Assembly (NCBI RefSeq): GCF_029255545.1
Contig: NZ_JANLJJ010000025.1
Location: forward strand, 1 to 37,463
Reading direction: 5' to 3'
DNA length: 37,463 nt
From: Ferrovibrio sp.
GTDB lineage: Bacteria; Pseudomonadota; Alphaproteobacteria; Ferrovibrionales; Ferrovibrionaceae
Shown here: piece after piece, positions 1 to 37,463 of the stretch
How the letters are laid out: every line of letters starts with the position of its first letter
How positions within the stretch are numbered: the stretch's first letter is position 1
The notes under the pieces: model-generated
Told to the model about the DNA's origin: nothing
The model's input: the letters and a program-made list of their open reading frames with translations, nothing else
The model's database searches: none
Position numbers and translations under genes: made by a program

Positions 1-285
1 GCCGGCCTTGCCGGTGAATACGTTGGCTATGCCGGCATTCACCACCAGGGCACGGGCGGCGCCCTTAGGGAGAATCTTGCGGCACCATTCCACCGGCGCG
101 CCGGGCATGGAGGAACGCGTGAACACGCCGGCTGCCGTGGTACCTGCAGCGAACTCGATCAGCAGCAGATCGTCGCGGCCCTTGTAGCGCATGCCGGAAT
201 GGCCGGTGGCCAGGCGGGCGCCGGCGATGGGCGGCAGAGTCGGGAGTTTCTTCGGCGCCAGCGGCGAAACCGGATGCGCGGCCAT
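1..285 (-). CDS. argJ: Glutamate N-acetyltransferase / ornithine acetyltransferase ArgJ (5' part, runs off window)
   Basis: ArgJ moves the acetyl group from N-acetylornithine to glutamate in arginine biosynthesis. Only the first 95 residues are in the window; the gene continues beyond base 1. The visible part carries ArgJ N-terminal signatures: a '[21 protein letters not shown]' -like stretch from about residue 22, [11 protein letters not shown] at 49-58, APVEWCRK at 63-70, and [14 protein letters not shown] at 79-92, where the family usually has NSGNANAFTG. The Asn-to-Ile change is mildly unusual. The catalytic Thr cleavage site lies outside the window. The ATG has a GGAGAG Shine-Dalgarno and sits 17 nt after the stop of the upstream isomerase gene, so the two are likely cotranscribed. 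Family call is firm; completeness of the gene cannot be judged. Confidence 0.9.
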
Positions 286-302
286 ACGTCTCTCCAGCAG
301 CC

Positions 303-1199
303 TTATTGCTTCTTCAGGGCGGGTGCGATGGCGGGCAGCTTGCCAGCTGGCGGCTGCCAGTCATACTGCTCGACCTTGGCATCCTTGCGCAGTTCGGCGA
401 CGGTCTTTTCCACCACCTCGTTGCCCATGATTTCGTAGACTTGGGCGCGCACATCCTCGAATTTCGGTGCCTCGGCCTTGCGGCGGGCCTCCACTTTGAT
501 GATGTGCCAGCCGAACTGGGTCTGCACCGGCGCTTCGGTCACCTGGCCGGGCTGCAGTTTGAAGGCCGCCTCGGCGAATTCCGGTACCATCTTGTCCTTG
601 GTGAAGAAACCCAGGTCGCCGCCGGTCGCCGCCGTCGGGCCGGTCGAGCGCTTCTTAGAAATCTCGCCGAAATCGCCACCCTTTTTCACTTCGTCCAGGG
701 CAGCCTTCGCATCGGCCTCGGTGGCGGCCAATATGTGGCGAGCATGGACCTCTTCCTGTGGCGGCTGAGCCTTGATCAGCTCTTCGTAACGGGCCTTCAG
801 CTTGGCTTCGGTCAGTTCGGTCTTAAGCTTGCGGTCGAGATACGCCTGCTGCAGCACCTGCTCACGTGCGGTCTGCAGCTGCGCCTTCACGGTCGGGTCG
901 TCGGCCAGCTTGGCCTTCTCGGCAGCCATACCGAGCAGCTTGCGGGCCGCCAGCTCATTGATCAGTCCGGGCAAGAGCTGCTCAAGCGGGATCTGGTTCA
1001 TCGGGGCAGGGAGCTGACCGTAGAATTCCAGCACGGCGGAACGCGTGATCGGCTGGCCGTTCACCCGGGCGACAACCGGATCGTCGCCGGCCGATTTGGC
1101 CGGCCTAGCCGGCTGGGCCCAGCCCGGCTGGACGAGAGCGGCGCTGCCAGCAGCGACAAGGGCGACGGCAAGCACAGAGGCACGGAAGGAACGGATCAC
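303..1199 (-). CDS. Secreted parvulin-type peptidyl-prolyl cis-trans isomerase (PpiC/SurA-like)
   Basis: Predicted periplasmic foldase that isomerises Xaa-Pro bonds in exported proteins. I chose the GTG at 1199 (298 aa) because it places a good signal peptide at the very N-terminus: IRSFRASV, a hydrophobic run, then a likely signal peptidase site after GWAQ. The same frame opens further upstream with a TTG at 1259, but that would bury the signal sequence behind 20 extra residues. An N-terminal helical SurA-like region precedes one rotamase domain, with HARHIL near residue 152, GGDLGFF near 195 and a closing FGWHIIKVE. The C-terminal tail is basic and Pro-rich. It lies immediately upstream of argJ, an arrangement common in alphaproteobacteria. 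Family call is firm; the exact start is not. Confidence 0.88.
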
Positions 1200-1287
1200 G
1201 GAAGTCTCGCTAGGTATGGATTGGGGCGCCGAGCATACGCTTTTTGCAGGGCCGGACAAGCCGCCGGCTGACTGGTGGATGTGAGGT

Positions 1288-3762
1288 TTACGTGCCTTCT
1301 GCGGCGATGGCGGCCAATTCCTGGCGCAGGTCTGCGATCAGGTTGCGACTGACCGCCAGATTGGCCGCCTCGCGGTCGAGTACCAGGGTAAAAGCCTTCA
1401 GTTTAAGCGTCTTGCGGTCGACCAGATCGTCCTTGTCTCGACCCAGGGCGGAATCGCAGACGATGTCGATCAGGCGATCGATGGCATGCAGCCGGCCCCA
1501 GAGATAATCATTCTCGCGATGGGCGCGGCTGAAGAAACCGCCAAAACGGCCAAGATTGACGCCTTTCAGCGTGTTGCCGCGGCGGACCGTCACGGCATCC
1601 TCCGGGCTGATGCGGTCAATCTTGATCTCGTTGAATTCCCCGAGGTCGCGCCAGTTGGTGATGGTGAAGGTCAGAACGTCCCAGAACGGAAAGCCAATAT
1701 AACTGACCAGCAGGTCACGCCGCGCCGCCGGGCTCCAGTCTTCCGGCGCCAGCTGGGCAAACAGGGCATCGAGTCCGTCGGTAGTGCGGTCGAGGTCGAT
1801 GTCGCGCCCGAGGCTGTCGATCAGGCCGTCGATGGCGGCGAGGTTCGCGCCGGCAAAAGCGATGGCATCCTGCTCGATATGCTCGGCCTGCTGCAGGTCG
1901 ATGCGGCGGAAGAACAGCGTCTTGGTTTTCTCTTTGGTCTCTGCGGCAATACCATTGCCGCCATCGAAACGGCGCAGGGCTTCCTGTGCTTCATACAAGG
2001 CCCGTTTCATGCCATCCAGCGTCTCGGCCTGCAGGCCGCGATGCTCGGTATCGCCCAGTTTGCCGTATAACTGGTTCAGCCTCTGCACCAGGAAACGAAC
2101 GCGGCGCTGGCGGAACGAGATGTCGAAGCGCAGCAGAAAACGCACCCAGGCCGGCAGCGCATGCGTCGGCGTGCCGGGCGGCGCGCGTTCGAACCGGGTG
2201 GCGGTATGACAAACCTGCCGGTCCTGCGCCCAGTGCAGCAGGGCGCGGCGCGTCCACTGAGCTTCGGCTGAACGCTCACCATAGCCACAGGCATTACAGA
2301 CCAGCTTGCCGACAAAATCGAGCACGGCGCCGAGCTTCAGGCGCACATAGCCCTCATAGGCAAAGCCGGCTTCGCGCACGGCGCGGTCGCTGGCCTGCAT
2401 GCGCCAGAGCCGGATTTCGCTTTCGCTTAAGGCGGCATCTAGGTTTTGCGGCGCACTTTCGGCCACCAGCTGGGCGATCTGCGGCTGGGTAGCGTCGATC
2501 ACGCCACGCAGGTGGCGCACGCGTTCATTGAAGCGGCTGACCCAGATCAGTTCGTCGGCAATCGGCTCGTTACGCGGAATGTCACTCAGCGCGCCTTTCA
2601 GCACGCGGAAAAAGCCCGGCACGCGGCCGGTCGGCGGCGGCGGCGGTCGCATCGGCTGTGGATCGATGTAAACCAGGCGGCGGTCGACCTCGCGGTAGGC
2701 CGGCCGGCCACGGATCGCTTTCATGGCGGCTGCGAACGGCTTGTTGGCCAGTACGCCGCCATCGACGAAGGAGGTCAGTTCCGGATCGAGGCCGGCTTTC
2801 AGGTAATCGGCGAAATTGCGCTGCACGAAACCGGCCTTGCTGTCCCAGTGCCGACCCTGTTCGGTCAGCAGACGATCAACATCACCCAACTGGGCAGGCG
2901 GGAAGGCACCCGGAAAAGCCGAGGTGGCGCGGCCGGCAAAGGCCAAGCCGGGCGCTTCGACACGGGTAAAGTCGGACTGTTCCTCGCCACCCGACCAGCG
3001 GCGATAGGCAAAGCGCAGCACATGGCGGTGCTCGCGATCGCGGATGAATGGCGGATCGTGAATCTGGATATGTTGTTGGAAGCCGTAGAAATCCGTCAGC
3101 GTGACCAGCAGGTCGAGCGCCAGATTGGTCGGCATCAGCGAAGCGCCCGGATGATCCGGTTCCCCCATCGCTTCGAGGCCGGCGAGCAATTGACGCAGCA
3201 GATGCTGGCCGTCAAAGGGCGGCTGGAACCAACGTGAGCGGGTGAACAGGGAAAGCTTGTCGAGGATTTCCGCATCGCCCAGCATCAGTCGGCCAAAGCG
3301 TGAGCGCGAGGCCAGCCACAACACCGGTCGCATATAGGCCTTGCTCCACGGATTGGCGCGTTTCTCGGGATCGAGCAGGCGCGAGACATCGGCCTCATTG
3401 AGCCAGAGGTTGCGGAAATGGTCGATGCGCAGGTCATGCGCCAGGGCGCGACCGAGGATGATGCCGTTGATGCCGCCGGCCGAGGCGCCGGCAATCACGT
3501 CCACCACCACGCGCAGGTCGACATGCTTGCCCAATTCCTGCAGCAGCTCGAAATAGGCATGCTCGCTGTCGTATTCGGTGTCGCCGGGCCGGATATTGTC
3601 GGCAAAGCGCGCGGTATCGCGGGCGGCGCCCTTGGGCTGGGCATGATAGGCGCGCGAGGCGCGTACCAGCTTGAGAATTTCCTTCACCACGCCATGCATG
3701 TAGATGGCAAGCGACACGCCACCGAAGCAGACCAGAGCGAGGCGTAGTTCTTTTTCCTGCAA
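1288..3762 (-). CDS. Patatin-like phospholipase (large, DUF3376-type patatin-related protein)
   Basis: Predicted acyl hydrolase using a patatin Ser-Asp dyad. The core is obvious: oxyanion-type CFGGVSLAIYMHGV at the N-terminus, nucleophile elbow GASAGG with Ser94, and DGG with Asp334 in FVDGGVLANKPF. After the patatin domain come about 450 residues without a familiar motif, as in the long 'patatin-related protein' family that carries a DUF3376 tail (about 820 aa here). I prefer the TTG at 3762 because GGGGGA lies about 9 nt upstream and the patatin domain begins directly after it. A longer frame opens with TTG at 3849, overlapping the stop of the preceding hydrolase as TTGA, which could allow translational coupling but has no Shine-Dalgarno. 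No signal peptide or membrane segment is visible, so it is probably cytosolic. The natural lipid substrate is unknown. Confidence 0.88.
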   Translation of the reverse strand: MQEKELRLALVCFGGVSLAIYMHGVVKEILKLVRASRAYHAQPKGAARDTARFADNIRPGDTEYDSEHAYFELLQELGKHVDLRVVVDVIAGASAGGINGIILGRALAHDLRIDHFRNLWLNEADVSRLLDPEKRANPWSKAYMRPVLWLASRSRFGRLMLGDAEILDKLSLFTRSRWFQPPFDGQHLLRQLLAGLEAMGEPDHPGASLMPTNLALDLLVTLTDFYGFQQHIQIHDPPFIRDREHRHVLRFAYRRWSGGEEQSDFTRVEAPGLAFAGRATSAFPGAFPPAQLGDVDRLLTEQGRHWDSKAGFVQRNFADYLKAGLDPELTSFVDGGVLANKPFAAAMKAIRGRPAYREVDRRLVYIDPQPMRPPPPPTGRVPGFFRVLKGALSDIPRNEPIADELIWVSRFNERVRHLRGVIDATQPQIAQLVAESAPQNLDAALSESEIRLWRMQASDRAVREAGFAYEGYVRLKLGAVLDFVGKLVCNACGYGERSAEAQWTRRALLHWAQDRQVCHTATRFERAPPGTPTHALPAWVRFLLRFDISFRQRRVRFLVQRLNQLYGKLGDTEHRGLQAETLDGMKRALYEAQEALRRFDGGNGIAAETKEKTKTLFFRRIDLQQAEHIEQDAIAFAGANLAAIDGLIDSLGRDIDLDRTTDGLDALFAQLAPEDWSPAARRDLLVSYIGFPFWDVLTFTITNWRDLGEFNEIKIDRISPEDAVTVRRGNTLKGVNLGRFGGFFSRAHRENDYLWGRLHAIDRLIDIVCDSALGRDKDDLVDRKTLKLKAFTLVLDREAANLAVSRNLIADLRQELAAIAAEGT

Positions 3763-3845
3763 GTGGATATTTCCCCCGAGCGGTCTTTGGCGCGGTCCTG
3801 AAACCGAATCCGCCCGCCTGAGTGTGCCTTGGGCGGGCCTGTCAC

Positions 3846-4808
3846 TCAAGCGGCAGTTGGGTGCAGCAGGCTATCGGCCGCTTCGTCCAGGCAGGCATCG
3901 CCCTCCGGCATCAGGCCGGCGAAGTTGGGCCAGGCATGCGGCAGGCCATGCCACAGTCGCAAGCGGGTCGATATGCCGGCTGCGTGGGCCCGCTCGGCCA
4001 GCCGCAATGTATCGTCGCGCAGCAGTTCGCTGTCACTGACATGCAGCACCAGCGGCGGCAGGCCGGCAAGATCACCATAGAGTGGCGATAGCAGGGGGTC
4101 GTTTTTTGCGGTCTCGCCAGCATAGAGGTCGGCGGCGAAGCGAATCTGGGTCGGCATGAACCAGGCGCAGCGCTCGATATTTTCGGTGAATGCCGCGCCG
4201 CTACAGGCCAGATCCGTCCAAGGCGAGAACAACGCGGCGGCGGCAGGTAGCGGCAGATTCTGCTGCCTGCAGGCCAGCATCAGCGCCAGCGCCAAGCCGC
4301 CGCCAGCGGAATCGCCAGCCAGCCAGATGCGGTCGGGCCGATAGCCTTCGACCAGCAACCAGCGCCAGGCCCGCAGCGCATCTTCCAGCGCGGCCGGGTA
4401 GGGATGCTCCGGGGCCAACCGGTAATCGAGGGCGAAGACCGCGACCCCAAGCCGCCGGGCCAGCCTGGCCGTGATGGCGCGGTGGGTGCGGGGGGCGCCG
4501 CAGATATAACCGCCGCCATGAAGATAGAGCAGGGCGCGACCGCGGCGGGGCTTGTCGGGACGCAGCCACTCGCCGCGCAGCCAGTCGCCGTCCTGCATCA
4601 GCTTGATACGTTCGGCCTTCACCCCGGCCGGCAGCCGGGAACGGGTGAAGGCGAACATTAGGCCGCGCAGCAGCGGAATATCCATGCGGGTGATTTTTCT
4701 CGGTTTGACCAGCCGGCGCAGGCCGCGCGCGATCAGCCGGGCCTGCAGGCTGGGCGTATCGTGCAAATGGCCATGGCGGTGACCGACACTGGGGTGGCGA
4801 CGCAGCAT
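3846..4808 (-). CDS. Alpha/beta hydrolase, hormone-sensitive-lipase (HSL) family
   Basis: Predicted carboxylesterase/lipase of 320 aa. It has the HSL oxyanion motif HGGGY at 97-101, the nucleophile elbow GDSAGG with Ser167, a likely catalytic Asp265 in ELLRDD and His291 in HGLPHAWPNF. That is a complete triad and typical length. The first 50 residues are a basic helical cap region without a signal peptide. It lies just upstream of the patatin-like gene on the same strand; depending on the patatin start the two are separated by 83 nt or overlap by 4 nt, so they are probably one lipolytic operon. It is divergent from ribA, with starts about 100 nt apart. Substrate preference (short-chain esters are usual for the family) is inference. 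Confidence 0.88.
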   Translation of the reverse strand: MLRRHPSVGHRHGHLHDTPSLQARLIARGLRRLVKPRKITRMDIPLLRGLMFAFTRSRLPAGVKAERIKLMQDGDWLRGEWLRPDKPRRGRALLYLHGGGYICGAPRTHRAITARLARRLGVAVFALDYRLAPEHPYPAALEDALRAWRWLLVEGYRPDRIWLAGDSAGGGLALALMLACRQQNLPLPAAAALFSPWTDLACSGAAFTENIERCAWFMPTQIRFAADLYAGETAKNDPLLSPLYGDLAGLPPLVLHVSDSELLRDDTLRLAERAHAAGISTRLRLWHGLPHAWPNFAGLMPEGDACLDEAADSLLHPTAA

Positions 4809-4905
4809 GCCGCGACCTTAGCCAGCCGTGCCGGCCGTCACAACCTTGCGTAAAGCGGCGCGGCATCTTGCCGGGGCGGGCCGGGCGTCGTACACCGAAC
4901 CGGCT

Positions 4906-6018
4906 ATGACAGAGCTTTCCCATGCCGCTGCCGCCATCGCAGTCGACCGTGCCGGGCACGAATTGCGCCGCGGCCGGCCGGTGCTGCTGGCGATGAACAA
5001 TGCCGAGCGGATTCTGGTGCTGGCCGCCGAGACCCTGACCGAGGCGGTACTGGCCGATGTGACGCGCCTGAGCGGTGAGGGCGCGCTGGCGCTGACCGCT
5101 TCGCGGGCGGCCGTACTGCATATCGGCCCCACCGGGCACGATACCATTCTGCTACCGCTGGCCGACCTGCCGGCCAGTGATAATGAAAAGGCCGCTTTGA
5201 TTCGTGATCTGGCCGATGCCAGTCGCGACCTGGCAGCGCCTTTGCGCGGACCATTTACCCGGATCAAGGCCGCTCCGCCCGAGAGCGCGCGGCTGGCGGT
5301 GAAGCTGGCCAAGACCGCCTATCTGCTACCGGCTGCCATGCATCTGCCGCTGCAACACGATGTCGTGCTTCCAGCCGATCTGCTGGCTGTCTCGGCTGAG
5401 GCGGTGGCCACCTATGACCTGGCCGAAGCGGAAACCCTGGTACCGGTCAGCCAGGCGCGCCTGCCGGTCGCCGATGCCGAGAATGCACGGCTGTATGCAT
5501 TCCGCCCGGCCGATGGCCGGCAGGAGCATTTCGCCCTGGTAATCGGCGATCCCGATCCGACAAAGCCGGTACTGACGCGGCTGCATTCGGAATGCTTCAC
5601 CGGCGACCTGCTGGGCTCGCTGCGCTGCGATTGCGGTGAGCAGCTGCGCGGTGCCATCCGCACTATCGACGAGGCCGGCGGTGGCGTGCTGCTCTACCTG
5701 GCGCAGGAGGGCCGTGGCATCGGCCTGGTCAACAAGCTGCGTGCCTATCAGTTGCAGGACCAGGGATTTGACACCGTCGATGCCAACCAGCGGCTCGGGT
5801 TCGATGCCGACGAGCGCTGGTTCCTGCCAGCCGCCCGCATGCTGCAGCGGCTGGGGTTCGGGGCCGTGCGGCTGCTGACCAATAACCCGGAAAAGGTGAC
5901 GGGCCTGGAGGCTTGCGGGATCACCGTGGCCGAGCGCGTGCCGCACAAATTCCCGTCCAACGCCCATAATGAGGCCTATCTGGCCGCCAAGCGCAAACGG
6001 TCCGGGCATTACCTCTGA
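4906..6018 (+). CDS. ribA: GTP cyclohydrolase II with degenerate N-terminal RibB-like domain
   Basis: Converts GTP to 2,5-diamino-6-ribosylamino-4-pyrimidinone 5'-phosphate, the first step of riboflavin synthesis. The C-terminal half is canonical: RLHSECFTGD and LRCDCGEQL supply zinc ligands Cys230, Cys241 and Cys243; YLAQEGRGIGL, DANQRLGF and LLTNNPEK follow. The first ~190 residues look like a remnant of 3,4-dihydroxy-2-butanone-4-phosphate synthase in size and position, starting with a RRGRPVLL stretch, but I do not see the acidic active-site signature (RxEDEGD type). I therefore expect only the cyclohydrolase activity. The ATG at 4906 was chosen because the residues encoded upstream (from 4828) are Ala/Arg-rich filler. 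The product is 370 aa. It appears monocistronic, divergent from the lipase genes. Confidence 0.9.
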   Translation: MTELSHAAAAIAVDRAGHELRRGRPVLLAMNNAERILVLAAETLTEAVLADVTRLSGEGALALTASRAAVLHIGPTGHDTILLPLADLPASDNEKAALIRDLADASRDLAAPLRGPFTRIKAAPPESARLAVKLAKTAYLLPAAMHLPLQHDVVLPADLLAVSAEAVATYDLAEAETLVPVSQARLPVADAENARLYAFRPADGRQEHFALVIGDPDPTKPVLTRLHSECFTGDLLGSLRCDCGEQLRGAIRTIDEAGGGVLLYLAQEGRGIGLVNKLRAYQLQDQGFDTVDANQRLGFDADERWFLPAARMLQRLGFGAVRLLTNNPEKVTGLEACGITVAERVPHKFPSNAHNEAYLAAKRKRSGHYL

Positions 6019-6030
6019 AATCTTGTTTCA

Positions 6031-6049
6031 CCCGGCAGGAATTGCCGGG
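6031..6049. promoter_or_regulatory. Perfect 7-bp dyad, candidate enhancer-binding site (or ribA hairpin)
   Basis: CCCGGCA and TGCCGGG form a perfect inverted repeat separated by 5 nt. Its centre is about 84 bp upstream of the start site predicted from the sigma-54 element at 6097-6112, where enhancer-binding proteins usually bind. It also follows the ribA stop and could act as an RNA hairpin, but there is no T-run after it, so it is not a convincing intrinsic terminator. The activator is unknown. Confidence 0.5.
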
Positions 6050-6096
6050 GGATGGCCAGTTTGGTCTCTAACCTATTGATTTACCAGATCTGATAT

Positions 6097-6112
6097 CTGG
6101 CACGCGGCTTGC
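6097..6112 (+). promoter_or_regulatory. Sigma-54 (-24/-12) promoter
   Basis: The element reads CTGGCACG-N4-TTGC, an essentially exact match to the RpoN consensus TGGCACG-N4-TTGC(A/T); only the last consensus base differs (G). GG and GC are correctly spaced. The implied start site is near 6124, placing a GAGAGGA Shine-Dalgarno at 6125-6131 and the ATG at 6137, so the leader would be about 13 nt. A 6-bp inverted repeat CCAGAT/ATCTGG (6084-6100) overlaps the -24 region. Confidence 0.78.
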
Positions 6113-6136
6113 GATGTCCTGTCCGAGAGGACCCGC

Positions 6137-7159
6137 ATGTCTGATGAAATGACCATTGCCGCGCTCCCGGCTTCCGGGGTGCCGCCCAAACCGCCGGCCA
6201 AGCAGGCCGAGGCGGCGGGCAATGGCGACGGACGCGAGCATCGTGGCCTGTTCGGGCCGGGTGGCTTCAAGTTTTCCGACTTCCTCGACATCATCAACCC
6301 GCTGCAGCACATTCCGATCGTCTCGACCGTCTATCGCGCCCTCACCGGCGACCAGATCGAGGCTGGTTCACGGATGGCCGGCGGTGCGCTGTTCGGCGGC
6401 CCGATCGGTCTGGCCGCTTCGGTGGTCAGCGCGATGATCAATGAAGGCACCGGCAAGGATCCAGGCGAGCATGCCATGGCGATGCTCGGGATCGACCTGG
6501 GCGGCCAGGATCAGCCGGCCACCGCCATTGCCGCGAACACGCCAGGCGATGCCGACCGTGTGGTGCAGAATGCCACGCAGCAGCAGGCAGCCCAGCAGCA
6601 GGCAGCCTTTGTGCAGGCGCAGATGCAGGCAGCGCGGCCGGACCTGAGACTGGCGGCAAAAATTGATGATACACGCAGCGAGCGTCGACCCGCGGCACAG
6701 GACAAGCCGTCCGATGCGAAATCCGCCATTGAGCTTCCCAGTGATCTGTTCCAGGCCCTGAAGCAGCAGGCTCCGGCGCAGGCCGCACCGGCCGGTCCGG
6801 CAGCGGAAGCTATCATGGCGGCCCAGGCGCGCAATCCGGCAACTGCATCGCGTGGTCGTGCGCAGCCGGCGGCAGTCACGGCGCCGGAAATGATCGATGG
6901 CAGGCCTTGGTTTCCGGCTTTCCCCACCAACGCGCCGGCGTCTGGCCGCAGCGTCGGTACCTCGCCGGTCACACAGCAGAACGTCGCGGCGAAATATGGT
7001 GCCAGGACCGCGCCGCAGCACGCGGCTTCGCATGCTGAGATCCAGTCGTCCGCCGACTGGGCCAGTCGCGCCGCCGAGGCCTATCAAAAATATTTTGACA
7101 TGCAGCAGCAGCGCGACCGCCAGCGCGGCATGCAACCCGCGCTGGATGCCACCTACTGA
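6137..7159 (+). CDS. Unknown Ala/Gln/Pro-rich protein behind a sigma-54 promoter
   Basis: I do not recognise a named family for this 340-aa protein. It has three parts. Residues 1-35 are Pro/Ala-rich and disordered. Residues about 37-125 form the most ordered segment: FGPGGFKFSDFLDIINPLQHIPIVSTVYRAL, then a Gly/Ala-rich hydrophobic stretch (AGGALFGGPIGLAASVVSAMI) and GKDPGEHAMAMLGID, which I believe recurs in other alphaproteobacterial hypothetical proteins. The rest is low-complexity, rich in Gln and Ala (QQQAAQQQAA near 149), ending with a helical AAEAYQKYFDMQQQRDRQR tail. There is no signal peptide, but the Gly/Ala stretch could insert into or contact a membrane. A strong GAGAGGA ribosome-binding site supports this start. 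RpoN control often marks motility or nitrogen genes, but function here is unknown. Confidence 0.8.
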   Translation: MSDEMTIAALPASGVPPKPPAKQAEAAGNGDGREHRGLFGPGGFKFSDFLDIINPLQHIPIVSTVYRALTGDQIEAGSRMAGGALFGGPIGLAASVVSAMINEGTGKDPGEHAMAMLGIDLGGQDQPATAIAANTPGDADRVVQNATQQQAAQQQAAFVQAQMQAARPDLRLAAKIDDTRSERRPAAQDKPSDAKSAIELPSDLFQALKQQAPAQAAPAGPAAEAIMAAQARNPATASRGRAQPAAVTAPEMIDGRPWFPAFPTNAPASGRSVGTSPVTQQNVAAKYGARTAPQHAASHAEIQSSADWASRAAEAYQKYFDMQQQRDRQRGMQPALDATY

Positions 7160-7197
7160 GGCTTGCATAAACCGCCGCTTTGCCGCCTGATTCCGGC

Positions 7198-7710
7198 ATG
7201 AGCGACATCATCGTCACATCGGATGGTTTCCTGAGGTATGGCGGCCTACGGTTCCGCTGCGCGCTGGGCAAGGGTGGTATGAAGCCCGAAGCCGACAAAC
7301 GCGAGGGCGATGGCGCCACGCCGCTTGGCCGCTACGCCCTGCGTCAGGTTTATTATCGTGCCGATCGACTTGCCGTTCCGGAAACGCGGTTGCCGATCCA
7401 GCCGCTGACGCGGCAGGATGGCTGGTGCGACGATCCCGCCGAGACCGCCTATAACCGCCATGTGCTGCTGCCATATGCTGCCAGCCATGAAAAACTCTGG
7501 CGCGAGGACCATGTCTACGACGTGATCGTGGTACTGGGGCATAACGACGATCCACCCGTGCCCGGCATGGGTAGTGCAATTTTCCTGCATCTGGCGCGAC
7601 CGGATTACAGCGGCACCGAAGGTTGCGTCGCGCTGGCCCTACCGGATCTGCTGGCGCTGCTGGCCGTGCTGCCGCCTAACGCGGCGATGCAGATCATCAG
7701 TGCGGATTGA
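7198..7710 (+). CDS. L,D-transpeptidase-like YkuD-domain protein
   Basis: Predicted cysteine transpeptidase fold that cross-links or modifies peptidoglycan stem peptides. The 170-aa product is almost all catalytic domain. The YkuD signature is present: FLHLARPDYSGTEGCVAL with His131 and Cys143, preceded by GDGATPLGRYALRQVYYRAD and VVLGHNDDPPVPGMGSAIF. I chose the ATG at 7198 over a TTG 18 nt upstream; neither has a strong Shine-Dalgarno. No signal peptide or transmembrane segment is visible, which is odd for an enzyme acting in the periplasm. This short, leaderless form is nevertheless common among proteobacterial YkuD proteins. It follows the unknown gene by 38 nt and could be read from the same sigma-54 promoter. 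Confidence 0.85.
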   Translation: MSDIIVTSDGFLRYGGLRFRCALGKGGMKPEADKREGDGATPLGRYALRQVYYRADRLAVPETRLPIQPLTRQDGWCDDPAETAYNRHVLLPYAASHEKLWREDHVYDVIVVLGHNDDPPVPGMGSAIFLHLARPDYSGTEGCVALALPDLLALLAVLPPNAAMQIISAD

Positions 7711-7840
7711 AGCCAGCGCGAGCCGCCGCCGGAATAGTCGGGCCGGATCGGTCCGCCGCCTCGGCCTGGCGGGTCAGGAGGATGGTGGTTGCATCTGGGC
7801 TAAACAGGACGAAGCCGGCCAGGATCAGGGCGGTTACCAT
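7697..7840 (-). CDS. Possible small secreted or membrane peptide (47 aa)
   Basis: A short reading frame on the strand opposite its neighbours fills part of the 263-nt gap between the YkuD gene and the nitronate monooxygenase gene. It starts with ATG, has AGGA 5 nt upstream, and begins with a hydrophobic segment (MVTALILAGFVLF) followed by a polar Ala-rich tail, like a signal or anchor peptide. Its last 14 nt overlap the end of the YkuD gene convergently. Coding evidence is weak: no recognisable family and normal compositional bias could produce this by chance. Confidence 0.25.
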   Translation of the reverse strand: MVTALILAGFVLFSPDATTILLTRQAEAADRSGPTIPAAARAGFNPH

Positions 7841-7973
7841 GGCGATCCTGCATTGTGGTTTCCCGATTTGCACTGGAAAGGGTCGGCTGGGTGATTGCCG
7901 CAGGGTAAACATGGCGTGATTGCGCGCGGCGCGGCGGCTGCCTAATCTGCCGGAAGAAATCTTGGAGGAAACC

Positions 7974-8960
7974 ATGACTCTCCCCGCCGTCGTGCAAGGC
8001 CGTCTCTCGTTGCCGGTGATTGGCTCGCCGATGTTCATTGTCTCGGGCCCCGAACTGGTGATCGCCCAGTGCAAGGCCGGCATCGTTGGGTCCTTCCCGG
8101 CGCTGAATGCGCGACCGAAGGAAGTGCTGGAGGAATGGCTCAAGCGCATCAGCGGTGAACTGGAAGACTATCGCGCCAAGCATCCGGAAAAGCCGGTGGC
8201 GCCGTTCGCCGTCAACCAGATCGTGCATCATTCCAATGATCGCCTGATGCATGACATGGAACTCTGTGTCAAATACAAGGTGCCGATCATCATCACCAGC
8301 TTGCGCGCGCCCAACGAAGTGGTGACCGCGGCGCATTCCTATGGCGGCATCGTGCTGCATGACGTGATCAACATCCGTCACGCAAAAAAGGCGCTGGAAG
8401 CCGGCGTCGACGGCCTGATCCTAGTCTGCGCCGGCGCTGGCGGCCATGCTGGCACGCTCAGCCCGTTTGCGCTGGTCTCCGAGGTGCGGCAGTTCTTCGA
8501 CGGGCCCATCGCCTTGTCGGGCTCGATTGCCCATGGCCGCCACATCCTGGCCGCCCAGGCGCTGGGTGCCGATTTTGCCTATATCGGTACCCGCTTCATT
8601 GCCACCCAGGAAGCCAACGCGACGCCCGACTACAAGCAGATGCTGGTCGATTCTGCGGCCGGCGATATCGTCTATTCCTCGTTGTTCACCGGCGTGCATG
8701 GCAATTACCTGAAGAAGAGCATCGCCAATGCCGGCCTCGATCCGGACAATCTGCCTGAGGCCGACAAGAGCACCATGAGTTTCGGTTCAGGCGGCAGCTC
8801 GAAATCCAAGGCCTGGCGCGACATCTGGGGCGCCGGCCAGGGCGTCGGTTCGATCCACGACATGCCGCCGGTTGCCGATCTGGTGGCCCGGCTGAAGCGG
8901 GAATACGACGCGGCCAAGGCAGAATTGCTGGGTGGCGTGGCAGCGCAGGCCGCCGAATAA
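7974..8960 (+). CDS. Nitronate monooxygenase family FMN enzyme
   Basis: Flavin-dependent oxidoreductase of the 2-nitropropane dioxygenase/nitronate monooxygenase family, oxidatively denitrifying nitronates. Family features are clear over 328 aa: GSPMFIVSGPELVIAQCKAGIVGSFPALNARP-type opening, AGAGGHAGTLSPFAL with the conserved His near residue 157, GPIALSGSIAHG (phosphate-binding loop) and ADFAYIGTRFIAT. The ATG at 7974 has a GGAGGAAA Shine-Dalgarno, which decides it over upstream alternatives. It stands alone between an ill-defined gap and the propionyl-CoA synthetase gene. Its physiological substrate is not evident. Nitronate detoxification is the usual role proposed for such genes, but enoyl-reductase or quinone-reductase activities occur in relatives. 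Confidence 0.88.
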   Translation: MTLPAVVQGRLSLPVIGSPMFIVSGPELVIAQCKAGIVGSFPALNARPKEVLEEWLKRISGELEDYRAKHPEKPVAPFAVNQIVHHSNDRLMHDMELCVKYKVPIIITSLRAPNEVVTAAHSYGGIVLHDVINIRHAKKALEAGVDGLILVCAGAGGHAGTLSPFALVSEVRQFFDGPIALSGSIAHGRHILAAQALGADFAYIGTRFIATQEANATPDYKQMLVDSAAGDIVYSSLFTGVHGNYLKKSIANAGLDPDNLPEADKSTMSFGSGGSSKSKAWRDIWGAGQGVGSIHDMPPVADLVARLKREYDAAKAELLGGVAAQAAE

Positions 8961-8989
8961 CCGGAACAGGCCATCGCTTCTTAGACAAG

Positions 8990-9042
8990 AGTCTTATTCA
9001 GCCCTCGCCCGGTCTGGTATAGATCGGCGTCACAATAAGACT
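8990..9042 (+). promoter_or_regulatory. 9-bp inverted repeat ahead of the propionyl-CoA synthetase gene
   Basis: AGTCTTATT (8990-8998) and AATAAGACT (9034-9042) are perfect inverted repeats separated by 35 nt; the second arm ends just before the GGGAGGG Shine-Dalgarno of the gene starting at 9057. It could be a pair of operator half-sites or a leader stem. The spacing is three to four helical turns. Confidence 0.4.
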
Positions 9043-9056
9043 GACGGGAGGGTAAA

Positions 9057-10958
9057 ATGGCGAATCGTTACGATCAGGTCTTTGCCGCGGCGAAGGCCGA
9101 CCCAGAGGCTTTCTGGGCCGCGGCGGCCGCGCCACTGCATTGGTTCAAGACGTGGGACCGGGTGTTGGATGCCTCCAATCCACCCTTCTACCAGTGGTTC
9201 GCCGGCGCCGAGACGAATACCTGCTACAATGCGCTCGATCGCCATATCGAGGCGGGGCATGGTGACCGTGTCGCTCTGATCTATGATTCGCCGGTCACCG
9301 GCACGATCCGCCGTTTCACCACGCGTGAGCTACGCGATCGTGTTGCCCGCGTGGCCGGCACGCTGACCGCTTTGGGCGTTAGCAAGGGCGACCGCGTCAT
9401 CATCTATATGTCGATGACACCCGAGGCTGCGATCGCCATGCTGGCCTGCGCCCGTATCGGCGCGATCCATTCCGTGGTGTTTGGCGGTTTTGCGCCGCGT
9501 GAGTTGGCCACCCGCATCGACGATGCCAAGCCCAGGCTGATCATTGCCTCCTCCTGCGGTCTGGAGCCCGGCCGTGTCGTTGAATACAAGCCGTTGCTTG
9601 ATCAGGCCATCGAACTTGCATCGCACAAACCACAGCATTGCCTGATCCATCAGCGCCCAATGTATCAGGGCGCTATGATGGCCGGCCGTGATCTCGATTT
9701 TGATGTCGAAGCCGACAAGGCCGCGCCGGCCGATTGCGTGCCGGTCAAGGCCACTGATCCGCTTTATGTGCTCTACACGTCAGGAACGACCGGCGTGCCG
9801 AAGGGTGTGGTACGGCAAAATGGCGGCCATATGGTGGCGCTACACTGGTCGATGCAGAATGTCTACGGCATGAAGCCGGGTGAGGTATTCTGGGCGGCCT
9901 CCGATGTGGGCTGGGTTGTTGGCCATTCCTATATCGTCTATGCGCCGTTGCTGTTCGGCTGCACCACCGTGCTCTACGAAGGCAAACCGGTCGGCACGCC
10001 CGATGCCGGCGCTTACTGGCGGGTGATCGAGCAGCACAAAGTGGCGGTTTTGTTCACCGCGCCCACGGCTTTCCGCGCCATCAAGAAGGAAGACCCGAAG
10101 GCCGAGCTGATCGGCAAATACGATCTCTCCGGCTTCCGCACCCTGTTCCTGGCCGGCGAACGCGCCGATCCCGATACGGTGAAATGGGCGGAAGACAATC
10201 TGAAGCGCCCAGTGATCGATCACTGGTGGCAAACCGAGACCGGCTGGCCGGTGGCGTCCAATTGCATGGGTATCGAGCATCTGCCGGTCAAGCACGGCTC
10301 GCCGACCAAAACCGTGCCAGGCTATGACGTACAGGTGGTGGATGACGATGGCCATCCGGTGAAGGCCGGCGATATCGGTAACATCGTGATCAAGCTGCCG
10401 CTGCCGCCGGGCTGCCTGCCGACCCTGTGGAACAACGACGAAGGTTTCAAGAAAAGCTACCTCGCCCGTTTCCCCGGCTACTACAACACCGGCGATGCCG
10501 GTTTCATCGACGAGGATGGCTACATCTTCATCATGAGCCGCACGGACGACATCATCAATGTTGCCGGCCACCGGCTCTCGACCGGCGGCATGGAGGAAGT
10601 GCTGGCCTCGCATCCCGATGTGGCGGAATGCGCCGTCGTCGGCGTGGCGGATCAACTGAAAGGCCAGGTGCCGCTCGGTTTCGTCGTGCTCAAGGCCGGT
10701 GTCAGCCGGCCCGAGGATCAGATCGTGCGTGAGCTGGTGCAGCTGGTGCGCGAAAAGATCGGACCGGTGGCTGCTTTCAAACAGGCGGCGGTGGTGAAAC
10801 GGTTGCCGAAAACCCGTTCGGGCAAGATACTGCGCGGCACAATGCAGAAGATTGCCGACGCGCAGGATTACCGCATGCCCGCCACCATCGATGATCCGGC
10901 CATTCTGGGCGAGATCGGTGAGGCGCTGCAGCCGCTCGGCTATGCCAAACAGCCATAG
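9057..10958 (+). CDS. prpE: Propionyl-CoA synthetase (acyl-CoA synthetase, PrpE-type)
   Basis: Activates propionate with ATP and CoA to propionyl-CoA through an acyl-adenylate. The 633-aa protein has an acetyl-CoA-synthetase N-terminal domain, then the PrpE-style run SVVFGGFAPRELATRIDDAKP and ASCGLEPGRVVEYKPLLD that separates propionyl- from acetyl-CoA synthetases. The ATP loop YTSGTTGVPKGVVR is near residue 240, the hinge region RTDDIINVAGHRLSTGGMEE near 495, and the acetylation-sensitive catalytic Lys590 sits in PKTRSGKILR. The GGGAGGG Shine-Dalgarno and the start at MANRYDQVF fit the family. No methylcitrate-cycle or propionyl-CoA carboxylase genes are adjacent. The next gene follows by 3 nt. 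Substrate choice among short acids is inferred from family motifs. Confidence 0.87.
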   Translation: MANRYDQVFAAAKADPEAFWAAAAAPLHWFKTWDRVLDASNPPFYQWFAGAETNTCYNALDRHIEAGHGDRVALIYDSPVTGTIRRFTTRELRDRVARVAGTLTALGVSKGDRVIIYMSMTPEAAIAMLACARIGAIHSVVFGGFAPRELATRIDDAKPRLIIASSCGLEPGRVVEYKPLLDQAIELASHKPQHCLIHQRPMYQGAMMAGRDLDFDVEADKAAPADCVPVKATDPLYVLYTSGTTGVPKGVVRQNGGHMVALHWSMQNVYGMKPGEVFWAASDVGWVVGHSYIVYAPLLFGCTTVLYEGKPVGTPDAGAYWRVIEQHKVAVLFTAPTAFRAIKKEDPKAELIGKYDLSGFRTLFLAGERADPDTVKWAEDNLKRPVIDHWWQTETGWPVASNCMGIEHLPVKHGSPTKTVPGYDVQVVDDDGHPVKAGDIGNIVIKLPLPPGCLPTLWNNDEGFKKSYLARFPGYYNTGDAGFIDEDGYIFIMSRTDDIINVAGHRLSTGGMEEVLASHPDVAECAVVGVADQLKGQVPLGFVVLKAGVSRPEDQIVRELVQLVREKIGPVAAFKQAAVVKRLPKTRSGKILRGTMQKIADAQDYRMPATIDDPAILGEIGEALQPLGYAKQP

Positions 10959-10961
10959 GCC

Positions 10962-12338
10962 GTGACGGCTCAGCGCCTGCGCGACTGGCTGGCGGCCCTC
11001 GCGGTTTATCGCGACCGGCGGGTGCTGGCAATTGCCATACTCGGCTTCGCCTCCGGCTTGCCGCTTGCGCTGACCGGCCAGACCCTGCAGGCATGGCTGA
11101 CCGAATCAGGCGCTTCGCTCAAGGATATCGGCCTGTTTGCCCTGGTTGGCGTGCCTTACACGCTGAAGTTCGTCTGGGCGCCGCTGGTCGACCGCCTGCC
11201 GTTGCCGCTGCTGACCCGCTGGTTCGGCCGCCGGCGCGGCTGGCTGGTTTTTGCGCAGGGATTGCTGATGGCGGCCATCGCGGCGCTGGCATTCAGCAAT
11301 CCGGGGCAGGCGCTGGCCTTCACCGCGCTCTGCGCTGTGGCGGTGGCTTTTGCTTCCGCCACGCAGGATATCGTCATCGATGCCTGGCGCGTGGAAATCC
11401 TGGAGGAACGCCAGCTGGCCGCTGGCGCCGCCGCCATCGTGTTCGGCTATCGCATCGGCATGCTGGTTTCCTCGGCGGGCGCGCTGTATCTCGCCACCGT
11501 TTTCGCCTGGCCGCTGGTCTATCTCGCCATGGCAGCGATCCTGGTGATCGGCGTCGTCACCGTGTTTCTGGTTGGCGAACCGATGGCTAGGCCGCGAGGC
11601 GACGCCGAACGCCGGTTTGCCGAAGCCCAGGCCTGGCTGGCGGCGCGACCGCATCTCTCAGGAGCAACGGCCGCCGTGATGGCTTGGCTCTATGCCAGCG
11701 TCGCCGGACCCTTCCTGCAATTCATGAGCCGCAAGGGCTGGGTCGGTATCCTGCTTTTCGTCATGCTGTTCAAGCTGGGTGACAGCCTGGCTGGCGTGTT
11801 GGCCACCAGCTTCTATCTCAATCTCGGCTTTACCAAGGCCGAGATCGCCGAGGTCGGCAAGCTTTACGGTTTCGCGGCTACCATGCTAGGCCTGTTCCTT
11901 GGCGGCTGGCTGATGCAGGCGGTCGGTCTGTATCGTGCGTTGTGGGTTTGCGGCATCCTGCAGATGGTGTCTAACCTGCTGTTCGCCGTGCTGGCAATGC
12001 GTGGCCATGATCTGTGGTTTCTGGCGTTTACTGTCGGCGTGGAGAATCTGGCCAGCGGCATGGGAACGGCGGCACTGGTTGCCTATCTTTCGGCGCTCTG
12101 CGACATCGCCTATACCGCCACGCAATACGCCTTGCTTTCATCGCTCACCGCGGTGGCGCGTACGGTGCTGTCGTCTTACGCGGGCTTCATGGCCGAATCG
12201 CTTGGCTGGCCGTTATTTTTCCTGGCCACCACGGTGGCTGCCCTGCCCGGGCTGGCCCTGCTGGCCTGGCTGACCCGCCGTGGCGCGGCGACGCGAATCG
12301 TCGAGAGGCGCCCCGGAATCGCATTGGCAGAAGACTGA
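10962..12338 (+). CDS. ampG: AmpG-like major facilitator permease
   Basis: Inner-membrane transporter of the AmpG family, which imports GlcNAc-anhydroMurNAc muropeptides for peptidoglycan recycling. The 458-aa protein has about 12 hydrophobic segments. The family N-terminus is clear: LGFASGLPLALTGQTLQAWLTESG, then GVPYTLKFVWAPLVDR, RRGWLVFAQ, and SATQDIVIDAWRVEIL in the first half. A GTG start 3 nt after the stop of the propionyl-CoA synthetase gene implies translational coupling in one operon, which is biochemically unexpected. Other AmpG-related MFS carriers transport different solutes, so muropeptide import is probable rather than certain. A 7-bp hairpin without a T-run follows the stop (12340-12358). 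Confidence 0.82.
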   Translation: MTAQRLRDWLAALAVYRDRRVLAIAILGFASGLPLALTGQTLQAWLTESGASLKDIGLFALVGVPYTLKFVWAPLVDRLPLPLLTRWFGRRRGWLVFAQGLLMAAIAALAFSNPGQALAFTALCAVAVAFASATQDIVIDAWRVEILEERQLAAGAAAIVFGYRIGMLVSSAGALYLATVFAWPLVYLAMAAILVIGVVTVFLVGEPMARPRGDAERRFAEAQAWLAARPHLSGATAAVMAWLYASVAGPFLQFMSRKGWVGILLFVMLFKLGDSLAGVLATSFYLNLGFTKAEIAEVGKLYGFAATMLGLFLGGWLMQAVGLYRALWVCGILQMVSNLLFAVLAMRGHDLWFLAFTVGVENLASGMGTAALVAYLSALCDIAYTATQYALLSSLTAVARTVLSSYAGFMAESLGWPLFFLATTVAALPGLALLAWLTRRGAATRIVERRPGIALAED

Positions 12339-12457
12339 TCTGCGGCGGCAGGCCGCAGCCGATCTGTTACAGGTCCGTTCTCCTGCTCCCCCATATCTGG
12401 GATAGCCATGCCCGGCTTGGCCACAACATATTTTATTGCGGACGCGATTTAGTAGAT

Positions 12458-12486
12458 GTGTCATATATTTGACATGTTTGCGTCAC
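12458..12486 (+). promoter_or_regulatory. Candidate PHO box (three 11-bp-phased repeats) upstream of olsB
   Basis: GTGTCAT (12458-12464), TTGACAT (12469-12475) and GCGTCAC (12480-12486) are heptamers spaced 11 bp apart, matching the PhoB pattern CTGTCAT-N4-CTGTCAT at about 6, 5 and 5 of 7 positions. The first spacer is ATAT, as the PHO consensus prefers. They abut the probable -10 of the olsB promoter. Phosphate-starvation control of olsB is established in Sinorhizobium meliloti, which makes the placement credible. Confidence 0.6.
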
Positions 12487-12496
12487 AGTGTATAGC
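12469..12496 (+). promoter_or_regulatory. Sigma-70-like promoter of olsB
   Basis: TTGACA (12469-12474) and TATAGC (12491-12496) are separated by 16 bp. The -35 hexamer is a perfect match but lies inside the second PHO-box heptamer. The implied start near 12503 leaves a very short leader before the ATG at 12511. Confidence 0.55.
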
Positions 12497-12510
12497 CATA
12501 GTTGGAACCT

Positions 12511-13386
12511 ATGAACATGCAACTGCCTCTCTCCGTATCTACGGCTGTACCAGCATCTCGCTCTCCGCGCAGCGGCTGGCAATGCGTGTCTGCTGATGGA
12601 CGTTTCGAGGTCCGTCTGACCCGCAGCCCCGACGACATCACGGCGGCGCAGCGTCTGCGCTATCAGGTTTTTTATGAGGAAATGGCGGCCGAGCCCTCGC
12701 CGGAAATGGCGAAGCTGGGCCTGGATTTTGACCAGTTCGATCGGTTGTGCGACCACCTAATGGTGTTCGATCGCACCCGTCCCGAAGGCGAACAGGCGGT
12801 CGGCACCTATCGTCTTCTGCGCCGCAGCGTGGCCGAAATGCATGGCGGTTTCTATTCGGCCTCGGAGTATGATCTGCAGCCGATGCTGGATTATGTTGGC
12901 GGCAGTGGCGGCCTGCTCGAACTCGGCCGTTCCTGCGTGCATCGCGATTATCGCACCAATGCGACGATCCAGTTGCTGTGGCGAGGCATTTCCACCTATG
13001 TCGCCGATCACAATATCAGCTTCATGTTTGGCTGCGCCTCCTTTCCGGGCACCGACCCGCAGCAGCATGCCCTGGCGCTCAGCTACCTGTATGCCCATCA
13101 CCTGCCGCCGCAGGAATGGCGTGTACGCGCCCTGCCGGAGCGCTACGAGCCGATGAACCTGATCCCGGCCGACCAGATCAATCCGCGCGCCGCGCTGCAT
13201 GCCCTGCCGCCGCTGATCAAGGCCTATCTGCGGCTTGGCGCCTATATTGGCGCCGGCGCGGTGGTTGACCGCCAGTTCGGCACCACGGACGTGTTCATCC
13301 TGCTTCCGGTTGAACGGATCGCGCCGAAATACCAGAATCGTTTCTCGGCCGATGAAGGTCTGGTGCAGACCGAATACCACGCCTGA
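12511..13386 (+). CDS. olsB: L-ornithine N(alpha)-acyltransferase (ornithine lipid synthesis)
   Basis: OlsB transfers a 3-hydroxyacyl group from acyl carrier protein to the alpha-amino group of ornithine, making lyso-ornithine lipid for phosphorus-free membrane lipids. The 291-aa product has the GNAT/hemolysin-like OlsB signatures: AQRLRYQVFYEEMAAE, DHLMVFD, VGTYRLLRR, YDLQPML, LLELGRSCVHRDYR, FGCASFPGTDP and LPPLIKAYLRLGA with DRQFGTTDVFI. The ATG at 12511 is followed by a second at 12517; GGAAC at 12504 would suit the second better, so the start may be 6 nt later. The partner O-acyltransferase OlsA is not adjacent. Candidate PHO-box repeats and promoter lie immediately upstream, and a strong terminator follows, so it is probably monocistronic. 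Confidence 0.9.
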   Translation: MNMQLPLSVSTAVPASRSPRSGWQCVSADGRFEVRLTRSPDDITAAQRLRYQVFYEEMAAEPSPEMAKLGLDFDQFDRLCDHLMVFDRTRPEGEQAVGTYRLLRRSVAEMHGGFYSASEYDLQPMLDYVGGSGGLLELGRSCVHRDYRTNATIQLLWRGISTYVADHNISFMFGCASFPGTDPQQHALALSYLYAHHLPPQEWRVRALPERYEPMNLIPADQINPRAALHALPPLIKAYLRLGAYIGAGAVVDRQFGTTDVFILLPVERIAPKYQNRFSADEGLVQTEYHA

Positions 13387-13412
13387 GCGGCGGACAATCC
13401 GGATTTGATCAG

Positions 13413-13439
13413 GCGGCGCCGGTTGTCGGCGCCGCTTTT
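13413..13439 (+). terminator. Intrinsic terminator of olsB
   Basis: A perfect 9-bp stem GCGGCGCCG/CGGCGCCGC with a 5-nt loop is followed by TTTTG and further Ts. It begins 26 nt after the olsB stop and before the acyl-CoA ligase gene. Confidence 0.85.
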
Positions 13440-13505
13440 GTTTGCGTAACATCCTGCTCAGAGGAAACGACCGGATAAACCCGGGTAATCATGGGCGGGA
13501 CGGGG

Positions 13506-15041
13506 ATGAATATCGCACATCTGCTGCATCGGGCGGCCAGGGTATGGGGTGAGCGGCCGGCATTGTCGGTTGGCCGCGAGGCAAGGCTAAGCTATGCCGA
13601 GATGGGTTGCCGCGTGCCGTGTCTGGCTGCCGGGCTAGTGGCTGCCGGGACGCTACAACCAGGCGACCGAGTCGCTATCCTCATGAAGAACTGCCCCGAT
13701 TACTGGGAAGTGCTGTTCGCGCTCTGGCATGCCGGGCTGGCCGCTGTGCCGATCAATGCCAAGCTGCATGCCCGCGAGGCGGCCTGGATCATTGATAATG
13801 CACAGGCGAAGCTTGCCATCGTCTCGGCGGCTTTCGCCGAAGACCTGTCAGTCCTGAAATCGGAGATGCCCGAACTGCAGCGGATCATCGTGGCGGAGGG
13901 GCCGGAATTCGCGCGCCTTTACACGGCCGATCCGCTGGCTCTCGCCACCGAAATCCGGCCCGACCATCTGGCCTGGCTTTTCTATACATCCGGCACCACC
14001 GGTCGACCCAAAGGCGCGATGCTCACCCATCGCAACCTGATGGTGGCGACGATGAACTATTTCGCTGATGTTGATCGCGTTGATCCCACCGACAGCATTC
14101 TGCATTGTGCGCCGATCAGCCATGGCTCGGGCATGTACGGATTGCCGCACTTGGCGCGCGGCGCTAACCAGGTGATTCCCGAATCCGGTGGTTTCGATCC
14201 GGCCGAGACATTGGACCTGATCGCGCATTGGCCGGGCTGCAGTTTCTTCTTCGCGCCGACCATGGTGCATCGCCTGATCCATGCGCCGCAGATCGCCACG
14301 GCCGATACCACCAACCTGAAGACCATCGTTTATGGCGGTGGGCCAATGTATGTCGCTGACCTGCGGCAGGCCATGACGGTGCTGGGCCCCAAGCTGGCGC
14401 AGATTTACGGCCAGGGCGAGGCGCCGATGACCATCACCGGCATGGACAAGCAGATGCATGTCGATACCGGCCATCCGCGACACCTGAACCGGCTGGGCTC
14501 GGCTGGCGTGGCGCGTAGCGACGTGGAGGTGTGCGTGGTGGATGCTGACGACAATCCGCTGCCTGTCGGTGAGATTGGCGAGGTGATCTGCCGCGGCGAG
14601 ATCGTGATGGCCGGCTACTGGCGCAATCCCGATGCTACGTCGCAGGCTCTGCGCAACGGCTGGCTGCATACCGGCGACATGGGCAGTTTCGACGAAGATG
14701 GCTTCCTGACGCTGAAAGATCGCTCGAAGGATATGATCATTTCCGGCGGCAGCAACATCTATCCGCGCGAGGTGGAGGAGATTTTGCTGTGTCATGAGGA
14801 CGTCAGCGAAGTATCGGTGGTGGGCAAGCCGCATGTCGACTGGGGCGAAGAAGTAGTCGCCTTCGTGGTGCCACGCGAAGGTGTGGCTCTTAGCGAGGAG
14901 GTGCTGGATCGCCTGTGCCTCGATCATATCGCCCGGTTCAAGCGGCCCAAGCAATATCGCTTCGTGGCCGCGCTGCCGAAGAACAATTATGGCAAGGTGC
15001 TGAAAACAGAGCTGCGCCTGCTGCTGGAGAAGGAAGGCTGA
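13506..15041 (+). CDS. Acyl-CoA synthetase (AMP-forming, class I adenylate-forming enzyme)
   Basis: Predicted ligase that adenylates a carboxylic acid and forms its CoA thioester. The 511-aa protein shows the P-loop FYTSGTTGRPKGAMLTHRN, the YGQGEAPMTIT A5-type motif, HTGDMGSFDEDGF, the hinge KDRSKDMIISGGSNIYPREVEE and a C-terminal catalytic Lys in NNYGKVLKTEL. I prefer the ATG at 13506 because MNIAHLLHRAARVW is the usual family start; an in-frame ATG at 13491 is possible. The second ligase follows with a single base between stop and start, so the two are translationally coupled. Length and motifs suggest medium/long-chain or aryl acids; the actual substrate cannot be read from the sequence. 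Confidence 0.86.
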   Translation: MNIAHLLHRAARVWGERPALSVGREARLSYAEMGCRVPCLAAGLVAAGTLQPGDRVAILMKNCPDYWEVLFALWHAGLAAVPINAKLHAREAAWIIDNAQAKLAIVSAAFAEDLSVLKSEMPELQRIIVAEGPEFARLYTADPLALATEIRPDHLAWLFYTSGTTGRPKGAMLTHRNLMVATMNYFADVDRVDPTDSILHCAPISHGSGMYGLPHLARGANQVIPESGGFDPAETLDLIAHWPGCSFFFAPTMVHRLIHAPQIATADTTNLKTIVYGGGPMYVADLRQAMTVLGPKLAQIYGQGEAPMTITGMDKQMHVDTGHPRHLNRLGSAGVARSDVEVCVVDADDNPLPVGEIGEVICRGEIVMAGYWRNPDATSQALRNGWLHTGDMGSFDEDGFLTLKDRSKDMIISGGSNIYPREVEEILLCHEDVSEVSVVGKPHVDWGEEVVAFVVPREGVALSEEVLDRLCLDHIARFKRPKQYRFVAALPKNNYGKVLKTELRLLLEKEG

Positions 15042-15042
15042 G

Positions 15043-16599
15043 GTGTCTGATCTGGTCTACATCACCGAACACGCGCGCAAGACCCCGGACAAACCGGCGG
15101 TGATCATGGCTGCCTCCGGCATGGTTACCACCTTCGGCCAGCTGGAGGAGAATTCAAACCGTGCCGCACACCTATTTCGCAGCCTGGGCCTGGGGCCGCG
15201 CAGCCATGTGGCGATGGTGATCGAGAACCGGCCGGAGTTTTTCGACGCCTGTTTTGGCGCCGACCGGGCCGGGCTGTATTACACGCCGATCAGCACCAAA
15301 CTCACCGCCGAGGAACTGGCCTATATCGTCACCGATTCTGGCTCCCGTGTGCTGATCACGACCGATGCCTTTGCTGATATGGCTGCCGACCTGCGTCGGC
15401 TCTGCCCGAAGATCGAGCATTTCTACATGATTGGCGGCGTTGCGGAAGGTTTCGATGACTGGGAAGCCGCGCTGGCCGCCCAGCCGGCAACGCCGATCAC
15501 CGATGAGGTGCAGGGCCGTGACATGTTGTATTCATCGGGCACCACGGGGAAGCCGAAGGGTGTGAAGCGGCTGATCAATGACGATCCGGTCGGCACCCGT
15601 AGCTATTTCGTCGACAATGGCTACAGCCTCTATGGCTATGGCCCCGACATGGTCTACCTCTCGCCGGCGCCGCTCTATCATGCGGCGCCGTTGCGTTATT
15701 CCATGCTGGTATCGAAAGTGGGCGGTACCCTGGTGATCATGGAGCATTTCGACGCCGAGGAGTCACTGCGGCTGATCGAGAAATATCGCGTCACCCATTC
15801 CAACTGGGTGCCGACCATGTTTGTTCGCATGCTGAAGCTGCCGGCGGAACTGCGCAGCCGTTACGACCTTTCGTCGCACCGCGTCGCCATTCATGGCGCT
15901 GGGCCGATCTCGCATGCCACCAAGCAGCAGATGATCGACTGGTGGGGGCCGATCTTGCATGAATATTACGCGGCTTCTGAAGGCAACGGCATGACTTATA
16001 TCACCAGCCCGGAATGGCTGACGCACAAGGGCTCGGTTGGCCGCGCCATTATCGGCAGGCTGCATATCGTTGATGACGAGAGCGGCGTGGACCTGCCCGT
16101 GGGTCAGTCCGGCCTGGTCTATTTTGCCGATGGCCAGCCCTTCACCTATCACAATGACGAAGCCAAGACGCAGCAGGCCTTCAACGACCGGGGCTGGAGC
16201 ACGCTGGGCGATGTCGGTTATATCGACGTGGATGGCTATCTGTACCTCACGGATCGCAAGGCATTCATGATCATTTCCGGCGGCGTGAACATCTATCCAC
16301 AGGAAGCCGAGCATGTGCTGATCGAGCATCCCAAGGTGGCCGATGTGGCGGTGATCGGCGTGCCCAATGAGGATTTCGGCGAAGAGGTGAAGGCGGTGGT
16401 GCAGCCGATCGACATGGCCGAGGCCGGCCCGGCTCTGGCCGAGGAACTGCTGACTTATTGTCGGCAGCATCTGGCCGCCATCAAATGTCCGCGCTCGATT
16501 GATTTTGATCCAGCCCTGCCGCGGCACGCCACCGGCAAGCTGTACAAGCGGCTAATCAAGGATCGTTACTGGGGCAACCGCACGAGCAGAATCGTCTAG
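15043..16599 (+). CDS. Second acyl-CoA synthetase (FadD-like, AMP-forming)
   Basis: A paralogue-type class I adenylate-forming enzyme of 518 aa. Motifs: MLYSSGTTGKPKGVKR (ATP loop), YYAASEGNGMTYI (A5), GWSTLGDVGYIDVDGYLYL, DRKAFMIISGGVNIYPQEAE (hinge) and catalytic Lys in PRHATGKLYKRLIKDRYW. The ending KDRYW and the SPEWLTHKGSVGRA stretch resemble a subgroup of FadD-like ligases for bulky or branched acids, including steroid side-chain acids, but this is only impression. It starts with GTG one base after the preceding ligase stop. The gene ends in an 11-bp direct repeat shared with the end of the convergent reductase gene. No beta-oxidation genes are adjacent. Confidence 0.86.
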   Translation: MSDLVYITEHARKTPDKPAVIMAASGMVTTFGQLEENSNRAAHLFRSLGLGPRSHVAMVIENRPEFFDACFGADRAGLYYTPISTKLTAEELAYIVTDSGSRVLITTDAFADMAADLRRLCPKIEHFYMIGGVAEGFDDWEAALAAQPATPITDEVQGRDMLYSSGTTGKPKGVKRLINDDPVGTRSYFVDNGYSLYGYGPDMVYLSPAPLYHAAPLRYSMLVSKVGGTLVIMEHFDAEESLRLIEKYRVTHSNWVPTMFVRMLKLPAELRSRYDLSSHRVAIHGAGPISHATKQQMIDWWGPILHEYYAASEGNGMTYITSPEWLTHKGSVGRAIIGRLHIVDDESGVDLPVGQSGLVYFADGQPFTYHNDEAKTQQAFNDRGWSTLGDVGYIDVDGYLYLTDRKAFMIISGGVNIYPQEAEHVLIEHPKVADVAVIGVPNEDFGEEVKAVVQPIDMAEAGPALAEELLTYCRQHLAAIKCPRSIDFDPALPRHATGKLYKRLIKDRYWGNRTSRIV

Positions 16600-16615
16600 G
16601 CCCCATCGTCTAGGC
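16591..16615. repeat. 11-bp direct repeat holding both convergent stop codons
   Basis: ATCGTCTAGGC occurs at 16591-16601 and 16605-16615, separated by 3 nt. The first copy contains the TAG stop of the plus-strand ligase; the second contains the CTA that is the TAG stop of the minus-strand reductase. It looks like a small local duplication at a gene junction. Confidence 0.8.
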
Positions 16616-17632
16616 GCCGGGCTTGCCCTTCGAGGTCGAATACTCGAAATGCAGTGGCTGGCCGCCATGCAGCAGCGGATAGATCGCATGTGCCGCTGAA
16701 GCCGCCTCGGCAAAACCGGTGAGGATCAGCTTCAGCTTGCCGGGATAGGTGGCGATGTCGCCGATGGCGAAGATTCCGGGCAGCGAGGTCTGGCAGGTGG
16801 CGGGATCGACCGGCACGTGATGCCGCTCGATCTCCAGACCCCATTGCGCGATGGGGCCAAGCTCGCTACGCAGGCCGAAGAAGGCGAGCAGGGCATCGGC
16901 GGGCAGGCGCTTCGTCTCGCCCTCCAACGATTTAACGACCACCGCCTGCAGCCGGCCGTTCTCGCCTTCCAGCGTGTCGAGCTGGTAGGGCACCACGATG
17001 TCGAGACCCTGGCCGTTCAGAGCACGCAGTCTCGCCACGCTGTCAGGTGCGGCGCGGAACTGGTCGCGGCGGTGCACGAAATCGATATGCGCGGCGATGC
17101 CATGCAGCATCAGGGCCCAGTCGATGGCGGAATCGCCGCCGCCGGCGATCACGATGCGTTTGCCGCGATACTCCTCGGCGCGGCGCACCAGGTATTGTAC
17201 CCCGCTGCCGCCGTGCTGGCCCTCATAGGCCTCGATGCCGGGCAGCGGCGGGCGGTTCGGCCCGAAGGCGCCGGCGCCGGCGGCGATGATCACCGCACGC
17301 GCTTCGATCACGACGCCTTTCGACGTGGTAAGTCGGAAGCCGGCCTCTGCCGGCAGGTGTTCGAGTTTGTCCACTCGCTGGCCCAGATGATAGTCGGGGG
17401 CGAAGGGGGCTGCCTGGGCTTCCAGATTCTCCACCAGACCGGCGCCGGAAATCTTCGGGAAACCCGGAATGTCGTAGATCGGCTTTTCCGGATACAACGC
17501 GCTGCATTGCCCGCCGATGGCGTCCAGCGCATCGATCACATGGCATTTCAGGCCGACCATGCCGCATTCGAACACGGCGAACAGGCCGACCGGGCCTGCG
17601 CCGATCACGGCGATATCGGTTTTGTGGAGCAT
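16610..17632 (-). CDS. Ferredoxin-NADP(+) reductase, thioredoxin-reductase-like (YumC type)
   Basis: Flavoprotein that exchanges electrons between NADPH and ferredoxin or flavodoxin. The 340-aa protein has two Rossmann folds: DIAVIGAGPVGLFAVFECG at residue 6 binds FAD, and IVIAGGGDSAIDWAL in the middle binds NADPH. IGGQCSALYPEKPIYDIPGFP and FAIGDIATYPGKLKLILTGFAEA complete the FAD site. The Cys-x-x-Cys redox pair of thioredoxin reductases is absent, which points to the FNR branch. The start ATG at 17632 fits the family N-terminus, although no strong Shine-Dalgarno is seen. The gene is alone, convergent with the ligase pair. Its upstream region (17633-17911) carries the repeats at 17757-17792. 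Confidence 0.88.
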   Translation of the reverse strand: MLHKTDIAVIGAGPVGLFAVFECGMVGLKCHVIDALDAIGGQCSALYPEKPIYDIPGFPKISGAGLVENLEAQAAPFAPDYHLGQRVDKLEHLPAEAGFRLTTSKGVVIEARAVIIAAGAGAFGPNRPPLPGIEAYEGQHGGSGVQYLVRRAEEYRGKRIVIAGGGDSAIDWALMLHGIAAHIDFVHRRDQFRAAPDSVARLRALNGQGLDIVVPYQLDTLEGENGRLQAVVVKSLEGETKRLPADALLAFFGLRSELGPIAQWGLEIERHHVPVDPATCQTSLPGIFAIGDIATYPGKLKLILTGFAEAASAAHAIYPLLHGGQPLHFEYSTSKGKPGA

Positions 17633-17756
17633 GACAGGACGACTCGCGGGCGGAAGAGGCGGTTTTTTGTAACTTTTTGGGCAGACAGATACCAGTCACG
17701 CCGCGCAAGCTGCTGATCTGACTGCATAATCAGGTTTCCGAAAAACGCCGCTCCGG

Positions 17757-17792
17757 GTTTGGCCGGCCAAACTCGACCAAACTCAGCCAAAC
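17757..17792. promoter_or_regulatory. 16-bp palindrome plus CCAAAC repeats at 10-bp spacing
   Basis: GTTTGGCCGGCCAAAC (17757-17772) is a perfect palindrome. CCAAAC then recurs at 17767, 17777 and 17787, exactly 10 bp apart and so on one face of the helix. The block lies 125 bp upstream of the reductase start in the 279-nt non-coding stretch 17633-17911. It looks like a multi-site operator. A further dyad, GAACA-N4-TGTTC, is at 17855-17868. No clear -35/-10 pair was found in this stretch. Confidence 0.6.
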
Positions 17793-17911
17793 CGGTCCTG
17801 TTTTTCCCAACCGATGCCTGGGATGTGGAAGGAACCGGCTTTCCAGTCGATTTGGAACAAATATGTTCAGAGACGGCTTTGCAAGCGACTGGTGCCCCGT
17901 GGCTGCTGGCC

Positions 17912-18523
17912 TCACCACATGGTCTGGCGGGCGCGCTCGGCCCAGCTCCGATCGTAGTCCTCACCGCCGACGCGCTGCTGGCTCAGGGCGGCCAGGATCT
18001 GGCCGGCGCTGGGCAGGCTGTCCGTCGCCAGGTGCCGGGCCGGATTCCATAATTCGGCGCGGATCACGGCGCGGGCGCACTGGAAATAGACCGCATCCAC
18101 GGTGATTACCGCCACCGAACGGGGGGCCTTCTCTTCCATAGCGAACGAGGCCAGCAGCTCGGGGGCGATGCTGAGCCGGGCCCTGCCGTTGACCCGCAAC
18201 GTGTTACCCAGGCCGGGCAGCAGGAACAGCAGGCCGACGCGGGGGTCCTGCAGGATATTGCGAAGGGAATCGATGCGGTTGTTGCCGCGCCGGTCAGGCA
18301 GCAGCAGGGTCTTTTCGTCGGCCACCCGCACGAAGCCGGGCTTGTCGCCGCGTGGCGAGCAATCCAGACCCTCCGGTCCGGCCGTGGCTAGGACCAGGAA
18401 GGGCGAGGCTTCGATACAGGCCCGGTATTCCGGGGAAATATAATCGATTTCCTTGACGGTGGCGGTTTCCTGCGGAACGCCGTAGAGCGCTTCCAGTTCA
18501 GCGACGGAGGCGATGAAGGTCAT
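17912..18523 (-). CDS. Pyridoxamine 5'-phosphate oxidase-like FMN-binding protein (MSMEG_1061/DR_2398-type)
   Basis: Split-barrel flavoprotein of 203 aa. It begins MTFIASVAELEALYG, followed by a conserved linker (ATVKEIDYISPEYRACIEASPFLVLAT) and the barrel motifs LDCSPRGDKPGFVRV, LLLPDRRGNNRIDSLRNIL, PRVGLLFLLPG, TLRVNGRARL. These match the PPOX-class subfamily annotated from MSMEG_1061, which is thought to use FMN or F420-like cofactors; the substrate is unknown. I chose the ATG at 18523, since the frame upstream lacks family similarity. It ends upstream of the reductase gene's control region on the same strand. The 250-nt gap to the divergent PAS protein (18524-18773) contains only a weak ATTAC/GTAAT dyad. 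Confidence 0.85.
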   Translation of the reverse strand: MTFIASVAELEALYGVPQETATVKEIDYISPEYRACIEASPFLVLATAGPEGLDCSPRGDKPGFVRVADEKTLLLPDRRGNNRIDSLRNILQDPRVGLLFLLPGLGNTLRVNGRARLSIAPELLASFAMEEKAPRSVAVITVDAVYFQCARAVIRAELWNPARHLATDSLPSAGQILAALSQQRVGGEDYDRSWAERARQTMW

Positions 18524-18773
18524 CGGAGGGATCCTGTGGCGGACTGGGAGGGCAGAAGCACTATGCCCCCGTGGGACATGCGCCGGCCATGGATCACGGC
18601 GGAAAAGGTTGGGGGAATTCGGCCACAAGGCATTATCGAAACTTTCGCTTTTTGCGGCAAGATTACCGAATCGTAATTCACGCTTTCGGGCCTGCAGGCT
18701 GTAGAGGATGATTGAGCTGCCGGATGGCGGAATGAGTCCGTGATCACTGCGGCACAGGCGCGAGTTCATCGGG

Positions 18774-19244
18774 ATGATCCAGTTCAGGCAGATGTTCGGC
18801 AATGGCGACAAGGATGGCGTGATCGCGATCAGCCATCCCGACCTGCGTGCCCTGTATGACCTGTGGTTGCAGAAACGCGGCGGCGGTCCGGCGCCGTCGC
18901 GTGGTGATTTCGCGGTTGAGGAATTGCGGCCCTGGCTGGGGCATCTGATGATTATCGATTGCGATGGCGAAGACAGCCGCTACCGCCTCTATGGCACCGA
19001 ATTGGTGCGCATTTTCGGTTTCGACCTGACCGGCCGCAGGGTGGCGGACTGCACCACCCTGATCGGTGACAAACCGATGCTGGAATATCGCGAGATCATT
19101 CGGAGCGCGAAGCCGGTTTATATTTCGCGCGGCAGTCCTTCAGCGCGGGAATTCCTGCTGATGGACAAGCTGGCCCTGCCATTGATGGAAGATGGCAAGG
19201 TTAACAAGATTCTCGCCGCGATCTATCTCTCCGAGACAGACTAG
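18774..19244 (+). CDS. PAS_5-domain protein
   Basis: A stand-alone 156-aa PAS-like sensor of the alphaproteobacterial PAS_5 type. Signature residues are easy to follow: ISHPDLRALYDLWLQKRGGG near residue 19, PSRGDFAVEELRPWLGHLMIIDC, then SRYRLYGTELVRIFGFDLTGRRV, and a C-terminal KLALPLMEDGKVNKILAAIYL strand. There is no output domain, transmembrane segment or signal peptide. It may bind a ligand and act through partners, but no partner gene is adjacent. Starts at 18774 or 18792 are both possible. It is divergent from the PPOX gene and convergent with the MDR oxidoreductase gene. Confidence 0.8.
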   Translation: MIQFRQMFGNGDKDGVIAISHPDLRALYDLWLQKRGGGPAPSRGDFAVEELRPWLGHLMIIDCDGEDSRYRLYGTELVRIFGFDLTGRRVADCTTLIGDKPMLEYREIIRSAKPVYISRGSPSAREFLLMDKLALPLMEDGKVNKILAAIYLSETD

Positions 19245-19265
19245 ACACTCGCGCCTGCCCGTTCG

Positions 19266-20264
19266 TCAGGCCTGCGGCGTGACCAGGATCTTGCCCTTGC
19301 GGCCTTCGCGGGCGGCATGGGCCAGCGCATCCCTGATCCGCTCCAGCGGATAGGTGGCTTCCACCGCGACATGGATGGAGCCATCGGCAACCAGCCTGGT
19401 CAACTCGGTGTAAACATTGCGCATTTCTTCTCCGCCCGCTGTGCTGAACCAGCGCGCCAGCCAGAAGCCGCGTAGGCTAACATCGCGGAATACCACGTCG
19501 CCCGGCGGCATCTCGCAGGGCTGGCCGGACAGCATGCCATAATTCACCACCACGCCGCCTTCGGCCACGGCCTGGGACAGGCGGCCGGTGGCGCTGCCGG
19601 CGACCGCATCGATGGCCAGCTTCGGCAAGGCATCCATGCCTGTGAGGTCGCGCACGCGCAAAGACAGGTCTGGCCCGTCGACCAGAACGCTGTCAGCGCC
19701 CAGCGCGTGCAGTTCGTCGGCGAGTTCGGGCCGGCGCACGACATTGATGCTGCGCAGGCCACGGCGTTTGGCCAGCGCGATCACGCTGTGACCAACGCCG
19801 GAATTGGCCGCGTTCTGCACCACCCAGTCGCCCGGCGTCAGCGTGGCGAAATTCTGCAGCATCAGCAGCGCGGTGGGTGGGTTGACCGTCAGCATGGCCA
19901 GTTGCAGCGGATCGGCGCCCGGCGGCAGGGCAAACAGCCGTGCCGCCTTGGCGATCAGGTTGCTGCGCCAGTTGCCGCGGCCGGCAAACAACAGCAGCAC
20001 GCGATCGCCCTGTTTGAGATGCGTCACGCCGACGCCCACGCTGCGCACGATGCCGACGCCTTCGCCGCCGGCCATCACTGGCAGGGGTGGCGGCGCGGTG
20101 CCGTATTTGCCTTCGAACTGTAGCAGGTCGGCCGGATTGATCGGCGAGGCTTCCACGTCGATCAGGACCTCGCCCGCATTGGGCGCGCCGGGGTCAGGCA
20201 GGTCGATCAGTTCGGCCACTTCATGTGCTTTGCCGAAATGCGAATAGCGGACGGCCTTGATCAT
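19266..20264 (-). CDS. Zinc-independent MDR oxidoreductase (quinone / 2-enoyl reductase-like)
   Basis: Medium-chain dehydrogenase/reductase of 332 aa that should use NADPH. The N-terminal GroES-like domain has GEVLIDVEASPINPADLLQFEGKYG and MAGGEGVGIVRSVG; the nucleotide fold has VVQNAANSGVGHSVIALAKRRGL, where the glycine loop is AANSGVG. It lacks the catalytic-zinc Cys/His set of alcohol dehydrogenases. AANSGVG and the NPADLLQFEGKYG region resemble the mitochondrial trans-2-enoyl-CoA reductase (MECR/ETR) branch, so reduction of 2-enoyl thioesters or quinones is likely. GGAGAAAC precedes the ATG. The gene is divergent from the chemoreceptor operon, with 221 nt between starts. Confidence 0.84.
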   Translation of the reverse strand: MIKAVRYSHFGKAHEVAELIDLPDPGAPNAGEVLIDVEASPINPADLLQFEGKYGTAPPPLPVMAGGEGVGIVRSVGVGVTHLKQGDRVLLLFAGRGNWRSNLIAKAARLFALPPGADPLQLAMLTVNPPTALLMLQNFATLTPGDWVVQNAANSGVGHSVIALAKRRGLRSINVVRRPELADELHALGADSVLVDGPDLSLRVRDLTGMDALPKLAIDAVAGSATGRLSQAVAEGGVVVNYGMLSGQPCEMPPGDVVFRDVSLRGFWLARWFSTAGGEEMRNVYTELTRLVADGSIHVAVEATYPLERIRDALAHAAREGRKGKILVTPQA

Positions 20265-20426
20265 GGTGTTTCTCCTCCCGTTGCTGGCACGGGCCGGTCA
20301 ACGTATTCGTTAATTTTAGGCAGCCACGCGAGCAGGAAACCAGTGCCGGGATTGGCGCATCGGGATTACAGATTTGTAACTAATTGATATAACTAAATAA
20401 AAACCTGTCGATCCGCACTCATAATG

Positions 20427-20436
20427 TGTACGTACA
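20427..20436. promoter_or_regulatory. Short palindrome in the chemoreceptor upstream region
   Basis: TGTACGTACA is a perfect 10-bp palindrome in the 221-nt gap between the divergent oxidoreductase and chemoreceptor genes. An AT-rich patch (20364-20403) with TATAAC lies just upstream and is the likeliest promoter area, although the -35 is poor. A small GC hairpin (CCGGC/GCCGG) lies between the palindrome and the start codon. Confidence 0.35.
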
Positions 20437-20485
20437 AGCTGCACTGCCGGCGCCCCGCCGGACGACAGCTAAATGGAGAATATCA

Positions 20486-22339
20486 ATGTTCCAGTTTTCG
20501 GGTGCGTCGGCGAGCAGCGATCTGCGGGCCCAGTTCGACGCCATCAACAAGGCGCAGGCGGTGATCGAATTCACCCTGGACGGTAAAATCCTGCATGCCA
20601 ACGAGAATTTCCTCAAGGCGCTGGGTTACACACTGGATGAGATCAAGGGGCAGCATCACAGCCTGTTCGTCGAGCCAGCCTATCGCGCCAGCGCCGAGTA
20701 TCGCGAATTCTGGGCCAAGTTGGGCCGCGGCGAATATGACGCCAACCAGTACAAGCGCATCGGCAAGGGCGGCAAGGAAGTCTGGATCCAGGCCAGCTAC
20801 AACCCGATCTTCGACAAGCGCGGCAAGCCTTACAAGGTGGTGAAGTTCGCCACCGACGTCACCGAGCAGAAGATGCAACTGGCCAATTACGAGGGCCAGC
20901 TTGCCGCCATCAACAAGGCGCAGGCGGTGATCGAATTCACCCTGGACGGTAAAATCCTGCATGCCAACGAGAATTTCCTCAAGGCGCTGGGTTACACACT
21001 GGATGAGATCAAGGGGCAGCATCACAGCCTGTTCGTCGAGCCAGCCTATCGCGCCAGCGCCGAGTATCGCGAATTCTGGGCCAAGTTGGGCCGCGGCGAA
21101 TATGACGCCAACCAGTACAAGCGCATCGGCAAGGGCGGCAAGGAAGTCTGGATCCAGGCCAGCTACAATCCAATCGTGGATGCCAATGGCCGGCCCTACA
21201 AGGTGGTGAAATACGCTACCGACATCACGGCGCAGACCAAGGCGGCCCAGATGATGCAACTGGCCGTGCAGCAGGTGCAGGCCGTGGTGGAGGCCACCAA
21301 GGCCAATGATCTGACGCAGCGTATCGACCTGGAGGGCAAGGGTGGCGAAATCCGTTCGCTCTGCGAAGGCGTCAATGACTTGGTCGAGGCGATGAGCGAC
21401 ATCATCGGCGGCATCCGCGAAGCGTCTGAAACAATCGCGGCGGCCTCGGCCGAGATTTCCACTGGCAGCCAGGACTTGGCCAGCCGCACGGAATCGCAGG
21501 CGGCCAGCATTGAGGAAACCGCCGCGTCGATGCACGAGGTCACCACGACGGTGAAGCAGAATGCCGACAATGCCCAGGCCGCCAACCAGTTGGCCACGGC
21601 GGCACGCGATACGGCAGAAAAGGGTGGCAATGTGGTGCGCGATGCCGTGGTCGCAGTCAACGAAATCGAAAGCAGCGCGCAGAAGATTTCCGACATCATC
21701 GGTCTGATCGACGAGATCGCCTTCCAGACCAACCTGCTGGCGCTGAACGCCTCGGTGGAAGCCGCCCGCGCCGGCGAGGCTGGCAAGGGCTTTGCCGTGG
21801 TGGCGCAGGAAGTGCGCGCCCTGGCGCAGCGCTCGGCCAATGCCAGCAAGGACATCAAGGCGCTGATCCAGACCTCGAACAGCCAGGTCAAGAGCGGCGC
21901 GGCTTTGGTCAACCAGGCCGGCACGTCGCTGACCGAAATTGTCGGCGCGATCAAGAAGGTGAGCGATATCGTGGCCGAGATCGCCGCTGCTAGCCGCGAA
22001 CAGGCCTCGGGTCTGGAGCAGATCAACACGGCGGTTGGCCAGATGGACGAGATGACCCAGCGCAATGGCGCCCTGGTGGAAGAAACCTCGGCCTCGGCCC
22101 AGTCGCTGTCCAACCAAGCCGAGGAGCTGGCGACCCTGGTGCAGCGCTACAAGGTCAAAGGCCAGGGCCATCTGGCGCGCGCCGCTGCCGCGCCGGCCGC
22201 CCGGCCGTTGTCCAAGATGGCGTCGCTCAAGGTGGTGGCCGAAAAGCGCCCATCGGCGAAGCCCGTTGTGGTGAAGTCCGCGGCCGCACAGGGCAATACC
22301 ATGGCGAAAGCCGAGGCCGATACCTGGGAGCAGTTCTGA
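20486..22339 (+). CDS. Soluble methyl-accepting chemotaxis protein with two PAS domains
   Basis: Cytoplasmic chemoreceptor of 617 aa with no signal peptide or transmembrane segment. Two PAS domains (about residues 18-135 and 140-257) each carry [17 protein letters not shown] and [11 protein letters not shown]; they probably sense an internal ligand or redox state. A HAMP-like linker follows, then the long coiled-coil signalling domain. Its CheA/CheW-binding tip [22 protein letters not shown] lies near 405-430, flanked by Glu/Gln-rich methylation helices. The C-terminus ends DTWEQF, resembling the xWxxF docking pentapeptide for CheR/CheB. The start ATG has GGAG 10 nt upstream. Overlap with cheW (stop TGA and start ATG share a base) implies coupled synthesis. 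The stimulus is unknown; BdlA/Aer-type cytosolic receptors are the nearest analogues. Confidence 0.92.
20539..21168 (+). repeat. Perfect 264-bp duplication within the chemoreceptor gene
   Basis: Bases 20539-20802 recur without a difference at 20905-21168, a period of 366 bp (122 codons). Each copy encodes the core of one PAS domain (residues about 19-105 and 141-227). Flanking PAS segments are clearly diverged, for example [16 protein letters not shown] against [16 protein letters not shown]. Identity extends through synonymous positions, which implies recent gene conversion or duplication. Confidence 0.95.
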
Positions 22340-22839
22340 TGGATGCGCTGGTCGCAACCGATACCGCTGACACGAGCAATGCCGTGCGGGAGTATCTAAC
22401 CTTCGCCGCCGCCGGACAGGAATACGGCATTGACATCCTTAGCGTGCGGGAAATCCGTGGCTGGACGGTGGAGACGCCGCTGCCCAACAGTCCGGCCGCG
22501 GTGCGCGGTATCATCAATCTGCGTGGTCAGGTCGTGCCGATCTACGATCTGCGTATCCGGCTCGGCGCCGAACGCAGCACGCCGAGCGCCATCCATGTGG
22601 TGATTGTGGTGGAAGCCGCCAGCGGGTTCTACGGCCTGCTGGTGGATGCGGTATCCGACATCCTCTCGGTTGCCGACCGTGAGCTGCAGCCGGTGCCGCA
22701 GACCGGCATGGATGCCGACCATGCCTTCCTCACCGCGCTGTTGGCGCGCGACGACCGCATGGTGTCGCTGCTTGATCTCGACCTTCTGGTCGGGGCCGCC
22801 GCCAGTATTGGTGGCGAGCAAAAGTTGATCGCCGCCTGA
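22339..22839 (+). CDS. cheW: CheW chemotaxis coupling protein
   Basis: Adaptor of 166 aa that bridges chemoreceptors and the CheA kinase. Typical CheW features: REYLTFAAAGQEYGIDILSVREIRG near residue 17, PNSPAAVRGIINLRGQVVPIYDLRIRLG in the middle, and FYGLLVDAVSDILSV towards the end. The ATG overlaps the chemoreceptor stop by one base. A dedicated receptor-CheW pair suggests that this CheW recruits this receptor to a signalling array, but no cheA, cheY, cheR or cheB is in the window. A strong terminator follows directly, so the transcript ends here. Confidence 0.93.
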   Translation: MDALVATDTADTSNAVREYLTFAAAGQEYGIDILSVREIRGWTVETPLPNSPAAVRGIINLRGQVVPIYDLRIRLGAERSTPSAIHVVIVVEAASGFYGLLVDAVSDILSVADRELQPVPQTGMDADHAFLTALLARDDRMVSLLDLDLLVGAAASIGGEQKLIAA

Positions 22840-22864
22840 CGCCATCGACGGCAACGCATGAAAG

Positions 22865-22894
22865 AAAAGAGCGTCTGGCGGCGCTCTTTTTTTT
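22865..22894. terminator. Bidirectional intrinsic terminator between cheW and comM
   Basis: AAAAGAGCG (22865-22873) and CGCTCTTTT (22882-22890) form a 9-bp stem with an 8-nt loop, followed by four more Ts. On the other strand the same stem is followed by T-rich sequence, so it can also stop transcription from the convergent comM gene, whose stop codon lies in the T-run. Confidence 0.9.
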
Positions 22895-24440
22895 ATCGCA
22901 CGAAAGCCAGCCTCCGATAACTCAGGGCCTCGGCCACATGTGGCCGGCGTACGCCCTCGGCACCTTCCAGGTCGGCCAGGGTACGCGCCACGCGCAGCAC
23001 GCGGTGATAGCCGCGCGCGGTGAGGTGCATGGCGCTGGCCGCTTGGGTCAGCAGATCGCGGCCCGATGAATCCAGCATGGCGATACGTTCCAGCAATTCA
23101 CCATCGACTTCGGCGTTGGTGCGCACGATGCGGCGCCCGTCGCGCGACAGGCCGCCACTGCCAGTGTGGGCATAGCGGTTGCGCTGGACCTCACGCGCCA
23201 GTGCCACGCGGGCGGCCACGGTGACGGAGTCTTCCGCCGCCGGAGGCGCGCCCAGATCCGCCGGGCTGACGGCAGGCACCTCCAGCGTGATGTCGATGCG
23301 ATCCAGCAAAGGGCCGGATAGACGCGCCTGATATTCGCCGGCGCATTTCGGCGCGCGACTGCAGGCCAGCGCCGGATCGTCGAGATGGCCGCAGCGGCAG
23401 GGGTTCATCGCCGCGACCAACTGGATGCGAGCCGGGTAGCTGACATGGGCATTGGCACGCGCCACCACCGCCTGGCCGGTTTCCAGCGGCTGGCGCAGGG
23501 CGTCCAGCGCTTGGCGATTGAATTCGGGCAGTTCGTCGAGGAACAGCACGCCGAGATGCGCGAGGCTGACCTCGCCGGGCCTGGCGCGCAGGCCGCCACC
23601 GATCAGGGCTGCCATCGAGGCGGAATGATGCGGGCTGCGAAAAGGCCTCCGCCGGGTGAGTTGTCCTTCGTTGATCTGGCCGGCCAGCGAGGCGATCATG
23701 CTCACCTCAAGAATCTCGCCGGCATCCAGCGGTGGCAGGATGCCGGGCAGGCGCTGGGCCAGCATCGACTTGCCGGCGCCGGGCGGACCGATGAACAGGA
23801 GGTTATGCGCACCGGCGGCGGCGATCTCAAGCGCGCGCTTGGCGCTTTCCTGGCCCTTGATGTCGCGCAGGTCGGGGATCGTCTCATTGGCGATCTCGAC
23901 GGTGCGGGCGGTCGGTGGCGGCAGCACCTGGCTGCCGCGGAAATGGTTGATCAACGCGAGCAGCGACGGTGCCGCCAGCACGCGCCCGGCATCGCCGGCC
24001 CAGGCTGCTTCGCTGCCCTGGGCAGCGGGGCAGATCAGGCCGTGATCCTCGCCATGGGCGGCTATCGCCGCCGGCAGCACGCCGCTGACCGCGCCGAGCG
24101 CGCCATCGAGCCCGAGTTCGCCCAGCGCCACGAAACCCTCCAGCGCATCGGGCGGCAGCACATTCATGGCGCTGAGCAGCGCCAGCGCGATGGGCAGGTC
24201 GTAATGGCTGCCTTCCTTTGGCAGGTCGGCCGGGGCGAGGTTGACGGTGATGCGTTTGGGCGGCAACGCCAGGCCGAGCGCGCCGAGCGCGCCGCGCACG
24301 CGTTCCCGGCTTTCGCCGACCGCCTTGTCGGCTAGGCCGACCACGGCAAAGGCCGGCAGGCCATTGGAGAGTTGCACCTGAACGTCAATGGGCATCACCT
24401 CGATGCCCTGAAACGCCACGGTTCTGCAGCGCGCGACCAT
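22893..24440 (-). CDS. comM: YifB/ComM family AAA+ ATPase (Mg-chelatase-like)
   Basis: ComM is a hexameric branch-migration helicase that helps integrate single-stranded DNA during natural transformation; the family is widespread in non-competent bacteria as YifB. The 515-aa product has the Lon-like N-terminal domain (GLPAFAVVGLADKAVGESRERVRGA), a linker, Walker A GPPGAGKSMLAQRLPG near residue 218, the ComM motif RPFRSPHHSASMAALIGGG, Walker B LGVLFLDELPEF, AMNPCRCGH and a nearby Cys pair (zinc ribbon), then sensor RLSGPLLDRIDI. Full length is normal. Its promoter must lie in the 118-nt gap upstream (24441-24558), where nothing stands out. Confidence 0.92.
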   Translation of the reverse strand: MVARCRTVAFQGIEVMPIDVQVQLSNGLPAFAVVGLADKAVGESRERVRGALGALGLALPPKRITVNLAPADLPKEGSHYDLPIALALLSAMNVLPPDALEGFVALGELGLDGALGAVSGVLPAAIAAHGEDHGLICPAAQGSEAAWAGDAGRVLAAPSLLALINHFRGSQVLPPPTARTVEIANETIPDLRDIKGQESAKRALEIAAAGAHNLLFIGPPGAGKSMLAQRLPGILPPLDAGEILEVSMIASLAGQINEGQLTRRRPFRSPHHSASMAALIGGGLRARPGEVSLAHLGVLFLDELPEFNRQALDALRQPLETGQAVVARANAHVSYPARIQLVAAMNPCRCGHLDDPALACSRAPKCAGEYQARLSGPLLDRIDITLEVPAVSPADLGAPPAAEDSVTVAARVALAREVQRNRYAHTGSGGLSRDGRRIVRTNAEVDGELLERIAMLDSSGRDLLTQAASAMHLTARGYHRVLRVARTLADLEGAEGVRRPHVAEALSYRRLAFVR

Positions 24441-24558
24441 GCCCAGTTTTTCCGATGCGGTTTAATCCGACCTCGGGAATCGGTACGATCATTCACCAGA
24501 GATTGCAAATTCTATTTATGTTCCGCAGCGGAAATCCGCAATGGTAGCCGATCACGCT

Positions 24559-25077
24559 TCAGGGCAGGATGCGGCGGAAAATGCCGTCGCGGCGGATCAG
24601 GGCATGCCAGAGCGCGGCGGCGACATGCAGCACCAGCAGGATCAGGAACAGCTTGGCCGCAGGTCCATGGAGGCTTTCCGCCACCTCATGCAGCCAGGAT
24701 AATGGAAACAGCGGCGGCAGCGCGAACAGGCCCAGCACCGAAACGGCACGCTGGCCAGCCAGGATCGCGACCAGGCCGCTCAGGGGCAGGATCAGCATGA
24801 CGGCATAGAGCAGCAGATGCGTCACCCGGGCCAGCCGCAACTCCCAGACCGGTGTCTGGGCGGGCAGCGGCGGCAGGCTGCGCACGCGAATCGCGATGCG
24901 CGGCAGCACCAGCGCCGCCAGGATCAGCCCGGCCAGGATATGCCAGCCCATGACACCCATTTTCTCGGGCCCGCGCGGCAGGTCTTCCATCACCTCGCCG
25001 AGGATGAAGGCGGCTGCCATCGCGGGGAAAATCAGCCAGTGCAGCAGGATCAGGGCAAGCGGATAGCGGGTCGGCAT
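24559..25077 (-). CDS. Cytochrome b561 family protein
   Basis: Di-haem b-type cytochrome of the inner membrane, probably passing electrons between quinol and a periplasmic acceptor (superoxide in E. coli CybB). The 172-aa protein has four hydrophobic segments and a full set of candidate axial ligands: His13 in helix 1, His46 in GWHILAG, His87 before helix 3 and His137/His151/His158 near helix 4. The N-terminus ALILLHWLIFPAM is characteristic. It is on the same strand as comM but separated by 118 nt. No catalase or YceI gene, common partners, is adjacent. The electron donor and acceptor are not evident. Confidence 0.88.
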   Translation of the reverse strand: MPTRYPLALILLHWLIFPAMAAAFILGEVMEDLPRGPEKMGVMGWHILAGLILAALVLPRIAIRVRSLPPLPAQTPVWELRLARVTHLLLYAVMLILPLSGLVAILAGQRAVSVLGLFALPPLFPLSWLHEVAESLHGPAAKLFLILLVLHVAAALWHALIRRDGIFRRILP

Positions 25078-25176
25078 GGCAGGGGCTCCTGGGGAAGGAC
25101 AGGGTCATCTTATGCACGCCGGGAGAGGCGATTCCCTGCGCTGGATCAAGGATGCCCGGTTTTGCTGTCCGCCACC

Positions 25177-25205
25177 TTGCCAGCATGGCCGACCCGCGCT
25201 ACACA
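25177..25205 (+). promoter_or_regulatory. Probable promoter of the Mn riboswitch transcript
   Basis: TTGCCA (25177-25182) and TACACA (25200-25205) are separated by 17 bp. The predicted start near 25212 coincides with the first bases of the riboswitch motif. The -10 match is weak; the spacing and position make the case. Confidence 0.5.
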
Positions 25206-25211
25206 AACGCC

Positions 25212-25326
25212 GCACCCTTTGGGGAGTAGCCTCCCGCCGGGCCGCCATTGCGGTCGCCAGAGCGGGGGAAGCGTCAACAGACTAGTCGACGGGAGACCAG
25301 CCCCGGCGGCTTGGCGCTGACCGGCC
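25212..25326 (+). ncRNA. yybP-ykoY manganese riboswitch
   Basis: The hallmark GGGGAGTAGC of the yybP-ykoY (mnt) element is at 25221-25230, and the second conserved loop appears as GCGTCAACAGAC at 25271-25282. The closing GCTGACC is at 25316-25322. The element sits ahead of a GDT1-family membrane protein, one of the best-known targets of this Mn(II)-sensing RNA. It accounts for much of the 342-nt gap 25078-25419. The ~95 nt between the aptamer and the start codon contain a CCGC.../GGGCGG hairpin without a T-run, suggesting translational rather than transcriptional control. Confidence 0.88.
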
Positions 25327-25419
25327 GGTTCTGGAATCATACTGATCCGCGAACCGTGCGTGGCGAGACCTTAGGCTTGCTTTTCCGCACCCCGGACCGG
25401 GCGGCGGGAAACGCAGCCT

Positions 25420-26031
25420 ATGGCCTCCATCGCCGCCCGGTCCGTTGCGAGACACCCCGTGCTGAGTTCCAGCCTTTCCGCCTTCACCACCACCACCGGC
25501 CTCGTTGCCATCGCCGAGATCGGCGACAAGACGCAGTTGCTCAGCCTGCTGCTGGTGACGCGTTTCCGCCAGCCGATGCCGATCCTGGTGGCGATTGCCT
25601 GCGCCACCGTCGCCAATCACCTGCTGGCCGCCGCTTTGGGCGTGTGGATCGAGGGCCTGGTCGAGCCGAGGATCCTGCGCTGGGCGCTGGCGGCTTCCTT
25701 CCTCGCCATGGCGGTGTGGACCCTGATTCCCGACAAACTGGACGAGAATGACACGCCAAAGGCGCGCAATGGCGTGTTCGTCACCACGCTGGTCGCCTTC
25801 TTCCTGGCCGAGATCGGCGACAAGACCCAGCTTGCCACCACGGCGCTGGCCGCGCGGTTCGACGCGGTGTTCCTGGTCACGGCGGCCAGCACGCTGGGCC
25901 TTCTGCTGGCCAATGCGCCGGTGGTGCTACTGGGCCAGCAGGTGGTGGCGCGCCTGCCGCTGAAGCCGATTCGTTTCATCGCCGCGATAGCCTTTGCTGC
26001 CTTGGGACTAGTCATGCTGCTGGTTGGATAG
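25420..26031 (+). CDS. GDT1/TMEM165 (UPF0016) family manganese exporter
   Basis: Inner-membrane cation exporter of 203 aa, expected to remove Mn(II). Both family signatures are present: AEIGDKTQLLSLLL near residue 32 and AEIGDKTQLATTAL near 128. Each ExGDK(T) motif provides acidic residues for ion coordination. There are six hydrophobic segments in an inverted 3+3 repeat. The ATG at 25420 has only a weak Shine-Dalgarno. A GTG at 25459 (VLSSSLSAFTTTTG) would give the more typical short N-terminus, so the exact start is open. The riboswitch upstream supports Mn homeostasis. A strong terminator follows, and the gene appears monocistronic. Confidence 0.9.
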   Translation: MASIAARSVARHPVLSSSLSAFTTTTGLVAIAEIGDKTQLLSLLLVTRFRQPMPILVAIACATVANHLLAAALGVWIEGLVEPRILRWALAASFLAMAVWTLIPDKLDENDTPKARNGVFVTTLVAFFLAEIGDKTQLATTALAARFDAVFLVTAASTLGLLLANAPVVLLGQQVVARLPLKPIRFIAAIAFAALGLVMLLVG

Positions 26032-26039
26032 GCGGATTG

Positions 26040-26087
26040 CGGTCGGCGCCATTCAACCATTTGCGGTGGCGCCGGCCGGTTTTTTTA
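26040..26087 (+). terminator. Intrinsic terminator of the Mn exporter gene
   Basis: A stem of about 12 bp with one G-U pair (26040-26051 with 26067-26078) encloses a 15-nt loop and is followed by eight Ts at 26080-26087. Confidence 0.88.
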
Positions 26088-26136
26088 TGGCGCGGACCGG
26101 GTAATATGCCGCCAATCCCGGACCGAGTGATCCCCC

Positions 26137-26673
26137 ATGAGCAAGATTGCCGGCAAGCGCTACAAGGCGGCAGAGATCGAAACGCTGCTCGATGCGCTCA
26201 AGCGCCAGACCAGACGGGCCCGCAGCATGGCCGAGCAGGCCATCGCGCGGATCAGCCATGCCGCCTATGAACCCTATTACGAATATCGCGATTCGTTGAC
26301 TGAGATTGAGGGCGTGCTGGTGCTGATCGAGGATCGCATGGAGCACGCCGAACCCGATGCACTGGCCAAGCTGAAAAACTATCACAGCCAGTTGATCGTC
26401 GATCTGCTGCGGATGAAGATCGACGTGGTGCTTCGGGTGTTCCCGGCACTGGAGGGCACCGATGTCCTGCCGATGGGCACCCAGAAAGTGTTCCTCGCCA
26501 CCATCTGGGAACTGAAGGAAACCGTCGACCGGGTCGACCGCGAGCATATCGAGGGTGTGCTGGACGACGATGCGCGCAAGCGCCTAGTGGTGGCGGAAAC
26601 CATCCTGCGCGAAGTCTCGGACCGGGCGCCCAAGCTGATGGAACTGGCCGCGCAGGAAGGCAAGCAGGCCTGA
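26137..26673 (+). CDS. Unknown all-helical protein (178 aa)
   Basis: I do not recognise the family. The sequence is highly charged and almost wholly helical, without a signal peptide or membrane segment. It opens with basic MSKIAGKRYKAAEIETLLDALKRQTRRAR, then a long region rich in Glu, Asp, Leu and Arg that contains RISHAAYEPYYEYRDSLTEIEG, and a C-terminal amphipathic part with KETVDRVDREHIEGVL. A coiled coil or helical bundle is plausible. No clear Shine-Dalgarno precedes the ATG. It follows the Mn exporter terminator and is convergent with the LtaS-like gene, with 18 nt between stops. Codon use matches its neighbours, so it is a real gene of unknown role. Confidence 0.72.
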   Translation: MSKIAGKRYKAAEIETLLDALKRQTRRARSMAEQAIARISHAAYEPYYEYRDSLTEIEGVLVLIEDRMEHAEPDALAKLKNYHSQLIVDLLRMKIDVVLRVFPALEGTDVLPMGTQKVFLATIWELKETVDRVDREHIEGVLDDDARKRLVVAETILREVSDRAPKLMELAAQEGKQA

Positions 26674-26691
26674 CCGCGCGGCGGCCCCTGC

Positions 26692-28692
26692 TCAGGGCTG
26701 CGACAGCTCGTGATACTGCCGGGCATAGAACATGCGATGCGCCGTCTGGGTCAGGGCCGCCGCCTGCCGGTGGATCAGGTCGGGTACCTGCTCTTCGGGT
26801 AAATCTTTCAGCTGATAAGCGCCGGTGCGCATGCCATAACCCAGCCGGTCGCCCTTTGGGGTCAGGATCACCGCATGACGGCCGTCGCCCACCGCGACGT
26901 CGAAGTTATGCGCCAGCGCGATGCGGCCACCATCCTCTGGCAGATGGCGCAGGTCGACGCCAAAAAACGGGCTGTCATAAGACAGGCCGAGCAGGCCGAG
27001 CAGGGTGGGGCCGACATCGAGGCTGGAGCCCAGCACGTCGCGGCGTTCGGCGGGGATATGTTTCGGCGCCAGGAATAGCAGCGGCACGCGGAAGGCCTGC
27101 ACCGGAATCTGCGCCGCGCCCCACACTTTCGGGCCATGGTCGCCGATCATCACGAAGATGGTGTCGTCGAACCACGGTTTCTGGCGCGCGGCATCAATGA
27201 ACTGCCCAAGTGCCCAATCGGCATAAGCGGCGGCATGATCGCGCTTGTTCGGTGCTGGTTTGAACGGCACGCGGCCCTCGGGATAGAGGAAGGGCCGGTG
27301 GTTGGTGACGGTCAGCGCGGAGAACAGGAACGGCCCGGGTTGCGCCGCCAGTGCGTCGATGCGGTTGAGCGCTTCCTTGAACAGGTATTCGTCGGCCACG
27401 CCCCAGACCGTCTTGAAGCTGCGGTCGGCAATGTCCTTCTCGCCCCAGACATGGTCGAAGCCGACGGTTTCCCAGAAGTGGCCCATGTTGTCGAAGGCGG
27501 TCGGCCCGCCATACAGGAAGGCCGTGCGGTAGCCGAATTTTTTCAGCAGGAAGGGCAGCGAGTTCATGCCCTCCGAGCCGGCGCGTCGCGCCGTCGAGAT
27601 GCCGGGGATCGGCGGGAAGGATGTGAAGATCGCCTCCAAAGCGCGCACCGTGCGGTCGCCGGTGGCGTATATGTTGGTGAACATCAGGCCTTCCCCGGCC
27701 ATGCGATGCCAGTTCGGCGACATCGTCTTATGGTAATCCTTCTGGTAATCGAAGAAGACATCCTCGAAATAGACTGAGCCGTAGGATTCCTCGAGGATCA
27801 GCACGACATTGAGCTTTTTCGCCGGCGCCGGTCCGTTGTCGACATGCCGCCGCAGGCTGCGTTCGCCGGGCGCGGCGAGATTGGAGGTATTGTCCTGTCG
27901 CACCATGTCGCGCACCAGCGGCAGGGCTTGCTCCTCCGGGATGCCGGCATAGACGCCGTCGTATTTGCTGTCGTTGGTGAAATAGGCATTCAGCAGGCTA
28001 TGCAGACCGTTGATCGCCAGTTCGTTGACCGTGCGATGCAATGCCGGTTCATAGGGACCGCGCAGCACGAAGGGCAGCGCAATGGCGGCGGCGAGCAGGC
28101 CGGCGGCCAGCGCACGGCGGCCTTCGCCGGCGCGCAGCGGTGTTTTTAACGCGATCTGCAGGCGATGGAGCAATGGCCAGTAGATCAACAGCACGACAAT
28201 GCCGATCGGCGGCAGATACAGGCGCAGGTCGAAAGATTCGCGGATATTGCCGATCACTTCCTTGGGAAAGATCAGGTAGTAGACGGCGATGCCATTGAAG
28301 CGGCTGTTGAATTCCTGCCAGAAGAACAGTTCGGCCACCGCACTGAACACGGCGACGCCGAGCAGCAGGATCAGCAGGGCATGGGCCGCGATCCGTCCCG
28401 CCCGCCAGCCGAATGGCCGGCGCAACAGATACAGGCCGGCGAGGAACGGCAGGCCGAGCAGGATCGCCGTGGCGATGTCGTCGACGATGCCGATCAGCCA
28501 TGCGATGACAAACGGCGCAACCGCCGCCGGCGTGTCGAGTGCGACCCATATCGTGAGGATCAGGCGCACGATCGTCGCCAGCACGACAAAAATGCCAAGG
28601 CAGAGCAGCCAGAAGCGCAGGCGCAGCGGCAGCCGGCCAGCCGTCGCAGGGCCACCGGCCGCGCGGCTGAAGAACGTGATAACGGATTGCAT
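26692..28692 (-). CDS. LTA synthase family membrane transferase (LtaS/OpgB-like)
   Basis: Inner-membrane enzyme of 666 aa with a sulfatase-fold catalytic domain in the periplasm. About five transmembrane segments occupy residues 25-215. The domain begins LNVVLILEESYGSVYFED (metal-binding Glu), has the putative nucleophile Thr in TNIYATGDRTVRALEA, and ends with FVMIGDHGPKVWG, the Asp-His metal motif. Such enzymes move phosphoglycerol or phosphoethanolamine from phospholipids to envelope acceptors; the substrate here is unknown. The Thr motif is the LtaS-family form rather than the EptA-type. The ATG has AGGA 9 nt upstream. It lies 77 nt downstream of the histidine kinase gene on the same strand, so it probably belongs to that operon. 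Confidence 0.84.
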   Translation of the reverse strand: MQSVITFFSRAAGGPATAGRLPLRLRFWLLCLGIFVVLATIVRLILTIWVALDTPAAVAPFVIAWLIGIVDDIATAILLGLPFLAGLYLLRRPFGWRAGRIAAHALLILLLGVAVFSAVAELFFWQEFNSRFNGIAVYYLIFPKEVIGNIRESFDLRLYLPPIGIVVLLIYWPLLHRLQIALKTPLRAGEGRRALAAGLLAAAIALPFVLRGPYEPALHRTVNELAINGLHSLLNAYFTNDSKYDGVYAGIPEEQALPLVRDMVRQDNTSNLAAPGERSLRRHVDNGPAPAKKLNVVLILEESYGSVYFEDVFFDYQKDYHKTMSPNWHRMAGEGLMFTNIYATGDRTVRALEAIFTSFPPIPGISTARRAGSEGMNSLPFLLKKFGYRTAFLYGGPTAFDNMGHFWETVGFDHVWGEKDIADRSFKTVWGVADEYLFKEALNRIDALAAQPGPFLFSALTVTNHRPFLYPEGRVPFKPAPNKRDHAAAYADWALGQFIDAARQKPWFDDTIFVMIGDHGPKVWGAAQIPVQAFRVPLLFLAPKHIPAERRDVLGSSLDVGPTLLGLLGLSYDSPFFGVDLRHLPEDGGRIALAHNFDVAVGDGRHAVILTPKGDRLGYGMRTGAYQLKDLPEEQVPDLIHRQAAALTQTAHRMFYARQYHELSQP

Positions 28693-28769
28693 GAATATCC
28701 TGGCGGCGTAGATGATACGCCTGTCCGTAGCGGAGGCAGCTTACAGCAAACTTACGCGCCGGAGGGTTT

Positions 28770-30158
28770 TTAATCCTGCCGCAGGCTATGTAGCGGAAAA
28801 TGCAGTACGAATTCCGCGCCGCCGCCGGGTGCGTCGCCAACCGTAACGCGACCGCCATGGCCGCGCATGGTTTCGGCTACGATCGCCAGCCCCAATCCGG
28901 CGCCCGGATGCTGCCGGTTCCGGCCGCGCCAGAAGCGTTCGAAAATCTGTTCCCGCTGCTCCACCGGTACGCCGGGACCATGGTCGCGCACGGCGATGCT
29001 ACCATCGGGGGAAACCAGGACCATGACCTCGGTGCCCGGCGCCGTATGGGCGATGGCGTTCTCGACCAGATTACGCAGGGCGTTTTCCAGCGCGTCGGCC
29101 GAGGCTTCTACCAGCACCGGCTTTGAGCTGGCCGTCAGCGCCACGGATTTGCCGGCGCCGATGGCCAGCGGCGCGAGAAAGGCGACCACGGTTTCCGCCG
29201 CCGGATTCAGATCAAGGGTTTCGAATTTCAGCAAAGCGCCTTCCAGGCGCGATACCTGCAGTAGTTGGGCGACGAGCCGGTTCATGCGGCCGATATCACC
29301 GGCCAGCAGGCGAATATCCGGACCATCCTGCAATTCAGCCAGTCGCGCCGTCAGCACCGCCAGCGGCGTGCGCAATTCATGGGCGGCATTGGCGGTGAAG
29401 CGGCGCTGCATTTCGAAGCCCTGCTCCAGGCGGTCGAGCGCGCTGTTAATCGCCAGTGGCAGCGGCAGGATTTCCTCGGCCACGCCTTCGGTGGGGAGGC
29501 GCAGATTACGGGTTTGCGGACCAATCTGCCGTGCGCGCAGCGACAGCTCCTTGATCGGACGCAGGCTGGTGCGAATGGTCCAGATCGCGATGAACAGGGC
29601 GGCAGCCAGCACCAGGGGCAGAGTCCAGCCGATCCGCTTGGCAAACTCGCTCAACAGCGTGTCGATAAATACATCGGGATGGATGCGACCCTGGGCGACG
29701 AGGATATAACCGGCCGGCAATCCGGCGGTATCGAGCATGGCGTAGTAGGAGGATTCCTGGCCGTCGGCATCGAGCAGCCGGAAAACGGTTCTGGCCGGTA
29801 CGCCGGAGCCAAGCGACAGGCCGGAAAAACTGCGTCGTGCCTTCTCGCTGGAGGCTGCAATGATCTGGCCCTGCGGGTCGAGCACGGCATACATGTAGCC
29901 GTCACCGGACTCGTGATAGGCCTGCTGCAGGGACGGCGGCAATTCCACGGTCAGGGCGCCATCGCGGACCTGCGTATGCTTGGCGATCTGGCTGGCCTGA
30001 ACCTGCAGCCCGACATCGTCGAGATCATCCAGCGCGAACCAGGCATACTGGCTGATCACTAAGGCCACCAGCAGCATCGATCCGAGCAGCACGAAACCCA
30101 GCCGCCAGGCCAGTCGGGCCTGCAGCGACCAGCGGCGATCCTGCTTTTCCGCCGTCAC
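28770..30158 (-). CDS. Sensor histidine kinase (QseC/PmrB/TctE-like)
   Basis: Inner-membrane sensor of 462 aa. Two transmembrane segments (about 21-42 and 178-196) flank a periplasmic sensor region of about 135 residues. A HAMP linker is followed by the phosphorylation site His260 in NAAHELRTPLAVL. The ATPase domain has NLVENAIAHTAPG (N box), RDHGPGVP (G1), FERFWRG (F box) and GAGLGLAIVAE (G2), all intact. The GTG start overlaps the response regulator stop as GTGA, so the pair is translationally coupled. The stimulus cannot be read from the sequence; related QseC, PmrB and TctE kinases respond to host signals, cationic peptides or metals, and tricarboxylates. Confidence 0.9.
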   Translation of the reverse strand: MTAEKQDRRWSLQARLAWRLGFVLLGSMLLVALVISQYAWFALDDLDDVGLQVQASQIAKHTQVRDGALTVELPPSLQQAYHESGDGYMYAVLDPQGQIIAASSEKARRSFSGLSLGSGVPARTVFRLLDADGQESSYYAMLDTAGLPAGYILVAQGRIHPDVFIDTLLSEFAKRIGWTLPLVLAAALFIAIWTIRTSLRPIKELSLRARQIGPQTRNLRLPTEGVAEEILPLPLAINSALDRLEQGFEMQRRFTANAAHELRTPLAVLTARLAELQDGPDIRLLAGDIGRMNRLVAQLLQVSRLEGALLKFETLDLNPAAETVVAFLAPLAIGAGKSVALTASSKPVLVEASADALENALRNLVENAIAHTAPGTEVMVLVSPDGSIAVRDHGPGVPVEQREQIFERFWRGRNRQHPGAGLGLAIVAETMRGHGGRVTVGDAPGGGAEFVLHFPLHSLRQD

Positions 30159-30832
30159 GCCGCCGTCTCCGCCAGCATGTAGCCGACGCCACGTATGGTA
30201 TGGATTTCGCCGGAGAAACCGCCGCCGGCCAGTTTGCGGCGCAGGCGATGCAGCAGCACCTCAAGCGAATTCGGCGTTACTTCGTCGTCGAAGCCATAAA
30301 CGCGCTCCTCCAGGTGCCGTTTCGGCACCACGCGGCCGGCGCGGCGCAGCAGATTTTCCAGCAACGTCATCTCGCGGGCGGTCAGGGCCAGCAGCCTGCC
30401 ATCCACCATCACTTCACGCCCGGCGGTATCGAAGCGGATATTGCCGGCCTCCAACACTACGCCAAGCGCGCCGCTTGGCCGTCGCAGCAGCGCTTTCAGC
30501 CGGGCTATCAGTTCAGGCATGGCGAAGGGCTTGAGCAGGTAATCGTCGGCGCCGGTGTTCAGGCCGGTGACGCGGTCTTCCACGCCGTCGCGTGCGGTCA
30601 GAATCAGCACGGGCGTGGTGTCCCGGCCGCCGCGCAGGTCGCGCAGGATGGCGAGGCCGTCTTCATCGGGCAGGCCGAGATCGAGCACCACTGCGTCGTA
30701 ACGTGAGCCCGAGAGCGCGCCGCGGGCTTCATCCGCCGTCCCGACGGCATCAGTCGTGAAGCCGGCACGGGTCAGGCTGCGCTGCACGAGGTCGAGCAGG
30801 CTGGTTTCGTCTTCGATCAGCAGCAGGCGCAT
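30155..30832 (-). CDS. OmpR/PhoB-family response regulator
   Basis: DNA-binding partner of the adjacent kinase, 225 aa. The receiver has acidic Glu7/Asp8, phosphoacceptor Asp51 in VVLDLGLPDEDG, Thr79 and Lys101 in LLKPF, all conserved. The C-terminal winged helix shows LTAREMTLLENLL and NSLEVLLHRLRRKL with IHTIRGVGYML. I chose the ATG at 30832, since MRLLLIEDE is the canonical start; the open frame upstream has no family similarity. It is the first gene of the RR-kinase-LtaS-like transferase order, resembling pmrAB and qseBC. No obvious direct-repeat regulator site or promoter stands out in the 305-nt region 30833-31137 on this strand. Confidence 0.92.
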   Translation of the reverse strand: MRLLLIEDETSLLDLVQRSLTRAGFTTDAVGTADEARGALSGSRYDAVVLDLGLPDEDGLAILRDLRGGRDTTPVLILTARDGVEDRVTGLNTGADDYLLKPFAMPELIARLKALLRRPSGALGVVLEAGNIRFDTAGREVMVDGRLLALTAREMTLLENLLRRAGRVVPKRHLEERVYGFDDEVTPNSLEVLLHRLRRKLAGGGFSGEIHTIRGVGYMLAETAA

Positions 30833-31083
30833 GATGACACAGAGGCGGGAATCCCAGGTTCGGCAGGCGGCGGGTCGGCCAGCATCGGCAGGCGGGCTTA
30901 CCGGCAGCTTACGATCATTGATTTTGCCCAACATGGCCCCGGCCTGTCGCAAATTGAAGATGACAGTCTGGTAATTTGGCGATTTATCGCTGTTCTTCGG
31001 AGGCGTTTGCAGAATTTTCATAGTCGAAAAAGCCGGTCTGCGGCGAAATGGCCATTGCGCCCGTGCCCCGACTCCGAGTAGAA

Positions 31084-31137
31084 GGGCGGCGGGACACGCC
31101 CCCCCAACGGGGCGCTTACTATCTGGAAGGATAGACA
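31084..31137 (+). ncRNA. Probable serC leader RNA with mutually exclusive hairpins
   Basis: A GC-rich leader ends at the serC start. GGGCG (31084-31088) can pair with CGCCC (31097-31101), but CGCCCC (31097-31102) can instead pair with GGGGCG (31109-31114), so the two stems compete. A third stem CTATC/GATAG (31119-31123 with 31130-31134) holds the Shine-Dalgarno GGAAGGA in its loop and 3' arm. Position and size fit the alphaproteobacterial serC leader motif (Corbino et al. 2005; Rfam serC). The match to its consensus is from memory, not checked. The rest of 30833-31083 shows no clear promoter. Confidence 0.62.
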
Positions 31138-32310
31138 ATGACCAAGCCTGCCGCGCGCCCTATTCGTGCGCATTTTTCCTCCGGCCCCTGCGCCAAGCGC
31201 CCTGGCTGGACCCCTGAAATTCTGAAAAACGCCCTGGTCGGCCGCTCGCATCGCTCGAAAGAGGGCAAGGCCCGTCTGGTCGAGGCGATCGAGCTGCATC
31301 GCAAGATTCTCGGCATCCCGGCCGATTACCGGATCGGCATTGTGCCGGCCTCCGACACTGGCGCCGTCGAGATGGCGCTGTGGTCGCTGCTCGGCCCACG
31401 CGGCGTCGATGTGTTGGCCTGGGAAAGCTTCGGCTCCGGCTGGGGTGGCGACATCTCCAAGGAGCTCAAGCTCAAGGATGTCCGCACGCTCAAGGCCGGC
31501 TATGGCGAAATCCCTGACCTGAAACAGGTAGACTGGACTCGCGACGTGGTCTTCACCTGGAATGGCACGACTTCGGGCGTGAAGGTGCCCAACGGTGACT
31601 GGATCGCCGACGGCCGCGAAGGCCTGTCGATCTGCGACGCCACCTCGGCGGTGTTCGCTATGGACCTGCCATGGTCCAAGCTGGATGTCACCACCTGGTC
31701 GTGGCAGAAGGCGACCGGCGGCGAGGCGGCACATGGCATGATCGTGCTGAGCCCGCGCGCCGTGCAGCGCCTGGAGACCTATACCCCGGCCTGGCCGTTG
31801 CCGAAGATCTTCCGCATGGCCAAGGACGGTAAGCTGATCGAGGGCATTTTCAAGGGCGAGACGATCAACACGCCTTCCATGCTGTGCGTCGAGGACATCA
31901 TCGACGCCCTGAAATGGGGCGAGAGCGTCGGCGGCCTGAAGGGTATGATCGCCCGTTCGGAAGCCAATCTGAAGGCGATCGCCGACTGGGCCGCCAAGAC
32001 GCCGTGGGTCGGCTTCCTGGCCGCTGACCCGGCCGTGCGTTCCAACACCTCGATCTGCCTCAAGGTGGTCGATCCCTGGTTCACCGCTTTGGGGCCGAAG
32101 GACCAGGAAGCGGCGGCCAAGCAGATCGCCGCCCTGCTGGAGAAGGAAGGCGTCGCGCTGGATATCGCCGCTTATCGCGATGCTCCGCCGGGCCTGCGCA
32201 TCTGGGGTGGCGCCACGGTGGAAACCGCCGATGTGGCGGCGCTCTGCCCCTGGCTGGACTGGGCTTTCGCCGAGGTGAAAGCTACCTACAAGCCGGCTGC
32301 GGCCGCCTGA
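31138..32310 (+). CDS. serC: Phosphoserine aminotransferase
   Basis: Converts 3-phosphohydroxypyruvate and glutamate to phosphoserine and 2-oxoglutarate in serine synthesis, and also works in pyridoxal phosphate synthesis in many bacteria. The 390-aa protein belongs to the alphaproteobacterial class V form: [12 protein letters not shown] at the start, [18 protein letters not shown] near 68, the pyridoxal phosphate Lys191 in [16 protein letters not shown], and [18 protein letters not shown]. The start is set by the GGAAGGA ribosome-binding site, which lies inside a leader hairpin. It is followed by a strong terminator and then serA, so the two pathway genes may be expressed in different amounts. 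Confidence 0.93.
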
Positions 32311-32320
32311 TCCGCTTTTG

Positions 32321-32351
32321 AACGGGCGCCGCGCAAACGGCGCCCGTTTTT
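32321..32351 (+). terminator. Strong intrinsic terminator between serC and serA
   Basis: A perfect 11-bp stem (AACGGGCGCCG with CGGCGCCCGTT) and 6-nt loop CGCAAA is followed by five Ts, of which two are in the stem. It lies 10 nt after the serC stop and 28 nt before serA. It should strongly reduce read-through into serA. Confidence 0.88.
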
Positions 32352-32379
32352 CATCCATCTTTGAAAATCGAGGATTATC

Positions 32380-33954
32380 ATGGTCAAGGTTCTGATTTCC
32401 GACGAACTGAGCCCGGCTGCCGTCGACATCTTCAAATCGCGCGGCGTGCAGGTCGACATAAAGACGGGTTTGAAGCCCGAGGAACTGCTCGCCATCATCG
32501 GCCAGTATGATGGCCTGGCGATCCGGTCCGCCACCAAGGTCACCGCCAAAGTGCTGGAAGCCGCCACCAATTTGAAAGTGGTCGGCCGTGCTGGCATCGG
32601 CGTCGACAACGTGGATATCCCGGCGGCCACCGCGCGCGGCGTCTGCGTGATGAACACCCCGTTCGGCAATTCGATCACTACGGCCGAGCATGCCATCGCC
32701 ATGATGATGGCGCTGGCCCGCGAGATTCCGCAGGCCGACCGCTCGACCCAGGCCGGCAAGTGGGAAAAGAACCGTTTTATGGGCGTTGAGCTCTATGGCA
32801 AGACGCTGGGACTGATCGGCTGTGGCAATATCGGCTCCATCGTCGCCGACCGGGCCCAGGGCCTGAAAATGCGCGTGGTAGGCTACGATCCCTTCCTGAC
32901 GCCCGAGCGTGCCACGGCGCTGGGCATCGAGAAGGTGGAACTGGACGAGTTGCTGGCTCGCGCCGATTTCATCAGCCTGCACACCCCGCTGACCGAGCAG
33001 ACCAAGAACATTCTGGATGCCAAGGCTTTGGCCAAGTGCAAGAAGGGCGTGCGCATCGTCAACTGCGCCCGTGGCGGGCTGGTCAACGAGACCGACCTGA
33101 AGGCCGCTTTGGACAGTGGTCAGGTTGCCGGCGCCGCCTTCGACGTGTTCGTCACCGAGCCGGCCAAGGAAAACGCGCTGTTCGGCCATGAACGTTTCAT
33201 CGCCACGCCGCATCTGGGCGCCTCGACCAATGAGGCGCAAGAAAATGTCGCGCTTCAGGTGGCCGAGCAGATTTCCGACTACCTGATCTCGGGCGCCGTC
33301 ACCAACGCGCTGAACATGCCGTCGGTCTCGGCGGAAGACGCGCCGAAGCTGAAGCCCTACATGAAGCTGGCCGGGCAGCTCGGCAGTTTCGTTGGTCAGT
33401 TGGCGGAAGCCAACCTGACCAAGGTGATGATCGAATACGAAGGCCATGTCGCGACACTGAACACGCGCCCGCTGACCGCCATCGTGCTGGAAGGCCTGCT
33501 GCGCCGACAGCTCGACAGCGTCAACATGGTCAACGCGCCGCTGGTGGCCAAGGAACGCAATATCGAGGTTTCCGAGGTCAAGCATGACCGTGAGGGCGAC
33601 TATCACACCCTGATGCGGGTCACCATCCATGCCGACAAGGTGCGCCACCTGTCGGGCACGCTGTTCGCCAACAAGAATCCACGTGTGGTGGAGATCAAGG
33701 GCATTGATATCGATGCCGAGCTGGGTCCGTACATGCTCTACGTCACCAACGAGGACAAGCCAGGCTTCATCGGTCGGCTGGGCACTGTGCTGGGCGATGC
33801 CGGCATCAACATCGCCACCTTCCATCTCGGCCGCGCGGCCCGCGGCCAGGAAGCGATCTGCCTGGTCGAGGTCGATGGTCCGATCCCGGCGGAAGTCGCC
33901 GTCAAGGTGAAGGAAATCCCCGGCGTGCGTCAGGTGACGCCGCTGCAGTTCTGA
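32380..33954 (+). CDS. serA: D-3-phosphoglycerate dehydrogenase (long form with ACT domain)
   Basis: Oxidises 3-phosphoglycerate to 3-phosphohydroxypyruvate, the first step of serine synthesis. The 524 aa form is the long type: substrate-binding VGRAGIGVDNVD and NTPFGNSITTAEHAIAMM, the NAD fold GLIGCGNIGSIVADRA, catalytic Arg in NCARGGLVNE, Glu in FDVFVTEP, and His in ATPHLGAST. An allosteric-substrate-binding domain follows, then a C-terminal ACT domain (YVTNEDKPGFIGRLGTVLGDAGIN...) that usually binds serine for feedback inhibition. The ATG has GAGGA 6 nt upstream. Separated from serC by a terminator, it may have its own promoter, which I could not identify in the 28 nt before it. Confidence 0.94.
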   Translation: MVKVLISDELSPAAVDIFKSRGVQVDIKTGLKPEELLAIIGQYDGLAIRSATKVTAKVLEAATNLKVVGRAGIGVDNVDIPAATARGVCVMNTPFGNSITTAEHAIAMMMALAREIPQADRSTQAGKWEKNRFMGVELYGKTLGLIGCGNIGSIVADRAQGLKMRVVGYDPFLTPERATALGIEKVELDELLARADFISLHTPLTEQTKNILDAKALAKCKKGVRIVNCARGGLVNETDLKAALDSGQVAGAAFDVFVTEPAKENALFGHERFIATPHLGASTNEAQENVALQVAEQISDYLISGAVTNALNMPSVSAEDAPKLKPYMKLAGQLGSFVGQLAEANLTKVMIEYEGHVATLNTRPLTAIVLEGLLRRQLDSVNMVNAPLVAKERNIEVSEVKHDREGDYHTLMRVTIHADKVRHLSGTLFANKNPRVVEIKGIDIDAELGPYMLYVTNEDKPGFIGRLGTVLGDAGINIATFHLGRAARGQEAICLVEVDGPIPAEVAVKVKEIPGVRQVTPLQF

Positions 33955-34036
33955 TCCGTCAAGCGCGATTCGCCGCTTTACGCGGGTCGGGCCGGCCGCT
34001 TTACTGGCAGGATCTTTCCGTCACAGGGAGCCTGCC

Positions 34037-34306
34037 ATGGCCCGCCCGACCCGCTTTGTTCTTGCCCTGATCCTGCCTCTGGCGCTGATCGCCTGCGGCC
34101 CGCCCTCGACCGATGAGGCTTTGCACAAAGCCGAGAAGGCGGCTACCAAGGCCGAACTGGAAAAGGCGTTGGGCCGGCCGAGCGAAATCCAGAAGCTGGG
34201 GCCGATCGAGCAGTGGAGCTATAAGACCAGCGATGGTTCGGTCACCTTCGTGATCGCCGGCGACAAGGTCACGCTCGCTTCGGGTGGCACGACGAAGAAA
34301 AACTAA
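34037..34306 (+). CDS. Small lipoprotein
   Basis: An 89-aa predicted lipoprotein. The N-terminus is basic (MARPTRF), then a hydrophobic run and a lipobox LALIACG with the lipid-anchored Cys20. The mature part is short and polar: a helix rich in Lys, Ala and Glu (EALHKAEKAATKAELEKALG), then a small beta-like segment WSYKTSDGSVTFVIAGDKVTLASG, reminiscent of SmpA/BamE-like folds but too short to assign. CAGGGAG lies about 8 nt before the ATG. Its stop codon overlaps that of the convergent YggS-family gene by 3 nt. Role unknown. Confidence 0.75.
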   Translation: MARPTRFVLALILPLALIACGPPSTDEALHKAEKAATKAELEKALGRPSEIQKLGPIEQWSYKTSDGSVTFVIAGDKVTLASGGTTKKN

Positions 34307-35010
34307 GCCGCTGGCGGATAGCTGCGGCCGCCGAAGATGGCGCTGCCGACCCGCACATGGGTGGCGCCCAGCATCACCGCCGTATCGAAATCGCCGCTCA
34401 TGCCCATGCTGAGTTGATTCAGGCCGTTGCGTTTCGCGATCTTGCTCAAAAGCGCGAAATGCGGTGCCGGTTCTTGTTCGGCCGGCGGAACGCACATCAG
34501 GCCCACCACCGGCAAATCCAGCGCGCGGCAGGCTGCAATGAAGGCATCGGCTTCCTGCGGCGCGCAACCGGCCTTCTGCGGTTCCTCGCCGGTATTCACC
34601 TGTATGAAGCAAGGCAGGCGACGGCCGCTTTTGCTGAATTCCCTGGCCAGTTCCTGCGCCAGGCTGACGCGGTCCAGCGTATGAATCACGTCGAAATGGA
34701 CAACGGCCTGTTTCACCTTGTTGGTCTGCAGCGGGCCGATCAGGTGCAGTACCAGGTCGGGATGCGTTTCCCGCAGGGCGGGATATTTCGCCATGCCTTC
34801 CTGCACGCGGTTCTCGCCGAAATGGCGCTGGCCGGCGGCCATGGCCTCGGCTACCGCTTCGGCCGGGAAGGTCTTGGCCACGGCGATCAGGGTCACGCTG
34901 GCCGGATCGCGACCGGCCTCAGCCGCGGCTTCGGCGATCTGTCGGTGCACGGCGGCGAGGCGGTCTGAGATGGAGGCTTCGGGTGAGGCTTCCGGCGGGG
35001 ATACGGTCAT
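34303..35010 (-). CDS. YggS-family pyridoxal phosphate-binding protein
   Basis: Pyridoxal phosphate homeostasis protein (PROSC/YBL036C family) that holds PLP and buffers its level; no catalytic reaction is established. The 235-aa protein has the PLP-Lys46 in LIAVAKTFPAEAVAEA, FGENRVQEGMAKYP, LHLIGPLQTNKVKQAV, FIQVNTGEEPQKAG and LSMGMSGDFDTAVMLGATHVRVGSAIFG. The start at 35010 gives the usual length. The frame upstream runs into the divergent ThiE-like gene and lacks similarity. Starts of the two divergent genes are 14 nt apart, so their promoters overlap or lie within the neighbouring gene. Confidence 0.92.
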   Translation of the reverse strand: MTVSPPEASPEASISDRLAAVHRQIAEAAAEAGRDPASVTLIAVAKTFPAEAVAEAMAAGQRHFGENRVQEGMAKYPALRETHPDLVLHLIGPLQTNKVKQAVVHFDVIHTLDRVSLAQELAREFSKSGRRLPCFIQVNTGEEPQKAGCAPQEADAFIAACRALDLPVVGLMCVPPAEQEPAPHFALLSKIAKRNGLNQLSMGMSGDFDTAVMLGATHVRVGSAIFGGRSYPPAA

Positions 35011-35024
35011 GGCACGCTGCGGCA

Positions 35025-35633
35025 ATGGAAAAGCATCGCCGCACGCTAGCAATCCGTGCCGCCGGGCGAAAGCCCCGCCCCTTGCCGGAGCGTATCCTGC
35101 TGACCGATGCGCGGCGGCTGGCCGATCCACTTCCCTTCATGCGCCGCCTGCCGCCGGGCAGCGCGGTGATCCTGCGGCATTACGAATGGCCCTCCGCGCG
35201 GCGTCTGGCGCTGGCGCTGGAGATGAAGGCGTTATGCCGGCAGCGCGGCCTGCTGCTGCTGGTGGCCGGCGATGCACATCTGGCGTTGGCGACCGGCGCC
35301 GACGGTTTGCATCTGCCGCAGGGCCTGCTGCCAAGGGCGGCCGGGATGCGGCGCCATTTTGCCCTGGTGACGGCGGCGGCCCATGATGCGGGCGCGCTGG
35401 TCCGGGCGGCGCAGGCGGGTGCCGATGCGGCGCTGGTTTCGCCGGTCTTTGCCACCGCCAGCCATCCTGGTGCGCAGGGGCTGGGCATATTGCGGTTTGC
35501 CGCGCTGGCCGATCGGGCAAGGCGGCTTGGCCTGGGTGTCTATGCGCTGGGCGGCATCGATGCCGCCGCCGCGCGACGCCTGATCGCCGTGCCGAAAAGC
35601 GGCATTGCCGGCATCGGCGGGATCACGACATAA
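35025..35633 (+). CDS. TenI/ThiE-like thiamine phosphate synthase family protein
   Basis: A TIM-barrel protein of 202 aa related to thiamine phosphate synthase. The C-terminal half is typical: GADAALVSPVFATASHPGAQGLG and VYALGGIDAAAARRLI, the phosphate-binding end. The N-terminal half is shortened: the usual Q-x-R-x-K substrate motif is not visible, and the family NDR-type loop appears as VAGDAHLALATGADGLHLPQG. True ThiE activity is therefore doubtful, and a TenI-like or other phosphate-binding role is possible. The ATG at 35025 was chosen because the reading frame before it extends into the YggS-family start region. It ends at a hairpin that serves the convergent putative porin gene. Confidence 0.78.
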   Translation: MEKHRRTLAIRAAGRKPRPLPERILLTDARRLADPLPFMRRLPPGSAVILRHYEWPSARRLALALEMKALCRQRGLLLLVAGDAHLALATGADGLHLPQGLLPRAAGMRRHFALVTAAAHDAGALVRAAQAGADAALVSPVFATASHPGAQGLGILRFAALADRARRLGLGVYALGGIDAAAARRLIAVPKSGIAGIGGITT

Positions 35634-35664
35634 AAAACCGCCGCCATCCCGAGGATGGCGGCGG
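35632..35664 (-). terminator. Terminator of the TorF-family putative porin gene
   Basis: A perfect 12-bp stem (35638-35649 with 35653-35664) has a 3-nt CGA loop. On the minus strand it is followed by six Ts (35632-35637), so it ends transcription of the gene at 35693-36457. On the plus strand it lacks a T-run. Confidence 0.88.
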
Positions 35665-35692
35665 CGGGTAAAGCCGTCCGGTCCGGATCGGA

Positions 35693-36457
35693 TCAGAACG
35701 TGTAAGCGTAGCTGAGCGAAAGAACCGCCGCCGGGCCGCAGTTGGAGCCGCCCGCGCAGTGGGTCTTCTTCAGGTCGCTGTCGACATACTGCACACCGGC
35801 GGTGAAGCCCCAGTAGGAGGCGAACAGACCGATGTTCCAGTCGAGATACTTGTCGTCGGTATTGCCGGCGCCGAAGAAATTCTCCGGCTTGTCGATCGAC
35901 TGCTGGCCGATATTGGCAACGATCTTCGGCTGGAACTCGGTGACCGGGATCGGCACGGCGATGCCGGCGGTCAGGTAGGTGGCGTCACCCGAGTCGAGCT
36001 GGAAGTTCGGGCTGTAGTAGACGCCGGCGCTGGGGATGGCGAAGCCGAAATCATAGGCCGCGGTCAGTTTGGCTTCGGTGAAGTTGTAGGTCTCGGTACC
36101 GGCAGGCTGATCCAGGTAGGTGTAGCGGATCAGGCCGGCATCGAAGCTCAGCTTGTCGAAGGTGGCGCGGAAGCCGCCGACCAGATCGATTTCGGCGCTG
36201 ACGCTGTTGTTGAAATCAACGTTGCTGCCCCAGAAGCCGAGGTAGCCGGTGTAGGTGTCGTTGATCTTGAACGCGCCTTCGCCGCCGAGCTGGAAGGCCG
36301 GGTGACCGTCGGTCTGGCTGATGCCGCGGAAATAATATTCCGACACGACCGCCGGGGTCAGGGTCAGGCTGAGGCGGTCCTCATCGGCCGCCATGGCCGG
36401 GGCAGTGGCCGAAAGGGCCAGGGCCGCAAAGGCGGCGCGCATAACAAACTTCTTCAT
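35693..36457 (-). CDS. TorF-family outer-membrane putative porin
   Basis: Predicted outer-membrane beta-barrel of 254 aa. A signal peptide (MKKFVMRAAFAALALSATAPAMA) ends at a likely Ala-x-Ala site before ADEDRLS. The mature protein alternates aromatic beta-strands with turns (VVSEYYFRGISQTDGHPAFQLGGEG, YTGYLGFWGSNVDF, SAGVYYSPNF, WGFTAGVQYVDSD) and ends in aromatic YAYTF, the C-terminal Phe of barrel proteins. This pattern is the TorF (Gcw_chp) family. Two late cysteines (THCAGGSNC) are unusual for a porin and may form a loop disulphide. The ATG at 36457 has GGAGGG about 7 nt upstream. Transported solute unknown. Confidence 0.85.
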   Translation of the reverse strand: MKKFVMRAAFAALALSATAPAMAADEDRLSLTLTPAVVSEYYFRGISQTDGHPAFQLGGEGAFKINDTYTGYLGFWGSNVDFNNSVSAEIDLVGGFRATFDKLSFDAGLIRYTYLDQPAGTETYNFTEAKLTAAYDFGFAIPSAGVYYSPNFQLDSGDATYLTAGIAVPIPVTEFQPKIVANIGQQSIDKPENFFGAGNTDDKYLDWNIGLFASYWGFTAGVQYVDSDLKKTHCAGGSNCGPAAVLSLSYAYTF

Positions 36458-36522
36458 AGGAACTTCCCTCCGAGATCCAATATTCGAAACCCAGAGCGAC
36501 AATAAGCAGACAAGTTCCTATG
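36455..36522 (-). promoter_or_regulatory. 11-bp inverted repeat spanning the putative porin start codon
   Basis: CATAGGAACTT (36455-36465) and AAGTTCCTATG (36512-36522) are perfect inverted repeats. In the minus-strand transcript the 5' leader would contain CAUAGGAACUU and the start region AAGUUCCUAUG, so an 11-bp stem could enclose the AUG itself. The Shine-Dalgarno GGAGGG lies just before the pairing arm. Such a fold could block initiation. Whether the transcript begins upstream of 36522 is not known. Confidence 0.6.
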
Positions 36523-36545
36523 CCACAAACGCTTCTCGGTTAAAA

Positions 36546-36557
36546 TGACATTTGTCA
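36546..36557. promoter_or_regulatory. TGACA-TT-TGTCA palindrome in the divergent control region
   Basis: A dyad with 5-bp arms and a 2-nt centre lies between the TorF-family gene and the enoyl-CoA hydratase-family gene. On the minus strand it supplies a TTGACA -35-like hexamer, but no good -10 follows. It could be an operator. Confidence 0.35.
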
Positions 36558-36664
36558 ATTGCAACTGTGGCTCTTTGGTTACAGTCCTGCATAGAACTAA
36601 TCACGCTGAACAAAATCTGGGCAAAATGAGGCGGGATTTGTTTATTTCCACTGGGCAAAAACAA

Positions 36665-36695
36665 GGCGGAAACTGCCTATTTCTGCCGTTTTTTT
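36665..36695 (+). promoter_or_regulatory. Terminator-like hairpin immediately before the final gene
   Basis: GGCGGAAA (36665-36672) pairs with TTTCTGCC (36680-36687), one G-U pair, 7-nt loop, followed by GTTTTTTT. No plus-strand gene precedes it since 35633, and the ATG of the next gene is 17 nt after the T-run. CTGGGCAAAA occurs just before it at 36617-36626 and 36651-36660. It may act as an attenuator; alternatively it is a chance terminator-like fold. Confidence 0.5.
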
Positions 36696-36711
36696 GGAAG
36701 GCTAACCACGT

Positions 36712-37463
36712 ATGAGCGAGAATACCCCGTTAATTCTAGTCGAAACCCCGGCTGATTCGGGTGGCGCCATCCGGGTGATCCGGCTGAATTTTCCGGCCAA
36801 GCGCAATGCCCTGTCGCTGGAGCTGCGCGCCGAACTGATCGCGGCCATGGATGCCGCGATGACTGACGGGGCGGTGCGCGCCATCGTGCTGACCGGCAGC
36901 GGCGGAGCCTTCTGCGCCGGCGGCGACATCTCTTCGATGCAGAATGTCGGCGGCGTCGCCGGACGGCAGCGGCTGGCCAACCTGCATCGCCTGGTGCGGC
37001 TGTTGCTGGCCGGGCCAAAACCTGTGATCGCCGCCGTCGAAGGCTATGCCTATGGCGCTGGCATGTCGCTGGCCCTGCTCTGTGACCAGATAGTGGCGGC
37101 GAGTGATGCCAAATTCTGTTGTTCCTTTGGCAAGGTCGGCCTGATGCCCGACATGGCCGCCCTGTGGACGGTGCCCCAGCGGGTCGATACCGGCTGGACC
37201 AAACGGCTGCTGATGCTGGCCGAGGAGATCGATGGCGAGACGGCCGGTCGCATCGGCCTGGCCGACCAGGTGGTGGCGCCCGGCGCTGCCCTGCCGGCGG
37301 CACTGACACTGGCCGGGCGGTTCGCCGTGCAGGCGCCGCTGCCGATGGCCTTCACCAAGGCCGCCCTGGCACGCGGGCCACAGTCGTTGGAAGCTCTGCT
37401 GGCGCTGGAGGCCGACGGTCAGGCCTTGCTGTTCAACAGCGAGGATTTCGCCGAAGGGCGCGA
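36712..37463 (+). CDS. Enoyl-CoA hydratase/isomerase family protein (5' part, runs off window)
   Basis: Crotonase-fold enzyme acting on enoyl-CoA thioesters. The first 250 codons are visible. The oxyanion-hole motif is GGAFCAGGDISSM near residue 63, and the second one is GYAYGAGMSLALLCD near 109. At the place of the first catalytic Glu of true enoyl-CoA hydratases the sequence reads SFGKVGLMPDMAALW, with Gly instead and an acidic Asp in PD. That pattern is typical of PaaG-like isomerases, so isomerase activity is more likely than hydration; this is inference. Start ATG at 36712 follows a GGAAGG ribosome-binding site 11 nt away. The C-terminus is beyond the window. Confidence 0.85.
   Translation, partial: MSENTPLILVETPADSGGAIRVIRLNFPAKRNALSLELRAELIAAMDAAMTDGAVRAIVLTGSGGAFCAGGDISSMQNVGGVAGRQRLANLHRLVRLLLAGPKPVIAAVEGYAYGAGMSLALLCDQIVAASDAKFCCSFGKVGLMPDMAALWTVPQRVDTGWTKRLLMLAEEIDGETAGRIGLADQVVAPGAALPAALTLAGRFAVQAPLPMAFTKAALARGPQSLEALLALEADGQALLFNSEDFAEGR

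Follow-up and report, generated by a model that had tools for sequence, protein, structure and literature searches.

The window analysed here, a stretch of 37,463 nucleotides on a contig of Ferrovibrio sp., contains a gene for a 340-aa protein which the original prediction placed behind a sigma-54 promoter and an enhancer-like dyad. This raises the question of which regulon the gene belongs to and what its product may do. The features of the locus are as follows (coordinates in the window).

4828..6018, + strand: ribA-like gene (GTP cyclohydrolase II; PF00925, 9e-60), the upstream neighbour
6031..6049, no strand assigned: dyad CCCGGCA-N5-TGCCGGG, a probable FlbD (ftr-type) enhancer (0 mismatches)
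6069..6080, + strand: IHF-like site TAACCTATTGAT, between the dyad and the sigma-54 element, matching the reversed IHF consensus
6097..6112, + strand: sigma-54 -24/-12 promoter element (exact match; expected start near 6124)
6137..7159, + strand: 340-aa protein of an unnamed alphaproteobacterial family with homologues across the class
6248..6511, + strand: conserved helical domain (F-DFLDIINPLQHIP..YR..TGD...GG.LFGG.IG...TGKD; alignment A1), predicted to be all-helical with low confidence
7046..7123, + strand: C-terminal helix, the sole confidently predicted segment (pLDDT ~78-80 around residues 311-330)
7198..7710, + strand: YkuD-domain (L,D-transpeptidase) gene (PF03734, 6e-14), the downstream neighbour

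The sequence TGGCACG-N4-TTGC is present without mismatches at 6098-6112, which was the sole exact match found in the window by the pattern scan and is one of 8 exact sigma-54 matches genome-wide. The element proposed at 6097-6112 thus has GG and GC at the set spacing, and the promoter is predicted to be of the sigma-54 type. The dyad consists of 7-bp arms and a 5-bp spacer and is found as one exact copy in the window, where versions with three mismatches occur at chance level. Its centre (6040) lies 84 bp before the expected start (~6124), as had been stated, and the placement of this start right at the ribosome-binding site also agrees with the sequence: the leader of the gene is ~13 nt long and carries GAGAGGA (6124-6130) at its 5' end. 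The IHF-like site at 6069-6080 had been missed. The call of TAACCTATTGAT relies on what we take to be the IHF consensus, and the ftr-type label of the dyad on what we take to be the published ftr consensus.

Homologues of the 340-aa protein were identified in 36 of 61 relatives and in 162 of 387 genomes of the class (24 genomes being common to both sets), and 95 upstream regions from these ~174 gene-bearing genomes were examined, using our own sigma-54 weights and thresholds, based on the consensus. The set does not include G009 and G283; the site of G009 (score 0.9) was seen separately. The sigma-54 score reached 0.85 or more in 89 of the 95 regions, i.e. in 58 of 64 and 31 of 31 regions from genomes in which FliF was and was not found, respectively. 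GG and the G of the -12 element are present in all 89 sites, and the C of the -12 element in 88. The six regions scoring below 0.85 are all among the 64 FliF-positive ones, and the low score of one (G054) is a search artefact, a separate look giving a site of 0.99. The dyad matches at 8 or more of 10 positions in 84/95 regions (56/64 FliF-positive and 28/31 FliF-not-found), usually 57-61 bp before the -24 element, and beats its own shuffles at 0.05 in 75/95 (52/64 and 23/31, respectively). The IHF-like pattern YAANNNNYTGAW was found in 37 of the 95 regions (shuffles: mean 0.5, maximum 3) and in the opposite orientation in five. The original prediction had been made dependent on conservation of the promoter among orthologues, and it survives this comparison because the -24/-12 element and the dyad are kept in relatives. 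The short dyad occurs 51 times genome-wide against 37 times for its reversed control, and either motif alone could be a chance match in a GC-rich genome; the two together, kept across the class, are not chance, judging by these upstream regions.

To which regulon does such a promoter belong? The window's own genome contains 51 short dyads, of which 50 were examined over a range of +-400 (one duplicate locus was dropped). Eleven of these have a correctly oriented sigma-54 site at +45 to +125, against six sites over the remaining ~719 offsets. The genes behind these promoters are flgI, flgF, flgE (twice), a gene for a GGDEF protein and the 340-aa gene; at four promoters, the nearest reading frame has no family match. 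The genome-wide scan therefore bears out the suspicion that the unit is shared with flagellar genes, the enhancer of the 340-aa gene being common to the flgI, flgF and both flgE promoters. The genome also encodes RpoN and FliX, the start of fliX adjoining the flgI dyad, and between fliN and flhA lies the gene for an activator of 456 aa that combines a Sigma54_activat domain with a Fis-type HTH and whose receiver domain is weak (below the Pfam cut-off). This activator is FlbD-like and lies where flbD would be expected; the name FlbD rests on its position and domains. According to a review, FlbD binds ftr motifs and is under FliX control, apparently not by phosphorylation (excerpts of PMC3930126).

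In relatives, a strict version of the dyad and sigma-54 pattern, allowing gaps of 46-76 bases only, heads flgE (G003, twice, and G006), flgK (G057) and fliK (G031); over 21 genomes, 49 real matches were obtained versus 14 reversed-control matches. Of the two regulons that had been suggested, nitrogen or flagellar, the flagellar (FlbD) one is supported by the shared enhancer, FliX, RpoN and the FlbD-like activator, whereas the nitrogen regulon was rejected, as none of the dyad-linked genes suggested nitrogen. The arrangement resembles the FlbD/FliX promoters of Caulobacter crescentus, which have in common with it the sigma-54 core, the enhancer-like dyad and the IHF-like site between them, as well as FliX and FlbD-like regulators and hook and ring co-targets (excerpts of PMC3930126). 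Unlike in the ftr system of C. crescentus, the 340-aa gene lies outside flagellar clusters in this genome and its product is undescribed.

Several other loci emerged from these scans. In the window's own genome, G000, which contains two or more complete flgE genes, an exact sigma-54 site and an exact dyad, 59 bp apart, precede a gene whose 173-aa product matches no known family (L092/L297, G000:C48:12409-12488); by its promoter, this gene is predicted to be another unnamed member of the FlbD/sigma-54 regulon. At G000:C70:20808-20931 (L104), an EF-hand gene follows an exact dyad and a sigma-54 site that is near-consensus but poorer. At L108 (G000:C82:38517-38830), a single dyad lies between flgE and a shorter, divergent flgE-like gene of 285 aa, and both genes have a sigma-54 site of their own. 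A possible downstream enhancer was noted at L070 (G000:C22:45919-45933), where a 229-aa gene without a known family contains an exact dyad ~331 bp past a sigma-54 site. L070 and L117 are the same place, as are L034 and L061.

In the window, the 340-aa gene lies between ribA and ykuD, away from flagellar genes. In 31 of 48 neighbourhoods, a same-strand ribA precedes the gene. The YkuD-like gene does follow by 38 nt (start at 7198 after 7159), but the view that the pair forms one regulon unit is weakly supported: YkuD is downstream on the same strand in 28/48 neighbourhoods, often several hundred bp off. It was dropped as an obligate operon partner. The gene at 1288-3849 (- strand), beyond ribA, encodes a patatin-like protein of 853 aa that includes a DUF3376 region; it is conserved beside ribA in close relatives.

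A physical link to flagella was found in paralogues. In plasmid-borne lateral-flagella clusters of Azospirillum, a shorter paralogue starts within the last codons of fliI, overlapping it by 4 bp in all six records examined (of 11 with a match). These clusters contain flgB- and flgC-type rod genes, with fliE in view in most, and flhA, flhB, fliR, fliQ and flagellin genes were also seen in the two examined with wide flanks (L118 and L119). G379 contains one copy after ribA and a second just after fliI, in a cluster near a second FliF. Of the 387 genomes, 131 combine the gene with FliF, 31 have it without FliF, 94 have FliF without the gene and 131 lack both, giving a co-occurrence odds ratio of 5.9 that is uncorrected for phylogeny. 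FlgI is found in 17 of the 31 gene-only genomes, versus 0 of 25 controls with neither FliF nor the gene; RpoN is encoded in 30 of the 31. No homologue was detectable in 94 of the 225 FliF-bearing genomes; the protein is therefore not a universal flagellar part, and an essential structural component of the flagellum was ruled out on the same grounds.

The protein itself fits the original description of a product without a nameable function: the window protein has no Pfam, NCBIfam, PHROG or PDB match, and the best profile match for 30 aligned family members was a single-member one (E 0.003). These 30 homologues have in common a domain of ~85 residues with invariant N54, P55, L56, P60, R67, G82 and G87. 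The domain includes a glycine-rich hydrophobic stretch that is borderline as a membrane helix (mean best Kyte-Doolittle 1.56), and it is followed by a variable low-complexity linker and then, in many homologues, by a short C-terminal helix. AlphaFold models built on two-row alignments are poor (pLDDT 41.5 for the full length and 55 for the domain, the latter predicted to be all-helical). Because the family has no name, the literature was searched by regulators and systems, and no paper on the gene was found in this way.

Two groups of proteins came close. The Rhodobacterales proteins CP1-CP4 are likewise uncharacterised alphaproteobacterial proteins tied to flagellar assembly, but according to excerpts of PMC12363192 they sit in fla1 clusters and are inferred to have been gained in the Rhodobacterales; on this description, the Phaeobacter CP1-4 proteins were set apart from the 340-aa family. 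The flagellar signalling suppressor (fss) genes and DgcB of Caulobacter are accessory, linking flagellum, stator and c-di-GMP, and here a GGDEF gene has the same type of enhancer and promoter as the 340-aa gene. In excerpts of PMC7885107 and PMC11580411, FssA and FssB carry secretion signals, FssF is FliN-like and the active-site residue of DgcB is 261; judged by these descriptions, the family is none of FssA, FssB and FssF, and the Fss proteins were set apart, whereas DgcB would be longer than the 240-aa GGDEF protein found here.

Taken together, these data point to a gene that probably encodes an accessory factor of late flagellar assembly controlled by FlbD, FliX and sigma-54. Its regulation by FlbD and sigma-54 is strongly supported by the sequence comparisons; the role in late assembly is what we infer. 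The gene would be switched on together with the hook and P-ring genes. Following the Caulobacter model, FliX would free FlbD once the early basal body is in place, the freed FlbD would bind the dyad while IHF loops the DNA, and the sigma-54 polymerase would then start near 6124. The protein may be cytoplasmic or associated with the inner membrane, with the glycine-rich hydrophobic helix as an anchor or oligomerisation element, followed by a disordered Ala/Gln/Pro-rich linker and a C-terminal helix that might bind a partner. Because the paralogue overlaps fliI in the lateral clusters, the export apparatus is the foremost candidate; c-di-GMP signalling comes next, on account of the co-regulated GGDEF gene. 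The latter is not far-fetched, since the Caulobacter diguanylate cyclase DgcB acts with the flagellar stator in surface sensing (excerpts of PMC7885107).

The strongest competing explanation accepts FlbD/sigma-54 control but holds that the job of the protein is non-flagellar: it would belong to a motile-phase or surface-response module with a co-regulated diguanylate cyclase, which flagellates merely time with hook assembly and which persists after the flagellum is lost. We consider this possible, though on balance rather unlikely. FliF, FlgI and FlhA were all undetected in 14 gene-bearing genomes, one of which (G283) retains flgF and fliX on a 9-kb contig, showing that assembly fragmentation can mislead. 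In the remaining 13, the domain and the sigma-54 site are present in 13/13 each and a dyad of at least 8/10 in 12/13 (beating shuffles at 0.05 in 9/13), as the module would predict; however, these genomes are mostly fragmented, and flagellar genes can be missed, as G283 illustrates. FliX matches persist in 5/13, but three are short fragments. One of the five (L250, G226:C7) is of full length, in a genome that is 99% complete and in which none of FliF, FlgI and FlhA was detected; a Pfam scan of three neighbouring frames gave MlaC for one and no match for the others. In four of the 13 genomes (G046, G307, G368 and G402), a dyad and a sigma-54 site also precede a GGDEF gene of ~240 aa, with more than one dyad in G307 and G402, and the same arrangement is found in the flagellate G045 and in the window's own genome. 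The own-genome GGDEF protein is, however, only 36-44% identical to the other five, so that orthology does not follow, and the reversed control of the strict pattern gave 14 matches against 49 real ones over the 21 genomes. Some copies of the gene may moreover be decaying, as conserved residues of the domain are lost in G044 and the frame is short in G368, and the fliI-linked paralogues suggest a flagellar job. The pattern in the 13 genomes may thus reflect either incomplete assemblies together with recent losses or a flagellum-independent role. In two apparently non-flagellate genomes (L293, 3465-5212, and L295, 2254-3971), the GGDEF gene under the dyad and an EipB-like gene point away from each other.

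It is improbable that a different NtrC-type activator, NtrC or NtrX of nitrogen regulation, occupies the enhancer in place of FlbD. Alphaproteobacteria have several such activators, and RpoN occurs in 12 of the 25 control genomes with neither FliF nor the gene; however, most of the dyad-linked genes that can be assigned to a family are flagellar, and FliX and the FlbD-like gene are present. It is very improbable, and was rejected, that the dyad is a transcription terminator of ribA unrelated to the promoter, since, although it begins 12 bp past the ribA stop codon and could form a hairpin, it lacks a T tract, the terminator prediction there is negative, its spacing tracks the promoter (in G003, where ribA ends ~2.2 kb off, it is still 59 bp before the -24 element) and the same dyad heads flagellar promoters elsewhere.

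The accessory-factor reading describes an unnamed family found in 162 of the 387 genomes sampled, with a highly conserved flagellar-type promoter and a main copy outside flagellar clusters; the regulation of the gene predicts when the protein acts, and the fliI-linked paralogues suggest where. A further, more tentative and on present evidence doubtful proposal is that the FlbD-FliX-sigma-54 circuit outlives the flagellum and, in several flagellum-less lineages, drives a 340-aa-family protein and a diguanylate cyclase. Were this so, both proteins would represent an ancient output of the circuit that does not depend on the flagellum, e.g. a c-di-GMP module of the membrane or cell pole, which flagellates would couple to hook completion. 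The apparent survival of the gene after flagellum loss offers a direct route to any roles of FlbD and FliX beyond flagella.

Follow-up and report, generated by a model that had tools for sequence, protein, structure and literature searches.

Upstream of olsB in Ferrovibrio sp., three heptamers repeated at an 11-bp phase are, on sequence grounds, almost certainly sites at which the phosphate-starvation regulator PhoB binds. The preferred reading, to which a probability of roughly 0.88 is given, is that they form an operator through which PhoB~P would switch on olsB at low phosphate, with a predicted -10 element, CATAGT, 10 bp downstream. The initial annotation had likewise proposed a PhoB operator coupling olsB to phosphate starvation, accompanied by a -10 element (TATAGC) only 4 bp from the last repeat. 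The coupling is supported by the PhoB encoded in the genome, by similar arrays at pstS, phnC and a Na/Pi symporter gene and by conservation in relatives, whereas the close -10 is not.

The olsB gene and its upstream array

The array occupies the gap between a gene for an AmpG-type transporter, which ends at 12338, and the olsB ATG in the window, the whole stretch of 37,463 nt that was analysed (Table 1). The heptamers are separated by 4-bp spacers and TATAGC begins 4 bp past the third of them, GCGTCAC, so that the repeats, their spacing and the hexamer are exact to the base as first described. A Pho box is defined as 11-nt direct repeats, and PhoB contacts sigma-70 (PMC4415409). When at least two 11-nt direct-repeat units resembling CTGTCAT, with seven conserved bases each, are taken to constitute such a box, three units are found here.

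Table 1. Features of the olsB region, numbered from the first base of the window
Feature	Position	Strand	Basis or remark
R0, eroded fourth half-site ATTTAGT	12447..12453	+	genus alignment and E. coli-matrix scan
R1, putative PhoB half-site GTGTCAT	12458..12464	+	GTCA invariant across genus
R2, putative PhoB half-site TTGACAT	12469..12475	+	TGAC invariant across genus
R3, putative PhoB half-site GCGTCAC	12480..12486	+	conservation weak
TATAGC, -10 of the initial annotation	12491..12496	+	absent from 5/9 congeners
CATAGT, preferred predicted PhoB-dependent -10	12497..12502	+	10 bp past R3; GATAGT in 8/9 congeners
olsB, ornithine N-acyltransferase, 291 aa	12511..13386	+	NF052555 above cut-off; Pfam Acetyltransf_5
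Terminator-like hairpin and T-rich tail after olsB	13411..13444	+	weak: shuffles often give such matches too

The identification of the downstream gene as olsB was also borne out, its product scoring 338.5 bits against a cut-off of 320 with the curated NCBIfam model NF052555. Translation could alternatively start at a second ATG, at 12517. Given the terminator-like hairpin downstream, olsB probably forms a transcription unit of its own. The candidate for its partner OlsA is encoded on another contig (G000:C11), where the best model, NF052553, gives 269.9 bits, below its cut-off of 300. A matrix scan of the stretch around this likely OlsA gene found no high-scoring array comparable to that of olsB, so that any control by PhoB may be limited to the first step of ornithine-lipid synthesis.

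Elsewhere in the window, positions 1288-3849 of the minus strand encode a large protein that combines a patatin-like phospholipase domain with a DUF3376 part. Positions 20426-22339 of the plus strand encode a chemoreceptor-type protein with two nearly identical tandem PAS domains, an apparent recent duplication.

The array in the genome and in relatives

Simple searches discriminate poorly. A consensus of two heptamers with 3 mismatches allowed gave 183 matches in the genome against 63 for the reversed control, which is weak evidence. With a matrix built from six E. coli half-sites, no 11-bp-phase match in the window scores above the olsB site (18.6); a 15-bp phase, however, also peaks at 18.6, so that the 11-bp phase is not singled out and this matrix alone is no proof of a site. 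Of 200 shuffles of the sequence upstream of olsB, none scores as high as the array. A PhoB matrix search, the check put forward in the initial annotation, favours the site more clearly. The matrix used, of 45 columns, was trained on eleven promoters from the family, those of pstS, phnC and Na/Pi genes, with olsB left out. Across both strands of 184 kb of this genome the olsB site comes out on top at 30.9, and the highest-scoring location that belongs neither to olsB nor to a training site reaches 14.5. As the 184 kb included many stretches picked for their resemblance to Pho boxes, the comparison is a stricter one.

The full pattern, three phased repeats followed by ATA at +11, was built from olsB and pstS and is circular for both. 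It matches the genome 7 times, compared with 0 for the reversed control, and 19 genomes 19 times, compared with 1, also picking up olsB in G001, G002, G005, G006 and G011 beyond the source genome. The third-best match, which is not circular, lies directly upstream of phnC (TIGR02315 above cut-off). Two further matches, at a carboxyl-transferase-like gene and a LysR-like gene, were set aside as these are not obviously phosphate genes. G001 and G006 share a common Pho-like pattern match, TGAAAAATCTCCGTCACC-GAATGACTTATA, which precedes a gene of the Bax inhibitor-1 family (PF01027; L204 and L206, positions 1501-1542).

The promoters of the same genome resemble that of olsB in having three phased half-sites, 10 bp and then a -10 element. 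That of pstS reads CTGTCAT-ATTC-CTGCAAA-CTAT-CCGTCAT-10 bp-TATACC and differs in its long leader and in its -10 hexamer, and that of phnC reads CCGTCGC-4-CCGCAAT-4-CTGTCAC-10-TATAGC (G000:C36:60901-60942; L165 421-470). Three phased repeats are also present at the Na/Pi symporter gene, where a -10 at +10 is not recognisable; its G005 counterpart has TAAACT at that place. The phnC TATAGC stands only 5 bp before an ATG, and G005 places the start further on; the phnC transcript may be leaderless like that predicted for olsB, or a later start codon may be used. The pstS gene itself is of the TIGR00975 type in this genome (G000:C91, L155) and in G002:C44 (L159, L207), and TIGR02136-like in most other congeners (L172-L180), which suggests exchange of the phosphate transporter within the genus; the TIGR00975 model matched few relatives. 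Both types have phased repeats.

Among the response regulators of the genome, one passes the PhoB equivalog model (352 bits), the runner-up reaching 201 bits. Its gene lies on contig C4 after ORFs that, identified by eye, read as pstC, pstA, pstB and phoU. Contig C91 carries the beginning of pstS, the end of which forms the start of C4, and a histidine-kinase ORF reading as phoR. The DNA-recognition segment (E. coli 193-203 and 217-219), which includes the residues that touch DNA in the PhoB-DNA structure, is identical to that of E. coli PhoB; the receiver-domain aspartates and lysine are identical as well. Between the phoR-like gene and pstS lies a gap (L155 1000-1250) that is long and strikingly AT-rich despite the GC-rich genome.

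In relatives, the expected conservation of the heptamers holds for R1 and R2 but is weak for R3. None of the ten genomes of the genus departs from the cores GTCA of R1 and TGAC of R2, while R3 varies between GCATCAT, CCTCAAC and CGCAACA types. Invariant columns account for 8 of 14 in R1 and R2 against 4 of 96 upstream (Fisher p 3e-6, columns treated as independent), in a test which excluded near-identical pairs and to which the genus supplies about seven distinct promoter sequences. The count of three repeats, accurate for this genome, understates the array of most congeners, which have a further half-site (TTTTAAT or CTTTCAC) 11 bp upstream of R1 that is eroded here to R0; 3 of its 7 columns are invariant. 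In other genera of the family, phased arrays precede olsB as CCGTCAC-4-CTGACTT-4-CTGTAAC in L011, as CCGTAAC-4-CTGCCAT-4-TCGTCAC in L012 and likewise in L014, L016, L019 and L021, and none was found in the olsB region scanned in L013 and L015. A three-repeat array is significant (p <= 0.01) in 23 of 99 olsB upstream regions, many of them within the family, and most regions outside it are without one; these figures are no census, and as gene starts in distant relatives are uncertain, absence is weak evidence.

Position of the -10 element and alternative readings

In the E. coli K-12 record, the -10 elements of phoA and pstS sit 10 bp past the last heptamer. The same spacing occurs at pstS and phnC of this genome, at G002 pstS and at G005 Na/Pi, and in most pstS promoters of relatives the fourth and last repeat is followed at 10 bp by a TAnnnT hexamer. 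Across Ferrovibrionaceae sites, the mean -10 score is positive at offset 10 only (2.7), all other offsets falling below -2. At olsB, offset 10 is occupied by CATAGT here and by GATAGT in all congeners except L009 (GATGGT), giving the E. coli-type arrangement of a -10 hexamer 10 bp past the last half-site, with a second candidate at offset 4 in this genome. The latter, TATAGC, gives way to TAAGAC in L004 and to TGGCGG in L005-L008, so five of nine congeners, with three distinct sequences among them, lack it. Since the +10 hexamer is conserved and TATAGC is lost in these congeners, the 4-bp distance is most likely the result of choosing the less conserved hexamer. The unusual geometry that the initial annotation had noted thus finds no support: 6 bp further on, a hexamer restores the 10 bp of the E. 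coli phoA and pstS promoters, and the PhoB-dependent -10 is probably not TATAGC.

TATAGC may nonetheless serve as a second -10, with the TTGACA in R2, which could double as a -35, as its partner, and a sigma-70 promoter could in this way coexist with PhoB control. Two promoters would then overlap on one array, a basal PhoB-independent start from TTGACA/TATAGC and a PhoB~P-driven start from CATAGT 6 bp further, an arrangement that is unlikely. Somewhat more doubtful is PhoB control in which TATAGC itself acts as the -10 at the 4-bp distance. By the family matrix TATAGC is the better hexamer here (5.4 versus 3.7 for CATAGT), it is the apparent -10 of phnC in the same genome and in L009 it scores above the +10 hexamer; however, the +10 hexamer is intact in eight of the nine congeners while TATAGC is missing from the majority, nearly all other Pho promoters examined show 10 bp, and a 6-bp shift would presumably place PhoB on about the opposite face of the helix relative to the -10.

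Highly improbable is a plain sigma-70 promoter that does not depend on PhoB, made up of TTGACA (12469-12474), a 16-bp spacer and TATAGC, with the other repeats incidental. Its -35 would be a perfect match and its spacing acceptable. Such a promoter would, however, have no need of R1, which is conserved to the same degree as R2; its -10 is lost in the congeners named above, L005 and L006 carry ATGACA, and the same array recurs at pstS and phnC. Least probable of all is binding by another OmpR-family response regulator instead of PhoB. Direct repeats near 10-11 bp are recognised by such proteins too, and about ten full-length relatives are encoded in the genome, including one in the window at 30155-31138; yet a single regulator passes the PhoB cut-off, the repeats follow the CTGTCAY pattern of E. 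coli PhoB sites, and the other genes bearing the array encode phosphate and phosphonate transporters.

Predicted regulation and its meaning for Ferrovibrionaceae

From these comparisons we infer PhoB binding, activation, the start site and a phosphate response at olsB. Under the preferred reading, in which CATAGT is the -10, PhoB protomers would bind head-to-tail on the 11-bp-phased half-sites, and bound PhoB would replace the normal -35 contact and bring RNA polymerase to CATAGT, as at E. coli phoA and pstS. Judged from the spacing, this -10 would place the start at about 12509-12511, at the ATG or no more than about two bases from it, and the olsB mRNA would therefore be leaderless or nearly so. 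Upstream of the first ATG, a GGA could act for the second one, and the conservation of ATAGTCGGA could be due in part to a ribosome-binding site for that codon; such use of the GGA is disfavoured, as a start at 12509 or later would leave it untranscribed. OlsB, as the first enzyme of ornithine-lipid synthesis, would then supply a phosphorus-free lipid to substitute for phospholipid.

The E. coli phoA and pstS promoters are alike in carrying 11-bp-phased CTGTCAT-type half-sites with the -10 exactly 10 bp past the last. They differ in the number of half-sites, two at phoA and four at pstS compared with three and one eroded at Ferrovibrio olsB, and in the distance from the -10 to the start codon, which is 46-50 bp in E. 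coli and 8 bp here. A putative Pho box before olsB together with phosphate-dependent ornithine lipids has been described in Agrobacterium (PMC3972451), and Pho boxes of olsB have been predicted from rhizobial boxes in Burkholderia sensu lato (PMC7814305), both papers citing earlier work in Sinorhizobium. The comparison with these organisms, which belong to a different family, covers the gene, the regulator and the proposed purpose, all of which are the same. The ten best-ranked literature matches for Ferrovibrio with ornithine lipid or phosphate starvation include no Ferrovibrio paper. The olsB site adds a family to the known list of Pho boxes before olsB and is no new kind of system.

If the two overlapping promoters were real, short-leader and leaderless olsB mRNAs would both be made, and phosphate could alter the mode of translation as well as the amount. 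The preferred reading, with CATAGT as the PhoB-dependent -10, removes an apparent exception in promoter geometry and would extend PhoB control of ornithine-lipid synthesis to Ferrovibrionaceae. It would also provide a simple Pho-promoter rule for this family, phased repeats followed by 10 bp and a -10 element, which could be used to list its Pho regulon.
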